Assembly (NCBI RefSeq): GCF_003014555.1
Contig: NZ_PYGE01000006.1
Location: 124,001 to 188,000 of the forward strand
Direction of reading: 5' to 3'
Length of the DNA: 64,000 nucleotides
DNA from: Haloactinopolyspora alba
GTDB taxonomy: Bacteria > Actinomycetota > Actinomycetes > Jiangellales > Jiangellaceae
Below the pieces are notes generated by a model, which had not been told where the DNA came from, ran no database searches, and saw only the letters and a program-made list of their open reading frames with translations. Of this stretch, positions 1 to 64,000 are shown one piece after another. Within the stretch, counting starts at the first letter, position 1. Each line of letters opens with the position of its first letter. The translations under genes and the position numbers were made by a program.

Positions 1-1
1 C

Positions 2-880
2 ACGCTCGAGGCTCCGGCCGACGCGCCGCTCACGGCAGAGGTCATTCCGCTCGTCCTCCGTGTGGTTCGCGGCGACGCGACCTGGCTGGACATCGAGGCG
101 ATCACCAAGTCGATCCTCTCGCTGACACAGAGCCTCCAGCGCTCGCGCCGCATGTACTACAACCAGATCGTCGCCGACGAGGACGCGATCTACGGCGAAG
201 ACCAGATCACGCCGCTGCTCTCGAAGCTCCTGCTCCAGGACGGCGACGAGATCGTGCTCGGCTTCGACGGGTCGAAGTCGCGTGATGCCACTGCACTAGT
301 GGGACTTCGCTTGAGCGACCGCCTGGTGGTGCCGCTCGGAATCTGGGAGAAGCCGCTCGGCGAAGCCGGCGAGGGCTGGGAGGTCGACACCGAGGTCGTC
401 GACTCGTTCGTGCATGAGGCGCACAGGCGCTTCCGGGTGCGGGCGTTCTACGCCGACGTCGAGCAGTGGGAGTCGTACATCGACTCCTGGTCTCGGCTGT
501 ACGGGGAGAGCTACGCCGTGCGCCCGTCAAACAAGTCGGCCATCGGCTGGGACTTCCGCGGCTCGCAGCAGCTCGTCACGCGAGCCCACGAAGCCCTGGT
601 GTCGAGCATCTTCAACGCCAGCCTGCGCATTGCCCGCAGCGCCAAGCCGCTTCTGGGCGGTCATGGCGACATCGGTGCGACGTTGCGCCGGCACATCCTC
701 AACGCCCGGCGACGGGTGAACAACTACGGCCTGAGCTTCGGCAAGGAGAGCAAGGACAGCCCGAAGAAGGTCGACGGCTACGCCGCCCTGATGGCCGCAC
801 ACCAAGCCGAGCACGACTACCACGAGCGCGGCCAGAAGAAGCCCACCGGAAAGCGCGCCGGCCGCGTCCACTTCACGTAG
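2..880 (+). CDS. Terminase large subunit, C-terminal part (5' end outside window)
   Basis: This is the nuclease half of the DNA-packaging motor; the frame is open to the window edge, so the ATPase half lies upstream. Visible RNase H-like nuclease features are an acidic strand GFDGSKSRDATAL, a second acidic strand YADVEQW, and a final Asp in VDGYAALMAAHQA. These fit the metal-binding acids of TerL nucleases. The stop lies 10 bases before the portal start, with a strong Shine-Dalgarno between, so the genes are co-transcribed. The segment at 292-305 (ACTAGT core) resembles the element seen upstream of early genes, but here it is inside codons. Confidence 0.9.
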   Translation, partial: TLEAPADAPLTAEVIPLVLRVVRGDATWLDIEAITKSILSLTQSLQRSRRMYYNQIVADEDAIYGEDQITPLLSKLLLQDGDEIVLGFDGSKSRDATALVGLRLSDRLVVPLGIWEKPLGEAGEGWEVDTEVVDSFVHEAHRRFRVRAFYADVEQWESYIDSWSRLYGESYAVRPSNKSAIGWDFRGSQQLVTRAHEALVSSIFNASLRIARSAKPLLGGHGDIGATLRRHILNARRRVNNYGLSFGKESKDSPKKVDGYAALMAAHQAEHDYHERGQKKPTGKRAGRVHFT

Positions 881-890
881 GAGGAGCACC

Positions 891-2402
891 TTGGATATCG
901 ATGCGCTCGCCCTGGACGAGGAGTCCGTGCGCGCCCGCGCCGAGGAGCTGCTCTGCATCCTGCATCGCGACCGCGAGGCCCACGACGGGCTAATGGCCTG
1001 TGACCGGTACATCAAGGGCGACCACGACGACCCGTACATGCCGAAGGACGCCACGAAGGAGTACAAGCTCCTCGCCAAGCGGTCGGTCACGAACCTCGTT
1101 CCGCTGGTCATCGCCACGCCGGCGCAGGGCCTGTATGTGGATGGCGTCCGCACGAGCGACCCGGAGAGCGACGAGAACGCCCAGGAATGGGCGGCCTGGC
1201 AGCGCTCCGGCATGGACAAGCGCCAGGGCTCGCTCTACCGCGGCGCCTTCGGCTACGGGCACTCGTTCGTACTCACCGAGGCCGTCGAAGACAACCCGAG
1301 GCAGGGTCGCATGCGCGTCCTGTCGCCGCTGCGGACCGCCGTCGGTTACGACGACCCGGTCAACGACGACGCGCCGCTCGCGGCGATCCACGTCAAGCGC
1401 TGGCCGCGCCACGTAAAGCGGGACGACAAAGAGAGCGAGCAGGAGGGCATCGCCCGCTACTGGGACGAGGTCGACGAGTATGAGGTCCGCTTCAAGTCGT
1501 TCAGCGACATTACCAGCGTGACCAGGGTTGGCCCGCACGGCAACAGCGAGTGCCCGGTTGAGCGGTTCGCCCCGCACGTCGACCTGGACGGGCGCACCAC
1601 GGGCCTTGTCGGCCCGCTGATCCCGCTCCAGGACAGGATCAACCAGACGGTCTTCGACCTCTTGGTGGCCCAGACCTTCGGCTCGTTCAAGGTCCGCTAC
1701 GTGACCGGCATGGAGCCGTCGTACGTGCTCGACCCAGAGACCGGCGAGCCCAAGCTCGACGACAACGGCCAGCCGATCGAGAAGCCCGTTCGCGCTCACC
1801 TGACGCGGTTCATGATGGCCGAGTCGCCGGATTCGCAGTTCGGCGAGCTGGGCGAGACCCCCCTCGACGGCTACATCAGCGCAATCGACATGGGCATCCG
1901 CCACCTGGCCGCCATCGAGCAGATCCCGCCACACCACCTGCTCGGGCAGGTTGCCAACCTCTCGGCTGAGGCGTTGAACGCAGCGGAGACGGCGCTGGCG
2001 CGGAAGATCGAAGAGTTCCAGCACAGCTTCGGTGAGTCCTGGGAGCGGGTCTTCCGGCTCGTTGGTGAGCTAGAGGGCAACGCGGCGCAGGCCGGCGACT
2101 TCGGTCTCGAGGTGGTCTGGCGCGACATGGGCGCCCAGAGCCTGGCTCAGACGAGTGACGCACTCGGCAAGCTGCACCAGCTGCTCGGCGTGCCGCAAGA
2201 GGGCCTCTGGCGCCGTGTGCCGGGCGTGACCCCGCGCGAGCTGGAGGAGTGGAGGGACCTGCGCGCGGCGCAGCCCGACGTGGCGCTCGCCAATGGCAAC
2301 CGCCGCGCCACCGCTCCGCGCGAAACGCCGGCCGAGCCCGAAGGGCTGTCGGGTGACGTCATACCGCCGCAGCCGAGCACCCTGGAGGTTCCGGCCGCAT
2401 GA
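891..2402 (+). CDS. Phage portal protein (SPP1 gp6-like)
   Basis: This 503-residue protein would form the dodecameric portal ring at the capsid vertex through which DNA is packaged. Its length and position after the terminase fit the SPP1 gp6-like family. The C-terminal part has the family pattern of a conserved stretch (PPHHLLGQVANLSAEAL) followed by a long helix before a charged tail. The start is a TTG at 891 preceded by GTAGGAGGAGC, better than any later ATG. The end overlaps the next gene by four bases (ATGA). Confidence 0.92.
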   Translation: MDIDALALDEESVRARAEELLCILHRDREAHDGLMACDRYIKGDHDDPYMPKDATKEYKLLAKRSVTNLVPLVIATPAQGLYVDGVRTSDPESDENAQEWAAWQRSGMDKRQGSLYRGAFGYGHSFVLTEAVEDNPRQGRMRVLSPLRTAVGYDDPVNDDAPLAAIHVKRWPRHVKRDDKESEQEGIARYWDEVDEYEVRFKSFSDITSVTRVGPHGNSECPVERFAPHVDLDGRTTGLVGPLIPLQDRINQTVFDLLVAQTFGSFKVRYVTGMEPSYVLDPETGEPKLDDNGQPIEKPVRAHLTRFMMAESPDSQFGELGETPLDGYISAIDMGIRHLAAIEQIPPHHLLGQVANLSAEALNAAETALARKIEEFQHSFGESWERVFRLVGELEGNAAQAGDFGLEVVWRDMGAQSLAQTSDALGKLHQLLGVPQEGLWRRVPGVTPRELEEWRDLRAAQPDVALANGNRRATAPRETPAEPEGLSGDVIPPQPSTLEVPAA

Positions 2403-3460
2403 CGACCCCGGCGCACATCCGCGAAGCGGAAGAGGCGTCGGCCGCGTTCCAGCTCGCACTCGCCCAGATCGGCGTCGAGACCACGGCTGAGGCGCTGGAG
2501 CTGTGGGAGAGCGTCAACCCCGCTCGGCTCGCAGCCACGGCTCAGCAGTGGCTCGACCGGGCCGTCCAGCTCATCCTCACCCGGCGCCGACAGAGCCGCG
2601 CACTGGCGATGGCCTACTACCGCCTCGCCCGCGCACTGCGCACGGGCCGGACGGTCGCTGACCCCACCCTCCCGAGCCCGCGCTACGTGACCCTAGAGGT
2701 CTTGCGGGGCGAGTTCCGGGCGCTGGCTGGCGTCGAGTCCGACCTTCCGCCCGACGAGGTCGTCGAGCCGAGTGATGAGCCCGAGCCTGAGCCGGGTGAG
2801 CCAAGTGAGCCGATTGACGAGGACCGCGTCCCGGTCGAGGAGATCGAGGACCTGCGAGCCGAGGAAGAGCGCCGGGAGCGCGAAGCCGAGGAAGAGGCCC
2901 GACTCGTCCTGGACGCACTCGGCCCGGCCAACATCGAGCGCCAGCTCGAAGACCTCGGCGACGATCGACTCGAGGAACTGTCCGCCCGCGAGGTCGACGA
3001 GCTGCGCGAGCAGGCGCACGCGAAGGCCGGCGCTCGACAGGCCGCCGCCGCATCCCGCGTCGCCCGCAACGGCGGCCGGGACCTCATCAAGGCTGCCGGC
3101 GACCGCGACGAGCGGGTGCTCGGCTACGTGCGGCTGTCCCGCACCGGCACCCCCTGCGGGTGGTGCGCGATGCTCCTGTCTCGCGGCTTCACGCCGAAGT
3201 CCGGCCCGTACCGCTCGCAGTCGTCGGCTGGCCCGACGCGGCAAGAGCTGGTGGCCGGGACTGCCGCAGACGTCGACCGGTACCACGACAACTGCAACTG
3301 CTACGCGGAGCCCGTCTACAGCCGCGAGCAGCTCAACAACTCGCCGCTCTTCGCGCTCAATCGACGGTACGCGCAGGAGTGGCCGCGAGTGACCCGCGGA
3401 ACGTCCGGGCGAGACGCCCTGTCCGTGTGGCGCAAGTACATCCGATCCCAGCAGGACTGA
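2399..3460 (+). CDS. MuF-like minor capsid / head morphogenesis protein
   Basis: This 353-residue protein sits directly behind the portal, the usual place of MuF-type head proteins in actinophages. Residues about 125-170 are an acidic Glu/Pro-rich linker and the middle is helical. The C-terminal part carries a cysteine pattern: CGWCAML near residue 257, then HDNCNCY near 298, a probable zinc-binding knuckle typical of these proteins. In related phages it is often annotated as capsid maturation protease or minor head protein; no protease catalytic set can be assigned by eye. It is translationally coupled to the portal. Confidence 0.8.
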   Translation: MTTPAHIREAEEASAAFQLALAQIGVETTAEALELWESVNPARLAATAQQWLDRAVQLILTRRRQSRALAMAYYRLARALRTGRTVADPTLPSPRYVTLEVLRGEFRALAGVESDLPPDEVVEPSDEPEPEPGEPSEPIDEDRVPVEEIEDLRAEEERREREAEEEARLVLDALGPANIERQLEDLGDDRLEELSAREVDELREQAHAKAGARQAAAASRVARNGGRDLIKAAGDRDERVLGYVRLSRTGTPCGWCAMLLSRGFTPKSGPYRSQSSAGPTRQELVAGTAADVDRYHDNCNCYAEPVYSREQLNNSPLFALNRRYAQEWPRVTRGTSGRDALSVWRKYIRSQQD

Positions 3461-3478
3461 CGCAGTCCAGCTTCCCCA

Positions 3479-3503
3479 AGGCCCGCCCAGGTGGCGGGCC
3501 TTT
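3479..3503 (+). terminator. Rho-independent-type terminator after the portal/MuF genes
   Basis: An 8-9 bp GC-rich hairpin (GGCCCGCC, 4-base loop, GGCGGGCC) followed by a short T run. It lies between the minor capsid gene and the scaffold gene and would partly separate their transcription. Confidence 0.7.
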
Positions 3504-3537
3504 CGCATGTCCACACCGATCCGCCCTGGAGGCGTAA

Positions 3538-4128
3538 GTGTTCCGAAGCACCGCTCAGCTCAACAAGCCCGCCCTGCCCGGCTTCCTCACTGGCCTGGCA
3601 TTCGACACCGACCCCGAAGGCGGCTCCGGAGGGGGCGGCGAAGGCGGCGAGGGCGGTGCACCGTCCGGGGGCGCAGGCCCCGGCGAAGGTGGCGACGGGG
3701 GCGAGCCCAAGGTCTACGACCAGGCATACGTCGACAAGCTCCGCAACGAGGCCGCGTCCTACCGGACCAAGCTCCGCGACACCGAGGCCAAATTCGAGGG
3801 CGCCAAGACGGCCGACGAGGTCGAGGCGCTGACCAAGGAGCTGCGCAACACCATCTCGGGCTACGAGGCCGACGCCCTGCGCCGCGAGATCGCCGACGAA
3901 GTCGAGCTGCCGACCGCCCTCGCCAGCCGGCTGACCGGCTCCACGAAAGAAGAGCTGCTCGCCGATGCGAAGGCGCTCAAGGACCTGGTGCCGAAGCCCG
4001 CTCCGAGCAAAAAGAGCGGCTCGGTAAGCGGCGGCCTCGACCCCACGGATCAGCCGGAAAGCAGCGCCCCGAAGGACCCCGGCGAGAGCGCGGCCAAGTA
4101 CGGCCCGCGCGCCCAGTCCATGTTCTGA
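3538..4128 (+). CDS. Capsid scaffolding protein
   Basis: This 196-residue acidic protein lies just upstream of the major capsid gene, the standard place for a scaffold. Residues about 28-60 are almost entirely Gly/Glu/Ala, followed by a helical, charged central region (about 60-135) likely to form a coiled coil, and a Lys/Ser/Pro C-terminus. It would guide procapsid assembly and leave before DNA filling. The GTG start at 3538 has GGAGG at good spacing. Function is inferred from composition and position; scaffolds diverge fast in sequence. Confidence 0.8.
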   Translation: MFRSTAQLNKPALPGFLTGLAFDTDPEGGSGGGGEGGEGGAPSGGAGPGEGGDGGEPKVYDQAYVDKLRNEAASYRTKLRDTEAKFEGAKTADEVEALTKELRNTISGYEADALRREIADEVELPTALASRLTGSTKEELLADAKALKDLVPKPAPSKKSGSVSGGLDPTDQPESSAPKDPGESAAKYGPRAQSMF

Positions 4129-4156
4129 CCCACCACGCCTCTAGGAGAGAAGAACT

Positions 4157-5182
4157 GTGGCACACACCGTTGTCAAGCCCGAGAAGCTGGCCGATCACGC
4201 TGTCGGCGTCCTGGCCGGCGAGGTCGTCGTCCCGAACCTCATGGTCAAGAAGGGCATCGAGGACTACAAGGGCGCCAAGGACGACACCCTGAACTTCAAG
4301 GTGAAGGGCACCCTGCCCTTCCGCGAGTACGGGTGGCGAAACGACCGCTCGACCGCGATCCAGTTCGACGAGTACGCCGAGACCAAGGTCTCCGTGACGT
4401 TCGGCGGCAACATCTACCAGGGCGTCGCCGTCACCGACGAGCAGGCCGAGATGGACTTCCAGTCCTACACCGGCCTGATCAACCCGCAGGCCGAGGCCGT
4501 GGGTCGTGGCCTGGAGTCCAAGGCCGTCTCCCACCTGGAGGCCGCGCCGTACGAGGTCGTCATCCCGGTGACCGTCGGCTCCGAGCACGGTGCGTTCGTC
4601 GAGGCTCGGCGCGCGCTGAACCTGCTCCGCGCTCCGGCCGAGCAGCGGATCATGCTGGTCGGCTCGAGCTTCGAGGCGAACCTGCTCAACAACGACAAGT
4701 TCAACCGGGCGGACTCGGTCGGCGAGAGCGCTGCCAACACCGCGCTGCGCTCGGCCACCATCCGCAACTGGATGGGCTTCACGGTCATCACCTCGCAGGA
4801 GATCGACCCGGACAGCGCCTACGCCTTCGTGCAGTCGGCGAACGTCTGCCTGACGGCCGCGCCGAGCGTGCCGTCGAGCGTGCCGTTCGGCGCGTCGGCC
4901 TCCTACGGCGGCTTCGCCATGCGGTGGCTGCGCGACTACGACACCGTGCACCAGCAGGACCGCTCGGTGGTCAACACCTGGTACGGCTTCCAGTACACCA
5001 AGGACATCCTGGTCGGCCCGCACGCGACTGCCGGCCAGAAGCCGCTCCAGACCGGCGAGCACTTCCTCCGCGGCGTCAAGCTCGGCGTCGGCGCCACGGC
5101 GAAGTACCCGGACCCGACCGTGGGCAGCCCGACCGAGGTCCTGGCCCAGATCACCGGCCTCACGGACCCTTCAGCGGCCTGA
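4157..5182 (+). CDS. Major capsid protein, P22 coat-like (HK97 fold)
   Basis: This 341-residue protein would build the icosahedral shell. It follows the scaffold, has a strong Shine-Dalgarno (AGGAGAG) before a GTG start, and has the length and layout of the P22 coat-like family in actinophages: an N-terminal segment ending in VVPNLMVKKGIEDYKGAK, a beta-rich stretch with FREYGWRNDRS, and an axial domain with MLVGSSFEANLL. No separate decoration gene follows. Confidence 0.88.
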   Translation: MAHTVVKPEKLADHAVGVLAGEVVVPNLMVKKGIEDYKGAKDDTLNFKVKGTLPFREYGWRNDRSTAIQFDEYAETKVSVTFGGNIYQGVAVTDEQAEMDFQSYTGLINPQAEAVGRGLESKAVSHLEAAPYEVVIPVTVGSEHGAFVEARRALNLLRAPAEQRIMLVGSSFEANLLNNDKFNRADSVGESAANTALRSATIRNWMGFTVITSQEIDPDSAYAFVQSANVCLTAAPSVPSSVPFGASASYGGFAMRWLRDYDTVHQQDRSVVNTWYGFQYTKDILVGPHATAGQKPLQTGEHFLRGVKLGVGATAKYPDPTVGSPTEVLAQITGLTDPSAA

Positions 5183-5193
5183 CGGGAGCCAGC

Positions 5194-5337
5194 GTGATGG
5201 CCGCTGGCCACACGTTCACGACGACGGCGGCCTCCACCGACGAGGCCGCCTCGCCGACCCCGGTCAGGCAGAAGAGCACCACCAAGAAGTCCACCACCAA
5301 GCGGACTTCCAGCAGCAAGCCCAAGAGCACGGACTGA
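5194..5337 (+). CDS. Small Thr/Lys-rich protein downstream of the capsid gene
   Basis: A 47-residue reading frame starting GTG-ATG at 5194 (or ATG at 5197), with GGGAG six bases upstream. The C-terminal half is almost only Lys, Thr, Ser and Pro, a basic disordered tail. It fills the gap between the coat and head-tail adaptor genes. I do not recognise a family; a DNA-contacting head accessory protein or a small structural peptide would fit its charge. It is short and compositionally biased. Confidence 0.55.
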   Translation: MMAAGHTFTTTAASTDEAASPTPVRQKSTTKKSTTKRTSSSKPKSTD

Positions 5338-5354
5338 CCCCCTGGAGGTGACCC

Positions 5355-5798
5355 GTGGACTCGCTTGTGACGCTCGAGGCTCTGGAGGGCAAGCTCGACC
5401 GCATCCTCGACGAGGACGAGCAGCGGGACGCCGAGGGGGCGCTCGAAGAGGCGTCGATGCTCGTGCGCTACTACGGTGCGCCGTGGCCCGACCCGGCTAC
5501 GGCGCCCGCGGTGGCGCGCATCCTCGTCATCCGCTCGGTCAAGCGATACCTCAAGAACACCGACGGCTACAGCCAGTCGCGCGCCGGTGACGAGACGGTC
5601 GCCTGGGAAGAGGCGCACCCTGCGCCGTACCTCACCGACGCCGAGCAGAAGATGGCCGCCTCTGCGGCCGGCCGCGGTGGGATTCAGTCCGCACCGATCT
5701 CACCGTGGGGCGAGCTGCGCAGCCGGCGCGATGAGTACGTGCCGGTCGTCGGCAGTAGTGAGCCGTTCCCGTTCCACGCCGCCGAGGATGACTGGTGA
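5355..5798 (+). CDS. Head-tail adaptor protein (HK97 gp6-like position)
   Basis: This 147-residue protein is the first of a set of overlapping connector genes between the coat and tail genes. The N-terminal 70 residues are predicted helical with a hydrophobic core (SMLVRYYGAPW, VARILVIRSVKRYL), the usual pattern of adaptors that dock under the portal. The start GTG at 5355 follows CTGGAGGTG. It overlaps the next gene by four bases. Confidence 0.7.
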   Translation: MDSLVTLEALEGKLDRILDEDEQRDAEGALEEASMLVRYYGAPWPDPATAPAVARILVIRSVKRYLKNTDGYSQSRAGDETVAWEEAHPAPYLTDAEQKMAASAAGRGGIQSAPISPWGELRSRRDEYVPVVGSSEPFPFHAAEDDW

Positions 5799-6166
5799 GC
5801 CGGCAGCGCCGGCACGGCCGGCCGATCCGGTTCTGGCAGATGCGCGAAGTGACCGACCGGCGCGGCAACAAGGTGCTGGCGGCCGACCCTGACTCGGTGA
5901 TCGAGACCACGGCCTGGGGCATCCCTCAGCGCTCCTCGATCGCGTCGATGGCCGGTCAGCAACAGATCAACGTCATCCGTGTCGGCGTCACGCGCGACCT
6001 TCCCGGCGTCGGGAGCTTCTCTCGCGCCGAGTGGGACGGCTCTGTCTGGGACGTCGCCGCCCCGCCCGCCTATCACCACGGCACTCGCCACGTCCGCCAC
6101 TGGTCGATCGACCTGCGCGAGCGGCCGGGCGGTGCCGCCAAAGACGCACTCCCGGAGGTGCCGTGA
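5795..6166 (+). CDS. Head-tail connector / stopper protein
   Basis: This 123-residue, beta-rich basic protein would sit between adaptor and tail and plug the capsid after packaging. It has no clear motif; the assignment rests on size, gene order and overlaps at both ends (GTGA with the previous gene, ATGA with the next). Features include an Arg-rich N-terminus and a central segment INVIRVGVTRDLPGVGSF. Confidence 0.6.
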   Translation: MSRQRRHGRPIRFWQMREVTDRRGNKVLAADPDSVIETTAWGIPQRSSIASMAGQQQINVIRVGVTRDLPGVGSFSRAEWDGSVWDVAAPPAYHHGTRHVRHWSIDLRERPGGAAKDALPEVP

Positions 6167-6507
6167 TGGCCGAGGTCTACCGGCGCGTGAAGAGCATGGA
6201 GCTGGAACGGGCGATCGCCCTACACCGCTCCTCGCAGAACGCCATCAAGGGCCACGCCGTCAGCATCGGCAACAAGGCGGACGCGATCCTCTCCCGGCAC
6301 CGCCACGACGGCCACGCCTTCATCGAGACCGAGAGTGGCGACGTCGACCAGTACGTGACCCTCAACGACGAGCGCGGCCTCAAGGCCGCCATGTCGATCG
6401 AGTTCGGCCGCAAGGGCCGCGAGAACGACGACGGCAAGACAGTCGGCGAGATGGAGGGCCTGGCGGTCCTGCGGCGCGCGGCTGGGATCTACGGGGAGGC
6501 GCCCTGA
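6166..6507 (+). CDS. DUF5403-like connector protein
   Basis: This 113-residue protein starts at an ATG that overlaps the previous stop. The sequence has a helical N-terminus (VKSMELERAIALHRSSQNAIKG is its core), a His/Asp-rich middle with HRHDGHAFIE, and a C-terminus with FGRKGREND. This matches the layout of DUF5403-type proteins that lie between stopper and tail terminator in actinophages. The exact structural role is unknown. It overlaps the next ATG. Confidence 0.6.
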   Translation: MAEVYRRVKSMELERAIALHRSSQNAIKGHAVSIGNKADAILSRHRHDGHAFIETESGDVDQYVTLNDERGLKAAMSIEFGRKGRENDDGKTVGEMEGLAVLRRAAGIYGEAP

Positions 6508-7004
6508 TGCCACTCCCCGACGCTGTCGACGAGCTGGTCGAGTTCGCGCCCCTGGAGGACGTCCTCCTGCCGATCCTGCGCGACGGCCTTCCCGGCGTGG
6601 CGGTTTACTCCCTGATCCCCGAGGAGGGCCTGCGGGCCTTCGTCGAGGGCGAGGTGTTGCCGTTCGTCCTGGTTCGCCGACATGCGCAGCAGGGCTACTG
6701 GGACGGCGACATCCGATTCCTCGACCAGGGCGACTTCACGATCCACACGTTCACCGCGGACCCCGACGGCGACGAGGACGGTGCTCGGCTGTCTGACGCC
6801 GTGCGGGTGGTTCTGCGCAACGCCTGGATGAACAAGGTGACCGTTCCCGGTCGTGGCTCCGTTACTCGCCTGCGCATGCTCGAGTCGCCGCGCCGCGTAA
6901 CCGACTGGGCCACATCTTCCGGGCCGGTGCAGTACGCCGACCTGCCTACCGGGGTCTGGCGCTACGAAACGCTCTACGGCATCACGATCCGCCGCGCCTT
7001 GTAG
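6507..7004 (+). CDS. Tail terminator protein
   Basis: This 165-residue protein is the last connector gene before the tail-tube gene, where siphophages encode the protein that caps the tail and fixes its length. The alpha/beta pattern, with an N-terminal helix (AVDELVEFAPLEDVLLPIL), central strands (FTIHTFTADPDG) and a C-terminal strand ending in YGITIRRAL, fits that family. It is translationally coupled to the gene upstream. Confidence 0.65.
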   Translation: MPLPDAVDELVEFAPLEDVLLPILRDGLPGVAVYSLIPEEGLRAFVEGEVLPFVLVRRHAQQGYWDGDIRFLDQGDFTIHTFTADPDGDEDGARLSDAVRVVLRNAWMNKVTVPGRGSVTRLRMLESPRRVTDWATSSGPVQYADLPTGVWRYETLYGITIRRAL

Positions 7005-7091
7005 CCGGCCCTTCCCCACCTTCACCACCGCACCTCCTGGCGAGGCGGCGGTCTCTTCGCATGCCCAATTCCTGATCCAAGGAGGATCGCA

Positions 7092-7643
7092 GTGGCCCTG
7101 AACAACGCCGCCACGCTTGTCGTCAACGACGGCAACTACCTCACCGCCCCCGAGGGCACCGCTCTGCCGGCCGACCTGACCGCCCCCGAGGTCGACTGGG
7201 AGAACGTCGGCCACACCTCGCTCGAGGAGATCCTGGCCCTCAGTTCCGAAGGCGGCGAGCAGACCGTTCTCGGAACGCTCCAGGCGAAGAGCCTGCGGAC
7301 CACGTACAGCCCGCGCACCGAGGCGATGACCTTCACCCTCCAGCAGTTCGACAGGGCGGCGCTCAAGCTGTACTTCGGCAGCAATGCCGTCGAGAACGCC
7401 GACGGCACCCTTGGCGTCCCGCAGACGCCGCAGCCCACCCGCTGCGCGTTCCTGGCCGTCTTCATCGACGCCTCGAACGTGTTCGCCTTCTACGCGCCCA
7501 GTGCGGAAATCCTGCGCGGCGACGACCTGTCCGTCCCGGACGCCGAGTCGCTCGCCGGCCTGCCGCTGTCCGTGACCCCACTGGTCTACGGCGGCAACAC
7601 CTGGGCCTACGCGGTGACGCCGCTCGGCGACGTCACTCCCTGA
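7092..7643 (+). CDS. Major tail (tube) protein
   Basis: This 183-residue beta-rich protein has a very strong Shine-Dalgarno (AAGGAGGATCGC) before its GTG start, as expected for an abundant structural protein. It lies between the tail terminator and the tail chaperones and would form the tail tube. Its central stretch (LQAKSLRTTYSPRTEAMTF) and C-terminal strands (WAYAVTPLGDV) match the general pattern of siphophage tube proteins. It stands alone between gaps holding possible hairpins. Confidence 0.82.
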   Translation: MALNNAATLVVNDGNYLTAPEGTALPADLTAPEVDWENVGHTSLEEILALSSEGGEQTVLGTLQAKSLRTTYSPRTEAMTFTLQQFDRAALKLYFGSNAVENADGTLGVPQTPQPTRCAFLAVFIDASNVFAFYAPSAEILRGDDLSVPDAESLAGLPLSVTPLVYGGNTWAYAVTPLGDVTP

Positions 7644-7709
7644 GTCAGTCCATGCCCCCCACGCCTCTCAGCGATGCGCACTTGGGGGACCTTCCGCTCC
7701 CCTGATCCA

Positions 7710-7747
7710 CCCCTCCCGCGCTGCGTGCGGACCCGGCGCGGGAGGGG
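7710..7747 (+). terminator. Strong hairpin between tail tube and chaperone genes
   Basis: A perfect 12-bp stem (CCCCTCCCGCGC with GCGCGGGAGGGG) and a 14-base loop. No clear T run follows, so it may be a partial terminator or processing site that keeps tube protein in excess over tape measure. Confidence 0.55.
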
Positions 7748-7789
7748 GCTCCAACTCGGTCCGCGACCCACAACGGAGGTCCGCACCCC

Positions 7790-8152
7790 ATGACTGCATT
7801 CACCCTGGACGACATCCGCGCGTACGCCGAAGAGAAGTACGCCGACGTCACCATCACCCTTCCCGACGCCGAGCGCGAGTCCGGCGAGTTCAAGGTCGTC
7901 ATGCTCAACCCGCTGCGCCTGGGCAAGGAGGCGCGCGACGAGGTCAGCCGGCTCCAGGCGGTGCTCGACAAGAACAAGGACGCTGACGAGGAGGACGACG
8001 TCGACCAGGAGGCCGTTCTGCGCGAGGTGCTGGGCACCGTGTGCGAGCGGCCGATCCAGGGCGAGAAGCTCAACGCGGCGCTGTCCGACCTGACGATGGT
8101 CGCCGCCGTGTTCGACAAGTACACGAAGGGCACCTCGGCGGGGGAAGCCTGA
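7790..8152 (+). CDS. Tail assembly chaperone, short form (gpG-like)
   Basis: This 120-residue acidic protein precedes the tape measure gene. With its frameshifted longer form it would chaperone the tape measure during tail assembly. The start ATG at 7790 follows AACGGAGG. The C-terminus contains a Glu/Asp cluster (DADEEDDVDQEA). The frame ends at TGA 8150-8152 just after the slippery run, and the following frame stays open, the classic G/GT arrangement. Confidence 0.82.
   Translation: MTAFTLDDIRAYAEEKYADVTITLPDAERESGEFKVVMLNPLRLGKEARDEVSRLQAVLDKNKDADEEDDVDQEAVLREVLGTVCERPIQGEKLNAALSDLTMVAAVFDKYTKGTSAGEA
8140..8146 (+). promoter_or_regulatory. Probable -1 ribosomal frameshift site (GGGGGAA)
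   Basis: The heptamer G GGG GAA lies two codons before the stop of the short chaperone. A shift of -1 here joins the short frame to the open frame that runs to 8532, giving the long chaperone expected in siphophages. This is inferred from family knowledge and the overlapping frames. Confidence 0.7.
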
Positions 8153-8532
8153 GCCTCGCCGAGCTGATCGACGACTACGGCCGCGGGCTGTACCCGGACC
8201 TCCTCTACTACTACGGCGTCGACCTGGCGGCCGTGATCAGAGGAGACGGGCCAGCCCCGGCTCTCGTCCTCCAGCTCGTGTGGAGGCTCCCAGACGACTC
8301 GATGACGCACGCGCTCATGCGCGGCGGCCCAGAACACCTCGGCTGGGGCGTTGAGCGGCACGTGCTCGCTTCTCTGTTCGACGCGCTCAACCTCAACACC
8401 AAGATCTCCGGTAACTGGAAGAAGGGCAAGGAGCCCAAGTTCCCGGAGTGGCCCCGGCCCGAGACGGCCAGTGCGACCACCAAGAAGAAGGCCACGGTCA
8501 AGGACCTGTGGATGAAGATGAGCAGGAGGTAG
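8144..8532 (+). CDS. Tail assembly chaperone, frameshift extension (T domain)
   Basis: This about 128-residue segment has no good start of its own and is probably made only as an extension of the short chaperone by -1 frameshifting. It starts with a conserved-looking SLAELIDDYGRGLYPDLLYY stretch, contains a hydrophobic helix around ALVLQLVWRLP, and ends in a Lys-rich tail. Its stop lies four bases before the tape measure GTG. Confidence 0.75.
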
Positions 8533-8535
8533 GTC

Positions 8536-11500
8536 GTGGCTGATCCCGGCGTCGTCATCGGCAAGGTCAGCGTGAAGGTCTTCCCGGACACCTCTGCGTT
8601 CCGGAAGAACCTCAAGGGCCAGCTCAAGAAGATCGAGAAGTCGACCGACGCCATCAACGTGAAGGTCGATGCCGGCGATGCGCTGCGCGAGCTGGAGCGC
8701 ACCACGCGCGAGATGCAGGCCGAGATCCGCGAGTCCGACCTCACCGCCCAGGTGAATGTCGACGGCGAGAAGGCCCAAGCCGACGCGCGCGCTGCCACCA
8801 AGCGCATCCAGGATCAGATCAAGAAGATCAAGCTGGAGTACGACGCCGACGACCGGGGCTCGCTCCAGGAGGCGATCGACCGAATCAACGAGGAGCTGCG
8901 CCGGCTCGACCTGGAGAAGCTCGAGGTCGAGCTGGACCGCGACAGCCTGGACGCTGCGCGTGAGCTGCTCGAGGAAGAGATCGAGGACAAGCCCCTGCGG
9001 TTCGAGGTCGAGGAGACCTTCGAGGGGTACGAGAAGCTGCGCAAGCAGATCGACGCCCTTGTCGACCAGCCACACACGGTCAACGTCGAAGTCGACGCAG
9101 ACCAAGACTCGCTGCGCGAGTTCCGCGACAGCCTCGACGACATGATCGCGCAAGGCCGGACGCTGGACTTGCGCGTGGCGATGGACAACGAGGACTCCGT
9201 CCTCCGCGCCATCAGTCAGATCGACACCGAGCTGGACAAGATCCGGCATCCGGAGGTCGACCTCAGCGTCAACTACTCCGAGCAGTCGCTCCAGGCGATG
9301 CGCGACGAGATGGTCGCCGAGCTGGAGTCCCGGCCGATCCAGTTCAGCGCCGAGGACAACATCGAGGGCCTGCGCAAGCTCCGGCAGCAGGTGGACGAGC
9401 TGGTCGAGAAGAAGACCATCGAGTTCGAGATCGCACGCGACCAGGGCTCTCTCAACGACTTCCGTGACCAGCTCGACGAGCTGATCGAGGAGTACGAGGG
9501 TGAGCAGATCGAGCTTGAGCCCGATGTCGCCGACCCGGCGTACCGGGAGGCGCAGGCCGAGCTTGCCTACCTGAGCCGGTCGCGGGTCGTCGAGCTGATC
9601 CCCCGCGTGTCCCAGGCGGCAGCCCTGCGCGCCGCCACGTCACTGTCGGCACTGTCCGGCTTCCGTGTCCTGGGCGACTACGTCCAGCGACTCAACCGGC
9701 AGATTCTGAACCTCGACAAGAGCATCCCGATCCTGGCGCAGGCGGCTCTCGCCATCGGCACGCTCGGCGCGGCCGGCCTGGCCGGCGCGAGCAACCTGTT
9801 CGCGTTGTCCGCGTCGCTGGCGCAGATCTCAGGAGTCGCCCTCGCGCTGCCCGGCATCTTCGCCGGTGTCGGCATCGCAATGGGCACGCTCATCGCCGTC
9901 CTCCAGGACGCGCCCGAGGTCCTGGCCGACGTCGGGGACCGCTTCGCCCGACTCCAGAACCAGCTCTCCGACCGCTTCTGGTCCGAGGCCGAGCAGCCGA
10001 TCCGCAACCTGATCGACACGCTGTTCCCCCAGCTCGCCGCTGGGCTCCGCGGAACCGCCACCGCTCTCGGCGGCTACTTCGCCAACCTGTCGGGCTCGTT
10101 GGAGCGATTCCTCGACGGCTCGCTCGAGGAGATGTTCGACAACCTCAACGAGTCAATCGACATCGCTGCCGAAGGCACGGACGCTATCGCGTCGGCGATC
10201 GAGACGCTCGGCACCGCGGGCTCGTCCTACCTGCCGCGCCTGGCCCAGTGGTTCGTGCGCATCTCCCGGCAGTTCGACGCCTGGCTCACCGAGGCGGCGA
10301 GCGACGGCCGGCTCCAGGGCTGGATCGACGCCGGCATCATGGCGCTGGCCGACCTGGGGCGCGTGCTGCGCGAGACGGGCCGCATCCTGTTCGGCATCGC
10401 CGAAGCTGCGAATGCAGCCGGTGGTTCCACGCTCGGTTCCCTTGCGGACGCGCTCGAGCGGATCGCGGACGTCGTCAACGGCGAGCCGTTCCAGTCGAAG
10501 CTTGTCACGGTCTTCGAGGCCGCACACAAAGCGATGGACAACATCGCCGACGAGGCCGGCCCCGGCCTGACGAACTTCTTCACGACGTTCGCGGACACGC
10601 TCGGCGTGGCCCTGCCGCAGATCGGTCGCATCGTCGGCCGCGCGCTCGGCGGCATCGCCGACGCCCTCGCCCGGCCCGAGTTCCAGCGCGGACTCACGGA
10701 CTTCCTCGACGGAGTCGAGGAGGGTGTCAACGGACTCCTGCCCGCGCTCGGCCCCGTGGCGGACGCCCTGGGCGCGCTCGGCAGCCTGGCCGGCCAGCTC
10801 GCGGCTGTAATCGGCCCGATCCTGGGCGAGGCGTTCACGATCCTGGCTGGGATCATCGAGCGCCTGGCGCCGGTTCTCGAGCCGGTCGTCGCGCTCCTGG
10901 GCGCCGCACTGTTGCAGGTCCTCCAGGCCCTCGGGCCGGTGCTGCTCCAGGTGGCTGACGCCCTGGCAGTCCTGATCACGACGGGACTCCTCCCGGCGCT
11001 GATCGCCATGCTGCCCGTCCTCGTGGACCTGTTCACGATGCTGGCCACTACGGTCCTGCCGATCGTGGCTCAGCTCCTGCGGGACCTGGCGCCGATCCTG
11101 GCTCAGCTGTTCACCACTCTGGCGTCCGCGCTGGAGAAGGTCCTGCCACTACTGGGGCCGATCGTCGAGTTCCTCACGAAGTTCTTCGCCCAGACCCTGC
11201 TCACCCTTGTCGAGGGTGCAACGCAGGCGATCCAGGGCGCGCTCGACGTGATCACCGGAATCTTCGACGTCTTCGCCGGGATCTTCACGGGTGACTGGAA
11301 GCGCGTCTGGGAAGGCATCAAGAAGATCTTCTCTGGCGTCTGGGACGTGATCGTCGGGCTGTTCAAGGTCTGGATGAGCGTCAGCGTCTTCCGGATCGCC
11401 AAGGCCGGGATGCGCGCGCTGAAGGGTCTATTCAAGGGCGCCTGGAACGGCATCAAGGGACTGTTCAGCAGCGCCCTGGGCGCGGTCGCGGGCATCTTCC

Positions 11501-12138
11501 GAGGCGCCTGGGGCGGCATCCGGTCGTTCTTCTCCGGAGCCCTGAGCAACATCCGGGGCATCGCCTCGGGGGCGCTCAACGGCCTGGTCGGCCTGTTCCG
11601 ACGCGGCCTGAGTCGCCTCGGCAGCGCCGTGACGGGCGGGCTTGGTCGCGTGAAGAACTTCTTCGGCGACCTCAAGGACGATGTCCTGGGCCTGTTCGCC
11701 AACGCCGGTAGCTGGCTCTGGGACTCCGGTCGGTCACTGATCGAAGGCTTCGGCGACGGCATGAAGTCCGCCTTCGACTCGGTCACGGGCTCGGTCGGCG
11801 GATTCCTCGGCGGGCTACGGGACTACTTCCCGTTCTCGCCAGCCAAGAAGGGTCCGTTCTCGGGCAAGGGCTGGGTCTTCTACTCGGGCCAGTCCATCGG
11901 CTCCGGACTCGCCGACGGCATCCTCGCCTCCCAGCGAGAGGCCGAGAAGGCTGCCCAGCGGCTGGCCCAGTCCGCCTACCCGGCGCTGCCGTCGCTCCAG
12001 CCGGACTCGGCCGAGTTCGACGACGGCGCCACGGCCGGGAACATCACGATCTACCAGACCAACCACAACCCGCAGGCCCAGCCGGCATCGGAGCAGGTCA
12101 ACGACTCGCTCCAGGTGGCTGCGGCCCTTGGGCTCTGA
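8536..12138 (+). CDS. Tail tape measure protein
   Basis: This is the longest phage-core protein in this part (1200 residues); its length sets tail length. Residues about 19-330 are an array of alternating charged helices and short acidic strands with a period near 28 residues. Residues about 395-460 are hydrophobic (many Ala/Gly/Leu), a second hydrophobic stretch lies around 735-850, and the C-terminal 250 residues hold Gly/Trp/Phe-rich helices such as GIKGLFSSALGAVAGIF. These are typical tape measure features. No peptidase or lysozyme motif is evident. The start GTG follows AGGAGGTAGGTC. Confidence 0.92.
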   Translation: MADPGVVIGKVSVKVFPDTSAFRKNLKGQLKKIEKSTDAINVKVDAGDALRELERTTREMQAEIRESDLTAQVNVDGEKAQADARAATKRIQDQIKKIKLEYDADDRGSLQEAIDRINEELRRLDLEKLEVELDRDSLDAARELLEEEIEDKPLRFEVEETFEGYEKLRKQIDALVDQPHTVNVEVDADQDSLREFRDSLDDMIAQGRTLDLRVAMDNEDSVLRAISQIDTELDKIRHPEVDLSVNYSEQSLQAMRDEMVAELESRPIQFSAEDNIEGLRKLRQQVDELVEKKTIEFEIARDQGSLNDFRDQLDELIEEYEGEQIELEPDVADPAYREAQAELAYLSRSRVVELIPRVSQAAALRAATSLSALSGFRVLGDYVQRLNRQILNLDKSIPILAQAALAIGTLGAAGLAGASNLFALSASLAQISGVALALPGIFAGVGIAMGTLIAVLQDAPEVLADVGDRFARLQNQLSDRFWSEAEQPIRNLIDTLFPQLAAGLRGTATALGGYFANLSGSLERFLDGSLEEMFDNLNESIDIAAEGTDAIASAIETLGTAGSSYLPRLAQWFVRISRQFDAWLTEAASDGRLQGWIDAGIMALADLGRVLRETGRILFGIAEAANAAGGSTLGSLADALERIADVVNGEPFQSKLVTVFEAAHKAMDNIADEAGPGLTNFFTTFADTLGVALPQIGRIVGRALGGIADALARPEFQRGLTDFLDGVEEGVNGLLPALGPVADALGALGSLAGQLAAVIGPILGEAFTILAGIIERLAPVLEPVVALLGAALLQVLQALGPVLLQVADALAVLITTGLLPALIAMLPVLVDLFTMLATTVLPIVAQLLRDLAPILAQLFTTLASALEKVLPLLGPIVEFLTKFFAQTLLTLVEGATQAIQGALDVITGIFDVFAGIFTGDWKRVWEGIKKIFSGVWDVIVGLFKVWMSVSVFRIAKAGMRALKGLFKGAWNGIKGLFSSALGAVAGIFRGAWGGIRSFFSGALSNIRGIASGALNGLVGLFRRGLSRLGSAVTGGLGRVKNFFGDLKDDVLGLFANAGSWLWDSGRSLIEGFGDGMKSAFDSVTGSVGGFLGGLRDYFPFSPAKKGPFSGKGWVFYSGQSIGSGLADGILASQREAEKAAQRLAQSAYPALPSLQPDSAEFDDGATAGNITIYQTNHNPQAQPASEQVNDSLQVAAALGL

Positions 12139-12156
12139 TGAAGGGGAGTCGCACCG

Positions 12157-13017
12157 TTGGACACCACGTACAAGCTCGGCGCGACTCCCCTGGACGACCC
12201 CGGCCTGCGATGGTTCCTGGAGCGGGACAACCCATACCAGTCCATCCCGGCCGTGCGCTCGGCCGCCATATCGGTGCCGGGGCGTGACGGGCTGATCGCT
12301 CAGCACAACGAGCACTACCAGTCCGGCACCCTGGCCCTGCGGTTGATCGTGACCGACAACGACCAGCACGGCACCACTCGCGGCTTCGGCCAGCTCGAGG
12401 ACAACCTCCAGTACATCCTCGGGCTGGCCGGCAGGCGTACAGACCTCCAGACGATCCACCGCGTGCGCGGCGACAAGCAGCACTTCACCCGCGCCCGCGT
12501 CGTCACTTCGATCCAGCCCGAGTTCCTCGACCCGCGCAACGTGCGGGTGATCCTCGTGTTCGAGCTGCCCGACCCGCTGTGGCGGGAAGAGCGCTGGACC
12601 ACGGCCACGTCCCCATCGCTGTCCAGTGGCGAGACGTGGTCCACCTCGTCGCCGACCCTGGGCGGCGGCAACGCGCCGATCCGTGACGCCATCATCTACG
12701 CCGACGGCTCGATGACGCAGCTGCGCGTCACCGACCAGACCAGCGGACAGTGGATTGAGCTCAATGCCACGTCCGGCCCCGGCCAGGGCCTGCGCATCGA
12801 CGTACTCGACATGCGCGCCATCCGGTACGAGGGCAACCCGCTCGACCCCGACACGTCCGTTGACGTGACCGGCAACCTCGACGCTGGCCCTGGTGGCTTC
12901 TCCCTCGTCCCGCACTACACCCACACCCAAACCCAGTCCGTCGTCTCGATGGACGTCTACCGGTTTGGCGGCACCGGCACTGTCAAGATCCGAGCACGGA
13001 GGGCCTGGCTACTGTGA
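12157..13017 (+). CDS. Distal tail protein (Dit-like)
   Basis: This 286-residue beta-rich protein directly follows the tape measure, the usual place of the ring protein that joins tube and tail tip. The first 140 residues hold the galectin/belt-like N-terminal domain pattern with AISVPGRDGLI, and residues from about 165 form a second beta domain. The start is a TTG at 12157 with GAAGGGGAG upstream. It overlaps the next gene by four bases. Confidence 0.75.
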   Translation: MDTTYKLGATPLDDPGLRWFLERDNPYQSIPAVRSAAISVPGRDGLIAQHNEHYQSGTLALRLIVTDNDQHGTTRGFGQLEDNLQYILGLAGRRTDLQTIHRVRGDKQHFTRARVVTSIQPEFLDPRNVRVILVFELPDPLWREERWTTATSPSLSSGETWSTSSPTLGGGNAPIRDAIIYADGSMTQLRVTDQTSGQWIELNATSGPGQGLRIDVLDMRAIRYEGNPLDPDTSVDVTGNLDAGPGGFSLVPHYTHTQTQSVVSMDVYRFGGTGTVKIRARRAWLL

Positions 13018-16000
13018 CGTTCGATATCAGGCTCGTTGCCTACGAGCCGGACGGCGCGCGCCTCGGCGTGCTCCACCACCCCACCAGTACCTCCACCAGC
13101 CTCCCGCTCAACGACCGCCCCGCGCTCGACCTCTCCTACACTCGCGGCCTGCCCGGTTCCGAGTGGCTCGAGAGCTTCTGCGAGGTCGCCGTCGAGTGGA
13201 ATACCGGCGCCGACTGGACCGAGCCCCCGAACGGCCGGTTCATCCGCCTCGCCTGGAGCGCTGACCACCTCGACGAGGCGAAGTCGCTCAAGCTGAGCAT
13301 GCCGGGCTACTCCTGGCTGCTGCGAACTGCGCAGGTGCGCGGCAAGAGCGGCCACATGGACGAGGACGGCCGGCGCCAGTTCGTCGACGCCACGCCTGGC
13401 GAGATCCTCCGCACCCTGCTCGAGGAGGCGCAGGCGCGGGGCTGTGTGCCCGGCATGTCGTGGGACATCTCCGACGCCAGCGACTCCGACGGCGAGCCCT
13501 GGGTCGAGCGCCTGAACCTGTCGTTTGACGTCGGCATGAAGCTCGACCAGGTCCTCAGCTCGCTCGCCGACCAGGGCGCGATCGACTGGAACTTCTGGGG
13601 TCGCGAGCTGCACGTCTACAACGCCGACACCCTGCTCGCGCGTGACCTGACGACCCGCGACAACCCGGTGAACCTCCGGTCCGGCCTGGACATCACCTCG
13701 GCCCCTGACAAGGGTGACGCCTCCGGGCTGATCCACCGTGCGCTGCTGCGCGGCGAAGACGGCCTCCGGGTGGAGGTATCCAACCCGGCCGCCGTTTCCC
13801 CGTGGGGCGAGTTCGAGGTCACTATCGATCAGGGCGGCGTGTCCGACGAAGGTACCGCCATCCTGCTCGCCGAAAAGACGCTGCGCGAGGGCGAACGCGA
13901 GCGCATCCAGATGACCCGCGGCCTGATCTTCGCAGCGAGTCGCTGGATCGTGCTGCGCGACTACCGCCCCGGCGACTGGATCTACGCCCCCGGCGTAGAT
14001 GGTGCCAAGACGCGCGCTCGCATCCGGTCGCTGACCCTGTCGAAAGACGCCAACGGCGTCGTGCAGGGCAACTTGACCCTGAACGATCGGTTCATCGAGG
14101 CCAGCGTGAAGGCCGCACAGCGTGCCCGCGACATCGCTGGAGGCGCCTCAAGCAACGGCGGCACCGGCACGAAGCCGCAGCCGCCACCGCCGACCGACGT
14201 CGGGCAGGACACGCGCGCCGCGAACGCGCCACAGGGCTTCATGCTCAACTCGCAGGGCTACATCAACTCGGCGGGCATCCCCCGCGGACTGATCGAGGCC
14301 GAGTGGGCGGCCGTCACCACGGCCACCGACGGCACCAACATCGAGATCGTCCGGTACGACCTGTACGGCCGGCCGCTCAACAGCGAGCAGAACTGGTTCC
14401 GCCTGGCTCGTGTAGATGGAACGCACGTGGCGCACTCGCCGTTCGACGTCGGCGAGGTGTGGCAGTTCAAGGTCTGCGCCGTCGCCCAGTACGCGGGGGC
14501 CGGCGAGTTCTCGGAGATCCTCCAGGTCGAGATCGCCGACGACGAGATCCCGCCCCCGGCGCCGAGCACGCCGGTCCTGTCGTCCCGGCTCGGCACGGTC
14601 CGTGTTGAATGGGACGGGCAGACGTTCGACGGCGCGGGCATGCCCCGCGACCTCTCGCACATCGAGGTCCATGTCGGCAGCGACCCGGCATTCACGCCGA
14701 CCCCGGCGAGCCTGGTCGACACCCTGGTCGGCGAACGCAACCTCACCGTACTGACCGACCTGCCGTACAACACCGACGTGCACGTGGCCTTTGTCGCCGT
14801 CGACCGGTCTGACAACAGCTCGGACCCGTCGGGTGTGAGCACGATCCAGGTGCAGCCGCTGGTCGACACGGACATCATCGGCGAGATCATCGACAGTGCC
14901 CACATCAAGGACGGCACGCTCGTGGCGTCCGAGAAGATCGTGGGCGAGACCATCACCGGTGGCCTGATCCAGGCCCTGGCGATCGAGGCCGGCCACATCG
15001 CAGCCAACGCCATCACGGCCGACAAGATCGCGGCCGGCTCAATCACGGCCGAGAAGCTGCGCATCGGCTCGGTGACCCCGTCGCAGATGGCCGGCGCGGG
15101 CGTGAACCGCGTGAGCGACCCCGGCTTCGAGGACCTCGACTACTGGACCGCGGTTGGCGATGGCGAGACGGCCATGCCGGCCGCCGTGGGCGCCTGGGCC
15201 GTCAGGACCTCGTACCCGCGGAGGGGCGCCCGGTCACTGGAGTGCGACCCGACCCCCGGCTCCTCGACGATGTACCTGACGCCCGAGCTGCCAATCCCCG
15301 CATCCCGGCGCATCTACGTCTCGGGATGGGGGCGCACGGCAGGCTCTGGTGGCATCACCGGCCCCGATTCGTTCCTGCGAATCTACATCCAGGTCGTCCA
15401 TGATGACGGCAGCACGACGTACCACTCGAGACAGATCGGCCAGACCGGCGCGACGTTCTCGTGGGAGAACGCCGAAGGCACTCTCACGGTCCCGGACACG
15501 GCGGTGCACTACCAGGCGTACCTCGCCGTGCGAAACCACTCCGGCACCGACGGCCGCTACATCGTGGACGACGTCATCGTCCAGGACGCCGTCGGCCAGG
15601 ACACGTCGGATCGGGTGCAGATCGACCCGTCCGGCCTGCGCGTGTACTCGGGCGCGAATGAGCGCATCCGGATCGACTCCCAGGGCATTGCCGCCTGGAA
15701 CGGCAGCGGCCAACAGACGGTCGAGATCTCCTCGGGCGGGAGCGCCACGTTCACCGGAACGTTCCGAACTGGCTGGGCGACGCCGAGGGTGGAGATCCGG
15801 GAGACCGGCCTAGACAACCCGGCCGTGTACTTCTACCCAGAGACCGCGGGCGATTGGTACACCGCACCAAACATCCTCGGCTGGGACAACGGCTCCAGTA
15901 CCCAGCCCAGCCCGTCGCTACACCTGAACTCAGGCGTCCCCCACGCCGACGCCCGGCACAACCAGTTCCAGCTCCAGCAGGCGCGGGGCGAGTTCCGGAT

Positions 16001-16694
16001 CGGCAATGGCCTCCAGGGCTACCCAGTGGCCTACGCACACGGCGACGGCTCCTGGGCGTTCGGCATCAACGGCGGCGACAACTCGGGCGTCAATGGCGCC
16101 GTCGTCCGGGGGCGAAGTGACGGCTCCTGGGGTATCGGCCGAGACATCGTGTTCATCAACGATGGGGCCGGGGACGGCCACATGTACTTGGGAGCCAACG
16201 GGGACATCAACCTGACCCCGAACCTGCGAGGGCGGGACTATCGGGTCGATGTCAACGGGCTGCTTCACGCCACCTCGGTCACGAGCACGATCAAGAACTT
16301 CCGCATCCCGCACCCGACGAAGCCCGGCATGGACCTGCTCCACGCCTCGACAGAGTCCCCGGTCTCGGGCATCGAATACTGGGGTTCGGCCACGCTCGAC
16401 GAGCGCGGCGAGGCTGTGGTCGAGCTGCCGAACTACTTCGAGGCACTGGCCAAGACAGACAACCGCACGGCCCTGGTGACGCCTCACGGGGCACCGGTGG
16501 AGTGGACCGCCGTCATGGACGGCCGCTTCACGGTCACCGGCCAAGCCGGCCAGTCCTTCTCCTGGCTCGTGAAGGCAGAGCGCCACGGCGCCGACTTCGA
16601 CATCGAACAAGAAACCAGAACCCCGGACCCCGACCGCGACACGGGCGGCGGCTGGGGTCAGGACAACAACCAACCGCAGGAGTCTGCGACATGA
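13014..16694 (+). CDS. Baseplate hub / tail fibre fusion (minor tail protein)
   Basis: This 1226-residue protein likely forms the tail tip and contacts the host. Residues about 1-370 resemble the Gp37-like hub of Rhodococcus phage ReqiPepy6-type tails (LKLSMPGYSWLLRTAQVRG and DLTTRDNPVNLRSGLDITS). A Gly/Pro linker leads to two fibronectin-III-like modules (about 395-615) and a repetitive helical neck with IAANAITADKIAAGSITAEK (about 615-690). A beta-sandwich of carbohydrate-binding type follows (about 695-860, opening with DPGFEDLDYW), then a beta-rich distal part to the end. No peptidoglycan hydrolase motif is seen. The sugar-binding-like module suggests recognition of a cell-wall glycan. 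Confidence 0.8.
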   Translation: MTFDIRLVAYEPDGARLGVLHHPTSTSTSLPLNDRPALDLSYTRGLPGSEWLESFCEVAVEWNTGADWTEPPNGRFIRLAWSADHLDEAKSLKLSMPGYSWLLRTAQVRGKSGHMDEDGRRQFVDATPGEILRTLLEEAQARGCVPGMSWDISDASDSDGEPWVERLNLSFDVGMKLDQVLSSLADQGAIDWNFWGRELHVYNADTLLARDLTTRDNPVNLRSGLDITSAPDKGDASGLIHRALLRGEDGLRVEVSNPAAVSPWGEFEVTIDQGGVSDEGTAILLAEKTLREGERERIQMTRGLIFAASRWIVLRDYRPGDWIYAPGVDGAKTRARIRSLTLSKDANGVVQGNLTLNDRFIEASVKAAQRARDIAGGASSNGGTGTKPQPPPPTDVGQDTRAANAPQGFMLNSQGYINSAGIPRGLIEAEWAAVTTATDGTNIEIVRYDLYGRPLNSEQNWFRLARVDGTHVAHSPFDVGEVWQFKVCAVAQYAGAGEFSEILQVEIADDEIPPPAPSTPVLSSRLGTVRVEWDGQTFDGAGMPRDLSHIEVHVGSDPAFTPTPASLVDTLVGERNLTVLTDLPYNTDVHVAFVAVDRSDNSSDPSGVSTIQVQPLVDTDIIGEIIDSAHIKDGTLVASEKIVGETITGGLIQALAIEAGHIAANAITADKIAAGSITAEKLRIGSVTPSQMAGAGVNRVSDPGFEDLDYWTAVGDGETAMPAAVGAWAVRTSYPRRGARSLECDPTPGSSTMYLTPELPIPASRRIYVSGWGRTAGSGGITGPDSFLRIYIQVVHDDGSTTYHSRQIGQTGATFSWENAEGTLTVPDTAVHYQAYLAVRNHSGTDGRYIVDDVIVQDAVGQDTSDRVQIDPSGLRVYSGANERIRIDSQGIAAWNGSGQQTVEISSGGSATFTGTFRTGWATPRVEIRETGLDNPAVYFYPETAGDWYTAPNILGWDNGSSTQPSPSLHLNSGVPHADARHNQFQLQQARGEFRIGNGLQGYPVAYAHGDGSWAFGINGGDNSGVNGAVVRGRSDGSWGIGRDIVFINDGAGDGHMYLGANGDINLTPNLRGRDYRVDVNGLLHATSVTSTIKNFRIPHPTKPGMDLLHASTESPVSGIEYWGSATLDERGEAVVELPNYFEALAKTDNRTALVTPHGAPVEWTAVMDGRFTVTGQAGQSFSWLVKAERHGADFDIEQETRTPDPDRDTGGGWGQDNNQPQESAT

Positions 16695-16840
16695 GCGACC
16701 TTCCCCAGATCGACAAGGACGCCGTCATCCGGCGCCAGGCCGAGCGCATCGCCGACCTGTCCACCCAGGTCGCCTCACTCGAGGTCCTGGCCGAGGCCCT
16801 GCGCGACGAGCGCGACGAAGCCCGCTCCGGGGCCGCGTGA
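16691..16840 (+). CDS. Small helical protein between tail fibre and holin genes
   Basis: A 49-residue frame that overlaps both neighbours (ATGA with the fibre stop at 16,691; its own stop overlaps the next start). It is almost wholly one charged helix (QAERIADLSTQVASLEVLAE), a likely coiled coil. Its role is unknown; a lysis regulator or tail-tip accessory would suit its place. Confidence 0.6.
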   Translation: MSDLPQIDKDAVIRRQAERIADLSTQVASLEVLAEALRDERDEARSGAA

Positions 16841-17106
16841 TGAGCGACGAGGACGTCCGCCTCTGGCTCACCCGCCTGGAGACCAAGCTCGACGTCGTGC
16901 TGACCCAACACGGCACGAAGATCGACGACCACGAGGACCGCCTGCGCGTCGTCGAAGCCCGCGAGACGCGCATCTCGGCACTCGAGGGCAGCCTCGCCAC
17001 CGAGGTCGAGGCACGCAAGGCCGACCGGGCCTTCGCCCGCTGGGCCGTCAAGACCCTGATCGCTGCCCTGGCCGTAGTCGTGGCCATCGGTGCCATCGTC
17101 CTGTAG
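16837..17106 (+). CDS. Membrane-anchored coiled-coil protein, XhlA/holin-like
   Basis: This 89-residue protein (GTG at 16,837, or ATG at 16,840) has a coiled-coil body over residues 5-60 and one C-terminal membrane helix (VKTLIAALAVVVAIGAIVL). This is the layout of XhlA-type haemolysin/holin partners. It lies between the tail tip gene and a two-helix membrane protein, so it probably takes part in host lysis with its neighbour. Confidence 0.65.
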   Translation: MMSDEDVRLWLTRLETKLDVVLTQHGTKIDDHEDRLRVVEARETRISALEGSLATEVEARKADRAFARWAVKTLIAALAVVVAIGAIVL

Positions 17107-17121
17107 GAGGAGAACCCACAA

Positions 17122-17457
17122 GTGAACACCGTGATCCGCAACCTCAAGACCCTGCTCCGCGTGATCCGCGCGAAGGGTGCCATCGGCGGCGGCATGGCCT
17201 CCTGGCTGCGCACCGTCGTGCCGGTCCTGTGGGGCGCGCTCATCACCTGGGGCGCCGCGCAACTCGCCTGGCTGCCGGCCCCGGTGGTCGCGCTGCTCAC
17301 GTCTGGCGACCTCGTCCTGTTCATCACCGGCGCCGTGGTGGCCGTCTGGTACGCCGTGTGGCGCCGGCTCGAGCACCGCGTGCCCGCGTGGCTGACCCGG
17401 CTCGTGCTCGGCTCCAACCAGGCGCCCAGGTACGACGGCAAGCCGGCCACCCGCTGA
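17122..17457 (+). CDS. Putative holin (two membrane helices)
   Basis: This 111-residue protein has two hydrophobic helices (about 28-62, centred on VVPVLWGALITWGAAQLAWL, and 63-85 ending in AVVAVWYAVW) and a basic tail. A good Shine-Dalgarno (AGGAGG) precedes its GTG. Its place at the end of the late operon, directly before a strong terminator, fits a holin that opens the membrane at lysis. No endolysin lies beside it, which is unusual. Confidence 0.65.
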   Translation: MNTVIRNLKTLLRVIRAKGAIGGGMASWLRTVVPVLWGALITWGAAQLAWLPAPVVALLTSGDLVLFITGAVVAVWYAVWRRLEHRVPAWLTRLVLGSNQAPRYDGKPATR

Positions 17458-17468
17458 TCGCATGAAGA

Positions 17469-17500
17469 AGCCCCCGTCCTGGACTTCCGGGACGGGGGCT
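17469..17500 (+). terminator. Terminator at the end of the late operon
   Basis: An 11-bp stem (AGCCCCCGTCC with GGACGGGGGCT), 10-base loop, then CTTCGTCGTT. It would end late transcription before the leftward lysogenic genes. Two further short GC hairpins lie at 17,514-17,529 and 17,544-17,559. Confidence 0.8.
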
Positions 17501-17568
17501 CTTCGTCGTTCTACCCGCGCACACGCGGGAGGTGGTGCCACATGCCCGCGCGTGCGGGCCGACTCCAG

Positions 17569-17820
17569 CTAGCGCTCCTGGCCGTCGTCGTCTACAGCCT
17601 GCTCGGCGAGGAGGCGGTTCTGCTCCTCGAGTAGGCGGTTCTGCTCTTCGATGGCGCTGAGCTGCTTCTTGGACACCTTCGCGTCGGCCTTGGCGATCTT
17701 GTTGCCCTTCTTGCCGGCGCGGGCGCCCTTGGCGGTCTTGCGGGCGGTGCGCTCCTTGTCGGACCGGAAGTCCACCGCACCGGCCGTGCTGGTGCTCAGG
17801 AGCTTGCGCGTGAGTCCCAC
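17569..17820 (-). CDS. Small Lys/Ala-rich coiled-coil protein
   Basis: This 83-residue basic protein is chosen from the GTG at 17,820, which has a perfect AAGGAGG Shine-Dalgarno; a longer frame upstream has no such site. Residues 20-55 are rich in Lys, Ala and Arg, and the end is a repeated heptad-like segment EEQNRLLEEQNRLLAEQ. It is read leftwards, after the glycosyltransferase. I do not recognise a family. It could bind nucleic acid or act as a membrane-protein partner; both are guesses. Confidence 0.65.
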   Translation of the reverse strand: MGLTRKLLSTSTAGAVDFRSDKERTARKTAKGARAGKKGNKIAKADAKVSKKQLSAIEEQNRLLEEQNRLLAEQAVDDDGQER

Positions 17821-17840
17821 CCTGCCTCCTTCGATCAAGT

Positions 17841-17852
17841 ATGTCCGGACAT
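17841..17852. promoter_or_regulatory. Perfect 12-bp palindrome upstream of the leftward small gene
   Basis: ATGTCCGGACAT lies 20 bases upstream of the 17,820 start, between it and the glycosyltransferase stop. The half-site ATGTCCGG recurs singly at 19,329 and 20,053. It may be an operator for the small gene; no protein can be assigned to it. Confidence 0.35.
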
Positions 17853-17906
17853 CGTACGTGGCTGGAGACGGGGCGGCGCGAGTGGATGGAGCCGCCGCCC
17901 CGTCGG

Positions 17907-19298
17907 TCATTGCTGCGCGCCGGCCAGCGCGCGTGGAGGCTCAGCCTCCGGCTCCGACTGCGCCGGCTGGGCAGTGACCTCCACCGACTTGCGTGTCCCC
18001 CAGCTCGCCAGGCGCAGCGTGACGAGAGAGTAGAACCGCAGCGGGAGCATGACGAACAGGTTCATGTACCCGTAGATCGGCGCCGTGAAGAACGTCCCCA
18101 GCCTGGACAGCACACCCTGGCCATCGCGACGCACGTCGAAGTAGCGCACTGCGCGAGCCAGGGCCATGAAGCCGACGAACAGCAGGTACTGCCCGATCAT
18201 CGGCTCCCCGCCGACCAGCGGGTGAATAACCACGACGTACATGATCAGGGTCGAGAACACCGCCCACTGGGCGATCTCCAGCGCCGTCAGCCACCACGCC
18301 ATGCGCGACGGACGCAGGTTGCCGAGCACCCACAGCGACTCGCGGAAGAAGCTGCGCCCCCAGCGCGCCTGCTGGCGCACGAAGTGGCTGAACTTCTCCG
18401 GCACCGCGGTGTGCGCGATCGCCGACTCGACGAACTCGACCCGGCCCTGCGTCAGGGCGTAGTTGGTCAGGCGACGGTCGTCGCCAGTGACGGCCGGCTT
18501 GCCGAGGAACTCCTGCGTCAGGAAGTCGTCCAGGTTCTTCATCACGATGTCGGCGCGGTAGAACGCCAGGATCCCGCACACGCACAGCACCGATCCGAAC
18601 TGCGAGTAGGCCGCGCGCTCCCCCAGGAACGCGTTGGCGTAGCGGACGTCCTGCAGCCGGGTCAGGGCGTTCGTCTCGTAGTTCAGCGGGAGCACGAGCC
18701 CGGTCGCCGCGGTCACCTTGCGCGACCGGAACGCCCGCATGCCCTCGGCGATGGCGTTCGGCTCGAGCACGGAGTCGGAGTCGACACAGACGAACACGTC
18801 GACCTCGCCGGCCATCTCGCGGAAGCCGACGGCCAGGCCCTCGCGCTTGCCGAGGTTCTCGGGCTGGCGCACAGCCGTGACCCGAGGATCGATCGTCGCG
18901 TAGAACTTCGCCATCTCGAACGCGGCCAGCTTGCCGGAGTGGTCGTCCACGATGATCAGCCGCGTCGGCTGGAAGGTCTGGTTGAGCAGCGAGTCGATGC
19001 ACCTGCGCAGCAGCTCGGGGTCCTCGTTGTAGATGGTCACGATGACGCCCACACGCTTGTTGTGGTTCGCCTCCGGCCGCTTCCGCTGCGGGATCAGCGA
19101 CAGCAGGAGCTTGGTCCCCAGGATCGCGAACACCGCATACCCGTACAGGCTCGCGGCACCGTAGTTGCTCCACTTGAACAGCACGGCCACCGCGGTGACC
19201 GTGAATAGCAAGAGTGCCGTCACGGTCATGCGCTTCGTCCTGGTCGCCGCTTCGCGGTTCCCTCGCGTCATGCCCGGTCGGTATCTGCCTCGTGTCAA
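17907..19298 (-). CDS. Membrane glycosyltransferase family 2, hyaluronan/chitin-synthase-like
   Basis: This roughly 463-residue integral membrane enzyme would polymerise or transfer sugars at the cytoplasmic membrane. Two N-terminal membrane helices (about 24-70) precede a GT-A domain with VDDHSG (about 117-122), DSD (173-175), GDD (272-274) and QQARW (309-313), the processive GT2 set. At least three membrane helices follow (about 330-430). The Ala/Pro/Glu tail is short. Starts are uncertain: TTG at 19,298 has AGGGGGG upstream; ATGs at 19,271 and 19,229 also work. It is read leftwards from the immunity region, so it is probably expressed in the lysogen. It could change the host surface, which is an inference from its place. 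Confidence 0.85.
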   Translation of the reverse strand: MTRGRYRPGMTRGNREAATRTKRMTVTALLLFTVTAVAVLFKWSNYGAASLYGYAVFAILGTKLLLSLIPQRKRPEANHNKRVGVIVTIYNEDPELLRRCIDSLLNQTFQPTRLIIVDDHSGKLAAFEMAKFYATIDPRVTAVRQPENLGKREGLAVGFREMAGEVDVFVCVDSDSVLEPNAIAEGMRAFRSRKVTAATGLVLPLNYETNALTRLQDVRYANAFLGERAAYSQFGSVLCVCGILAFYRADIVMKNLDDFLTQEFLGKPAVTGDDRRLTNYALTQGRVEFVESAIAHTAVPEKFSHFVRQQARWGRSFFRESLWVLGNLRPSRMAWWLTALEIAQWAVFSTLIMYVVVIHPLVGGEPMIGQYLLFVGFMALARAVRYFDVRRDGQGVLSRLGTFFTAPIYGYMNLFVMLPLRFYSLVTLRLASWGTRKSVEVTAQPAQSEPEAEPPRALAGAQQ

Positions 19299-19414
19299 CC
19301 CTTGCCCCCCTGGCGATTGCTCGCTCTTGATGTCCGGCCACCATCCACCCAACCCCGGACAAATCCCCCACAGCACCCGCCCGACCGGCGCTTAGATCTG
19401 CGGGAAGTGGGAAC

Positions 19415-19432
19415 GGGTCGGGCATCCGACCC
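19415..19432. repeat. Inverted repeat in the divergent control region
   Basis: Seven-base arms (GGGTCGG, CCGACCC) around a 4-base loop, between the glycosyltransferase and the XRE gene. It could be an operator or a leader hairpin. Confidence 0.4.
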
Positions 19433-19444
19433 ATAGCGCACCTT

Positions 19445-19459
19445 ATACAAAGTTTGTAT
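19445..19459. promoter_or_regulatory. Probable XRE repressor operator
   Basis: ATACAAA-G-TTTGTAT is a perfect AT-rich palindrome in GC-rich surroundings, 30 bases upstream of the XRE start. It overlaps -10-like hexamers on both strands (TATACA rightwards, TATAAG leftwards), so a bound repressor could control both the XRE gene and the leftward glycosyltransferase. Confidence 0.6.
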
Positions 19460-19488
19460 TGGACGCCAGGGGCGCTGGCCTGACGCTC

Positions 19489-19734
19489 ATGGAGAAGTCG
19501 ATCCGCTCCCCCGAGCACGCCAAGCTCTGCCGCATCCTGCGGGAGCTGCGGGAGGAAGCCGACCTGCGCCAGAGCGACCTAGGGGCGCGCATCGGCGAGC
19601 CGCAGCGATTCGTCTCGGGCTACGAGCGCGGCGAGCTACGGCTCGATCTGGTGCAGTTGGATCGCATTACTACCGCACTCGGCTCCTCGCTGGAGGAGCT
19701 GCTGCGGCGCTATCGGGAAGTTACCGGAGCTTGA
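19489..19734 (+). CDS. XRE-family helix-turn-helix repressor
   Basis: This 81-residue protein is a lone Cro/CI-type DNA-binding domain: the helix-turn-helix covers about residues 26-60, with RQSDLGARIGEPQRFVSGYE as its core. The ATG at 19,489 is preferred because an upstream TTG falls inside the operator palindrome. It lies in the control region between leftward lysogenic and rightward early genes and is the best candidate for the immunity repressor or a Cro-like switch. No dimerisation or cleavage domain is present. Its 3' end overlaps the convergent gene by 14 bases. Confidence 0.8.
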   Translation: MEKSIRSPEHAKLCRILRELREEADLRQSDLGARIGEPQRFVSGYERGELRLDLVQLDRITTALGSSLEELLRRYREVTGA

Positions 19735-19957
19735 GGGCTTCGATCTCCTCCATTGACTTCGACGCCTGCTCATAGCCGCGCGCCGGCCGGGCGCGTGGCC
19801 TCGACGCCTGCTGGCCCCCACCCATCAGCTCATCCATGTCGCGCGCGCACGTCTCACACAGGACCACCCTCGCAGAACGCCCCCCGGATGAGATCGTGAA
19901 CTCTCTCACCATTCGCCCGTGGTCCTCGCTCCTGTCACAAACCTCTATGTAGGCCAT
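19721..19957 (-). CDS. Small cysteine-containing phage protein
   Basis: This 78-residue protein starts at an ATG with GGGAGG upstream (start 19,957). Its first half has strands around AYIEVCDRSED and a LCETC motif near residue 39, suggesting part of a zinc ribbon whose first pair is incomplete (one Cys). The C-terminal half is basic and disordered. Proteins of this layout are common in actinophages near the immunity region, with no known function. It is read leftwards and divergently from the next DNA-binding gene. Confidence 0.65.
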   Translation of the reverse strand: MAYIEVCDRSEDHGRMVREFTISSGGRSARVVLCETCARDMDELMGGGQQASRPRARPARGYEQASKSMEEIEALKLR

Positions 19958-20019
19958 CGCCCTGACACCTCCCTGACAGCACCAAGTGTACCAATCAGTA
20001 GGCAACTTGCGCTCCAATC

Positions 20020-20048
20020 TTGACACGATCACACTCTTGCTGCACGAT
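20020..20048 (+). promoter_or_regulatory. Candidate rightward promoter
   Basis: TTGACA at 20,020-20,025, a 17-base spacer, then CACGAT at 20,043-20,048. The -35 is perfect and the -10 weak. It would drive the HTH gene at 20,110. Confidence 0.45.
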
Positions 20049-20109
20049 CGTTATGTCCGGGTGCTCACGGGGGGCCACCGGGGGCGAAAGAAGGGGAGTG
20101 GGCGACGCA

Positions 20110-20565
20110 ATGGGTAGGCCCAAGATTCAGAACGAGAACGAGGCCATCCGCTGGATGGAGGAGGGCAAGACCTACAACGAGATCATCGAGTTGTACCGCA
20201 CCAAGTACAACATCGAGACGTCGCAATCGATGTGGGCGGCCTTTCGGCGACGCCGCGGACTTGATCGCCGCACGGTCCGCGATGACAGCCTGATTCCCTG
20301 GGCTATGAAGCGAGAGCATCGCTGGCTGTTTGCGCCGAAGATGCTCCGGCTCGAGGCGAAGTTGAGGGCCGGTAAGTCGATCGACAAGGACGACAAAGCG
20401 CGGCTCGACAGCTTCAAGGAGCGGCTCAAGACTGACGGCCGGGTCGTGCACTACGAGCCCGACACCAAGGAGGGATGGTTCTACGTGCCGGCGCGGGAGG
20501 GCATCGACACGGACCTGATTCGGGTGCCGGATTCGCCGTCTACCGAGCGACCCAGCAGGCACTAA
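20110..20565 (+). CDS. Phage HTH DNA-binding protein
   Basis: This 151-residue protein begins MGRPKIQNENEAIRWMEEG; the first 55 residues form a helix-turn-helix-like region (GKTYNEIIELYRTKYNIETS then an Arg-rich helix). The rest is helical with a C-terminal strand pair. Similar proteins are widespread in actinophages near the start of the early region and are annotated only as DNA-binding. The ATG follows GAAGGGGAG at a longish distance. A strong terminator follows directly, so it forms its own transcription unit, consistent with a regulatory gene. Confidence 0.72.
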   Translation: MGRPKIQNENEAIRWMEEGKTYNEIIELYRTKYNIETSQSMWAAFRRRRGLDRRTVRDDSLIPWAMKREHRWLFAPKMLRLEAKLRAGKSIDKDDKARLDSFKERLKTDGRVVHYEPDTKEGWFYVPAREGIDTDLIRVPDSPSTERPSRH

Positions 20566-20578
20566 CACGGACCCCTGG

Positions 20579-20616
20579 AGGGCGCCACGCGTTTCGGTGC
20601 GTGGCGCCCTTTCTGT
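20579..20616 (+). terminator. Strong rho-independent terminator
   Basis: A 12-bp perfect stem (AGGGCGCCACGC with GCGTGGCGCCCT), 8-base loop, then TTCTGTGTTTT. It isolates the HTH gene from the early operon. Confidence 0.9.
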
Positions 20617-20626
20617 GTTTTATGTC

Positions 20627-20680
20627 ACGTTTAGAAACGTACTCGGGCCGTTGAGAACGTTTTCCCGGTCAAGTAACGTC
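20627..20680 (+). promoter_or_regulatory. Early promoter with spaced AACGT boxes
   Basis: TTGAGA (20,651-20,656), 17-base spacer, TAACGT (20,674-20,679) make a good sigma-70-type promoter ahead of the early operon. AACGT recurs at 20,636, 20,656 and 20,675, spaced 19-20 bases, and the first lies in a perfect inverted repeat ACGTTT-AG-AAACGT (20,627-20,640). The boxes overlap the -35 and -10, so this looks like a repressed early promoter. Confidence 0.55.
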
Positions 20681-20814
20681 ATCGTCGTGACCGCGGGCTG
20701 TGCAGGGCAGCCCGACAGGGGGTAATCCGGGGGGATTCTTCACCCAGATCACCTGGGGCACACCGCTTGCACCATGCACCCCGAGCGTGGTACACAAGGG
20801 TCCTGTCAGGTCAC

Positions 20815-20842
20815 ACTAGTACACCGGAGGTTCCCACTAGTG
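20815..20842 (+). promoter_or_regulatory. Paired ACTAGT elements at the first early gene
   Basis: ACTAGT at 20,815-20,820 and 20,836-20,841 lie 21 bases apart, two helical turns, on either side of the GGAGG. The second sits in CACTAGTG and overlaps the GTG start codon. Related sites occur upstream of other early genes. Confidence 0.45.
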
Positions 20843-21106
20843 ACAGCAGTTCCACTGGGCGCTGGGCCGCAGACCCGCGTCGCGCGAGCCATCTCCAAGG
20901 ACGTCCACCTCAGCCTCGACGACGAAGCATACGACTTCCACGTCGAACTCCAGCCCGACTACGACACGCGCAACCTGGCCAAGGCGCTGAATCTCGCCGA
21001 AGCGCTCGGCTTCGAGGTCATCGAGCCCGACGAGTGCGAGGCCGAAGTCCTGCCGGACGGGCGCACGCGGATCTACCTGGTCCCGACTGACCTGGACGAC
21101 GAGTGA
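20840..21106 (+). CDS. First early protein, unknown function
   Basis: This 88-residue acidic protein starts at the GTG at 20,840 with GGAGG nine bases upstream; longer versions lack a site. It has an N-terminal strand, HLSLDDEAYDFHVELQ and a C-terminal strand pair ending IYLVPTDLDDE. No family is recognised. It overlaps the nuclease gene by four bases (GTGA), so it is coupled to it and may act with it. Confidence 0.6.
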   Translation: MTAVPLGAGPQTRVARAISKDVHLSLDDEAYDFHVELQPDYDTRNLAKALNLAEALGFEVIEPDECEAEVLPDGRTRIYLVPTDLDDE

Positions 21107-22050
21107 CGGCGCTGGAGATCGTGCCGGTCGACTCGAGCGCGCCGGCCAAGACAGACCTCCCCGGTCCCAAGCAGTTTCGATTACCGGGCCATCTCAGCTT
21201 CTCGGCGCTGTCGACGTACGCAGAGTGCGGCGAGCGGTACCGGATCGAGCGAGGTCACGGCGTGCGTGGCCCGTCGTACTGGAACACCGTCGGCGGCACC
21301 GCGGTGCACCACGTGACCGAGCTGGCCGACCGGGCCTGGTTCGGCGAGGACGTCGAGGTGCTCGACTTCGAAGCAGCCTTCGAGGAGGCGATCGCCGAGG
21401 AGGTCGAACGCTCCGGTTTCCCCGAGAGCGCGCTGCGGGCCAGCGGCCGGGCCAGCAAGGCGTGGCCGGACAAGCAGAACAAGTCCTGGTGGCTCACCCA
21501 TGGGCCGCTGTACGTCTCGGCCTGGATTCGCTGGCGCGAGAACACCGGGTACCGGCTCTGGGAGACGCCGTGGGGCGAGCCGGGCATCGAGGTGCCGATC
21601 GAGGTGCACGTTGGCGGCGAGCCGTTCGTCGGCTACATCGACCGGGTCTTCGTCGACCCGAACGACGGCACGGGCGTGCCGGTGGACCTCAAGTGCGGAA
21701 ACCACGAGCCTAAGTCGAGCCTCCAGCTCGGCACGTACGGCGTCGGCCTAGCGCGAGACTACGGCCTGCCGGTGCGCCGGGGCGGCTTCTGGATGGCGAA
21801 GAACTACGAGAAGGACGGCGACGGCCTCAAATACATGGAGGACCTGTCGCGGTTCACGCCGGAGTACGTGGACGTCCAGTTCGCTATGGCCTGGCGTGGC
21901 ATCCGGGCCGGCGTGTTCCTGCCGTCGCCCGGCATGATGTGCAAGTCGTGCTCCGTGCGCGACTTCTGCACCCTCATGGGCGGCGAGCGCGCTGACGAGC
22001 TGCCCGCGCTGGAGGTCTCGTCGGACATGAAGCAGATCACATCAGGCTGA
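21103..22050 (+). CDS. PD-(D/E)XK nuclease, RecB/Cas4-like exonuclease
   Basis: This 315-residue protein belongs to the RecB/Cas4-like family that resects DNA ends for recombination. An N-terminal cysteine in TYAECGERY is followed by a GTAVHH histidine motif near residue 68. The active-site motifs are GYIDRVF near residue 178 and VDLKCG near 196 with a following Gln helix (SSLQLGTYGVGLARDYG). The end has a CKSCSVRDFC cluster. The four cysteines would hold an iron-sulphur cluster as in Cas4. It is the first recognisable enzyme of the early operon and probably works with the genes downstream in recombination-dependent replication. Confidence 0.8.
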   Translation: MTALEIVPVDSSAPAKTDLPGPKQFRLPGHLSFSALSTYAECGERYRIERGHGVRGPSYWNTVGGTAVHHVTELADRAWFGEDVEVLDFEAAFEEAIAEEVERSGFPESALRASGRASKAWPDKQNKSWWLTHGPLYVSAWIRWRENTGYRLWETPWGEPGIEVPIEVHVGGEPFVGYIDRVFVDPNDGTGVPVDLKCGNHEPKSSLQLGTYGVGLARDYGLPVRRGGFWMAKNYEKDGDGLKYMEDLSRFTPEYVDVQFAMAWRGIRAGVFLPSPGMMCKSCSVRDFCTLMGGERADELPALEVSSDMKQITSG

Positions 22051-22052
22051 GT

Positions 22053-22068
22053 TGCACTAGTTGGACCG
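22053..22068 (+). promoter_or_regulatory. ACTAGT element copy (TGCACTAGTTGGACCG)
   Basis: It lies three bases after the nuclease stop, 45 bases before the next start. It differs by one base from the copy at 23,537 and by three from that at 26,897. Confidence 0.5.
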
Positions 22069-22112
22069 ACAGGATAGTGTTGGTCTCACCAACCGAGAGG
22101 AGGGCTCACTCA

Positions 22113-22640
22113 GTGAGCAACGGAGGGAATATCTCCATCAAGTACGGCGACAAGAAGGACGACTTCCACGCGCCGTGGCTGACCATCGGCGGCGAGGATG
22201 TTCACGACCAGCGGCTGCGACTCATCGCGGCCTTCGGGTGGAACGCCGCCGAACTGGAGGGCCAGACGCTGGCCCAGCTCGTCGTCCGCGCGGACCAGGA
22301 GGCGAAGGGGCTGTACAAGCTCCGCAACGACCTCGGCGCCACGGTGGTCTCTACTCCGCAGGCCCCGGCTGTGTCGCAGGCGGGCGCCGCGCCGATCGGC
22401 CAGCCACCGGCGAGCGACGACCCCTGGGCGCAGGCGCAGGCCGCCAGCGCCGCAGCAGACCCCGCCGCGGGCGCCGGCCAGGCTCCGGCCCAGGCACAGC
22501 CGCAGACGCTCATGGACAAGGTCAAGGCCGCCAACACGGTCCGCGAACTCCAGATGCTGTGGCGGGACAACAAGGCCGAGTGGGAGGCCGACGCGGCCAT
22601 CGGCGCGGCGGCCAAGGAGCGGAAGGCGGCGATCGCCTGA
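22113..22640 (+). CDS. Unknown early protein with Ala/Pro linker
   Basis: This 175-residue protein has an N-terminal folded part (residues 1-75, including SIKYGDKKDDFHAPWLTIGG), a long Ala/Pro/Gln linker (about 80-145) and a C-terminal helical part (MDKVKAANTVRELQMLWRDN). Two ordered domains joined by a flexible linker resemble replication or recombination accessory proteins such as SSB-like adaptors, but no motif proves it. The GTG at 22,113 has GAGGAGGG upstream. Its end overlaps the next ATG. Confidence 0.6.
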   Translation: MSNGGNISIKYGDKKDDFHAPWLTIGGEDVHDQRLRLIAAFGWNAAELEGQTLAQLVVRADQEAKGLYKLRNDLGATVVSTPQAPAVSQAGAAPIGQPPASDDPWAQAQAASAAADPAAGAGQAPAQAQPQTLMDKVKAANTVRELQMLWRDNKAEWEADAAIGAAAKERKAAIA

Positions 22641-23059
22641 TGGCGGCACGGAGAGTGACTCGGGTCGAGTTCGAGGACGCGGGGGCCGGGCGGGTTGCCG
22701 CCTCCGTCGAGGATGACGCACTGCGCCTGGAAGACCGGGGCGACGGCCATCACGTCTACATCGCGGCTGAGGATGTGCCCGAGTTGATCGCCTGGCTCAC
22801 GGACACATTCCCGAAGCCGGAGCTGGAGCGTGAGCCGCAGATCGGCGACACGATCGAGGTCCTGACCGACGGACCATCACACCCCGAGCCGGACATGCCT
22901 CGGCGGATCGGCTACCACGCCTTCCGCAAGGGGGCGCTTGCCACGCTGACGTCGACGTCGAGCGAACCCGACGCCTGCGTCGAGGCCAGGGGCGTCCATC
23001 ACCGCGATGGGTACCTGCTCACGCAAACGCTCGGCCGGGGCGACTTCAAGCTCGTCTGA
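22640..23059 (+). CDS. Unknown early protein
   Basis: This 139-residue protein starts at an ATG that overlaps the previous stop. It is beta-rich: an N-terminal strand block (VTRVEFEDAG, HHVYIAAEDVPELIAWL) and a C-terminal strand block. No motif is recognised. It is co-transcribed with the recombination-type genes around it. Confidence 0.6.
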   Translation: MAARRVTRVEFEDAGAGRVAASVEDDALRLEDRGDGHHVYIAAEDVPELIAWLTDTFPKPELEREPQIGDTIEVLTDGPSHPEPDMPRRIGYHAFRKGALATLTSTSSEPDACVEARGVHHRDGYLLTQTLGRGDFKLV

Positions 23060-23120
23060 CCCCGCTCCACCAGCACCACACACAACTTCATCGGACAACA
23101 GAACAGAGGAGCATCACCCA

Positions 23121-23531
23121 GTGGTTCAGATCACCAACTTCGCAGGCGGCACCTCCTACTTCAAGCCTGCCGACGAGTCCGAGGCCGTCGCCATCCTCAT
23201 CGAGCCGCTCAGCTACGAGCGCCAGCGCCCGACCGACTACGGGCCGAAAGACACGGCCGTCGCCCGCATGACCTTCTTCAAGTCCGAGGTCGCGCTCGAG
23301 ACCGGCGTGCCGGACGAGGTCCGGGAGTCCGTCACGGTCCAGCAGACCGCCCTCGCTCGCAACCTCGAGCAGTACGTCGGCAAGGGCGTCATCGTCACTC
23401 TCGGCCAGGGCAAGGCCAAGCCCGGCATGAATCCGCCGTGGATTTGGGTCCCGGCCTCGCCCGAGGTGCAGGCGAAGGTCGTCGAGTACGTCAAGGGGCT
23501 CGAAGAGGAACTGGCCGGGGCTCCCATCTGA
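23121..23531 (+). CDS. Unknown early protein, possibly single-strand-binding-like
   Basis: This 136-residue protein starts at a GTG with AGAGGAGC upstream. The first 60 residues contain strands and FKPADESEAVAILIEPLSYE; the centre carries ARNLEQYVGKGVIVTLGQGK, a Gly-rich turn between strands; the end is a charged helix. Small beta-barrel folds with this pattern occur in phage nucleic-acid-binding proteins, but this is an inference. The ACTAGT element follows its stop by five bases. Confidence 0.55.
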   Translation: MVQITNFAGGTSYFKPADESEAVAILIEPLSYERQRPTDYGPKDTAVARMTFFKSEVALETGVPDEVRESVTVQQTALARNLEQYVGKGVIVTLGQGKAKPGMNPPWIWVPASPEVQAKVVEYVKGLEEELAGAPI

Positions 23532-23536
23532 CTGAA

Positions 23537-23552
23537 TGTACTAGTTGGACCG
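23537..23552 (+). promoter_or_regulatory. ACTAGT element copy (TGTACTAGTTGGACCG)
   Basis: It follows a stop codon by five bases, like the copy at 22,053, and lies about 58 bases before the next gene start. Confidence 0.5.
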
Positions 23553-23609
23553 CGCGGGCCGGCAACGACGACCGGTCCGCGCCCCGGCCAGAGAGGAGGA
23601 GCGCCCCAC

Positions 23610-23849
23610 GTGGCCACAACATTGAAGTACCGCGGGGTTGGCGAGATCACTGCGGAAGAGTTCTTGGCGGCGCTGACCAGCGAGCCCCAGCGGCAGATCG
23701 ACATATTCGTGTCACTCGGCGGTGCCCCCGACGACCACAACTACGCGCGCCTGTCCTTCCTGACGCAAAAGCTTCGCCGCGCGGGGCATGACATCCGGTC
23801 AAGCCGGCGCCACGGCGTGTGGCTTGGCGATCGGGGCCGCCAATGCTGA
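23610..23849 (+). CDS. Small winged-helix-like protein
   Basis: This 79-residue protein starts at a GTG with GAGGAGGAGC upstream. Its second half, YARLSFLTQKLRRAGHDIR followed by a short strand pair with GVWL, resembles the recognition helix and wing of a small wHTH domain. It may bind DNA. It precedes the replicative ATPase and overlaps its ATG by seven bases, so it may control or help loading of that ATPase; this is inferred from place only. Confidence 0.55.
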   Translation: MATTLKYRGVGEITAEEFLAALTSEPQRQIDIFVSLGGAPDDHNYARLSFLTQKLRRAGHDIRSSRRHGVWLGDRGRQC

Positions 23850-24676
23850 ATGCACAGCGCGCTTTGACGCGCAACGTCCAGGGGAACGCCGAACTCCCCC
23901 GCGTGCCCGAGCTGGAGCCGCTCTACCAGCACGGAGCGCGCCCCCGGCGCGGCGAGGTCATCATGGTGGCCGGCCGCTCCGGCACTCAGAAGTCGGGGTT
24001 CGCCCTGTTCTGGACGGCCATGATGGGCCTGCCGACGCTGTACATGTCCGCCGACATGAGCGGCTTCACAGCCTCGGCCCGCCTGGCGTCGATCGTCACC
24101 GGCCACACGACGGAGCAGATCGAGCGGGGCATGTCGGACGCGGCGGCCCGGCAGATGTACCTCGACGCGATCGCGCCGATGAAGTTCCAGCTCTGCTTCG
24201 ACTCCCCCATCCGATGGACCGGACTGGCACAAGAGCTGGACGCCTACGTCGAGCTGTGGGATTCGTACCCGGCCATCGTCGTCCTCGACAACCTCATGGA
24301 CATCGAGGGCTGCGAGTCGAGCTACGAGGCGCAGATGGCAGCGATGGCCGAGGTAACCGACCTGGCCCGAGAGACCGGTTCGACCATCCTGATCCTGCAC
24401 CACGCGACCGACAAGGGCTGGGAGGCGAAGAGCAGCCCTTGGACGCCGCCGTCGCGGGACCAGGTGAAGGGCGGGCTGTCGGAGAAGCCCGAGCTGTCGC
24501 TCTCCGTGGCGCTCGACCCGACGTCGTACGCCTACAACATCGCCATCATCAAGCAGCGCATGGGCCGCTCGGACCCGTCGGCGCAGCAGTTCTGCACGCT
24601 CCGCGCCTACCCGGAACACACCCGCTTCGGCCCGTACAAGGGCACCTTCAACCCACCTGGAGTGATCGACCTGTGA
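23843..24676 (+). CDS. DnaB/RecA-like replicative ATPase
   Basis: This 277-residue protein has a RecA-type core. The Walker A region reads VAGRSGTQKSGF near residue 50, in which the usual Gly before Lys is Gln; Walker B is AIVVLDNLMDI near 148; a sensor-like ILILHHATDKG follows near 185; the C-terminal QRMG region ends in a beta hairpin. It resembles the AAA_25/DnaB-like helicases of actinophages that unwind the fork or load on SSB-coated DNA. The start ATG at 23,843 overlaps the previous stop. The Walker A substitution may weaken nucleotide binding or be normal for this group. Confidence 0.75.
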   Translation: MLNAQRALTRNVQGNAELPRVPELEPLYQHGARPRRGEVIMVAGRSGTQKSGFALFWTAMMGLPTLYMSADMSGFTASARLASIVTGHTTEQIERGMSDAAARQMYLDAIAPMKFQLCFDSPIRWTGLAQELDAYVELWDSYPAIVVLDNLMDIEGCESSYEAQMAAMAEVTDLARETGSTILILHHATDKGWEAKSSPWTPPSRDQVKGGLSEKPELSLSVALDPTSYAYNIAIIKQRMGRSDPSAQQFCTLRAYPEHTRFGPYKGTFNPPGVIDL

Positions 24677-24861
24677 AGAGCGCAATCGGCGCCCTCATTG
24701 CGGGCATCCCCGTCACGTCCTTCGCCGTCGGCATCCTGTCCGGCTCTGGCGTGCTGACGGTGGTCATGTCCGTTCTCGGCCTCATCACCTACCTCCTGAT
24801 CCTGGTGAGCTTCGGCGCGTACATCCGCACGCTCCAGGACACCTACGGGGGGCCGGAGTGA
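24673..24861 (+). CDS. Small two-helix membrane protein
   Basis: A 62-residue frame (GTG at 24,673, overlapping the previous stop) that is nearly all hydrophobic: two membrane helices joined near a Gly/Ser turn (about residues 4-25 and 27-50). A short charged tail follows. It lies inside the replication genes with four-base overlaps on both sides, which supports translation. A membrane anchor for the replisome or a superinfection-exclusion protein are possible; neither is shown. Confidence 0.6.
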   Translation: MKSAIGALIAGIPVTSFAVGILSGSGVLTVVMSVLGLITYLLILVSFGAYIRTLQDTYGGPE

Positions 24862-25382
24862 ACGTCCTCGGGATCGACCCGTCGCTGACCGCGACCGGCG
24901 TGTGCCTGCCGGACGGCAAGACCTACACGATGAAGTCGAGACTCAAGGGCGACGACCGCCTGGAGTCCATCTATCTCCGCCTGCTGGTCGACGTCGAAGA
25001 CCACTGGCCGGTCGATCTGGCCGTCATCGAGGACCTGCCGGTCAACGCCAAGAGCGCCGGCCTGACCGGCATGGCCCAGGGCGTCATCCGCATGGCACTC
25101 GCCAGCGCCGGAGTCCCCGTCGCGCGGATCAGCCCGGCCACGCTCAAGAAGTTCGCCACCGGCAAGGGCAACGCCGACAAGACGGCCATGCTCGCCGCGA
25201 CTCCCGACCAATACAGGGGCAGTTTCGGCGACGACAACCAGGTCGACGCCTGGTGGCTGCGCGAGGCCGGTCGCGCCTGGCTCGGCGACAGTCCGTTCTT
25301 CGGTCCCTACCAGGGCGAAGCCGTGCTCGACGTCCTGCGCAAGGCCAAGTGGCCCGACCCCACCGAGGAGGTGGCTGCGTGA
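24858..25382 (+). CDS. RuvC-like Holliday junction resolvase
   Basis: This 174-residue nuclease would cut branched DNA made in phage recombination or packaging. It opens with the RNase H-fold motif VLGIDPSLTATGV (catalytic Asp7), has VIEDLPV near residue 54, a helix with GMAQGVIRMALASAG near 75 and the last acids in DDNQVDAWWL near 129. The length matches the RuvC family. The GTG start overlaps the previous stop. Confidence 0.85.
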   Translation: MNVLGIDPSLTATGVCLPDGKTYTMKSRLKGDDRLESIYLRLLVDVEDHWPVDLAVIEDLPVNAKSAGLTGMAQGVIRMALASAGVPVARISPATLKKFATGKGNADKTAMLAATPDQYRGSFGDDNQVDAWWLREAGRAWLGDSPFFGPYQGEAVLDVLRKAKWPDPTEEVAA

Positions 25383-26005
25383 GGGACAAGCCCGACCTGG
25401 CCGAGCTGATCGACCTGGCCGGACGGCGGCACGAAAGCGCGAACTCCAAGCAGTGCGCGGGCTGTGGCGAGGCGACCTGGCGGCGAGAGGGCGAGCTGCC
25501 CGGACAGTTTCGGCGACGCAAGTACTGTACGCGGGATTGCTACAGCACGACCCGAGCCGTCGCCCCCGCCCGCAAGTCGTGCGAGCAATGCGGCGAGACG
25601 ATGGAGCAGGATCGTGCCGGGCGCGAGTCCGTCAGCCAGTTCCGGCGGCGGCAGTTCTGCTCCCTTCGGTGCTACCACGACCACCGGGGCGGCGAGAAGG
25701 CCGCGCTGGCCGAGGTGCGACGGATGTGCTTCGGCTGCGGGGGCCACCTCGAGCCGAGGTATGGCGAGGGCGCAGAGGCATTCGCGGCCCGCAAGTACTG
25801 CGAGGCCGCCTGCATGGCGAAGCGTCGGGCGTACGTTGTCGAGGAGCTGGACTTCCTCGTCGGCACGGACACGCCGGACAGCCTGGCCAGGCGCCTCGGA
25901 TACAGCCGCAGCCACCTCATGGAGCTGCTCGACGAGGTGGAGCGCCCGGACCTGGCGCAGGCATTCCGACAGGAGCGCAACGATGACGCGGTTCGCGCGG
26001 CTTGA
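25379..26005 (+). CDS. Three tandem zinc modules plus HTH, DNA-binding candidate
   Basis: This 208-residue protein has three similar modules, each with CxxCG at the start and Y/FCxxxC at the end: CAGCGEATW...KYCTRDCY, CEQCGETME...QFCSLRCY, and CFGCGGHLE...KYCEAACM. Between the pairs lie Arg-rich loops (PGQFRRRKYC, VSQFRRRQFC). Each could bind one zinc as a treble-clef-type knuckle. A C-terminal helix-turn-helix-like piece follows (TPDSLARRLGYSRSHLMELL). The GTG start overlaps the resolvase stop and the end overlaps the primase start. The combined array suggests sequence-specific binding, perhaps at an origin or promoter. I know of no described protein with exactly this order. Confidence 0.7.
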   Translation: MRDKPDLAELIDLAGRRHESANSKQCAGCGEATWRREGELPGQFRRRKYCTRDCYSTTRAVAPARKSCEQCGETMEQDRAGRESVSQFRRRQFCSLRCYHDHRGGEKAALAEVRRMCFGCGGHLEPRYGEGAEAFAARKYCEAACMAKRRAYVVEELDFLVGTDTPDSLARRLGYSRSHLMELLDEVERPDLAQAFRQERNDDAVRAA

Positions 26006-26423
26006 GCCACAGCGGCCCGAGGATTCCGGACGACCCGAACTGTCGGAGGTCCTGGAGCACTACGGCGTCCAGGTCAACCGGGCCAGGGCGCGTCAGATGG
26101 TCCGCTGTCCCGTGCATGACGATCGCACGCCGTCGTGCTCACTCGACCTCCGCGGCACTGGCCTGTGGAACTGCCATCGCTGCGGCGAGGGCGGCGACGT
26201 GTGGAACCTGATCATGAAGAAGGAGGGGACAGATTTCCGAGGAGCACGAGCCGCTGCGGCCACTCTCGGGTTCGCAACGGGAGATGCTGGAGGAGGCGAC
26301 GACCTCGTACCAGAGGGCCGTTTCGCGCGAAGTCGCGGAGTACCTGATAGCGCGAGGAATCGGTCAGGCCGAGGCGGCTACGTTCCGGCTGGGCTACGTC
26401 GCCGACCCCCATCCGGGCCATGA
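25983..26423 (+). CDS. DNA primase, zinc-binding N-terminal part (frame 1 of a split gene)
   Basis: From the ATG at 25,983 this frame carries the CHC2-type zinc finger of DnaG-like primases: VRCPVHDDRTPSC near residue 39 and WNCHRCGEGGDVWNLI near 60. After about residue 100 (ATGDAGGGDD) the frame continues into Arg/Pro-rich sequence and stops at 26,423, whereas the neighbouring frame holds the expected continuation. Either the frame is changed by recoding near 26,280 or the zinc domain is a separate short protein. It overlaps the zinc-module gene by 23 bases. Confidence 0.75.
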   Translation: MTRFARLEPQRPEDSGRPELSEVLEHYGVQVNRARARQMVRCPVHDDRTPSCSLDLRGTGLWNCHRCGEGGDVWNLIMKKEGTDFRGARAAAATLGFATGDAGGGDDLVPEGRFARSRGVPDSARNRSGRGGYVPAGLRRRPPSGP

Positions 26424-26904
26424 GCACGTCCGGGGCCGCCTAGCCATCCCCTACCTGGGGCACGACGGCCGCGTACTCAGCGTCCGCTTCCGCTGCCTCC
26501 AGGTGCACTCATGCAAGGACGCGGGCCACGGCAAGTACAAGTCGCTCGAGGGCGAGCCGACCCGGATGTTCAACGTCCCGGCGCTGCACGTGGCCGGCGA
26601 CGAAATCCACCTGTGCGAGGGCGAGCTGGACTGCATCATCCTCACGAAGATTGGCCTCAACGCGGTTGCCGTCGCTGGGAACCACGCATGGGCCGGCCGC
26701 CACCGCAGGATGCTGAACGGCTTCTCCCGCGTGTGGACATGGGCAGACCCGGACAAGGCCGGGAGCGAGCTGACCAACACGGTGACCCGCGCGCTGGTGA
26801 CGGCCAAGCCCGTCCGACTCCGCGAGGGCGACGTGACCGACGAATACCTCAAGCATGGGGCCGAGCACCTTCTCGGCTTGCTTGAGCGCAAGGAGGTGTA
26901 CTAG
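26284..26904 (+). CDS. DNA primase, TOPRIM part (frame 2 of the split gene)
   Basis: This 206-residue frame carries the catalytic part of the primase: a helical segment EYLIARGIGQAEAATFRLGY, a strand block with RFRCLQVHSC, then the TOPRIM signatures LCEGELDCI and WADPDKAG. Its ATG at 26,284 has GGGAG directly against it, too close for a normal site, so synthesis by frameshift from the zinc-domain frame or by re-initiation is likely. It lies in frame +1 relative to the zinc part, open back to 26,218. The final TAG falls inside an ACTAGT element. Confidence 0.78.
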   Translation: MLEEATTSYQRAVSREVAEYLIARGIGQAEAATFRLGYVADPHPGHEHVRGRLAIPYLGHDGRVLSVRFRCLQVHSCKDAGHGKYKSLEGEPTRMFNVPALHVAGDEIHLCEGELDCIILTKIGLNAVAVAGNHAWAGRHRRMLNGFSRVWTWADPDKAGSELTNTVTRALVTAKPVRLREGDVTDEYLKHGAEHLLGLLERKEVY

Positions 26905-26912
26905 TGTGACCG
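26897..26912 (+). promoter_or_regulatory. ACTAGT element copy (TGTACTAGTGTGACCG)
   Basis: It overlaps the primase stop and the GTG start of the next gene, directly after AAGGAGG. A protein bound here, or RNA structure, would touch the translation start. Confidence 0.45.
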
Positions 26913-27142
26913 AGCTTCGAGAGAAGCTGGCCCAGGTACCGGCCCGAAGGAAGCCGCTAGGCAAGGTCGAGGCCATCCTCGCCTCCCTGGACGACGCCGA
27001 GCGCGACCTGGTGACCGAGACCCTAGCCGGAACGGACCACACGTCCGAGTCCCTGGCGGCGATCCTCACCGAGTCCGGTCATCCCATCTCGACCTCCACC
27101 ATCCGCAGCTACAGGCGCGACTTGCGCCGGAAGGTGCCCTAG
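26906..27142 (+). CDS. Small HTH protein
   Basis: This 78-residue protein starts at the GTG after AAGGAGG. Residues 40-72 look like a helix-turn-helix ([20 protein letters not shown] then RRDLRRKVP), with a helical N-terminus. Similar small proteins are common in actinophages and unassigned. It probably binds DNA. Confidence 0.65.
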
Positions 27143-27342
27143 TGAGACCAGCACAGATCAGCGAGCAGCTTCCGGTCACCCGCGAGCAGCTCCAGAAGGT
27201 CGCGGACTTCGTGGCCCTGCCTCCGGCCGACATTGTCCGAATCGCTCCAGAGTTCGATTCGGAGACGAACCTCGCCCGCTACCGGGTGCACACCACGTTC
27301 GGCGGTCGGCCGTACGCCATGCCGAAGTCGGTGATCGCGTGA
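27142..27342 (+). CDS. Small unknown early protein
   Basis: A 66-residue frame beginning at a GTG that overlaps the previous stop by one base. It has an N-terminal helix ([20 protein letters not shown]) and a strand pair ([16 protein letters not shown]). No family is recognised. Packing with four-base overlap to the next gene supports it. Confidence 0.55.
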
Positions 27343-27704
27343 GTGCCCCGCTGCCCGACCTGCTCCAAATCGACCGAGCGCTCGAAGAGGTCTTCGACGA
27401 GCGCGTCCGCCAGGACGAGCGCTGGGGCGAGCAGAACCACCCCACGGTGGGCGGCGCAGGCCCTCACGCCGGCCTGGTCATCCACGCGAACTACGCATAT
27501 GAGGCTGAGCGCTGGAAGTGGAGCAACGGGGTCCGTGTCGAGCGAGGGCGCCTCACTTGGGACGGGATCTTACTCGAGGAGACCTACGAGGCCCTCGGCG
27601 AGGTCGACCCGACCAGGCGCCGCGAGGAGCTGGTCCAAGTGGCCGCCGTCGCAGTCGCCATGATCCAGCACATCGACCGGAAGGCGGCGAGCGCCAGTGA
27701 GTGA
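27339..27704 (+). CDS. MazG-like nucleotide pyrophosphohydrolase
   Basis: This 121-residue all-alpha protein fits the phage MazG-like group that hydrolyses nucleoside triphosphates, including alarmone-related ones. The acidic helix motifs are [34 protein letters not shown] and [19 protein letters not shown], the two E-rich metal-binding helices of the fold. It overlaps both neighbours. In phages it is thought to reshape nucleotide pools or stress signals. Confidence 0.75.
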
Positions 27705-28884
27705 GCTGACCGAGAAGCTCAAGGCCGCGCCCCCGGCGCCGGCCTCGCGCCGAGCCCCGCAGGCGGTGTTCTCGAGCCGTGTCGACATCAACAGCCTCAA
27801 GGGTGAGGCCGAGGTCGAGCTGAACGACGAGCCCGGCGTGGTGACCGAAGGTACCGCACTGGAGTTCCTCGAGAAGGAAGGCCAGGACCCCTCGCTCTGG
27901 GAGGTCGTCTCGCTCCGGCGCTCCGAGTGGGACTCGCCAGGCGGCAACCGGCTCGAGGCCACGCGCGTGTCCTTCCGGCGCCGCGAGCGGGCCGCCGAGC
28001 ACGATCTGATGCCGGACCTGGACGATCTGCATGCCGCCGTCGAACGAGCGGTAGCAGCCGACGCCTGGATCGACCCCGACTTCGGCATCCCCCAGGTGAC
28101 CAACGTAGCCGTCATCGCCGACCCACAGGCCGGCAAGGTGGACCACCGGGGCGGCACTTCGGAGCTGCTCCAGCGCCTCGAGATGAGCCTGGCGCGCTGG
28201 GCGGCGTACGTCCAGGAGCAGCAGCCCGAGGAGATCATCCTCGCCGACGCCGGGGACGCGATCGAGAACTTCGAGAGCGTCGGGTCGCAGGACCGGACGA
28301 ACGACCTCCAGCTCACCGAGCAGATTCGCGTCTGGCGCCGAGTGTTCTGGAAGTGGATCGACACGGCCGCCCAGCTGGCGCCTTCGGTGAAGGTCCTGTC
28401 GGTCGGCTCGAACCACTGCCGCGTGCGCCGGGGCAAGAGCGAGATGGGCACCACGCTGGACGACTTCGGGATCGAGGTCCTGTCGCAGGTGATGGACATG
28501 GCCGAGGTCTACCCGGAGCGGTATGGCCACGTCGAGTTCTACGCGCCGGACCAGCACTCCGAGTCCGTGGCGGTCGAGGCCGTCGGCGGCAGGGTGCTGG
28601 GCCTGGCGCACGGCCATCAGGTGCGCAACCCGGACCAGCTCGGCAAGTGGCTGGCCGGCCAGGCCCTGGGCCGGACGCCGATCGGCAGTGCGGACATCGC
28701 CGTCTTCGGCCACTTCCACAACCTGCGCGTGCAGACCGTGGGCGACGACCGGTGGCTGTTCATCGCGCCGACGTCGGACAACGGCAGCTCGTGGTTCCGC
28801 AACCTCTCCGGCGCGGAGTCGGCGCCCGGCGTCATGTCCGTGACGCTCGACTCCGACGGCTGGCGAGACCTGGTGATCGTGTGA
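27697..28884 (+). CDS. Calcineurin-like metallophosphoesterase
   Basis: This 395-residue protein has an N-terminal unassigned part (residues 1-130, disordered then a DNA-binding-like helical piece) and a metallophosphoesterase core. The metal ligands are in [31 protein letters not shown] and FGHFHN, in the right order (DxQ replaces the usual DxH). Phosphoesterases of this type in actinophage early operons are likely nucleases or nucleotide phosphatases. The start is coupled to the MazG-like gene. Confidence 0.8.
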
Positions 28885-29213
28885 CGGGGGTGGCAGAGCA
28901 GGTGATGCTCAACAACTGGGAGACCGAGAGCGACCCCCGCGCCGAGCTGGCTGAGCTGCCCGAGCGCGTTGGCCGGCAGGTGGCTCGGCGCTTCAAGGGC
29001 GCCGACTGGGAGGACCTCCGTCAGGACGCCTGGATCTGGCTGCTCGAGCGGCCAGAGATGGTCGAGGAGTACCTCGAGAAGCACGGCGAGAACGCCCTCG
29101 GTTACATCGAGCGCAACATGCGCCGCTTCCTCACGGAGCGGCGCGGCGCCGAGGCCGAGCGGACCTTCAACACCACGAGCATCGAAAACGAGATGGAGGC
29201 CGGCCGGCTGTGA
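28881..29213 (+). CDS. Sigma-70 region 2-like protein (split sigma, part 1)
   Basis: This 110-residue protein carries a segment like sigma-70 region 2: RFKGADWEDLRQDAWIWLLE (the region 2.1/2.2-like helix that binds the polymerase clamp) and ALGYIERNMRRFLTERR (region 2.3/2.4-like, for -10 recognition). It lacks region 4, which is found in the next gene. The start GTG at 28,881 overlaps the previous stop, and its end overlaps the next start by four bases, so the two products would be made in equal amounts. Confidence 0.65.
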   Translation: MTGVAEQVMLNNWETESDPRAELAELPERVGRQVARRFKGADWEDLRQDAWIWLLERPEMVEEYLEKHGENALGYIERNMRRFLTERRGAEAERTFNTTSIENEMEAGRL

Positions 29214-29608
29214 CCGTCGCAACCCAGCACCACTACGGCGACCAGTTCTCCTACGGCCGGGAGCAGGTCGAGGACCTGCTGCCCGGCCTCTGGGACCCGG
29301 AATACGCCTACGGGACTCGCACGAGCGAGGGCGAGCCCGAGCCGGGCATGCCCAAAGGGTCCGAGCCGGACCCGCGCAAGAGCGTCGACTGGATCGCCCA
29401 CATGTGCGACATCCAGATCGCCTGGGCCAACAGCTCGGCGCTGACGCCGGCCGAGCGCGCGGCCATCTTCCTGCGCCACGGCATGCACTGGGGCCAGGCG
29501 CGCATCGCAGAACTACAGGGCGTGAGCGAGTCGACGATCTCGCGGCGCATCGACAGCGGCATCCAGGCGCTCATCGCGTTCCTGGACGGAGAGGAGCACG
29601 ACCAGTGA
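29210..29608 (+). CDS. Sigma-70 region 4-like protein (split sigma, part 2)
   Basis: This 132-residue protein ends in a region 4-like helix-turn-helix: TPAERAAIFLRHGMHWGQAR then LQGVSESTISRRIDSGIQAL (about residues 75-125), resembling the -35-binding domain. The N-terminal half is unlike known sigma regions (Gly/Glu/Pro-rich). Together with the gene before it, it could form a two-subunit sigma factor, as SigO and RsoA do in Bacillus subtilis. A separate regulator built from one HTH domain is the alternative. Confidence 0.65.
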   Translation: MTVATQHHYGDQFSYGREQVEDLLPGLWDPEYAYGTRTSEGEPEPGMPKGSEPDPRKSVDWIAHMCDIQIAWANSSALTPAERAAIFLRHGMHWGQARIAELQGVSESTISRRIDSGIQALIAFLDGEEHDQ

Positions 29609-30342
29609 GGACCCCCGTCAACACGCGCGCGGCCCTGCGCCTTCTCGAGGAGGTCGTCGAGGGCAACGAGGGCTACGTCTACGAGGACGAAGACGGCGTC
29701 CCGGCCGACTCCACCATGTGCCATTACGTTCACCGCACCGAGGGCGGCAGCGCCCCCGGATGCATCGTGGGTCATGCGCTGCACCGAGCAGGTGTTCCCA
29801 TCTCGAATCTCCTCGAGATCGAGGGCTCGACCATTGGTACCGAACAGGCCGCCAGGGTTGGCGTTGCCCTCGAGGGGCGTGCCGTGGACGTCCTGTCGGC
29901 CGCGCAGGCGGCGCAGGACGTCGGGGAGACTTGGGGCGAGGCTCTCGAGCACGCCCGTGCCGTCGCCGCCGAGGCGGCGGCCGACGATGAGGCCGAGGTA
30001 GAGGCCCTGTTGGTGCACGGCACGAGCCATCCCGTTGCGCACGCCCAGACCAGCATCCCGATCGCCGAGGTCGACCAGGCGGTCCTCGAGCTGGCCTTCG
30101 GTGGCGTCGCGGCGGACGCCCGGAAGGCTCAGGCTCGGAGCCAGCGCCGTCGGGATCTGGCCGACGAGATCCAGCATCTGGTTGGCGAGCACCAGGGCGA
30201 GGCCAACGCCTGGGCCGAGCTTGCCGATCGCCAGTACGGCACGGGCGATGATGACGCGGCACTGCTCAGTGCCTCGCAAGGCGACCTGCACCGGCACACG
30301 GTCGACGTCCTGACCGAAGCGTACCGATTGCTCGACCGATGA
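29605..30342 (+). CDS. Unknown phage protein
   Basis: This 245-residue protein starts at a GTG coupled to the sigma-like gene. The first 100 residues hold MCHYVHRTEGGSAPGCIVGH, suggesting an ordered domain with Cys and His; the rest is helical and acidic with RSQRRRDLADEIQHLVGEHQ in the last third. No family is recognised. Its place at the end of the early operon gives no clear role. Confidence 0.65.
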   Translation: MRTPVNTRAALRLLEEVVEGNEGYVYEDEDGVPADSTMCHYVHRTEGGSAPGCIVGHALHRAGVPISNLLEIEGSTIGTEQAARVGVALEGRAVDVLSAAQAAQDVGETWGEALEHARAVAAEAAADDEAEVEALLVHGTSHPVAHAQTSIPIAEVDQAVLELAFGGVAADARKAQARSQRRRDLADEIQHLVGEHQGEANAWAELADRQYGTGDDDAALLSASQGDLHRHTVDVLTEAYRLLDR

Positions 30343-30593
30343 GCGCGCTCCTCTCTGCCGAGGTCGAGCGCATCGTCCGAAGCCACGCCGCAGAGTTCGA
30401 GCAGCTCCATCGGTTCCGGTCGGCGCTGCTGGAGCAGAGACACAACCTCGATGGCGCGTACGTGACGGTCGGCGTCGCGCATCCGCTCGGCGCCATCTCG
30501 GGGGTCACTCACCTCTTCGGCATCCCGCTGCGGTACGTCGATGGCAGTGACGGGCCGCGCCTATCCCTGCCGCTGGGAGTTGAGAGCCGATGA
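30339..30593 (+). CDS. Small unknown phage protein
   Basis: An 84-residue frame that overlaps the previous stop (ATGA). It has an N-terminal helix (SAEVERIVRSHAAEFEQL) and a C-terminal strand block (GAYVTVGVAHPLGAISG). No family is recognised. It overlaps the next start by four bases. Confidence 0.55.
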   Translation: MSALLSAEVERIVRSHAAEFEQLHRFRSALLEQRHNLDGAYVTVGVAHPLGAISGVTHLFGIPLRYVDGSDGPRLSLPLGVESR

Positions 30594-30808
30594 GCAGCCC
30601 CGGTGGCGCGACCGTGGAGATTGTCAGCGGGGAGCAGCTCCGGCGCGAGCTGGAGGCCCTGGAGGCGGCTTACCCGCCCCTGGTCGACCTGGGCAACGAG
30701 GACTGGTGCTGCCCGGGCTGCGCCGAGGTGGACGCCAGTCGGCGCGGAGTGCCGTGGACTGCCATCGACGCTTGGAGTCGCAACAAGTTCCTCCTTGGCG
30801 AGCGATAG
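30590..30808 (+). CDS. Small protein with CxxC motif
   Basis: A 72-residue frame at the end of the early operon, starting at an ATG that overlaps the previous stop. An N-terminal acidic helix (QLRRELEALEAAYPPL) is followed by DWCCPGCAEVD, a CxxC pair that could bind zinc with another partner, and a short C-terminal helix. No family is recognised. A hairpin terminator follows. Confidence 0.55.
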   Translation: MSSPGGATVEIVSGEQLRRELEALEAAYPPLVDLGNEDWCCPGCAEVDASRRGVPWTAIDAWSRNKFLLGER

Positions 30809-30819
30809 CCCTTGTACGC

Positions 30820-30860
30820 AACTGGCCCCAGCTAGGCCCGTCACCTAACTGGGGCCAGTT
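30820..30860. terminator. Hairpin at the end of the early operon
   Basis: A 12-bp perfect stem (AACTGGCCCCAG with CTGGGGCCAGTT) and a 17-base loop. There is no long T run, so it is a moderate candidate; it would serve both the rightward early operon and the leftward small membrane gene at 30,902. Confidence 0.6.
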
Positions 30861-30901
30861 ACGTGTCTAGCACCGGGCATCGTGCTTCCGAGGCCGGTCG
30901 A

Positions 30902-31066
30902 TCACTTCCCTGGCGTCCGACCGCCTCGGACCACGAGCAGCCGCAGTACCTGGATCGCCGCGCGACGACGGCCAGGATCTCTTGTGCGTAGCGCAACCAA
31001 GGTCGGGATGAACAGGAGGGCCAAATACATTGCTGTAGGCAGCCACATCCATGCGGTTAGGTTCAC
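30902..31066 (-). CDS. Small membrane protein with basic tail
   Basis: A 54-residue leftward frame: GTG start at 31,066, stop TGA at 30,902-30,904. One membrane helix, WMWLPTAMYLALLFIPTLVAL, is followed by a basic helix with RRRAAIQVLRLL. It resembles small membrane proteins of actinomycetes that I have seen as conserved hypotheticals. A possible AGGAAG lies 12 bases upstream, rather far. The hydrophobic-then-basic pattern is unlikely by chance, but the frame is short. Confidence 0.5.
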   Translation of the reverse strand: MNLTAWMWLPTAMYLALLFIPTLVALRTRDPGRRRAAIQVLRLLVVRGGRTPGK

Positions 31067-31251
31067 TGAGGACCGACACTTCCTGCCGAACTCCCCTTCG
31101 GCGTAGTAGTCGCCCCCCGCCCGGCCCTACGAGATCAACAGTACACCATCGACACTGCATGTGCATGTGCAAGTAGCGCGTCCGCAGACGTCACCTTGTG
31201 TCCGACCGTCATGAGACACTCCACCGATCAGCGCAGGCGAAGGGTGGGGAC

Positions 31252-32019
31252 ATGATCGATCAGAAGATGATGGACGAGGCGATGGCCGAAGTCGGCCAGA
31301 TGCTGGAGGACACCGCGTCGTTGCGATTCGACTTGCCGGAGTCGGTCACGGCACAGGAAGGGTGGGAAGAGGAGGTCAGGTTCATTGGTGGCTGGCTACG
31401 ACACATCGAACACACGCTCGAAGCAGTCGCGCTCCTAGTGAATAACGAGCACCCACACGCTGCCGCGCCCCTTGTCAGACTGGCCCTGGAGGATGCCGTA
31501 AGCGCAGCTCTCGTCGCCAGAGATCCCAAGGCGTGGGAAGCGGTCTTAGCCAAAGCCCAAGACTCCGAGGGCCGAGTCCTGAGGGACATGTACCAGGCCG
31601 GCCTCACGCCGCCCGACGAACTCAAGGATCTCGTCGACTCGCTCCCTCCGAGCGCGCCTGACGGCTACGGACCCGTCAAGAACATGACCGCACGATTCAA
31701 GGCGCTAGGCGATGATGGCGCGCGTCTGCTCGCTCTCTGGGGCCTGCTGACGCAGCAGAGCCATGGCAACATCCACACGGCATCCCTCTTCCTCGACTTC
31801 GACGGTGGCCCCGGTGGGATTCCATCGATCCGGCTTGATCCTCAGCTTCCCGCGGACCTGCTCAACCTCCACTTCACGAGCCTCGATTGCATGCTCCTCG
31901 CCACTGAGTCGTACAGCCAGGTCCTCGTGGGAGACCCGCTCGGAAGCGCGGTGCAGGCTATCCACGCCCGGAAGGCTGCCGTTGAAGAGAAGCTCATCAA
32001 AGCTTCACGTGCCGACTAG
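31252..32019 (+). CDS. DUF5677-like helical accessory protein
   Basis: This 255-residue, mostly helical protein starts at the ATG at 31,252, with AAGGGTGGGG upstream. Its central segment (FIGGWLRHIEHTLEAVALLV, then LVRLALEDAVSAALVARDP) recalls the HEPN-like fold of DUF5677 proteins. The assignment is tentative; no RxxxxH catalytic motif is sure. Its codon use is less GC-rich than the phage core, and it lies alone in the accessory region beside the attachment site. It may be a cargo gene expressed in the lysogen, perhaps for defence, which is an inference. Confidence 0.6.
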   Translation: MIDQKMMDEAMAEVGQMLEDTASLRFDLPESVTAQEGWEEEVRFIGGWLRHIEHTLEAVALLVNNEHPHAAAPLVRLALEDAVSAALVARDPKAWEAVLAKAQDSEGRVLRDMYQAGLTPPDELKDLVDSLPPSAPDGYGPVKNMTARFKALGDDGARLLALWGLLTQQSHGNIHTASLFLDFDGGPGGIPSIRLDPQLPADLLNLHFTSLDCMLLATESYSQVLVGDPLGSAVQAIHARKAAVEEKLIKASRAD

Positions 32020-32037
32020 TTCCGGCAGGCCCGGAAC

Positions 32038-32086
32038 GCAGAAGGCCCCGCTCCGGGTGCAACCTCCCTGGAGCGGGGCCTTCTGC
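32038..32086. terminator. Bidirectional terminator between convergent accessory genes
   Basis: A perfect 17-bp stem (GCAGAAGGCCCCGCTCC with its complement) and a 15-base loop, ending with short T/A tracts on both sides. It serves the DUF5677-like gene on the right strand and the DUF2321 gene on the other. Confidence 0.9.
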
Positions 32087-32091
32087 TCTGG

Positions 32092-32637
32092 TCACAGATT
32101 GAGCTGGGCGCGGATTGCAGCCGTCACCAGCCCTTCCAGGACGTTGGACACACGTTCGGACCGAAGCGCGTCACCCGAGCGGCGCTTCACCTCTGACCAA
32201 GCCGCCTTCTCGTCCCTCTCCGATAGCGATGACTCCCGAAGTCGCTCCAGATGGTCCTGGATCACCACGAGGTCCGCCTCATCGATCTCTTCGGCCTCGT
32301 CAAGCAAGTTCTCCAGCTCGTGGATTCGCTCTTGGCGAGTCGCCCAAGGCATCGCGGCGCCGCATCCGTCGCAGAATGACGGACGCCTCGGCGTCGAGAA
32401 GCTAACCACGCCGGGCACGAACTGGTCGCCGCGAATCCGCACCCCGCAACTACGGCACGCCGTGAGCATTCGCGCGCCACACGACGGGCAGGCGTCGGAG
32501 ACGGTCACCGGGCCGCCGGGCTCTAAGTCCACCGTCTCGACGTGCCCCCGCTTACATACAGCGGCGCCCAGGTAGAAAGAACCGCCGCGCCGTGCCCCTT
32601 CTTGCTCGGCTGCTGGCCACTTGATCTCGCTCACCAT
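32092..32637 (-). CDS. DUF2321 zinc-ribbon protein
   Basis: This 181-residue protein has the DUF2321 layout: AAVCKRGHVETVD, then CPSCGARMLTACRSCGVRIR, then PSFCDGCGAAMPW, three zinc-knuckle pairs, followed by a helical C-terminus (AEEIDEADLVVIQDHLERLR). The ATG at 32,637 has a G-rich site upstream. Proteins of this family are short accessory proteins of unknown function. It is transcribed leftwards away from the attachment site, opposite to the DUF5677-like gene. Confidence 0.75.
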   Translation of the reverse strand: MVSEIKWPAAEQEGARRGGSFYLGAAVCKRGHVETVDLEPGGPVTVSDACPSCGARMLTACRSCGVRIRGDQFVPGVVSFSTPRRPSFCDGCGAAMPWATRQERIHELENLLDEAEEIDEADLVVIQDHLERLRESSLSERDEKAAWSEVKRRSGDALRSERVSNVLEGLVTAAIRAQLNL

Positions 32638-32958
32638 GGCTTCTCGCCCCCCTCGCTCGTAGATTCCCGACCGGAGCGGCCGATCGGCGCGAAGATCGTA
32701 TACCTAGCCCAGGACACACGTGCAATCGACGCGGAACGCAAAAAGGCCCCGACCCAGGGATCTCTCCCTGAGCCGGGGCCCGGCTTATACCATGAGCGTC
32801 GTCGGTTGCGCCAGCCCGCGACGTCGCGTCAGTGAGCACATAGTGAGCAGACCGCGACGCGACGCCGTGGAATGGGGCGAACATCCTAATCGCCCCGACG
32901 CCCTGAGCTGCTCAGTTGACGCCCATCGTTGCTGGTGATATGGACGGCCGTACGTGCA
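32638..32958. other. Non-coding end of the prophage
   Basis: No convincing gene is seen in this stretch between the DUF2321 gene and the attachment site. It holds the terminator-like hairpin at 32,745-32,780 and presumably the promoter of the DUF2321 gene. Confidence 0.6.
32745..32780 (-). terminator. Leftward terminator near the prophage end
   Basis: Nested stem: GGCCCCG with CGGGGCC outside and CAGGGA with TCCCTG inside. On the minus strand it ends in GGCCTTTTT, so it would stop transcription entering the prophage from the host genes on the right. Confidence 0.7.
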
Positions 32959-33003
32959 CTCAAAATGCGGTGTGTGTCGGTTCGAGTCCGACCCGGGCTA
33001 CCA
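32959..33003 (+). other. attR: 3' end of a tRNA gene
   Basis: The T arm (GTCGG, TTCGAGT, CCGAC at 32,976-32,992), acceptor strand CCGGGCT (32,993-32,999), A and CCA (33,000-33,003) are complete. A CTCAAAA anticodon-like loop (32,959-32,965) precedes them, but no 5' acceptor strand AGCCCGG or D arm is found, and the variable part is too short for leucine. This is the expected remnant when a phage integrates at a tRNA 3' end; the whole tRNA should be at the other junction. The tRNA identity is not certain. Confidence 0.7.
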
Positions 33004-33006
33004 TCC

Positions 33007-33453
33007 TCACCCGCGCAGATCGATCGCGCGCAGCGGATCGCCGCCGTCGATGAACAGCCGCCCACCGGGCACCAGAGCCGCCGCGACCCGACGGCGCGCC
33101 TCCCGGCCGGCCTCGGGGTGCCGCCCGTCGAAGGCACCGACGCGCACGGCGAACGCCACGTCGTAGGGCTCCTCGCCGGCAAGCAGCTCGAACTCCTCGG
33201 CGGCGACGTGCCGTGCGCTCAGCACGCCGGCGTCGATCTCGGCACGAGCGTTTCGCTCGATGAGCGCGACGCCCGACGCTGACCGGTCGATCACCAGGAC
33301 GTGTCCGGTTCCGATGCGGGACGCGACCGCGCGTGCCGCCGAGCCCGGGGCCCCGCCGATCTCCAGGACCCTCATGCCCGGACGCAGCGGAAGCGCGTCG
33401 ACGATCGCGGCGAGCCGCGCCGACAGGACGGCCATCACGACATTCAACCGCAT
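33007..33453 (-). CDS. Class I SAM-dependent methyltransferase
   Basis: This 148-residue host protein has the Rossmann-type SAM motif VLEIGGAPGSAARA near residue 29 and VLVIDRSASGVALIERNARA as motif II. It is short for the family (usually 180-250 residues), so it may be a compact form or lack a domain. It ends three bases past the tRNA 3' end, so the attachment site abuts its stop. Substrate unknown. Confidence 0.7.
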   Translation of the reverse strand: MRLNVVMAVLSARLAAIVDALPLRPGMRVLEIGGAPGSAARAVASRIGTGHVLVIDRSASGVALIERNARAEIDAGVLSARHVAAEEFELLAGEEPYDVAFAVRVGAFDGRHPEAGREARRRVAAALVPGGRLFIDGGDPLRAIDLRG

Positions 33454-33533
33454 CCAACCACTGGATGGAACGGCTCAGCCGTGTCCGCGCCCGACGCCGC
33501 GGCCCGCCGCGTCACAGCTACGTCACAACTGCA

Positions 33534-34424
33534 TCAGGCCGCGGCGCGAAGGTCGGCCACCCTCGGCACGGCTGGCGCGACGGCTCGGTCGATCCAGTCG
33601 GCCACGTTGCCGTCGGGCGGCATCACCATCACCTGGTGCACACCCAGTGCCGCGTAGTCGGCCATCTCGGTGGCGAAGCCGGCCACGTCGCCGTCGTTGA
33701 GCGTCTGGCCCGTGTACAGCACTGTCACGGTGATCTCGGCGGGGTCGCGGCCGACGTCGTCGCAGTGCCGGCGCAGCACGTCCAGCTTGTGCCGCACGTC
33801 CGCCGGCGACGTGGCGAACAGGTTGCAGGCGTCGGCGTACTGTGCGACCAGCCGCAGCGTCTTGCGCTCTCCCCCGCCGCCGATGAGGATCGGCGGACGC
33901 GGCTCGCTGAGCGGCTGTGGCGAGCACAGCGTCTCGGCCAGCTGATAGTGCGTGCCGTCGAACGGGCCGTCGTCGTTGCGGTCCCACATCTGCACACAGA
34001 TGCGCAGCGTCTCGTCCAGGCGCTCGAACCGCTCGGCCACCGGCGGATACGGCACGCCGAGCGCGAGGTGCTCACGTTCGTACCACGCCGCGCCCAGGCC
34101 CAGTGCGGCGCGACCGCCGGACACGACGTCCAGCGTCGACACGATCTTCGCCAGCAGGCCGGGGTGGCGGTAGGTGACGCCGGTCACCAGCAGCCCGAGT
34201 CGAGCCGTCGTGGTGTGCGCGGCCAGGTAGCCGAGCGTGGTGTAGCCCTCGAGCATGGGTTGCTCTGCCCGTCCGACGTGTTCCATCTGGAAGTAGTGGT
34301 CCATGACGGACAGCCAGGTGGCTCCGGCGCGCTCCGTCGCCTCGCCCACCCGCGCGAGCTCCGGCGCGATGCCGGCGGCACCGGCGGGGTGGTCGAACGT
34401 CCATACGTGAATTCCGAGTTCCAC
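33534..34424 (-). CDS. LLM-class F420-dependent oxidoreductase
   Basis: This 296-residue TIM-barrel protein belongs to the luciferase-like family that in actinomycetes generally uses coenzyme F420. Recognisable pieces are WLSVMDHYFQM near residue 38, LGLLVTGVTYRHPGLLAKIV around 75-95, DVVSGGRAALGLGAAW near 98 and ILIGGGGERKTL near 183. The substrate is unknown. It is divergent from the ArsR-GNAT gene. Confidence 0.85.
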   Translation of the reverse strand: MELGIHVWTFDHPAGAAGIAPELARVGEATERAGATWLSVMDHYFQMEHVGRAEQPMLEGYTTLGYLAAHTTTARLGLLVTGVTYRHPGLLAKIVSTLDVVSGGRAALGLGAAWYEREHLALGVPYPPVAERFERLDETLRICVQMWDRNDDGPFDGTHYQLAETLCSPQPLSEPRPPILIGGGGERKTLRLVAQYADACNLFATSPADVRHKLDVLRRHCDDVGRDPAEITVTVLYTGQTLNDGDVAGFATEMADYAALGVHQVMVMPPDGNVADWIDRAVAPAVPRVADLRAAA

Positions 34425-34563
34425 GGGTGTGTGCCTTCCGGTTCGGGCGTCGATTCGAGTGTGACGCTAGACCTTCGAGCGCGCTCGAACTCAAGTCCAC
34501 GGCTGGCGCGGTGCGGGAACCGCGACCGTGCGGACGCGTCCAGGCGCCCGGTTTGGCGCGATC

Positions 34564-34579
34564 ATCGTCGAACGTCGAT
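34564..34579 (+). promoter_or_regulatory. Imperfect operator upstream of the ArsR-GNAT gene
   Basis: ATCGTCGAACGTCGAT pairs at 12 of 16 positions and ends nine bases before the ATG. No Shine-Dalgarno lies between, so transcription may start at or near the ATG. An ArsR dimer could bind here and repress its own gene. Confidence 0.4.
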
Positions 34580-34588
34580 AATCGGCGC

Positions 34589-35428
34589 ATGACGGCACTG
34601 GACTCCCCCACCGACGGCTCGACGCTCGACGCCGACGACGCCGCCACGTACGCACACTGGTTCGCCAGCCTCGGCGACCCGACACGTGTGCGGCTGCTGC
34701 ACGCCGTCGCGACCTCTCCCGGGGGCGTCAACGTCGGTGACCTCGCGCACCGGGTCGGAATCAGCCAGTCCACCTGCTCGCATCACGTCCGCAACCTGGC
34801 CGACGTGGGGTTCCTCGTCCTCGAGAAGGTCGGGACGGCCACTGTCGTCCGCGTCAACCAGGCATGCTGCACCGGGCTGCCGCATGCCGCCGACGCGGTC
34901 ATGGGCACCGTGGCGACCGTCTCGTGCTGCCCGCCGGGGCCGCCGGACGTCGCCGTGCGCGCCCTGGCCGACGACGACTGGGGCGACGTGCGCCGCATCT
35001 ACGCCGAGGGCATCGACACCGGCGACGCGACGTTCGAGACCGAGGTTCCGGCCACGGACGAACTGGACGCGAAATGGCTGGCCGGGCACCGCTGGGTGGC
35101 GGTACTGGAGGGACGCGTCGCCGGCTGGGCCAGCGCGTCGCCCACGTCGTCACGTGCGTGCTACTCCGGCGTCGCCGAAACGTCGGTGTACGTGGCCGCC
35201 GACGCACGGGGACGAGGCGTCGGACGCGCCCTGTTGAACCAGCAGGTCATGGCCGCCGACGCCGACGACGGCCTGTGGACGCTACAGACGTCGATCTTCC
35301 CGGAGAACCGCGGCAGCCTGTCGTTGCACCGCAGCGCCGGCTTTCGGATCGTCGGTCTGCGCGAGCGGATCGGGCAGCTCGACGGGCAGTGGCGCGACAC
35401 CGTGCTGCTCGAACGTCGCGCGAGCTGA
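34589..35428 (+). CDS. ArsR repressor fused to a GNAT acetyltransferase
   Basis: This 279-residue fusion has an ArsR winged helix (about residues 18-105, core SLGDPTRVRLLHAV and ISQSTCSHHVRNLADVGFLV) followed by ACCTGLPHAADAVMG and VSCCPPG, whose Cys pairs would sense arsenite-like ligands. From about residue 118 a GNAT domain follows, with YVAADARGRGVGRALLNQQV as the acetyl-CoA site and LHRSAGFRIVG late in the domain. This matches ArsR-ArsN1-type fusions that acetylate arsinothricin or phosphinothricin. The exact substrate is inferred. No arsenic pump gene is adjacent. Confidence 0.8.
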   Translation: MTALDSPTDGSTLDADDAATYAHWFASLGDPTRVRLLHAVATSPGGVNVGDLAHRVGISQSTCSHHVRNLADVGFLVLEKVGTATVVRVNQACCTGLPHAADAVMGTVATVSCCPPGPPDVAVRALADDDWGDVRRIYAEGIDTGDATFETEVPATDELDAKWLAGHRWVAVLEGRVAGWASASPTSSRACYSGVAETSVYVAADARGRGVGRALLNQQVMAADADDGLWTLQTSIFPENRGSLSLHRSAGFRIVGLRERIGQLDGQWRDTVLLERRAS

Positions 35429-35496
35429 CCACCGAGCCGCGCGACGCGTCGACGTCGGGCATCCGCGCCGCGGGTCACGTCACCAGGATTTCCCCT

Positions 35497-35557
35497 GCAT
35501 CACCAGGCCTGAAAGGGTGGTGACGCAGGGAATTCCATGGTGAACGTGGTCATTCCC
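35497..35557. repeat. Dispersed repeat, copy 1
   Basis: About 61 bases that match the copy at 48,649-48,709 with roughly nine differences. It opens with a hairpin (GCATCACC with GGTGACGC) and contains GGAATTCCAT. It lies just after the pyk stop, in the convergent gap. Confidence 0.75.
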
Positions 35558-35565
35558 GCCGACGG

Positions 35566-37017
35566 TCAGTGGTAGGCGGGGGCGACCTTGCCGACGGCGT
35601 CGCCGATGCGGTGCACCCGCATCGCGTTCGTCGAGCCCGGGATGCCCGGAGGCGAGCCGGCCACGATGATCACCAGGTCTCCCCGGCGGCAGCGGTCCTG
35701 CTCGAGCAGCATCCGGTCGACCTGCTTGACCATCTCGTCGGTGTGGTCGACGTGCTCGGCGACGAAGGCCTCGATGCCCCACGACAGCGCCAGCTGGTGC
35801 CGGGTGGTCTCCAGCGGGCTGAACGCCAGCAGCGGAATGCCGGGACGCAGCCGTGCCATGCGCCGCGCCGAGTCGCCGCTCTGCGTGAACGCGACCAGAT
35901 ACTTCGCGCTCAGCAGCACGCCGGTCTCGACCGCGGCCTTGGTGATGGCGCCGCCCTTGGTCCGCGGCTGGGTGCCCAGCGGCGGGATGCGCTCGAGACC
36001 GTGCTCCTCGACGGTCTCGACGATCCTGCCCATGGTGCTGACGGTGTCGACCGGATAGGAGCCGACGCTCGTCTCGCCGGAGAGCATGACCGCGTCGGTG
36101 CCGTCGAGCACGGCGTTCGCGACGTCGGACGTCTCCGCCCGCGTCGGACGCGGGTTGCTGATCATCGAGTCGAGCATCTGCGTCGCGACGATGACCGGCT
36201 TGGCGCGGCGGCGGCACAGCTCGACGGCCTGCTTCTGCACCAGCGGAACGTCCCACAGCGCCAGCTCGACCCCGAGGTCGCCGCGGGCGACCATGACGCC
36301 GTCGAACGCGTCGACGATCTCGGCGAGATTGTCCACCGCCTGCGGCTTCTCGACCTTCGCGATGACCGGGAGGCGCACGCCCTCCTCGGCCATGATGCGG
36401 TGGACCTCGTCGACGTCGGTGGCGCTGCGCACGAACGACAGCGCGATCATGTCCGCGCCCGTCCGCAGCCCCCAGCGCAGGTCGTCGACGTCCTTCTCGG
36501 ACATCGCCGGAACGCTGACGGCCGTGCCGGGCAGGTTCAGACCCTTGTGGTCGGAGACCCGCCCGCCGAGGACGACGGTGGTGACGACGTCGTTGCCGAC
36601 GACCTCGCGGACCTCGACCGAGAGCCGGCCGTCGTCGATCAGGATCGAGTCGCCGGGTGCGACGTCGCCCGGCAACCCCTCGTAGGTCGTCGAGGCCCGT
36701 TCCGCGGTGCCTTCGACCTCGTCGGTCGTGATGGTGAACGTGGTACCGGGCTCGAGCTCCGCCGAGCCGTCGGCGAACTCGCCGAGCCGGATCTTGGGTC
36801 CCTGCAGATCGACGAGGACACCCACGTTGCGCTCGGCCTCCGTGGCGGCCTTGCGCACCCGCAGGTAGCGCTCTTCGTGCTCGGCATGGCTGCCGTGACT
36901 GAGGTTGAACCGGGCGACGTCCATGCCGACGTCGATCAACGCCCGCAGCCGCTCGGGAGAGTCGGTCGCTGGACCGAGGGTGCACACAATCTTCGCTCTA
37001 CGCACGTCCGCCAACAC
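35566..37017 (-). CDS. pyk: Pyruvate kinase
   Basis: This 483-residue enzyme makes pyruvate and ATP from phosphoenolpyruvate and ADP in the cytosol. Motifs: KIVCTLGPAT, ARFNLSHGSH near 34, KVEKPQAVDN near 217, VMVARGDLGVEL near 236, and ATQMLDSM near 268. The length is typical for the family. It lies just downstream of the glutamate synthase genes, a conserved actinobacterial arrangement. A dispersed repeat follows its stop. Confidence 0.97.
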   Translation of the reverse strand: MLADVRRAKIVCTLGPATDSPERLRALIDVGMDVARFNLSHGSHAEHEERYLRVRKAATEAERNVGVLVDLQGPKIRLGEFADGSAELEPGTTFTITTDEVEGTAERASTTYEGLPGDVAPGDSILIDDGRLSVEVREVVGNDVVTTVVLGGRVSDHKGLNLPGTAVSVPAMSEKDVDDLRWGLRTGADMIALSFVRSATDVDEVHRIMAEEGVRLPVIAKVEKPQAVDNLAEIVDAFDGVMVARGDLGVELALWDVPLVQKQAVELCRRRAKPVIVATQMLDSMISNPRPTRAETSDVANAVLDGTDAVMLSGETSVGSYPVDTVSTMGRIVETVEEHGLERIPPLGTQPRTKGGAITKAAVETGVLLSAKYLVAFTQSGDSARRMARLRPGIPLLAFSPLETTRHQLALSWGIEAFVAEHVDHTDEMVKQVDRMLLEQDRCRRGDLVIIVAGSPPGIPGSTNAMRVHRIGDAVGKVAPAYH

Positions 37018-37032
37018 TAGCCCTCCGAACAG

Positions 37033-38499
37033 TCAGACCGCGAGTGGGCGGTCGGTTGGCGAGACCGGCGTCGGCAGCCGGTCCACTCCGGTGAGCCAGC
37101 GGTCCACCGCCGCGGCACACGAACGGCCCTCGGCGATCGCCCACACGATCAGCGACTGACCGCGTCCGGCGTCGCCGGCCACGAACACCCCGGGGACCGT
37201 CGCCTCGTACGAACCGTCACGTCGGACGTTGCCGCGTTCGTCCAGGTCGACGCCGAGCTGCTCGACCATCGAGGACTTCTCCGGGCCGACGAAACCCATC
37301 GCCAGCAGCACGAGGTCGGCCGGGATCTCGTGCTCGGTACCCTCGACCGGCTCGAACCCGCGCTCGCCGCGCCGGACCTCGACCAGCCGCAACGAGGTCA
37401 CCGTGCCGTTCTCGCCGTTGAACCGCTGCGTCGAGACGGAGTAGACCCGCTCGCCGCCCTCCTCGTGTGCACTCGAGGACCGTAGCATCAGCGGCCACAT
37501 CGGCCACGGCGTCGACTCGTCGCGGGTCTCCGGTGGCTCCGGCATGATCTCCAGCTGGGTCACCGACGCGGCGCCCTGCCGGTGTGCCGTACCCAGGCAG
37601 TCCGCGCCCGTGTCGCCGCCGCCGATGATGACGACGTGCTTGCCCTCGGCGGTGATCTGATCCGGCACCGTCTCACCCGCGGCAGCCCGGTTGGCCTGCG
37701 GCAGGTACTCCATGGCCTGATGGACGCCGTCCAGCTCACGTCCCGGCACGTCCAGCTCGCGCCAGTCGGTCGCGCCGACGGCCAGCACCACCGCGTCGTA
37801 ACGCGCACGCAGCTGCTGCCCGGTCAGAGCGCCACCGACGTCGACGCCGGTGCGGAAGATGGTGCCCTCCGCGCGCATCTGGTCCAGCCGGCGCTCCAGA
37901 TGCCGCTTCTCCATCTTGAACTCCGGGATGCCGTAACGCAGCAGCCCACCGGCACGGTCGTCACGCTCGTACACCGCCACCGTGTGCCCCGCACGTGTCA
38001 ACTGCTGCGCCGCGGCCAGACCCGCCGGTCCCGACCCCACCACGGCGACCGTGCGGTCGGTCAGCCGTTCCGGTGGGGCCGGCACGACCCAGCCCTCCTC
38101 GAACGCACGGTCGATGATGGCGACCTCGACGTTCTTGATCGTCACCGCGTCGTCGGCGATCGCCACGACACAGGCCGCCTCGCACGGCGCCGGGCACAAC
38201 CGGCCGGTGAACTCCGGGAAGTTGTTCGTCGCATGCAGCCGCTCCGACGCCGCGCGCCAGTCGTCACGCCACACGAGGTCGTTCCACTCCGGGATCAGAT
38301 TCCCCAGCGGACACCCCTGATGACAGAACGGGATGCCGCAGTCCATGCACCGGCCGGCCTGCTCGGTGATGATCGGCAGCAGCGCCTTGCCGATGCCGGG
38401 GCGCGGATACACCTCGTCCCAGTCGTTGAGCCGCTCATCGACCGGGCGTGCCTTCGCCCCCTGGCGCTGCGTCGTCAGAAATCCTCGCGGGTCAGCCAT
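37033..38499 (-). CDS. gltD: Glutamate synthase small (beta) subunit
   Basis: This 488-residue subunit passes electrons from NADPH through FAD and iron-sulphur clusters to the large subunit. The N-terminus carries CMDCGIPFCHQGCPLGN and CPAPCEAACV (two [4Fe-4S] sites); VVGSGPAGLAAAQQL near 150 binds FAD, and IIGGGDTGADCLG near 290 binds NADPH. The ATG at 38,499 is chosen over an upstream extension because it begins the family N-terminus (MADPRGFL). It lies after gltB with a structured 150-base gap. Confidence 0.95.
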   Translation of the reverse strand: MADPRGFLTTQRQGAKARPVDERLNDWDEVYPRPGIGKALLPIITEQAGRCMDCGIPFCHQGCPLGNLIPEWNDLVWRDDWRAASERLHATNNFPEFTGRLCPAPCEAACVVAIADDAVTIKNVEVAIIDRAFEEGWVVPAPPERLTDRTVAVVGSGPAGLAAAQQLTRAGHTVAVYERDDRAGGLLRYGIPEFKMEKRHLERRLDQMRAEGTIFRTGVDVGGALTGQQLRARYDAVVLAVGATDWRELDVPGRELDGVHQAMEYLPQANRAAAGETVPDQITAEGKHVVIIGGGDTGADCLGTAHRQGAASVTQLEIMPEPPETRDESTPWPMWPLMLRSSSAHEEGGERVYSVSTQRFNGENGTVTSLRLVEVRRGERGFEPVEGTEHEIPADLVLLAMGFVGPEKSSMVEQLGVDLDERGNVRRDGSYEATVPGVFVAGDAGRGQSLIVWAIAEGRSCAAAVDRWLTGVDRLPTPVSPTDRPLAV

Positions 38500-38532
38500 G
38501 TGACACCTCTTTACAGTGACTGGGTACGTGGA

Positions 38533-38638
38533 CGGGACGGCGTGGTGGCTTCGCGTAGCCGGCGTCAAGGCGAAGATCGTGGCACGCTTCACCGCCACGA
38601 TCTGAGACAGCCGGTGGCGAAGGCGCCACGCCGTCCCG
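38533..38638. repeat. Nested inverted repeat between gltB and gltD
   Basis: Outer arms CGGGACGGCGTGG (38,533-38,545) and CCACGCCGTCCCG (38,626-38,638) are perfect 13-mers. An inner pair, AGATCGTGGC with GCCACGATCT (38,574-38,583 and 38,594-38,603), is also perfect. The whole gap can fold into one long cloverleaf-like hairpin. Confidence 0.75.
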
Positions 38639-38649
38639 CAACCGAACCC

Positions 38650-43173
<4,524 letters not shown>

Positions 43174-43501
43174 GGCACTCCCGTCGTCGAGACTGGCGGC
43201 GGGTGCAGGGACAGCGCTGGCCCGTGCTGAGTTTCGTGGAGATTACAACACGTGAAGCTTTCCGTGCTGACGTGTCGGCCCATGATATCGGCGCTCGGCC
43301 CCGTCTCCGACCACGTCGGCGGAGCCGTACCTGACGATCGTCGCGAGTTCACCCGTTCGCGCCGAAGATTGTCAGGCACATGGTGCCATATTCCGGCGTA
43401 CCTCCGGTCGACGAGGACACATCAGGGACGAAGACGAAATTGCGACATCAGTCCGCGATGACCACGACGCGGACAAGATTCCCGGCATGGACGGAACGGC
43501 G
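43174..43501. other. Gap between lgt and gltB
   Basis: This 328-base stretch holds no credible gene. It should contain the gltB promoter (TGTAAT lies about 75 bases upstream of the start, on the minus strand) and the end of lgt transcription; a weak hairpin (GTCCGC with GCGGAC, 43,451-43,474) is a poor terminator. Confidence 0.5.
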
Positions 43502-44716
43502 TCAGTCCCGGCTGCGCATCGAGTCGGTCTCGGCGGCATCCGACGCCGGCGGGTCGTCGGCGGTGGGCCCGTCCGTGCCCTCGGCTTCTTCGGCTGCGGC
43601 GTCGGCCTCGGCATCAGCGGCGTCCCGCCCGTCGGACCTGTCCCGCCCGTCCGCGACATCCGGCTGGTCGTCGGCCTCATCCGCGTCACCGGCCCGGCCG
43701 GCAACGGTGTCAGGCTCGCCGTCACCGGCCCCGGACTCTACGGCGTCGCTGCCCGTCTCGTCGTTGCCTGCCTCGTCACGCGATGTTTCCTCGTCGGAGG
43801 CCTCGAAGGCGTTTCCGTCGTCGTCGGTATCGTCGCCGGACGCGTCGGCGAACGGGTCCGTCTCCTCGTAGTAGCCGCGCAGCGTCTCGGGGTCCTCGCG
43901 GCCGGGCCGCAGCCGGGCGGACACCACCACGTACGCCACGGCGCCCAGGAAGACCAGCCCGGAGACCCACATGTTGACCCGCAGGCCCAGGATCTCGTTC
44001 GCCGGATCGATCCGCAGGTACTCCCAGAAGCCGCGCCCGAGCGTGTAGCCGGCCACGTACAGCGCGAACACCCGGCCGTGCCCGAGGCGGAACCGCCGAT
44101 CGAGCCAGATCAGCAGCAGCGCGACGAACACCGCCCACAGCGACTCGTACAGGAACGTGGGGTGGAACGTCGCCGAGTCCGCGTACTCCACCGGGCGGCG
44201 GCCGGGGTCGATCTCCAGCGCCCACGGCAGGTCGGTCGGCTCGCCGAACAGCTCCTGGTTGAACCAGTTGCCCCAGCGCCCGACCGCCTGGGCCAGCAGG
44301 ATGCCCGGCGCGGTCGCGTCGGCCATCGCCGGCAGCGGGACACCGCGTCGCCGGCAGCCGATCCACACGCCCACGGCACCGAACGCGATGGCGCCCCAGA
44401 TGCCCAGGCCGCCCTCCCAGATCTGCAGGGCCTCCCACGGGTCACGACCCTCGCCGAAGTACAGCTGGTAGTCGGTGACGACGTGGTAGAGCCGCCCGCC
44501 AACGATGCCGAACGGCACCGCCCACACCGCGATGTCGGGCACGACGCCCGGTTCGCCGCCGCGCGCCAGCCAGCGCTTGTTGCCCAGCCAGATGGCCAGC
44601 ACGATGCCGGCCATGATGCACAGCGCGTAGGCGCGCAGCTCGAACGGGCCGATGTCCCAGGTCGACGTTCCGGGGCTCGGAATGGACGCGGGCAGCACTG
44701 CCGGTAGCGCGATCAC
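43502..44716 (-). CDS. lgt: Prolipoprotein diacylglyceryl transferase with long acidic tail
   Basis: This 404-residue membrane enzyme attaches a diacylglyceryl group to the lipobox Cys of prolipoproteins. It has several membrane helices over residues 1-265, and AQAVGRWGNWFNQELFG near residue 140 is the conserved Lgt signature. HGRVFALYVAGYTLGRGFWE lies near 210. After about residue 275 an Asp/Glu/Ala-rich tail of about 125 residues follows, much longer than in enterobacterial Lgt (about 290 residues). Acidic tails are common in actinobacterial Lgt; their role is unknown. Confidence 0.95.
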   Translation of the reverse strand: MIALPAVLPASIPSPGTSTWDIGPFELRAYALCIMAGIVLAIWLGNKRWLARGGEPGVVPDIAVWAVPFGIVGGRLYHVVTDYQLYFGEGRDPWEALQIWEGGLGIWGAIAFGAVGVWIGCRRRGVPLPAMADATAPGILLAQAVGRWGNWFNQELFGEPTDLPWALEIDPGRRPVEYADSATFHPTFLYESLWAVFVALLLIWLDRRFRLGHGRVFALYVAGYTLGRGFWEYLRIDPANEILGLRVNMWVSGLVFLGAVAYVVVSARLRPGREDPETLRGYYEETDPFADASGDDTDDDGNAFEASDEETSRDEAGNDETGSDAVESGAGDGEPDTVAGRAGDADEADDQPDVADGRDRSDGRDAADAEADAAAEEAEGTDGPTADDPPASDAAETDSMRSRD

Positions 44717-44770
44717 GGGGAGACCGTACCGGTCGCCTGGCGCCGGCCGAGCATCGCGGTCACCGGTGCC

Positions 44771-45601
44771 TTACTGGGTGGGCTGCGCCGACGGCTGCTC
44801 ACCGGCGGCGCCGCCGGTCTGCCCGCCCTCGGGCGCCTGGGTGCCCTGCGGCGACGGCGTGGGGACGTCCCCACCGGCGGCGACCGCCTCGACGGCGGAG
44901 GTGATTCCGTCAGGCGTCTGCGACGTCCTCGGCAGCAGCTGGCCGTTGATGAACGTCGTCGGGGTACCGGTCACGTCGTAGTTCTGAGCCTGCGACTCGA
45001 CGTTGCTGGACCAGTCCTCGTACGTGTCGTCGCGCACACAGGACTCGTAGTCACCGCCGATGCCGGCCTGTTCGCCCAGGTCGACCAGCGTACTCGTGGA
45101 CCATTGCTGCTGGGACGCGAACGCCGCGTCGATGAACTCGTTCGCCTTGCCCTCGTCGGCCGCGCAGGCGAACGCGTTGTTCGCCCGGGTGGAGTAGACG
45201 TTGCCGGTGTAAGTGACCGGGTGGTAGACGATGTTCGCGTCGCCGGCCTCGACCATCTGGCTGATCGCCTCGCCGTTCCGGTCGTGGAATTCCTTGCAGT
45301 GCGGGCAGAGGAAGTCCATCCAGTAGTCGATGGTCACCGGTGCGGACGCGTCGCCGATCATGATGCCCTGGTTCTCGGAGCCGACCTCCTGGCCGTTACC
45401 GGCCCCGGCCGCCTCCGGCACCGCCACCGGCCCGTCGCCGCCCCGGCTGGCCGCGACCGCGATCGCGATGATCGCCACGGCGGCCACCACGGCCCCGGCG
45501 ACGCCGAAACGCATGGTGCGCTCACGCCGACGGTCCCGACGGGCTTGCTCCTCACGCATCGCCTTGACGCGTTCGCGGGCCTCAGCCTTCTTGCTGCTCA
45601 T
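44771..45601 (-). CDS. Membrane-anchored DsbA-like thioredoxin protein
   Basis: This 276-residue protein starts with a charged cytoplasmic stretch, has one membrane helix (about 33-55) and then a thioredoxin fold outside the membrane. The active site is DFLCPHCKEFHD (CPHC), and the cis-Pro loop is GTPTTFINGQ. An insertion of helices lies between. The C-terminus is Pro/Gln/Gly-rich. It would oxidise or reduce disulphides of exported proteins. The ATG at 45,601 has GGAGAAGGAAG upstream. It is a paralogue of the next gene. Confidence 0.88.
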   Translation of the reverse strand: MSSKKAEARERVKAMREEQARRDRRRERTMRFGVAGAVVAAVAIIAIAVAASRGGDGPVAVPEAAGAGNGQEVGSENQGIMIGDASAPVTIDYWMDFLCPHCKEFHDRNGEAISQMVEAGDANIVYHPVTYTGNVYSTRANNAFACAADEGKANEFIDAAFASQQQWSTSTLVDLGEQAGIGGDYESCVRDDTYEDWSSNVESQAQNYDVTGTPTTFINGQLLPRTSQTPDGITSAVEAVAAGGDVPTPSPQGTQAPEGGQTGGAAGEQPSAQPTQ

Positions 45602-45685
45602 CGGTGCGCTTCCTTCTCCGGCGGACGGTGGTCGAGGGTGACGACGGTACAACTTGGTCAGCTGCACCGAAGTTCCGGCGAGTGG

Positions 45686-46423
45686 TCACGATGCCGTCAC
45701 AGCTTCGTCGACGGCGGCCCGGAACTCGTCGGCCGACATGCCGGCCGGGTCGTCCAGGGCTTCACCGTCGATCAGTACGGCCGGGGTGGCCTCGATCTCC
45801 TGATCTCGCATCGCGTCGAGGACCGTAGCACCCCAGTCGGCGTATGTACCCTCGGTGAGGCACGCCTCGAAACTCGCATCGGCGATGCCCACCGCTTCGG
45901 CGCGCGTGAGCAATTCTTCCCGAGTGTACCCACCACTGCCCTCCTCCGGCTGGTGCGCGAACAGCTCGGTCTTGTACTCCACCGGACGGCCCGCCTCGAC
46001 GGCGCACGCGAACGCGCTGCTCGCCCGGTACGACTCCTCACCGAGGAACGCCGCCGGGTGGTACACCACGCGGGCGGTGCCGTCCGCGACGAGTTCCCGC
46101 AGCACAGGACCGTTCTCGGCCTCGAACTCGCCGCAGTAGGGGCACTGGAAGTCGAACCAGTAGTCGATGGTCACCGGCGCGGACACGTCACCGACGGCCA
46201 CCCCGTCACCGGAGGACGTCGCGCCCTCGGGGATCGCGCCGGTGCCCTCCGGCTCCGACGAGCCACCACGACCGAGCACCACCACCGCCACGATCACCAC
46301 CACCAGCAGGACGCCCGCGGACACACCGACGCGCAGCATTCGCTCCCGCCGGCGTTCCTGCCGTGCCTCCTGCTCACGCTCTGCCTCGGCTCGTTGCCGC
46401 GCCTGGGCCTTCTTGCTGGTCAT
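45686..46423 (-). CDS. Membrane-anchored DsbA-like thioredoxin protein
   Basis: This 245-residue paralogue of the previous protein has a charged N-terminus, a membrane helix (about 30-52) and a thioredoxin domain with DFQCPYCGEFEA (CPYC) and a cis-Pro loop EATPAVLIDGE. It lacks the long tail of its neighbour. It overlaps trpA by four bases, so it is co-transcribed with the trp genes, though its role is in the envelope. Confidence 0.88.
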   Translation of the reverse strand: MTSKKAQARQRAEAEREQEARQERRRERMLRVGVSAGVLLVVVIVAVVVLGRGGSSEPEGTGAIPEGATSSGDGVAVGDVSAPVTIDYWFDFQCPYCGEFEAENGPVLRELVADGTARVVYHPAAFLGEESYRASSAFACAVEAGRPVEYKTELFAHQPEEGSGGYTREELLTRAEAVGIADASFEACLTEGTYADWGATVLDAMRDQEIEATPAVLIDGEALDDPAGMSADEFRAAVDEAVTAS

Positions 46424-47210
46424 CGACGGCGCACGCCTCCGGACAACTCACCGGCCAGCGCCGCGACCGCGGCCACGCCGTCGTCGACGTCCGCGGCATC
46501 GAGCATGCGCCGGACGAACGCCGAACCGACCACGACCCCGTCGGCGAAACCGGCGATCTCGGCGGCCTGGTCGGCGTTCGACACGCCGAGCCCGACCGCC
46601 ACCGGCAGGTCGGTCGCCTTGCGGGTGCGCTCGACGAGTACCGCGGCAGCGTCGCCCACCTGCTCGCGGGTGCCCGTCACCCCCATGACCGAGGTCGCGT
46701 AGACGAACCCGCGGCAGGCGTCGGTGGTCATGGCGATGCGCTCGTCGGTGGACGACGGCGCCACCAGGAACACGGTGTCCAGGTCACGCGACCGGGCAGC
46801 CGGGATCCACTCGTCGGTGGCGTCCGGCGTCAGGTCCGGCGTGATCACACCGGCACCGCCGGCCGCGGCGAGGTCGCGGGCGAACGCGTCGGCACCGTAG
46901 CGCGCCAGCGGGTTCCAGTAGGACATGACGACGGCCGGCGTCCCCGTCTCCGCGACCGCCTCGACGACGCGCAGCACGTCCGGCGTCCTCGTCCCCGCCT
47001 GCAGCGCAGCGTTGACCGCCGTCTGGATGGTCGGGCCGTCGATCAGCGGGTCGGTGTAGGGCAGGCCCACCTCGACGACGTCGACCCCGGCGTCGACCAT
47101 GGCGCGGATGGCCGTGATCGACCCGTCGACGCTCGGGTAGCCGGCCGGCAGGTAGCCGACGAGCGTGGCCCGGCCCTCGGCGCGTGCCTTCTCGAACGCG
47201 GTCGCGGTGC

Positions 47211-47214
<4 letters not shown>
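46420..47214 (-). CDS. trpA: Tryptophan synthase alpha chain
   Basis: This 264-residue TIM barrel splits indole-3-glycerol phosphate. Conserved pieces: [12 protein letters not shown] near 24, [18 protein letters not shown] near 52 (catalytic Glu and Asp), [10 protein letters not shown] near 102 and [13 protein letters not shown] near 124. The GTG start at 47,214 overlaps the trpB stop. It forms the alpha2beta2 complex with TrpB. Confidence 0.96.
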
Positions 47215-48479
<1,265 letters not shown>

Positions 48480-48648
48480 CCGATCTCCTCGATGTGTGTG
48501 CGCCGATGGTCGGTGATGTCGGCGGGCTCGACAGACGGCGCCGCCACCGGTTGACCGTACCGCAACGCCGGGCCGGAATCCCCATCGCACTCGCGGCCCG
48601 CGGACCCCGATCGGGTGCCCGCGGGCGCCCATCACGAGGCGATTGGAC

Positions 48649-48709
48649 GCGTCACGAGGCCTGCAAGGGTGGTGACGCATGGAATTCCATGCGGAACGTG
48701 ATCATTTCG
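48649..48709. repeat. Dispersed repeat, copy 2
   Basis: About 61 bases matching the copy at 35,497 with roughly nine differences; it starts with the hairpin GCGTCAC/GTGACGC and contains GGAATTCCAT. It lies just after the trpC stop, in the same orientation relative to the gene as copy 1. Confidence 0.75.
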
Positions 48710-48732
48710 CGAGCCGGAGTGGCCGGCCAATG

Positions 48733-49545
48733 TCAGCGTTGGCCGCCGCGGTTGAGGGCGGGGTGGGCACCAGCGGCGACGAGGTCGGCCACGGCCGAGC
48801 GGGGGTCGCGCCCGGTCACCAGCGACTCGCCGACCAGCACCGCGTCGGCTCCGGCGCGGGCCAGGTCGATGACGTCACGAGGCGCCTTGACGCCGGACTC
48901 CGCGATCTTGACCACGTCGTCCGGAACGGTCGGGGCGAGGCGGTCGAACGTGGTCGTGTCGACGTCCAGCGTGGTGAGATCGCGGGCGTTGATCCCGATG
49001 ATCTTCGCCCCGGCGTCGACGGCCCGGGCCACCTCTTCGGCGGTGTGCGCCTCGACCAGCGGCGTCAGTCCCATGGACTCGGCCCGCTCCACCAGGCTCA
49101 CCAGGGCGATCTGCTCGAGCGCCGCCACGATCAGCAGCGCCAGGTCCGCGCCGTGGGCGCGCGCCTCCCAGAGCTGGTAACTGGTGACGATGAAGTCCTT
49201 GCGCAGCACCGGGGTGTCCACCGCCGCCCGGACGGCGCGCAGGTCGTCCAGCGAGCCACCGAAACGGCGCTGCTCGGTGAGCACGCTGATGGCCGCCGCT
49301 CCCCCGGACTCGTAGTCGCCGGCCAGCTGCGCCGGGTCGCCGATGTCGGCGAGGGAACCTGCCGACGGGCTCGAGCGTTTCACCTCCGCGATGACCGAAA
49401 CACCGGGAGAACGGAGCAACGGCAACGGATCACGAGCCGGAGGCTGCTTGGCAGCCATCGCCTTGAGCTGGTCGAGAGGAACGTGGTGTTCCCGCTCGGC
49501 GAGATCTGCACGCACACCCTCGAGGATCTCTTCGAGAACGCTCAC
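48733..49545 (-). CDS. trpC: Indole-3-glycerol phosphate synthase
   Basis: This 270-residue TIM barrel makes indole-3-glycerol phosphate. Conserved parts: [13 protein letters not shown] near residue 52 (catalytic Lys), [20 protein letters not shown] near 113, [13 protein letters not shown] near 182 and [10 protein letters not shown] near 236. It is separated from trpB by a 250-base gap that contains the dispersed repeat. Confidence 0.96.
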
Positions 49546-49734
49546 GTCCGCCCTCCGTCCTCGGCACCGATCGGTCGATCTGGCCGGTCCAGACTAGCCA
49601 CGTCCACGCGGCGACTTCGACCGCCCCCCGTGCGGCGTTCCCGCACGCCTGCCTGCGCAGCCCGGCCCGGCCCGGTGGCACTGTGTTCGCAGACCCGTTC
49701 TGCCCAGGGACGACAACGCGGCGCGGCCATCGGA

Positions 49735-50088
49735 TCACGACCCCGCAGACGGCTCGAGCGTGTAGCCCACTCCGCGGACAGAGCGGATCCGCAGCGCTCC
49801 GCCCAGCTTGGTCCGCAACGTCGCCACGTGCACGTCCACCGTGCGCGAGCCCACCGGAACCGGATAGCCCATCGCCTGGCACATCAGCTCCGCACGTGAG
49901 CACACCCGCCCGGAGCGGCTCATCAGGTGGGCGAGCACCGCGGCCTGCAGCGGCGTCAGCCCCGCCTGTGCGCCCGACGGCATGGTGACCCGCCGGTTCG
50001 GCACGTCCAACGTCACCCCGCCGACCGACACCGACGGCGGGCCGCTTCGCGGCGGGCCCGCCGGCGTCCGGCCGGGGCGGGTGGGCAT
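49735..50088 (-). CDS. OmpR-type winged-helix protein without receiver domain
   Basis: This 117-residue protein is a lone OmpR/PhoB-type DNA-binding domain: strands around VGGVTLDVPNRRV, the helix block LTPLQAAVLAHLMSRSGRV, and the recognition helix and wing VDVHVATLRTKLGG and RIRSVRGVGYTLEP. There is no receiver domain. The ATG at 50,088 is used because of the gene layout; the N-terminus is Pro/Arg-rich. It lies between trp and his genes and may act as a constitutive regulator of them. No target site is known. Confidence 0.75.
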   Translation of the reverse strand: MPTRPGRTPAGPPRSGPPSVSVGGVTLDVPNRRVTMPSGAQAGLTPLQAAVLAHLMSRSGRVCSRAELMCQAMGYPVPVGSRTVDVHVATLRTKLGGALRIRSVRGVGYTLEPSAGS

Positions 50089-50090
50089 GG

Positions 50091-50354
50091 CTATCCGCTG
50101 CTGTCCTGACCGCCGACGGAGCTGTTCTGCACGTCCGTCCGCGCACGCCCGGCCTGCGGATCCGCCTGGCCGAGCCCCATCATCTGCATGACCTTGCCCA
50201 CGATGCCGCCGACGACGAGCAGCCCGACGCCACCGATCCAGAACAGCGGCCAGTTCAGCATCATCACGCCGATGGCCCCGACCACGAAGGCGATGCAGAT
50301 GATGATCACCGTGGTCCACGCCGCCGGGGTGTGACCGTGGCTGTTGTACGCCAT
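50091..50354 (-). CDS. HGxxPAAW family membrane protein
   Basis: This 87-residue protein has the family signature HGHTPAAW near residue 6, followed by two membrane helices (about 15-35 and 40-58). The tail is Gln/Ser/Gly-rich. The ATG at 50,354 has AGGAGTTGGG upstream. The family is common beside tryptophan genes in actinomycetes; its function is unknown. Confidence 0.8.
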   Translation of the reverse strand: MAYNSHGHTPAAWTTVIIICIAFVVGAIGVMMLNWPLFWIGGVGLLVVGGIVGKVMQMMGLGQADPQAGRARTDVQNSSVGGQDSSG

Positions 50355-50489
50355 CCCAACTCCTGTGTTCATCGTCCTGCGCTGATCCTGATGGTCGGCA
50401 CGTCGTGATGCCGTGCTGACACTCATTGTGCCGGATCAGCCGCGGCGCTCGCCCGCTGCCTCGGCAGCCCGGGTGCGCGGCCGCCCGGC

Positions 50490-51125
50490 TCAGGTGGGGT
50501 CGTCGCCGCGGTCCAGCGCGTCCCAGGCCTCCCGGGCGTCGGTCGCAGCGTCGTCGGTATCCGCGGAACCGTCCGCCGCCTCGTCCGCGGAACCGCCCGC
50601 GGAACCGTCGTGCCGCGACCCACCCGCCGACGGCCGGCGCAGCTCGTATCTCGCCCCCATGGCCGGCCAGGACGGGCCGAGGACGACGACGAGGGCCCCC
50701 GCGGCGACGATGACGGCCCCGGCGAGGGCGAGCAGCACCACCCAGGCCGGGCTGGTGGAGACCTGCCCGACCTCGTCGGCCGTGCCAGGGCTGCGGAGGA
50801 CCCACGATTCGATGCGCCCGTCCAGGTCGAGTGCGGTACGCACGGCCATGACCGTGAGGGCTGCGCCGAGCAGCACCAGTACCGAGCCGACGACGCGGCG
50901 GCCGATCCGCCGTACGGCCGGCACCGCGACGACGGCGGCGATCGCGACCAGCGAGACCGCCGGCGCCAGCGGCAACAGGTCGCTCCCGGTCGCCGTCGTG
51001 GACGTGGCGGTCAGCGACGACGGCATCCGCACCGTCCCCCAGGACCGCGACGACACGCCCAGCCCCAGCACACCGCCGGCGGCGAGCATCGCCAGCGTGA
51101 TCAGGTACTGCCGCCGCGCGCTCAA
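50490..51125 (-). CDS. Trp-region conserved membrane protein (Trp_oprn_chp)
   Basis: This 211-residue protein begins at a TTG at 51,125 that overlaps the trpE stop. Membrane helices lie at about 7-25, 45-66, 75-96 and 125-150. The C-terminal 55 residues are Asp/Ala/Gly-rich. Its place next to trpE matches the actinobacterial Trp-operon-associated membrane family; its role is unknown. Confidence 0.8.
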
Positions 51126-52681
51126 TCCGGCACGTCCTCGGGCGCTCGCGCGTCGACGGCCTCGATCGACTCGGCCACCGCGATGGCCCGCAACGCGGCC
51201 GCCGCCTTGTTCCGCGACTCGTCCCATTCCGCTTCCGGGTCGGAGTCGGCCACCACGCCGCCGCCGGCCTGCACGTACGCCACCCCGTCGCGGATCAGCG
51301 CGGTGCGGATCGCGATGGCGACGTCGAGGTCGCCGGAGAAGTCGAGATAGCCGACGACGCCGCCGTAGATCCCGCGACGGGTCGTCTCGAGCTCGTCGAT
51401 GATCTCCATGGCGCGGACCTTCGGCGCGCCCGACAGCGTCCCGGCCGGGAAGCAGGACGCCAGCACGTCCAGCACGCCGCGGTCGTCCCGCAACCGGCCG
51501 ACGACGGTCGACTCGATGTGCATGACGTGGCTGTAGCGGCGCACCGTCATGAAGTCGACGACCTCGACGCTGCCGGCCGCGCAGACCCGGCCGAGGTCGT
51601 TGCGCGACAGGTCGACCAGCATCAGGTGCTCGGCGCGCTCCTTCGGATCGGCCAGCAGCTCCTCGGCCAGGGCGGTGTCGGCCTCGGGCGTGTCACCGCG
51701 CCAGCGGGTGCCGGCGATCGGGTGCGTCATCACCCGCTCGCCCTCCACCTTGACCAGGGCCTCCGGGCTGGAGCCGACGACGGAGTAGGAGCCGTCCTCC
51801 CCGCCGTCCGGGCCGGGCAGCCGCAGCAGGTACATGTACGGGCTCGGGTTGTCGCGGCGCAGCACGCGGTAGACGTCCACCGGTTCGGCGTGGGTCGGGG
51901 CGCGGAAGCGCTGCGAGACGACGACCTGGAACGCCTCGCCTGCCCGGATCTCCTCCTTGGCCTGCTCGACGGCGGCCAGGAACCGGTCCTTCGGGGTGTC
52001 GCTGTGGTGCTCGGGCAGCAGGCCCGGCTCGAACGAGGCCGCCGACGACGGCGTCGGCTCGGCCAGCTCGGCGGTCATCCGGTCCAGCCGGCCCACCGCG
52101 TCCTGCCACGCCTCGTCGACGCCCTGGTCGCGGTCGTCCCAGTTCACCGCGTTGGCCACCAACAGAATGGTGCCGTCGTCGTGGTCGAGCACCGCGATGT
52201 CGGTGGCCAGCAGGAACGCCATGTCCGGCAGCCGCAGGTCGTCGACGGTGGTCTCGGGCAGCCGCTCGAGGCGGCGTACCGCGTCGTAGGCGACGAACCC
52301 GACCAGGCCCCCGGTCAGCGGCGGCAGCCCCGGAAGTCGTTCGCTGTGCAGGGCCTCGAGGGTGCCGCGCAGCGCCTCCCACGGGTCGCCTCCGGCAGGC
52401 AGGCCCACCGGTGGGTTGCCGTGCCAGACGGCGACGCCGTCGCGCTCGGACAGCACCGCGGCCGACCGCGCGCCGACGAACGAGTACCGCGACCACACGC
52501 CGCCGTGCTCGGCCGACTCCAGCAGGAACGTGCCCGGGCGGTCCGCGGCGAGCTTGCGGTAGACGCCCACCGGGGTCTCGCCGTCGGCCAGCAGGCGGCG
52601 CACCACCGGCACCACCCTGCGATCCTTCGCCAGTACCCGGAACTCCTCGAGCCCGGGCGCCGCCCCCAGCTGCCCGCTCAC
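51122..52681 (-). CDS. trpE: Anthranilate synthase component I
   Basis: This 519-residue enzyme makes anthranilate from chorismate. The chorismate-binding core has [20 protein letters not shown] near 262, [17 protein letters not shown] near 330, [14 protein letters not shown] near 360 and [20 protein letters not shown] near 418. The N-terminal domain holds [20 protein letters not shown], whose LLESA-like motif is the tryptophan feedback site. The GTG at 52,681 overlaps the hisI stop. No leader peptide or attenuator is evident upstream. Confidence 0.95.
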
Positions 52682-53052
52682 CGCGCCGTCGTCCCCGGCG
52701 CCCGGCCCACCACGGCCTCGATCGGCCCGTCGTCGAAACAGGTGTGGCTGCCGGTGTGGCACGCGGGCCCCTCCTGTTCGACCTTGACGAGGACGGTGTC
52801 GCCGTCGCAGTCGAGGCGCACCTCACGCACCCACTGCCGGTGACCGGACGTCTCGCCCTTGACCCACAGCTCCTGGCGGCTGCGGCTCCAGTACGTCGCA
52901 CGGCCGGTCGTCAGCGTCTCGTGCAGGGCGGCGTCGTTCATCCACGCCATCATCAGCACCTGGCCGGTGTCGTGCTGCTGAACGACGGCGGCGATGAGGC
53001 CGTCGTCGTTGCGTCTGAGCCGAGCGGCTAGGGTGGGCTCCAGGTCGGGCAT
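52678..53052 (-). CDS. hisI: Phosphoribosyl-AMP cyclohydrolase
   Basis: This 124-residue enzyme opens the adenine ring in histidine synthesis. Metal and substrate residues are seen in [52 protein letters not shown] and CHTGSHTCF. It lacks the HisE domain, so phosphoribosyl-ATP pyrophosphatase must be separate. The ATG at 53,052 is the start of the family N-terminus. It is coupled to trpE. Confidence 0.95.
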
Positions 53053-53221
53053 GGAACCATTCTCCCCGACCTGCGGTGGCCGGTGCGGTGGGCCTCCCGG
53101 CGCGTCCCCCACGGCCCGGTGTCCGCACGGTTCGTATCATGGACGCCCACGCCCCGGAGCACGGTGTCGTGGTTGGCTACCTGCGGTGACGGCACAGCGA
53201 CAGACGAAGGGGTGCACGGCA

Positions 53222-53707
53222 GTGGCACGCACGATCCGCGCCATCGCCGCGGTCGCGGGTGCCGTGGCGGTGTTCGCCACCGTGTCCTGCTCGGGTGACG
53301 ACGAACCCCAGCGTGACCCCTCGGGCAACGTGACCGAGACGGCCGACTCCGCCGACGTGTTCGACATCAAGGTGGGTGACTGCCTCGGCGACGTCGACAA
53401 CGCCGACGAGGTCACCGACGTCGTGCTCGCGCCGTGCGAGGACGAGCACACGCACGAGGTCTACGCGATCGCCGAGGTGCCCGACGGGCAGTTCCCCGGC
53501 GCGGACGCCTTCCAGAACCGCGCGACCAAGCAGTGCGGTGCCCGGTTCGCCGAGTTCGTCGGTGTCGCCTGGAAGAACTCCGAGCTCGACTACAACTGGC
53601 TGCAGCCCACCGAGGAGTCGTGGGAGCAGGGTGACCGCCAGATCGTCTGCCTCGCCTACGACCCCGCCGGCCCGGTCACCGGGACGCTCGAGGGCGCCGG
53701 GCGATGA
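53222..53707 (+). CDS. Lipoprotein, Septum_form-type domain
   Basis: This 161-residue protein has a signal peptide with lipobox ATVSC (Cys near residue 23) and a conserved domain with KVGDCLGDVDNADEV, APCEDEHTHEVYAIAEVPDG and EESWEQGDRQIVCLAYD. The paired Cys residues (APC and IVC) fit a disulphide. The Septum_form name comes from a family of actinobacterial secreted proteins, many with no assigned function. A near copy follows in tandem. The GTG start has AGGGG upstream. Confidence 0.75.
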   Translation: MARTIRAIAAVAGAVAVFATVSCSGDDEPQRDPSGNVTETADSADVFDIKVGDCLGDVDNADEVTDVVLAPCEDEHTHEVYAIAEVPDGQFPGADAFQNRATKQCGARFAEFVGVAWKNSELDYNWLQPTEESWEQGDRQIVCLAYDPAGPVTGTLEGAGR

Positions 53708-53844
53708 CAGGCACCCCGGGCGGGTCCGCAGCCGGCGCCGGCACCGACCACCGTGCGTCGCGGCCGCCCCGGCGGTCGCACGAACAGCAAGGTAGCCGCC
53801 GCGATCACCGTGGCGTTGATCATTATCGAAGGAGAACACCCACC

Positions 53845-54381
53845 GTGAAGTCCACGATCCGCACGACCATCGCGGCGCTCGGCGCCGTGGCCGCGATCAG
53901 CCTCAGCGGCTGCGGCTCCGACGACGAGTCCGGCGGCGGCAACGAGACCGCGGCCGCGAGCGAGTCCGCGAACGGCGGCACCGAGACCGCTGCGGCCGAC
54001 GACGGCGCGCCCGCCACCGAGACGGCCGACGTCTTCGACGTGGGGCTCGGCGACTGCATCGGCAGCTTCGCGACCGACTCCGAGGTCAGCAACGTGGCCA
54101 AGGCGCCGTGCGACGAGAAGCACGAGCAGGAGGTCTTCGCGGTGACCAAGGCGCCCGACGGCGAGTTCCCCGGCTCGGACGCGTTCCAGAAGCAGGTCGA
54201 GAAGGACTGCATCCCCGAGTTCAAGTCGTTCGTCGGAATGAGCTACCAGGAGTCCGAGCTCGAGGTCCAGTGGCTGGAGCCGACCGAGGAGTCGTGGGCC
54301 CAGGGCGACCGCGAGATCGTCTGCACCGTCCTCGACCCGGCCGGGCCCGTCACCGGCACCCTCGAGGGCGCCAACCGCTGA
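53845..54381 (+). CDS. Lipoprotein, Septum_form-type domain (paralogue)
   Basis: This 178-residue tandem paralogue has a lipobox LSGC (Cys near residue 22), a long Ala/Ser/Glu linker, then GLGDCIGSF, APCDEKHEQEVFAVTKAPDG and EESWAQGDREIVCTVLD, which match the previous protein. The GTG start has AAGGAG. Two membrane-bound copies with different linkers may reach different depths in the wall. Confidence 0.75.
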   Translation: MKSTIRTTIAALGAVAAISLSGCGSDDESGGGNETAAASESANGGTETAAADDGAPATETADVFDVGLGDCIGSFATDSEVSNVAKAPCDEKHEQEVFAVTKAPDGEFPGSDAFQKQVEKDCIPEFKSFVGMSYQESELEVQWLEPTEESWAQGDREIVCTVLDPAGPVTGTLEGANR

Positions 54382-54410
54382 CACCGAGGATGCGACACCG
54401 TGTGAACATC

Positions 54411-54428
54411 GTGTCGTCATAACGACAC
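54411..54428. terminator. Hairpin at the convergent end of lipoprotein and ABC genes
   Basis: GTGTCGT with ACGACAC around a 4-base loop. There is no T run, so it is a weak terminator or a simple stem-loop. Confidence 0.45.
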
Positions 54429-54480
54429 CAGCGCCACACCGTACACGGCTGTGCCTGCCCCGGAACCCGAGGATGACGGG

Positions 54481-56280
54481 TCAGCGCGACTGGGCGACCC
54501 ACGCCTCGTGCAGGCCCGCGTAGAGCCCGCCCGCGGCGACGAGCTCGCTGTGCCGTCCACGTTCGGCGAGGCGGCCGGCGTCGAACACGAACACCTCGTC
54601 GGCGGCCTCGGCGGTGGACAGCCGGTGCGCGATGGTCACCGACGTCCGTCCGCGTGAGATCCCCTCGAGCGCACGCGCCAGGCGCACCTCGGTGGCCGGG
54701 TCGACCGCGCTGGTGGCCTCGTCCAGTACCAGCAGGTCGGGGTCGGCGAGGTAGGCGCGTGCCAGTGCGACGAGCTGGCGCTCTCCCGCCGACAGCGACT
54801 CGCCGCGCTGGCCGACCTGTGTGGCCAGCCGGGACGGCAGCCCGTCGGCCCAGTCGGCCACGCCCAGCTCGGTCAGCGCGCGCCACAGGTCGTCCTCGGT
54901 GGCCTCCGGGCGGCCGTAGCGCAGGTTCGCCGCCAGCGTGTCGTCGAACAGGAACCCCTCCTGGGGCACCATGACGACGCGTTCGCGCAGCGAGTCGAAC
55001 CGCACGTCGCGCAGGTCGACACCGTCGATCAGCACCCGTCCGGACGCGGGGTCCATCAGCCGGGTCAGCAGCTTCGCGAACGTGGTCTTGCCCGAACCGG
55101 TCTCGCCCACGACGGCGACCCGCGTGTGCCGCGGAATGGCGACGTCGACGTCGTGCAGCACGGTCGGCCCGTCCGGGTACGCGTACGAGACGTGCTCGAA
55201 CCGGACGTCGACCGGCCCGCGCGGCAGCCGCACACCCTCGTCACCGGGGTCGGCGACGTCGGCGCGGGTGTCCAGGATGCCGAGGACCCGCCGCCACCCG
55301 GCGATCGCGTTCTGCGCCTCGGCCAGCACTTCGGTGGCGACCTGCACCGGTGCGATGAACAGGGTGACCAGGAAGATGAACGCCAGCAGCCGCCCGAGCG
55401 TGATGTCGCCGGCGACGCCGAGCAGCACGCCGGCGACCACCACGGCGGCGTTGGCGATGCCCGCGACCACCTCTCCGGTGGAGAACGCCGACGCCGCGAG
55501 CCGCTGCGCGCGGGTGGCGGCCATCCGGTGCGCCTCGACCGCGTCGTCGACCCGCTGCTGCGTACGCCCCTCGACCGCGTAGGCCCGCACGGCCTGGGCG
55601 CCGACCACGGCCTCGGACACCGCGCCGAGCATCGAGCCGACACGTTCGCGGACGAGCAGGAACGCCGCCGACAACAGCCGCTGGAAGTAGCGCAGCGCGA
55701 CGAACAGCGGCAGGAAGCAGACCCAGACCAGGATCGTCAGCTGCCACGAGTAGATCGCCATGATCACCGTGGCGACCACCAGCTGGCCGACGCTGACCAG
55801 CATGATCAGCCCGCCGAACTGGACGAACTGCGAGATCGTGTCGACGTCGCTGGTGACCCTGGACACGAGTGACCCGCGCCGCTCGGTGTCCTGCGTCAGC
55901 ACCGACAGGTCGTGCACGTGCCGGAACGCCTTGGTGCGTAGCGTGGCCAGCCCCGACTCGCTGGCGCGGAACACCCGCACGTTCATGAAGAACGCGGCGA
56001 CCACGGTCACGACGACGCCGACGGCGGCCAGCCCGACCATCCAGCGGACGTAACCGAGGTCGGCGCCGCCCGGCGCGTTCAGCCCGCCGTCGATGGTCTG
56101 CTGGATGGCGATGGGCACGACCACCCGCCCCGCCGTGGCGACCGCGGCGATGGCCAGCGTCAGCGCCAGGCCCTGGGTGATCTCGGGAGACAGGGCGAGC
56201 CCGCGCCGCAGTGTGCCGAGCGCGGTGTCGTGACCGGTCTCGCCGAGCCGGGCCGTGCCGGTCGTGGTGCTGGAACTCAC
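54481..56280 (-). CDS. ABC exporter half-transporter with consensus ATP site
   Basis: This 599-residue protein has a six-helix membrane domain (about residues 30-325) and a nucleotide-binding domain (about 370-590). The ATP site is complete: GETGSGKTT (Walker A), VMVPQEGFLFDD (Q loop), LLVLDEATSAVD (Walker B with Glu) and IAHRLST (H loop). Its signature is LSAGE, a deviation from LSGGQ. It overlaps the partner gene by four bases and likely forms a heterodimer. The GTG is at 56,280. Confidence 0.9.
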   Translation of the reverse strand: MSSSTTTGTARLGETGHDTALGTLRRGLALSPEITQGLALTLAIAAVATAGRVVVPIAIQQTIDGGLNAPGGADLGYVRWMVGLAAVGVVVTVVAAFFMNVRVFRASESGLATLRTKAFRHVHDLSVLTQDTERRGSLVSRVTSDVDTISQFVQFGGLIMLVSVGQLVVATVIMAIYSWQLTILVWVCFLPLFVALRYFQRLLSAAFLLVRERVGSMLGAVSEAVVGAQAVRAYAVEGRTQQRVDDAVEAHRMAATRAQRLAASAFSTGEVVAGIANAAVVVAGVLLGVAGDITLGRLLAFIFLVTLFIAPVQVATEVLAEAQNAIAGWRRVLGILDTRADVADPGDEGVRLPRGPVDVRFEHVSYAYPDGPTVLHDVDVAIPRHTRVAVVGETGSGKTTFAKLLTRLMDPASGRVLIDGVDLRDVRFDSLRERVVMVPQEGFLFDDTLAANLRYGRPEATEDDLWRALTELGVADWADGLPSRLATQVGQRGESLSAGERQLVALARAYLADPDLLVLDEATSAVDPATEVRLARALEGISRGRTSVTIAHRLSTAEAADEVFVFDAGRLAERGRHSELVAAGGLYAGLHEAWVAQSR

Positions 56281-58085
56281 GCCTGTCCTCCGGTGCTGTC
56301 CGTCGCGGCCGTCGCACGTTCGGCGGCGTCGCGCTCGTAGGCGGTGATCAGCTCGCGGTAGCCAGCCGAGGTACGCAGCAGCTCGTCGTGGGTGCCGCGC
56401 GCGCTGATGCGGCCACCGTCGACGTAGACGACCTCGTCGGCCAGCGCGATGGTGGCGCGCCGGTAGGCGACCACGACCACCGTCGACGGCAGCGACGCGT
56501 CGCGCAGCCCGGCCAGGATGCGACGCTCGACCTCCGGGTCGACGGCGCTGGTGGCATCGTCGAGCACCAGCAGTCTGGGCTCGCGCACCACGGCGCGTGC
56601 CAGCGCCAGCCGCTGTCGCTGGCCGCCGGACAACGTCGCGCCGCGCTCGCCGATGGGCGCGTCGAGATCGTCGGCGAGCTCGGCGACGAACCCGTCGCCC
56701 TGGGCGAGTCGCAGCGCGGCCCACACCGACTCGTCGGGCGCGTCGCGGCCCAGGGTGACGTTGTCGCGCACCGTGTCCTCGAAGACGAACGGCTGCTGGA
56801 ACACCAGAGACACGGCCTCCGCGACCTCGCCGCGGTCGAACTCACGCAGGTCGGTGCCGTCCAGCAGGACGGCACCGCTCACCGGGTCGACCAGCCGCAC
56901 CAGCAGCGAGGCCAGCGTGGACTTGCCGGAGCCGGTAGCGCCGACGACGGCGACGGTGCGGCCCGGAGCGACGTCCAGGGTGACGTCGTTCAGCACCGGC
57001 GCGCCGTCGACGTAGGAGTACGAGAGCCCGTTCAGGCCCAGCCTGGCCGGCTGCGCCGATCCGGTCAGCCGGGTCGAGCCGTACGGCAGCGATCCGGTGG
57101 CGTCGAGGACCGCGGACACCCGTCGCCAGCCCACCACCGACCGCGGCAGCTCGCCGAGCACGAAGCCGATGGCCCGGATGGGGAACGCGGTGACGGTGAG
57201 CAGATAGGCGACCTGCACGAGCGTGCCCGCCTCGAGGGTGCCGTCGGCCACCCGCACCGAGCCCACCGCGAGCACGACGAGAACGCCCAGGTTCGGCAGC
57301 GCCTCGAGCACCGGGTCGAACGCGCCGCGGATGCGGCCGACGCCGATGTTCGCGTCGCGCAACTGGTGGGCGACGCCGGCGAAGCGGTGCGTCTCGTCCG
57401 CCTCGCGGCCCATGGCCTTCACCACCGCGGCGCCGTCGAACGACTCGTGCGCCACGCCGGACAGCTCCGCGCGCAACGCCTGTGCGCGGGTGGCCAGCGG
57501 CGACAGCCGGCGCTGGTAGACGAAGTTGAGCAGCAGGATGGCCGGGAAGACCAGCGCGCCCACGAGCGCGAGCAACGGGTCGGCCAGGAACATCGACACC
57601 AGCGCGAACACCAGCATGACCACGACGCCCAGCGCGAACGGCAACGGCGCGATCGGGAAGAACGTCGCCTCGACGTCGGCGTTCGCGTTGGACAGCAGCG
57701 TGCCGGTGGAGTGCCGGTGGTGCCAGGACAGCGGGAGCCGCAGGTACTGCCGGGTGACGCGGCGCCGGTAGCGGGCGTTGAGCCGGTACTGCCCGAGCCC
57801 CGCGTAGTAGCGCCGGACCACGATGCCCGCGGCCTTGAGCAGCGCGGTGACGAAGATGGCCAGCGCCGCGGCGACGAGCGCGCCCGTCGTGGTGTCGCCC
57901 TCGCGGAACGCGGGCACGACGACGTCGTCGGTCACCCTGCCGATGACCACCGACGAGGCGACGGTCATGATGCCGTACAGCGCGCTGCCGGCCACCGCGA
58001 CGCCCAGAATGACCGGTTCGTCACGCAGCGCCCGCCACAGGACGCGGAACCCCTCACGCAGGGTCGCCTGTCGCTCGTCCGTCAC
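56277..58085 (-). CDS. ABC exporter half-transporter with degenerate ATP site
   Basis: This 602-residue partner has a membrane domain (about 20-320) and a nucleotide-binding domain. It has GATGSGKST (382-390), LSGGQ (485-489), but Walker B LLVLDDATS with Asp510 in place of the catalytic Glu, and Tyr541 in place of the H-loop His (VAYRRAT). With LSAGE in the partner, these changes fall on the same ATP site. This is the classic heterodimeric exporter pattern. The substrate is unknown. The GTG start is at 58,085. Confidence 0.9.
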   Translation of the reverse strand: MTDERQATLREGFRVLWRALRDEPVILGVAVAGSALYGIMTVASSVVIGRVTDDVVVPAFREGDTTTGALVAAALAIFVTALLKAAGIVVRRYYAGLGQYRLNARYRRRVTRQYLRLPLSWHHRHSTGTLLSNANADVEATFFPIAPLPFALGVVVMLVFALVSMFLADPLLALVGALVFPAILLLNFVYQRRLSPLATRAQALRAELSGVAHESFDGAAVVKAMGREADETHRFAGVAHQLRDANIGVGRIRGAFDPVLEALPNLGVLVVLAVGSVRVADGTLEAGTLVQVAYLLTVTAFPIRAIGFVLGELPRSVVGWRRVSAVLDATGSLPYGSTRLTGSAQPARLGLNGLSYSYVDGAPVLNDVTLDVAPGRTVAVVGATGSGKSTLASLLVRLVDPVSGAVLLDGTDLREFDRGEVAEAVSLVFQQPFVFEDTVRDNVTLGRDAPDESVWAALRLAQGDGFVAELADDLDAPIGERGATLSGGQRQRLALARAVVREPRLLVLDDATSAVDPEVERRILAGLRDASLPSTVVVVAYRRATIALADEVVYVDGGRISARGTHDELLRTSAGYRELITAYERDAAERATAATDSTGGQA

Positions 58086-58212
58086 TGCGCCTCCACGTCG
58101 GCAACGATGACCCACTGCGCGAACCGGGGCGCGCGGACACGGCGCGAATGCGAGCGGGATACCTGGACACGTACGGTACCAACCGGCACCGACACTCCTG
58201 GGGCCGCCGCAC

Positions 58213-58264
58213 CGCCCGCCGCGAGCGCCCGCCGCGAGCGCCCGCCGCGAGCGCCCGCCGCGAG
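58213..58264. repeat. 13-bp tandem repeat, four copies
   Basis: Four perfect copies of CGCCCGCCGCGAG, followed by two copies of a 14-bp unit ATCGTGCCTCGGGG at 58,268-58,295. It lies in the region upstream of the ABC genes. No coding sequence is seen in it. Confidence 0.9.
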
Positions 58265-58324
58265 CGCATCGTGCCTCGGGGATCGTGCCTCGGGGTGCGG
58301 CCACGGCCCGACAGAGCAGGAAAT

Positions 58325-58525
58325 GATCAGGTGACAGCCGAGCCGGGAATGATCAGGTGACAGATCGCCGTCGTGGACCGTCATACTGTCACCTGATCGT
58401 TTCGTGTCCACCGATCGGACATGATCAGGTGACCCGAGCTCCGGGCCGCAGCAGGGGCCACACTTCTGTCGTCACCTGATCGACACGTCGACGACGATCA
58501 GGTGACGGGACGACGATCAGGTGAC
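58325..58525. repeat. Array of seven GATCAGGTGAC motifs
   Basis: Direct copies at 58,325, 58,351, 58,423, 58,496 and 58,515, and inverted copies (GTCACCTGATC) at 58,388 and 58,471. The array fills the gap between the ABC exporter start and the hisF stop. Spacers vary from 8 to 62 bases. Whether it is a regulatory array or a REP-like element is not known. Confidence 0.9.
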
Positions 58526-58566
58526 AACAGCCGACGCGACCGCGGCACGAGCGTCCAGCGCAGGGG

Positions 58567-59316
58567 TCAGCGCACCGGGTGGCCCGCGGCCGCGAGCGTC
58601 TCCTTCACGTCCCGGATGGGCAGGTCGCCGAAGTGGAACACACTGGCGGCCAGCACCGCGTCCGCGCCGGCCGCCACGGCGGGCGCGAAGTGCGACAGCG
58701 CCCCGGCGCCCCCGCTGGCGACGACCGGCACGTCGACGGCGGCACGCACCGCCTGCAGCATCTCGACGTCGTAGCCGTTCTTCGTGCCGTCCGCGTCCAT
58801 CGAGTTGAGCAGGATCTCGCCGGCGCCGAGGTCGGCGGCGCGCCGGGCCCAGCTCACCGCGTCGGTGCCGGTGCCGCGGCGTCCGCCGTGCGTGGTGACC
58901 TCGAAGCCGGACGCGGTGTCGCCGCCGCGGCGTGCGTCGACCGAGAGCACCAGCACCTGGGCGCCGAAACGCTCGGCGATCTCGCCCACGAGCTCCGGAC
59001 GTGCGACGGCCGCCGTGTTCACGCCGACCTTGTCCGCTCCGGCGCGCAGCAGCCGGTCCACGTCCTCGACGGTGCGCACCCCTCCGCCCACGGTCAGCGG
59101 GATGAACACCGCGTCGGCCGTGCGCGACACCACGTCGTACATCGTCGACCGGTCGTCGCTGGACGCGGTGATGTCGAGGAACACCAGCTCGTCGGCGCCT
59201 TCACGGCCGTACGCGGCGGCCATCTCCACCGGGTCGCCGGCGTCGCGCAGGTCGGCGAAGCGCACGCCCTTCACCACCCGGCCGGCGTCCACGTCCAGGC
59301 ACGGGATGACACGCAC
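58567..59316 (-). CDS. hisF: Imidazole glycerol phosphate synthase cyclase subunit
   Basis: This 249-residue TIM barrel forms imidazole glycerol phosphate with HisH. It opens [17 protein letters not shown] and has FLDITASSD near 46, [14 protein letters not shown] near 73, [10 protein letters not shown] near 124 and [11 protein letters not shown] near 221. The GTG at 59,316 has no good ribosome site; a CTG at 59,328, in frame and five bases after GGAGG, would give LSVAVRV as the usual N-terminus and is the alternative start. The gene overlaps the ridA-like stop only with the CTG start. Confidence 0.93.
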
Positions 59317-59324
59317 CGCGACGC

Positions 59325-59735
59325 TCAGGACGCCTCCTCCGTCGGGCCGCCGAGCCCCGCCCGGTAGCCAACCGCCTCGATCTCGACCAGCAGCCGCGGA
59401 TCGATCAACGCGCTGACCTGCAGCATCGACGTAGCCGGCCGGATGTCGCCGAACATCTCGCCGTGTGCGCGGCCGTACTCCTCCCAGCGGGAGATGTCGG
59501 TGACGAAGATGCGCGTGCGCACCACGTCCTCGGGCGCCGCGCCGACACGCTCCAGCGCGGCAGCGACGTTGCGCAGGGTCTGCACGGTCTGCAGGTACGC
59601 GTCGCCCTCGTGCACGACGTCGCCGTCGGCGATCGGGGTGCAGCCGCTGACCCAGACGTGCCCGTCCGCGGCAACCGCGCGGCTGTAACCGACGATCGCC
59701 TCCCACGGGGCGCCGGAGCCGACCCGGACGGTCAT
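59325..59735 (-). CDS. RidA family enamine/imine deaminase
   Basis: This 136-residue protein belongs to the RidA/YjgF group that removes reactive enamines, which arise among others from PLP enzymes. It has [42 protein letters not shown] and [16 protein letters not shown]; Arg and Glu in the latter two fit the binding pocket. It lies between priA and hisF with a four-base overlap on one side, an actinobacterial arrangement that suggests a role near histidine metabolism. Confidence 0.9.
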
Positions 59736-60457
59736 GTGCTCGCCACCTTCAGTGCCTCCTCCAGCGTGAACGCGCCAGCGTACAGCGCCTTGCCGATGAT
59801 CGCTCCCTCGACCCCGGCCGGGACGAGGGCACGCAGCGCGGCGACGTCGTCCAGGGTGGACACGCCGCCGCTGGCGACGACGGGACGGTCGGTGCGCGCG
59901 CACACCTCACGCAGCAGATCGACGTTGGGCCCGCGCAGCGTGCCGTCCTTGGCGACGTCGGTGACGACGTACCGGGCGCAGCCGTCGCGGTCCAGCCGGT
60001 CGAGCACCTCCCACAGGTCGCCGCCCTCGCGGGTCCAGCCGCGGGCGGCCAGCGTCGTCCCGCGCACGTCCAGGCCGACCGCGACGCGGTCGCCGTGCCG
60101 GGCGATCGCGGCGGCGGTCCAGTCCGGGTTCTCCAGCGCTGCCGTGCCCAGGTTCACCCGCGCGCACCCGGTCGCGAGGGCGGCCTCGAGGGACTCGTCG
60201 TCGCGGATGCCCCCGGACAGTTCCACCGCGACGTCCAGGCGCCCGACCACCTCGGCCAGCAGCTCGCGGTTGCTCCCGCGCCCGAACGCCGCGTCCAGGT
60301 CCACCAGGTGCACCCACGCCGCGCCCGCGTCCTGCCACGCCAGCGCGGCCTCCAGCGGCGCGCCGTACGAGGTCTCGCTGCCCGCGGCGCCCTGCACGAG
60401 CCGCACGGCCTGGCCGTCGACCACGTCCACCGCCGGCAGCAGCTCCAGCTCCGTCAT
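59732..60457 (-). CDS. priA: Bifunctional HisA/TrpF isomerase (PriA)
   Basis: This 241-residue TIM barrel begins [20 protein letters not shown], has [16 protein letters not shown] near 47, [13 protein letters not shown] near 75 and [13 protein letters not shown] near 191. It fits the actinobacterial PriA family, which isomerises both the histidine and tryptophan precursors. No trpF is present in the trp genes of this window, which supports that reading. The ATG is at 60,457. Confidence 0.92.
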
Positions 60458-60537
60458 CGTCGCCTCGCCCGCGTCGTCTCGCCGGCCGTCGTGACGCCTG
60501 CCATGGTCTCCCTCGTCCTCGTGTCGTCCGGGGCCGC

Positions 60538-61281
60538 TCATCCGAGCTTCACCGCCCGGAACCGCAGCCGCCGGTAGTCGGCCCACCAGGCGTCGTCGTG
60601 CCACAGCTGCGGCCGGGCGATCTCCTCGGCACGGCGCAGCACGTCGGCCGGCAGCGCGGCGACCACGTCGGCGGCGAACATCGACAGCCACTTCAGCAGC
60701 CCGTCCGGCCCGGCCAGTTGGGTCGGCCGGTCGTAGAAGTCCAGCTGGCGGATCTCGAGGCCCGCGTCCTCGAGCATCGCCGCGTACTGCGCCGGCGACG
60801 AGAAGAACCACGGCCACGCCGGCCGGGGCCGTCCCGCCTCGAGGCACGCCTCGTCGACCGCCGCGGTGATCGCGGCCACGTTCCCGGTCGCGCCCATCTC
60901 GGCGACGAACCGGCCGTCGACGCGCAGCGCGTCGGACACGCACCCGAGCACCTCGACCTGCGCCGGCATCCAGTGCAGGGCCGCGTTGGACACCACGCCG
61001 TCGACGGGACGGTCGACGCTGAAGTCGTGCGCGTCCGCGACCCGCAGCTCGACGTCGTCGCCGAGCCGGGCCCGGGCGGCCTCGATCATGTCGGCGTCGG
61101 CGTCCATGCCGATGGCGGTCGCGCCCGACTCGATGATGCGCGCGGTCAGGTCACCGGTGCCACAGCCCAGGTCGAGGATCGTCTCGCCGGGCTGTGGCAC
61201 CAGCCAGTCGAGCAGCTCGGCTCCGTACGCCGCGACGAACGCGAAGTCGCGGTCGTAGGCGCCGGAATCCCACGTCGTCAC
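60538..61281 (-). CDS. SAM-dependent methyltransferase inside the his operon
   Basis: This 247-residue protein has a class I SAM domain: [19 protein letters not shown] near 37, [19 protein letters not shown] near 58, and VSNAALHWM near 98 (the Asn/His/Trp pattern of trans-aconitate methyltransferase-like enzymes). The end is Trp/Arg-rich. It overlaps the hisH stop by four bases, so it is part of the operon. The substrate is unknown. Confidence 0.82.
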
Positions 61282-61919
61282 GTCTGCACACCCTTCACCC
61301 AGTTCTCCAGCAGCCGCAGCCCCGCGTCCCCGGACTTCTCCGGGTGGAACTGCGTCGCCGACAGCGGACCGTTCTCGACGGCGGCGACGAACCGGTCGCC
61401 GCCGTGCTCGGACCAGGTCACCCGCGGCGGCTCGAACCGCCCCGTGTCCTGCAGGCCCCATCGCCGCACCCCGTAGGAGTGCACGAAGTAGAAGCGTTCG
61501 TCGCGCACACCGTCGAACAGCGCCGTGTCGGCCGGCGTGTCGACCGTGTTCCAGCCCATGTGCGGTACCGGCGTGGCCTGGATCCGCTCGACCGTACCCG
61601 GCCACTCCCCCAGACCCTCGGCCTCGTCACCGTGTTCGACGCCGCGATCGAACATGATCTGCATGCCCACGCAGATGCCCAGCACCGCGCGCCCGCCCGC
61701 GAGCCTGCGCCCGACGACCTCGTGTCCGCGCACCGCCCGGACGCCGTCGGCGCACGCCGCGAACGCGCCGACTCCGGGCACCACCAGGCCGTCGGCGTCC
61801 ATCGCGGCGGTGCGGTCCGCGGTCAGCGTGACGTCCGCACCGACCTCGCGCAGCGCGCGCACCGCCGATCGCACGTTGCCGAACCCGTAGTCCAGCACGA
61901 CCACCCGCCGGCCGCTCAT
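61278..61919 (-). CDS. hisH: Imidazole glycerol phosphate synthase glutaminase subunit
   Basis: This 213-residue class I glutamine amidotransferase gives ammonia to HisF. It begins [19 protein letters not shown], has the nucleophile in [12 protein letters not shown] (Cys near 83) and late His and Glu in FYFVHSYG and ATQFHPEKS. It is divergent from the hydrolase gene with only two bases between starts, and coupled to the methyltransferase. Confidence 0.95.
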
Positions 61920-61921
61920 CC

Positions 61922-63130
61922 GTGCCTCCCGCGTGTCACACTTCGCTCGTGAGCCTCGACGATCATCGGCCCGTGCCGGCCGCCACTGCGGGAGGCCGTC
62001 CGCGGCGCTGGCGGCGTGTCGCCGTCGCCGGGTCGGCGACCGCCGTGGGGGTGGCGCTCACGAGCACCGCGGCCGGGGCCTGGTACTACGCGGACGAGCT
62101 GCTGCGGGTCCGCCCCGACCCGCCGGAGTTTCCGCTGACCGTCGTCGCGGTCACCGGATCCACCGTCACCCTGTCCGGCACGGGCGCCGACCAACCGGGG
62201 CTGCTCGGAGTGCATTGGCCCGGCGGCTATGCCCGGGTGGGGCCGGATGTCCGCGTCGTGCGTGCCTCCGGCACCGCGGGCACCGTCGTGCGCGGCCTGC
62301 GCGCCTACCCCGACACCCCGGCCGTCGGCGCCACCGTCCGCCTCGACTTCTACGCCGCACCGCTCGAGCCGGCGGAGCTGGCCACGGTCACCGGGCTGGA
62401 CGTCGGCGAGATCGGCTACGACGGGCCGCTGGGCCGCTACCCCGCGACGTACCTGCCCGCCGCCGGCGGGGCCCGTTGGGTCGTGCACGTGCACGGCCGC
62501 GGCGGCTCCCGCGCCGAGGGCTACCGGTTGATGCCCGCGCTGCACACAGCCGGCTACCCGCAACTGTCCGTCGCCTACCGCAACGACGACGGCGCACCCG
62601 CGGACCCCGGCGGCGAGTTCGGTCTCGGCTGGACCGAGTCCGACGATCTCGCCGCAGCGGTCAGCGAAGCGCGTGCTCGCGGCGCCCGCGACGTGATCCT
62701 GGCCGGGTACTCGATGGGCGGCGCGATCATCGGGAACTACCTGCGCACACACGGCTCCGACGGCGTGGCCGGGGTGCTGTACGACGCGCCCGCGCTGTCG
62801 TGGCCGGACATTCTGACCTACCAGGCCGCCCAGCGCGGGATGCCCCGCTTCGCCGCCCGGGTCGCCGCGACGGCGGTGCGGTGGCGCGCCGGTGTCGACC
62901 TGATCGCCATGGACCAGGTGACCCGTGCCGAACGGCTGGACGTGCCGGTGTTCCTGGCCCACGGCGCGAACGACTCGACAGTGCCGGTCTCGTCGTCGGA
63001 CGCGCTCGCCGCGGCCCGCCCGGATCTGGTGACGTACCTGCGAACCGACGCCGAGCACGTCCAGAGCTGGAACGTCGACCCGGACCACTACGAGACGCGA
63101 GTCCTCGACTTCCTCGCGCGCCTCCGCTGA
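61922..63130 (+). CDS. Membrane-anchored alpha/beta hydrolase
   Basis: This 402-residue protein (GTG at 61,922, or at 61,949) has an N-terminal hydrophobic anchor (about 34-56). A beta-rich part follows (70-150), then an alpha/beta hydrolase. The oxyanion site is [13 protein letters not shown] near 185, the nucleophile Ser is in [13 protein letters not shown] near 262, Asp in [10 protein letters not shown] near 348 and His in DAEHVQSW near 379. The substrate is unknown. It is divergent from hisH. Confidence 0.85.
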
Positions 63131-63142
63131 CCCGCAGGCGAC

Positions 63143-63373
63143 GACGGGTTCCGGGCGCCGTCCGCGAACGGACGTCAGCCGGAGCCGCCCGTGTGGGGGG
63201 CGGGGAGATCCCGTCCATGGTGCGGACGGGCATCGGCGAGCGACAACGGGGACGCGCCTCGCGGACGGCGGCCGGAACCCGTCCATGGTGCGGACGGGCA
63301 TCGGCGAGCGAGGCACGAGCGAGCCGCGGGCGAGGACGGGTTCCGGGCGCCGTCCGCGAACGGAACTCAGCCG
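63143..63373. repeat. Mosaic of direct and inverted repeats
   Basis: Two copies of a 30-base unit (GACGGGTTCCGGGCGCCGTC and 10 more) start at 63,143 and 63,335. Two identical 34-base copies (63,210-63,243 and 63,278-63,311) contain the hairpin CCCGTCC-ATGGTGC-GGACGGG. An inverted, slightly changed copy of the first unit lies at about 63,255-63,283. The array lies between convergent genes and could serve as a double terminator. Confidence 0.85.
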
Positions 63374-63375
63374 CG

Positions 63376-63981
63376 TCACAAGGCGCCCTTCGTGGACGGC
63401 ACGCCGAGCTCGCGCGGGTCGTACGCGACGGCCGTACGCAGCGCTCGCGCCACAGCCTTGAACTGCGCCTCGGCGACGTGGTGCGGGTCGCGCCCGCCGA
63501 GCACCCGTACGTGCATGGTCAGCCCGGCGTGGTGGGCGATGCTCTCGAGGACGTGCGCGGTCAGCGACCCGGTGAAGTGTCCGCCGATCAGCACGTGCTC
63601 CTGCCCGGCGGGCTCGCCGGCGTGCACGAAGTACGGGCGGCCGGACACGTCCACCACCGCGTGCGCGAGCGCCTCGTCCAGCGGCACGGTCGCCTCGCCG
63701 TAGCGGACGATGCCGGTCTTGTCGCCGAGCGCCTCGCGCAGCGCCTGGCCGAGCACGATGGCGGTGTCCTCGACGGTGTGGTGGACGTCGATGTGCGTGT
63801 CGCCCTCCGCGCTGACGGTCAGGTCGATCAGCGAGTGCCTGGCGAACGCGGTGAGCATGTGGTCGTAGAAGCCGACGGTGGTGGCGATGTCGTGCCGGCC
63901 GGAGCCGTCCAGGTCGACCTGGACGGCGACCGTGCTCTCGCTGGTCGTCCGCTCGACCTTCGCCGTGCGATCACTCATCAT
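63376..63981 (-). CDS. hisB: Imidazoleglycerol-phosphate dehydratase
   Basis: This 201-residue enzyme has the conserved metal motifs [18 protein letters not shown] near 38, [19 protein letters not shown] near 59, and [16 protein letters not shown] near 143 with [16 protein letters not shown] near 165. The length is normal for the dehydratase alone (no phosphatase domain). The ATG is at 63,981 (or the next at 63,978). Upstream lies the window edge, probably hisC or hisD. Confidence 0.96.
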
Positions 63982-64000
63982 CGTTCTCCCGTCACCACTG

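Follow-up and report, generated by a model that had tools for sequence, protein, structure and literature searches.

A repressor-stoperator system has been stated for R4-like Streptomyces phages in the accessible text of PMC10276819. For cluster A phages, whose stoperator repressor has been crystallised (7r6r), the available parts of PMC5559632 and PMC6550527 give sites of 13-14 bp with quoted consensus words that end in TGTCAAG, and the latter counts 20-30 sites per genome; a role of the Stoperator domain in immune specificity is presented in the accessible part of PMC9283540 as a hypothesis awaiting validation. In cluster CA Rhodococcus phages, according to the available text of PMC13313380, stoperators lie between genes or over gene termini and in one orientation. 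Here we analysed a repeated site in a prophage of Haloactinopolyspora alba and conclude, with a probability of about 0.9, that its copies are binding sites (operators and stoperators) of the R4-type immunity repressor that the prophage itself encodes, for which we infer both binding and the block of elongation.

The prophage comprises 54,065 bp and carries a tyrosine integrase and a tRNA-type att. Its right part occupies positions 1-33003 of the window, i.e. the whole 64,000-nucleotide stretch of DNA that was analysed. Early-region DNA gave matches to 191 phage records, including 174 Streptomyces phages and 11 Mycobacterium phages. The genes and signals considered here are the following.

20110..20565, plus strand: R4-type immunity repressor, 151 aa, with an N-terminal HTH and a stoperator-type domain at the C-terminus; suggested to bind all sites
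20577..20612, plus strand: intrinsic terminator-like hairpin with a 16-pair stem, after the repressor gene (consensus match only)
20840..21106, plus strand: first early gene, 88 aa, phrog_5250 (unknown function; E 1.3e-17)
21103..22050, plus strand: Cas4-like exonuclease gene (phrog_1870 exonuclease, E 1.3e-61; PF12705), anchor of slot A
23121..23531, plus strand: phrog_1288 gene (unknown function; E 3.1e-26), anchor of slot B
26284-26904: primase-like gene (by synteny), with its stop within site 26897
32956..33003, plus strand: attR, a 48-bp direct repeat similar to the 3' end of a tRNA, at the prophage right end; second copy at C6:102939-102986

The original prediction described a family of ACTAGT-centred elements with TGYACTAGT as its unit. 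The hexamer ACTAGT was found 7 times versus 2.29 +/- 1.31 expected (7 reached in 0 of 100 shuffles), namely at the predicted positions 295, 20815, 20836, 22056, 23540 and 26900, all of them right, and additionally at 32015. As a unit, TGYACTAGT was rejected since its one-mismatch count was at chance (8 versus 5.43 +/- 2.38; 15 of 100 shuffles reach 8). The true unit, and the significant one, is asymmetric and 15 bp long, TGYACTAGTKNGACC; the prophage contains 10 copies of it at no more than one mismatch and 12 at no more than two, with chance expectations of 0.03 and 0.5 on average (60 Markov resamples). The family, distributed over both prophage arms, consists of the following sites; one weak match is included for comparison.

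292..306, plus strand: site with 1 mismatch, located within the frame of the terminase large subunit
20809..20823, minus strand: site with 0 mismatches, pointing against the early genes and preceding the first of them; proposed operator
20830..20844, minus strand: weak ACTAGT match, 3 mismatches, not a member (score 11.2, below a host-flank match of 12.8)
22053..22067, plus strand: stoperator-like site, 0 mismatches, starting 3 nt past the exonuclease stop (slot A)
23537..23551, plus strand: stoperator-like site, 0 mismatches, starting 6 nt past the stop of the phrog_1288 gene (slot B)
26897..26911, plus strand: site with 0 mismatches that contains the TAG stop of gene 26284-26904; the next GTG start overlaps
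27135..27149, plus strand: site with 1 mismatch, TGCCCTAGTGAGACC, that contains the TAG stop of gene 26906-27142
C6:106716, 115106, 116408, 116885, 117948 and 118166: six sites left of the window

The consensus over the 12 sites is TG[CT]ACTAGT[GT][AG]GACC; these 15 bp are constant while the flanking DNA varies, and the same site was the top de novo motif of the prophage intergenic DNA when ribosome-binding-site-like words were excluded. When the 5.5-Mb genome was scanned, all six exact copies of TGYACTAGTKNGACC and 10 of the 13 copies with at most one mismatch were inside the prophage. The control, the site read backwards, gave 25 matches genome-wide at one mismatch or fewer and none exact; thus, for copies with one mismatch it is their concentration in 1% of the genome, and not their total, that counts as evidence. 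Two ACTAGT hexamers were rejected as members, the one at 32015 being a hexamer alone and the one at 20836 being the weak match listed above. The predicted pair at 20815 and 20836 therefore stood in its positions and in its first element, a full and reversed site, and fell in its second. In the other direction the family is larger than had been claimed, as 27135 and the six sites left of the window had been overlooked.

Most of the sites lie at gene ends. Seven of the 12 start between -7 and +6 nt from a stop codon, a count for which four left-arm gene models were entered by hand, three of them from the ORF list; one of the left-arm ORFs, 115122-115733, which serves one site, is in the ORF list only and was missed by the gene caller. 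The fourth hand-entered model, 116425-116620, was discarded because the called gene ends at 116450, which places the start of C6:116408 28 nt past a stop. Eight of the 12 site centres are non-coding versus a non-coding background of 19%, so that the element is not equally frequent in coding DNA, and among the four with coding centres three have a TAG that serves as stop codon and one is within a frame (292). The predicted local placements held as well: the near-identical 16-mers at 22053 and 23537, which differ in a single base, follow stop codons, the TAG stop of the primase-like gene belongs to the site at 26897, which also reaches the GTG start of the following gene, and the copy within the terminase frame is a one-mismatch site. 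An inverted repeat was noted by reading 3' of site 23537; it had no match in the terminator scan.

In 10 of the 12 cases the site has the orientation of the nearest gene. C6:118166 is ambiguous in this respect because it lies between the divergent arms, where it and C6:117948 are diverged sites in a stretch free of protein genes; the clear exception is 20809, reversed before the first early gene. The promoter scan gave no match to a sigma-70-type promoter in 19900-23900, and two weak matches, neither at a site, in L017:13500-14700.

The proposed binder, encoded directly before the early genes, was assigned to phrog_3929 transcriptional repressor (E 6e-60; phrog_357, E 0.0011). In tblastn it matched 172 phage records, all from Streptomyces phages and all covering at least 80% of the repressor, and its identity to the repressors of eight reference phages was 47-60%. 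The gene order, repressor followed by the exonuclease and phrog_1288 genes, is as in R4. Apart from the prophage's own repressor, a search for the family gave one distant relative in the order of the host (G006; 1 of 21 other genomes), and 393 genomes drawn from the class yielded four more (G095, G325, G326 and G338). The Pfam search of the repressor gave no match and a PDB search with the single sequence nothing useful; the family profile was needed, which in hmmsearch matched chain residues 58-179 of 7r6r (E 7.2e-9). The AlphaFold model (pLDDT 85.3) was in agreement with this: Foldseek matched it to 7r6r with E 9.4e-5 (next match 0.8), and VIA with Z 10.3 over 138 aligned residues at rmsd 4.0 (next match 6.8 over 47 residues), a score to be read with the caution that mostly helical models with Z below about 13 may reflect a common arrangement. 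In the profile alignment, on which the correspondence was mapped by hand, the TipsytheTRex essential residues W50 and R108 correspond to W42 and R98, with W and R each present in 50 of 56 family members; essential R45 and K81 correspond to T37 and F74 (Y in 44/56), while at D104 conservation is poor, with D in 13/56.

We compared the sites with those of eight reference phages. By eye, two slots are common to the prophage and all eight. Slot A, after the exonuclease, holds an alignable site or a remnant in each of them (prophage TGCACTAGTTGGAC, R4 TGTGTAAGTTGGAC), and slot B, after the phrog_1288 gene, holds alignable sites in each (prophage TGTACTAGTTGGACC, Camvirus phiScoe56 TGTGACAGTGTGAGC, Izzy TGTGCAACCTTCGC). 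Also by eye, slots behind the primase and behind the small gene that follows it are found only in the prophage, and those after DnaB and directly after the terminase only in the reference phages. A reversed site downstream of the repressor is present in R4, phiScoe1, Animus, Sentinel and Izzy as well, and the matrix search gave none after the repressor in the three Camvirus genomes. Upstream of the repressor gene no clear site was seen by eye in the prophage, whereas R4 and phiScoe56 have one there. With the same seeded procedure, 12 sites were counted in the prophage versus 20-45 in the eight reference phages.

The original prediction had regarded absence from related phages as evidence against the element. 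The ACTAGT version was indeed absent from each of 119 further related stretches, which mostly measure about 20 kb or less and are partly non-independent because some are copies of the same phages, yet alignable sites of other sequence occupy the shared slots. Two IMG/VR loci, L003 and L065, are letter-identical to the prophage and were excluded as independent cases. ACTAGT itself is missing from the R4 record (50,000 of 51,071 bases) and from the phiScoe56 record; the R4 site class, TGTGYAAGTG, is not the site sequence of the prophage. The de novo intergenic motif search, again with ribosome-binding-site-like words excluded, placed an alignable site at the top of the list in all four phages searched (R4, phiScoe56, Animus and Izzy). 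A de novo 13-mer search against a plain composition null gave mainly coding-bias words, with the Camvirus sites standing out. On the mostly 20-kb loci the intergenic search yielded a clear motif in part only, many rows having 3 members and weak scores, and in L065, the prophage copy, the top word was not the 15-bp site; homologous slots were therefore used instead. These were located with five exonuclease and five slot B queries, the prophage exonuclease alone giving the slot in 5 rows.

Across these slots, residue 44 of the repressor co-varies with base 4 of the site. The analysis included 73 repressors with a slot, from 101 non-redundant ones. At 128 slot places of N44 repressors, base 4 was G in 107 and another base in 3, with no callable site in 18, while at 14 places of repressors without N44 seven sites were callable and none had G; in these counts kinship is ignored, and N44 is absent in only about two lineages as judged by eye, so that the pattern may reflect shared descent. 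The prophage group of L040/L076 has A44, like the prophage studied here. The pattern mis-registered L048 and L076, whose sites by eye are TGTTAAC and TGTTAAG, and the site of the one E44 repressor (L124) was not callable. Tentatively, and with somewhat less than even odds, these sequence patterns suggest that R4-type repressors read two independently changing half-sites and that one recognition-helix residue sets one base, N44 going with G at base 4 and A/T44 with A or T. The prophage (A44, TGY-A-CT) would then represent a natural specificity switch that re-coded the sites of a whole genome with the slots kept, and immunity groups would be predictable from sequence.

Enrichment, placement, orientation, synteny and repressor homology together make the sites very probably operators and stoperators of the R4-type repressor. 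Several observations speak against this reading: the number of sites is lower than in the reference phages and in cluster A, one copy (292) lies within a frame, no clear site was seen before the repressor gene, R45 and K81 have changed counterparts and D104 is poorly conserved, 19900-23900 gave no promoter match, the Camvirus genomes gave no reversed site after the repressor, the VIA score is below about 13, and the PDB match needed the profile. The prophage also encodes an XRE protein (window 19489-19734) and an HTH_31/DUF5753 protein (L017:7387-8295), both with an HTH, and XRE and HTH proteins had originally been put forward as binders. Such regulators usually read dyads, whereas the site is asymmetric; moreover, slots and site grammar track the R4-type repressor across relatives, and it is with this repressor that base 4 co-varies. 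Hence operators of either protein are improbable, and less likely than sites of the R4-type repressor. Still harder to reconcile with the data are RNA signals not bound by protein, i.e. terminators or mRNA processing sites after genes. The location at stop codons and the inverted repeat following site 23537 would be in line with such signals, but this repeat was unmatched as a terminator, sites occur on both strands, one of them pointing against the early gene that it precedes, and conservation is confined to the 15 bp, with differing flanks.

Least credible is an origin from codon context and chance, in which ACTAGT would recur as a junction of TAG and GTG. TAG is the stop codon in three sites and the one-mismatch count of the 9-mer does not exceed chance, but the 15-bp match with its 10 copies at up to one mismatch (mean expectation 0.03), the location of 10 of 13 such genomic matches within the prophage and the alignment with relatives' sites in which the ACTAGT core is missing argue against it. 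Under the preferred reading, i.e. recognition by the R4-type repressor, this protein, probably monomeric and with two DNA-binding domains, would bind each asymmetric 15-bp site in the lysogen. The reversed site at 20809, and perhaps also C6:117948 and C6:118166, would act as operators at which initiation is blocked, and the gene-end sites as stoperators halting RNA polymerase that arrives from upstream, so that both arms would be silenced. We infer the monomer state, the binding and the block of initiation and elongation alike.

The closest counterpart is the R4-type system (Arquatrovirinae, cluster BD). Common to both are a homologous repressor directly before the early genes, many copies of one short asymmetric site located mostly between genes or at gene ends, mostly transcription-oriented sites, shared site slots and, in 5 of 8 reference phages, the reversed site after the repressor. 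Unlike the R4-type references, the prophage has fewer sites, their core is ACT-AGT instead of GYA-AGT (R4, Sentinel, Animus, phiScoe1), GAC-AGT (Camvirus) or GYWACCTT (Izzy), and the helix reads SQSMWAAF instead of V[PA]S[ML]WGNF. The prophage integrase is a tyrosine integrase with a tRNA-type att, whereas the records of the eight reference phages give a serine integrase or an 'integrase' of unstated type, and the host lies outside Streptomyces, the genus of the R4-type reference phages' hosts.

The predicted likeness to cluster A stoperators was supported by the short asymmetric site, its dozen copies, the stop-codon and intergenic placement and the homologous repressor. In the cluster A system (L5, TipsytheTRex, Bxb1) the repressor is homologous in sequence and the model fold matches 7r6r; short, asymmetric, transcription-oriented sites between genes or at gene ends are likewise described in the accessible parts of PMC6550527 and PMC9283540. 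Compared with the cluster A sites as given in the available texts, those of the prophage lack the TGTCAAG end, are 15 bp long and number 12. Judged by its DNA and repressor, the prophage is not a cluster A phage and is placed with the R4-like Streptomyces phages. With the cluster CA Rhodococcus phages it shares intergenic and gene-terminus sites, and it differs from the CA consensus, TGTCTATTGTCAAG, which in the accessible text is of cluster A type. Thus, the repressor-stoperator scheme is known, and what appears to be new is the specificity formed by the ACTAGT site word and its matching repressor, by which the R4-type scheme is extended to a non-Streptomyces prophage. Because common slots hold a word that has changed together with the repressor, these phages provide a natural series in which one can ask which half-site each repressor domain reads and how the joint change of a repressor and its dozen or more dispersed sites comes about.

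The sites studied here lie in a 54,065-bp prophage, whose left arm of leftward genes is followed by structural and then early genes, both rightward, according to our own gene calls, which missed some genes. The early region matched 191 phage records at the DNA level, 174 of them from Streptomyces phages; among the 40 matches listed, query coverage was 20-25% and identity 68-72.5%, and none of these was among the 13 records that the tally placed at 80% or more. Further landmarks are as follows (C6, the contig, on which the window covers 124001-188000; L017, the stretch of C6 left of the window).

Features of the prophage and its surroundings
C6:102939 and window 32956: 48-bp direct repeat flanking the prophage, resembling a tRNA 3' end
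Left end of the prophage: tyrosine integrase
L017:6216-8778 (C6:110216-112778): rightward block within the leftward left arm, carrying one gene each for DUF6879 and HTH_31/DUF5753
L017:15080-15210: several imperfect copies of AGAGCTAGAGCCTTGGTTCTTTAGAATCC, between the arms
L017:15283-15356: prophage tRNA-Asn (gtt) gene
L017:16935-17009: prophage tRNA-Lys (ctt) gene
Window 20110-20565: R4-type repressor gene, before the early region
Window 33004-64000: apparently ordinary chromosome right of attR; the right half of the window is not prophage

All ACTAGT copies named in the original prediction were present, together with one more at window position 32015, giving seven in the window where 2.29 are expected. 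When both strands and the DNA left of the window were considered, most copies proved to be part of a longer asymmetric word, GGTCNMACTAGTRCA, which reads TGYACTAGTKNGACC on the opposite strand. A matrix trained on the 10 copies that had no more than one mismatch detected 12 prophage sites scoring at least 14.7 in 104 kb, the best remaining match (12.8) being located in the host flank. The prophage contains 10 copies at up to one and 12 at up to two mismatches, compared with means of 0.03 and 0.5 in 60 order-2 Markov resamples of the prophage. Throughout the 5.5-Mb genome, all six exact copies and 10 of the 13 with at most one mismatch were inside the prophage. The word read backwards, used as control, gave no exact copy and 25 matches at up to one mismatch in the same genome, so lone one-mismatch matches outside the prophage carry no meaning. 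No exact site copy was found in 21 other genomes of the host family, six of which had one control match each.

Eight of the 12 site centres are non-coding, the non-coding share of the prophage being 19% by our own gene calls, and one site (292) lies inside the terminase frame. Seven sites begin at -7 to +6 nt relative to the final nucleotide of a stop codon (one gene model in this count comes from the ORF list, outside our own gene calls, and another, entered by hand, was discarded), and in three of them the internal TAG is the actual stop codon. By the nearest-gene rule, TGYACTAGTKNGACC is co-directional with the local genes at 10 of the 12 sites. Genes of a single direction contain or adjoin nine of these; the tenth, C6:117948, is a diverged copy situated, like that at C6:118166, between the arms in a stretch without called protein genes. 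The orientation of C6:118166 is ambiguous, and the site at window position 20809 is reversed.

The repressor matched phrog_3929 at 6e-60, and its tblastn search returned 172 phage records, every one a Streptomyces phage; in R4, the annotation of the gene at the corresponding place is transcriptional repressor, 'similar to L5 gp71'. Scans with the repressor family yielded 32 bacterial loci (Streptomyces, Micromonospora, Glycomyces, Lentzea, Saccharothrix, Nocardioides, Blastococcus and others) and the best 80 of 82 viral loci. When a profile of 56 sequences, the prophage's own and 55 from these 112 loci, was compared with PDB sequences, the TipsytheTRex immunity repressor 7r6r was matched at 7.2e-9 and no other entry below 0.5; the single repressor sequence did not match 7r6r. 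The AlphaFold model (mean pLDDT 85.3, pTM 0.60) retrieved 7r6r at 9.4e-5 in Foldseek, the next match being at 0.8, and VIA-align superposed 138 of 151 residues at Z 10.3 (the next match, 47 residues at Z 6.8), a value that may also reflect an arrangement common in helical models. According to PMC9283540, 7r6r binds its asymmetric site as a monomer via an HTH and a 'Stoperator domain', with R45, W50, K81, D104 and R108 as residues that matter. In a hand mapping based on the profile alignment, W42 and R98 of the repressor correspond to W50 and R108 (W and R each in 50 of 56 sequences), T37 to R45 and F74 to K81, while D104 falls in a variable column.

Sites were also counted in eight R4-like Streptomyces phages, three whole and five as 50,000 bases, with matrices grown from hand-chosen seeds and a cut-off that admits about 0.5 false sites in each resampled genome. 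A de novo motif search of intergenic DNA, excluding ribosome-binding-site-like words, was performed for the prophage, R4, phiScoe56, Animus and Izzy; in all five the top motif was the prophage site or a word alignable to it.

Sites, co-oriented sites and non-coding sites per genome, with de novo top motifs of the relatives
This prophage: 12, 10, 8
R4: 41, 29, 28; TGTGYAAGTGTGAC
phiScoe56: 25, 23, 17; TGTGACAGTGTGA
phiScoe1: 45, 34, 28
Animus: 41, 33, 33; TGTGYAAGTG
Izzy: 20, 16, 16; TGTGYWACCTTSGC
Saftant: 30, 24, 22
Endor1: 24, 20, 19
Sentinel: 41, 31, 29

A site or clear remnant was present in all nine genomes both after the exonuclease gene (TGCACTAGTTGGAC in this prophage, TGTGTAAGTTGGAC in R4, TGTGTAACTTGGAT in Camvirus, TGTGTAACGTTGGCA in Izzy) and after the phrog_1288 gene. 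By eye, the prophage sites after the primase gene and the next small gene lack counterparts in the reference phages, whereas their sites after DnaB and directly after the terminase lack counterparts in the prophage. R4, phiScoe1, Animus, Sentinel and Izzy share with the prophage a reversed site between repressor and first early gene; the matrix detected none there in the three Camvirus genomes. That the one clear orientation exception of the prophage is common to relatives speaks for a special role of this site, that of an operator being the simplest.

Other intergenic words were observed too. A tRNA T-arm-like word, GGTTCGAGTCC, is common to 12 intergenic segments of Izzy (L029) and 10 of phiScoe56 (L026); in Izzy, a short inverted repeat encloses it and CACCCACT comes next. 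L145 (G006:C176), from a genome of the host family that encodes a distant relative of the repressor, carries TGTATACTATGGCCACA on the reversed strand in two gene gaps, after 3019 and 11417, possibly as its own site.

With one mismatch allowed, a scan of 120 loci, including the prophage's own copy, found the ACTAGT site in none of the remaining 119 (most span no more than about 20 kb, and some duplicate one another). The recognition helix reads SQSMWAAF in this prophage, whereas all eight reference repressors have V[PA]S[ML]WGNF. When the two homologous slots were compared for 73 non-redundant repressors, base 4 of the site was G in 107 of 128 places from N44 repressors (18 uncallable, 3 other) and in 0 of 14 from non-N44 repressors (7 callable). 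This co-variation fits a reading of the 5' part of the site by the HTH, but N44 is absent, by eye, in only about two lineages.

Altogether, we consider it highly probable (about 0.9) that the sites are operators and stoperators of the R4-type repressor; from homology, orientation and placement we infer that they stop elongation. Stoperator and ACTAGT were not found mentioned together in the literature searched, and the site word, the repressor variant and the host are new as far as our searches go. The mechanism itself is of a known kind, since an R4 repressor-stoperator system is already in print: PMC10276819 states it, citing Smith 2013, and reports at least eight R4 sites between genes of phiScoe phages. 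In the model for TipsytheTRex, polymerase would first meet the 5' part of the site, and cluster A sites, according to PMC5559632, likewise combine an invariant part with a remainder that tracks immune specificity.
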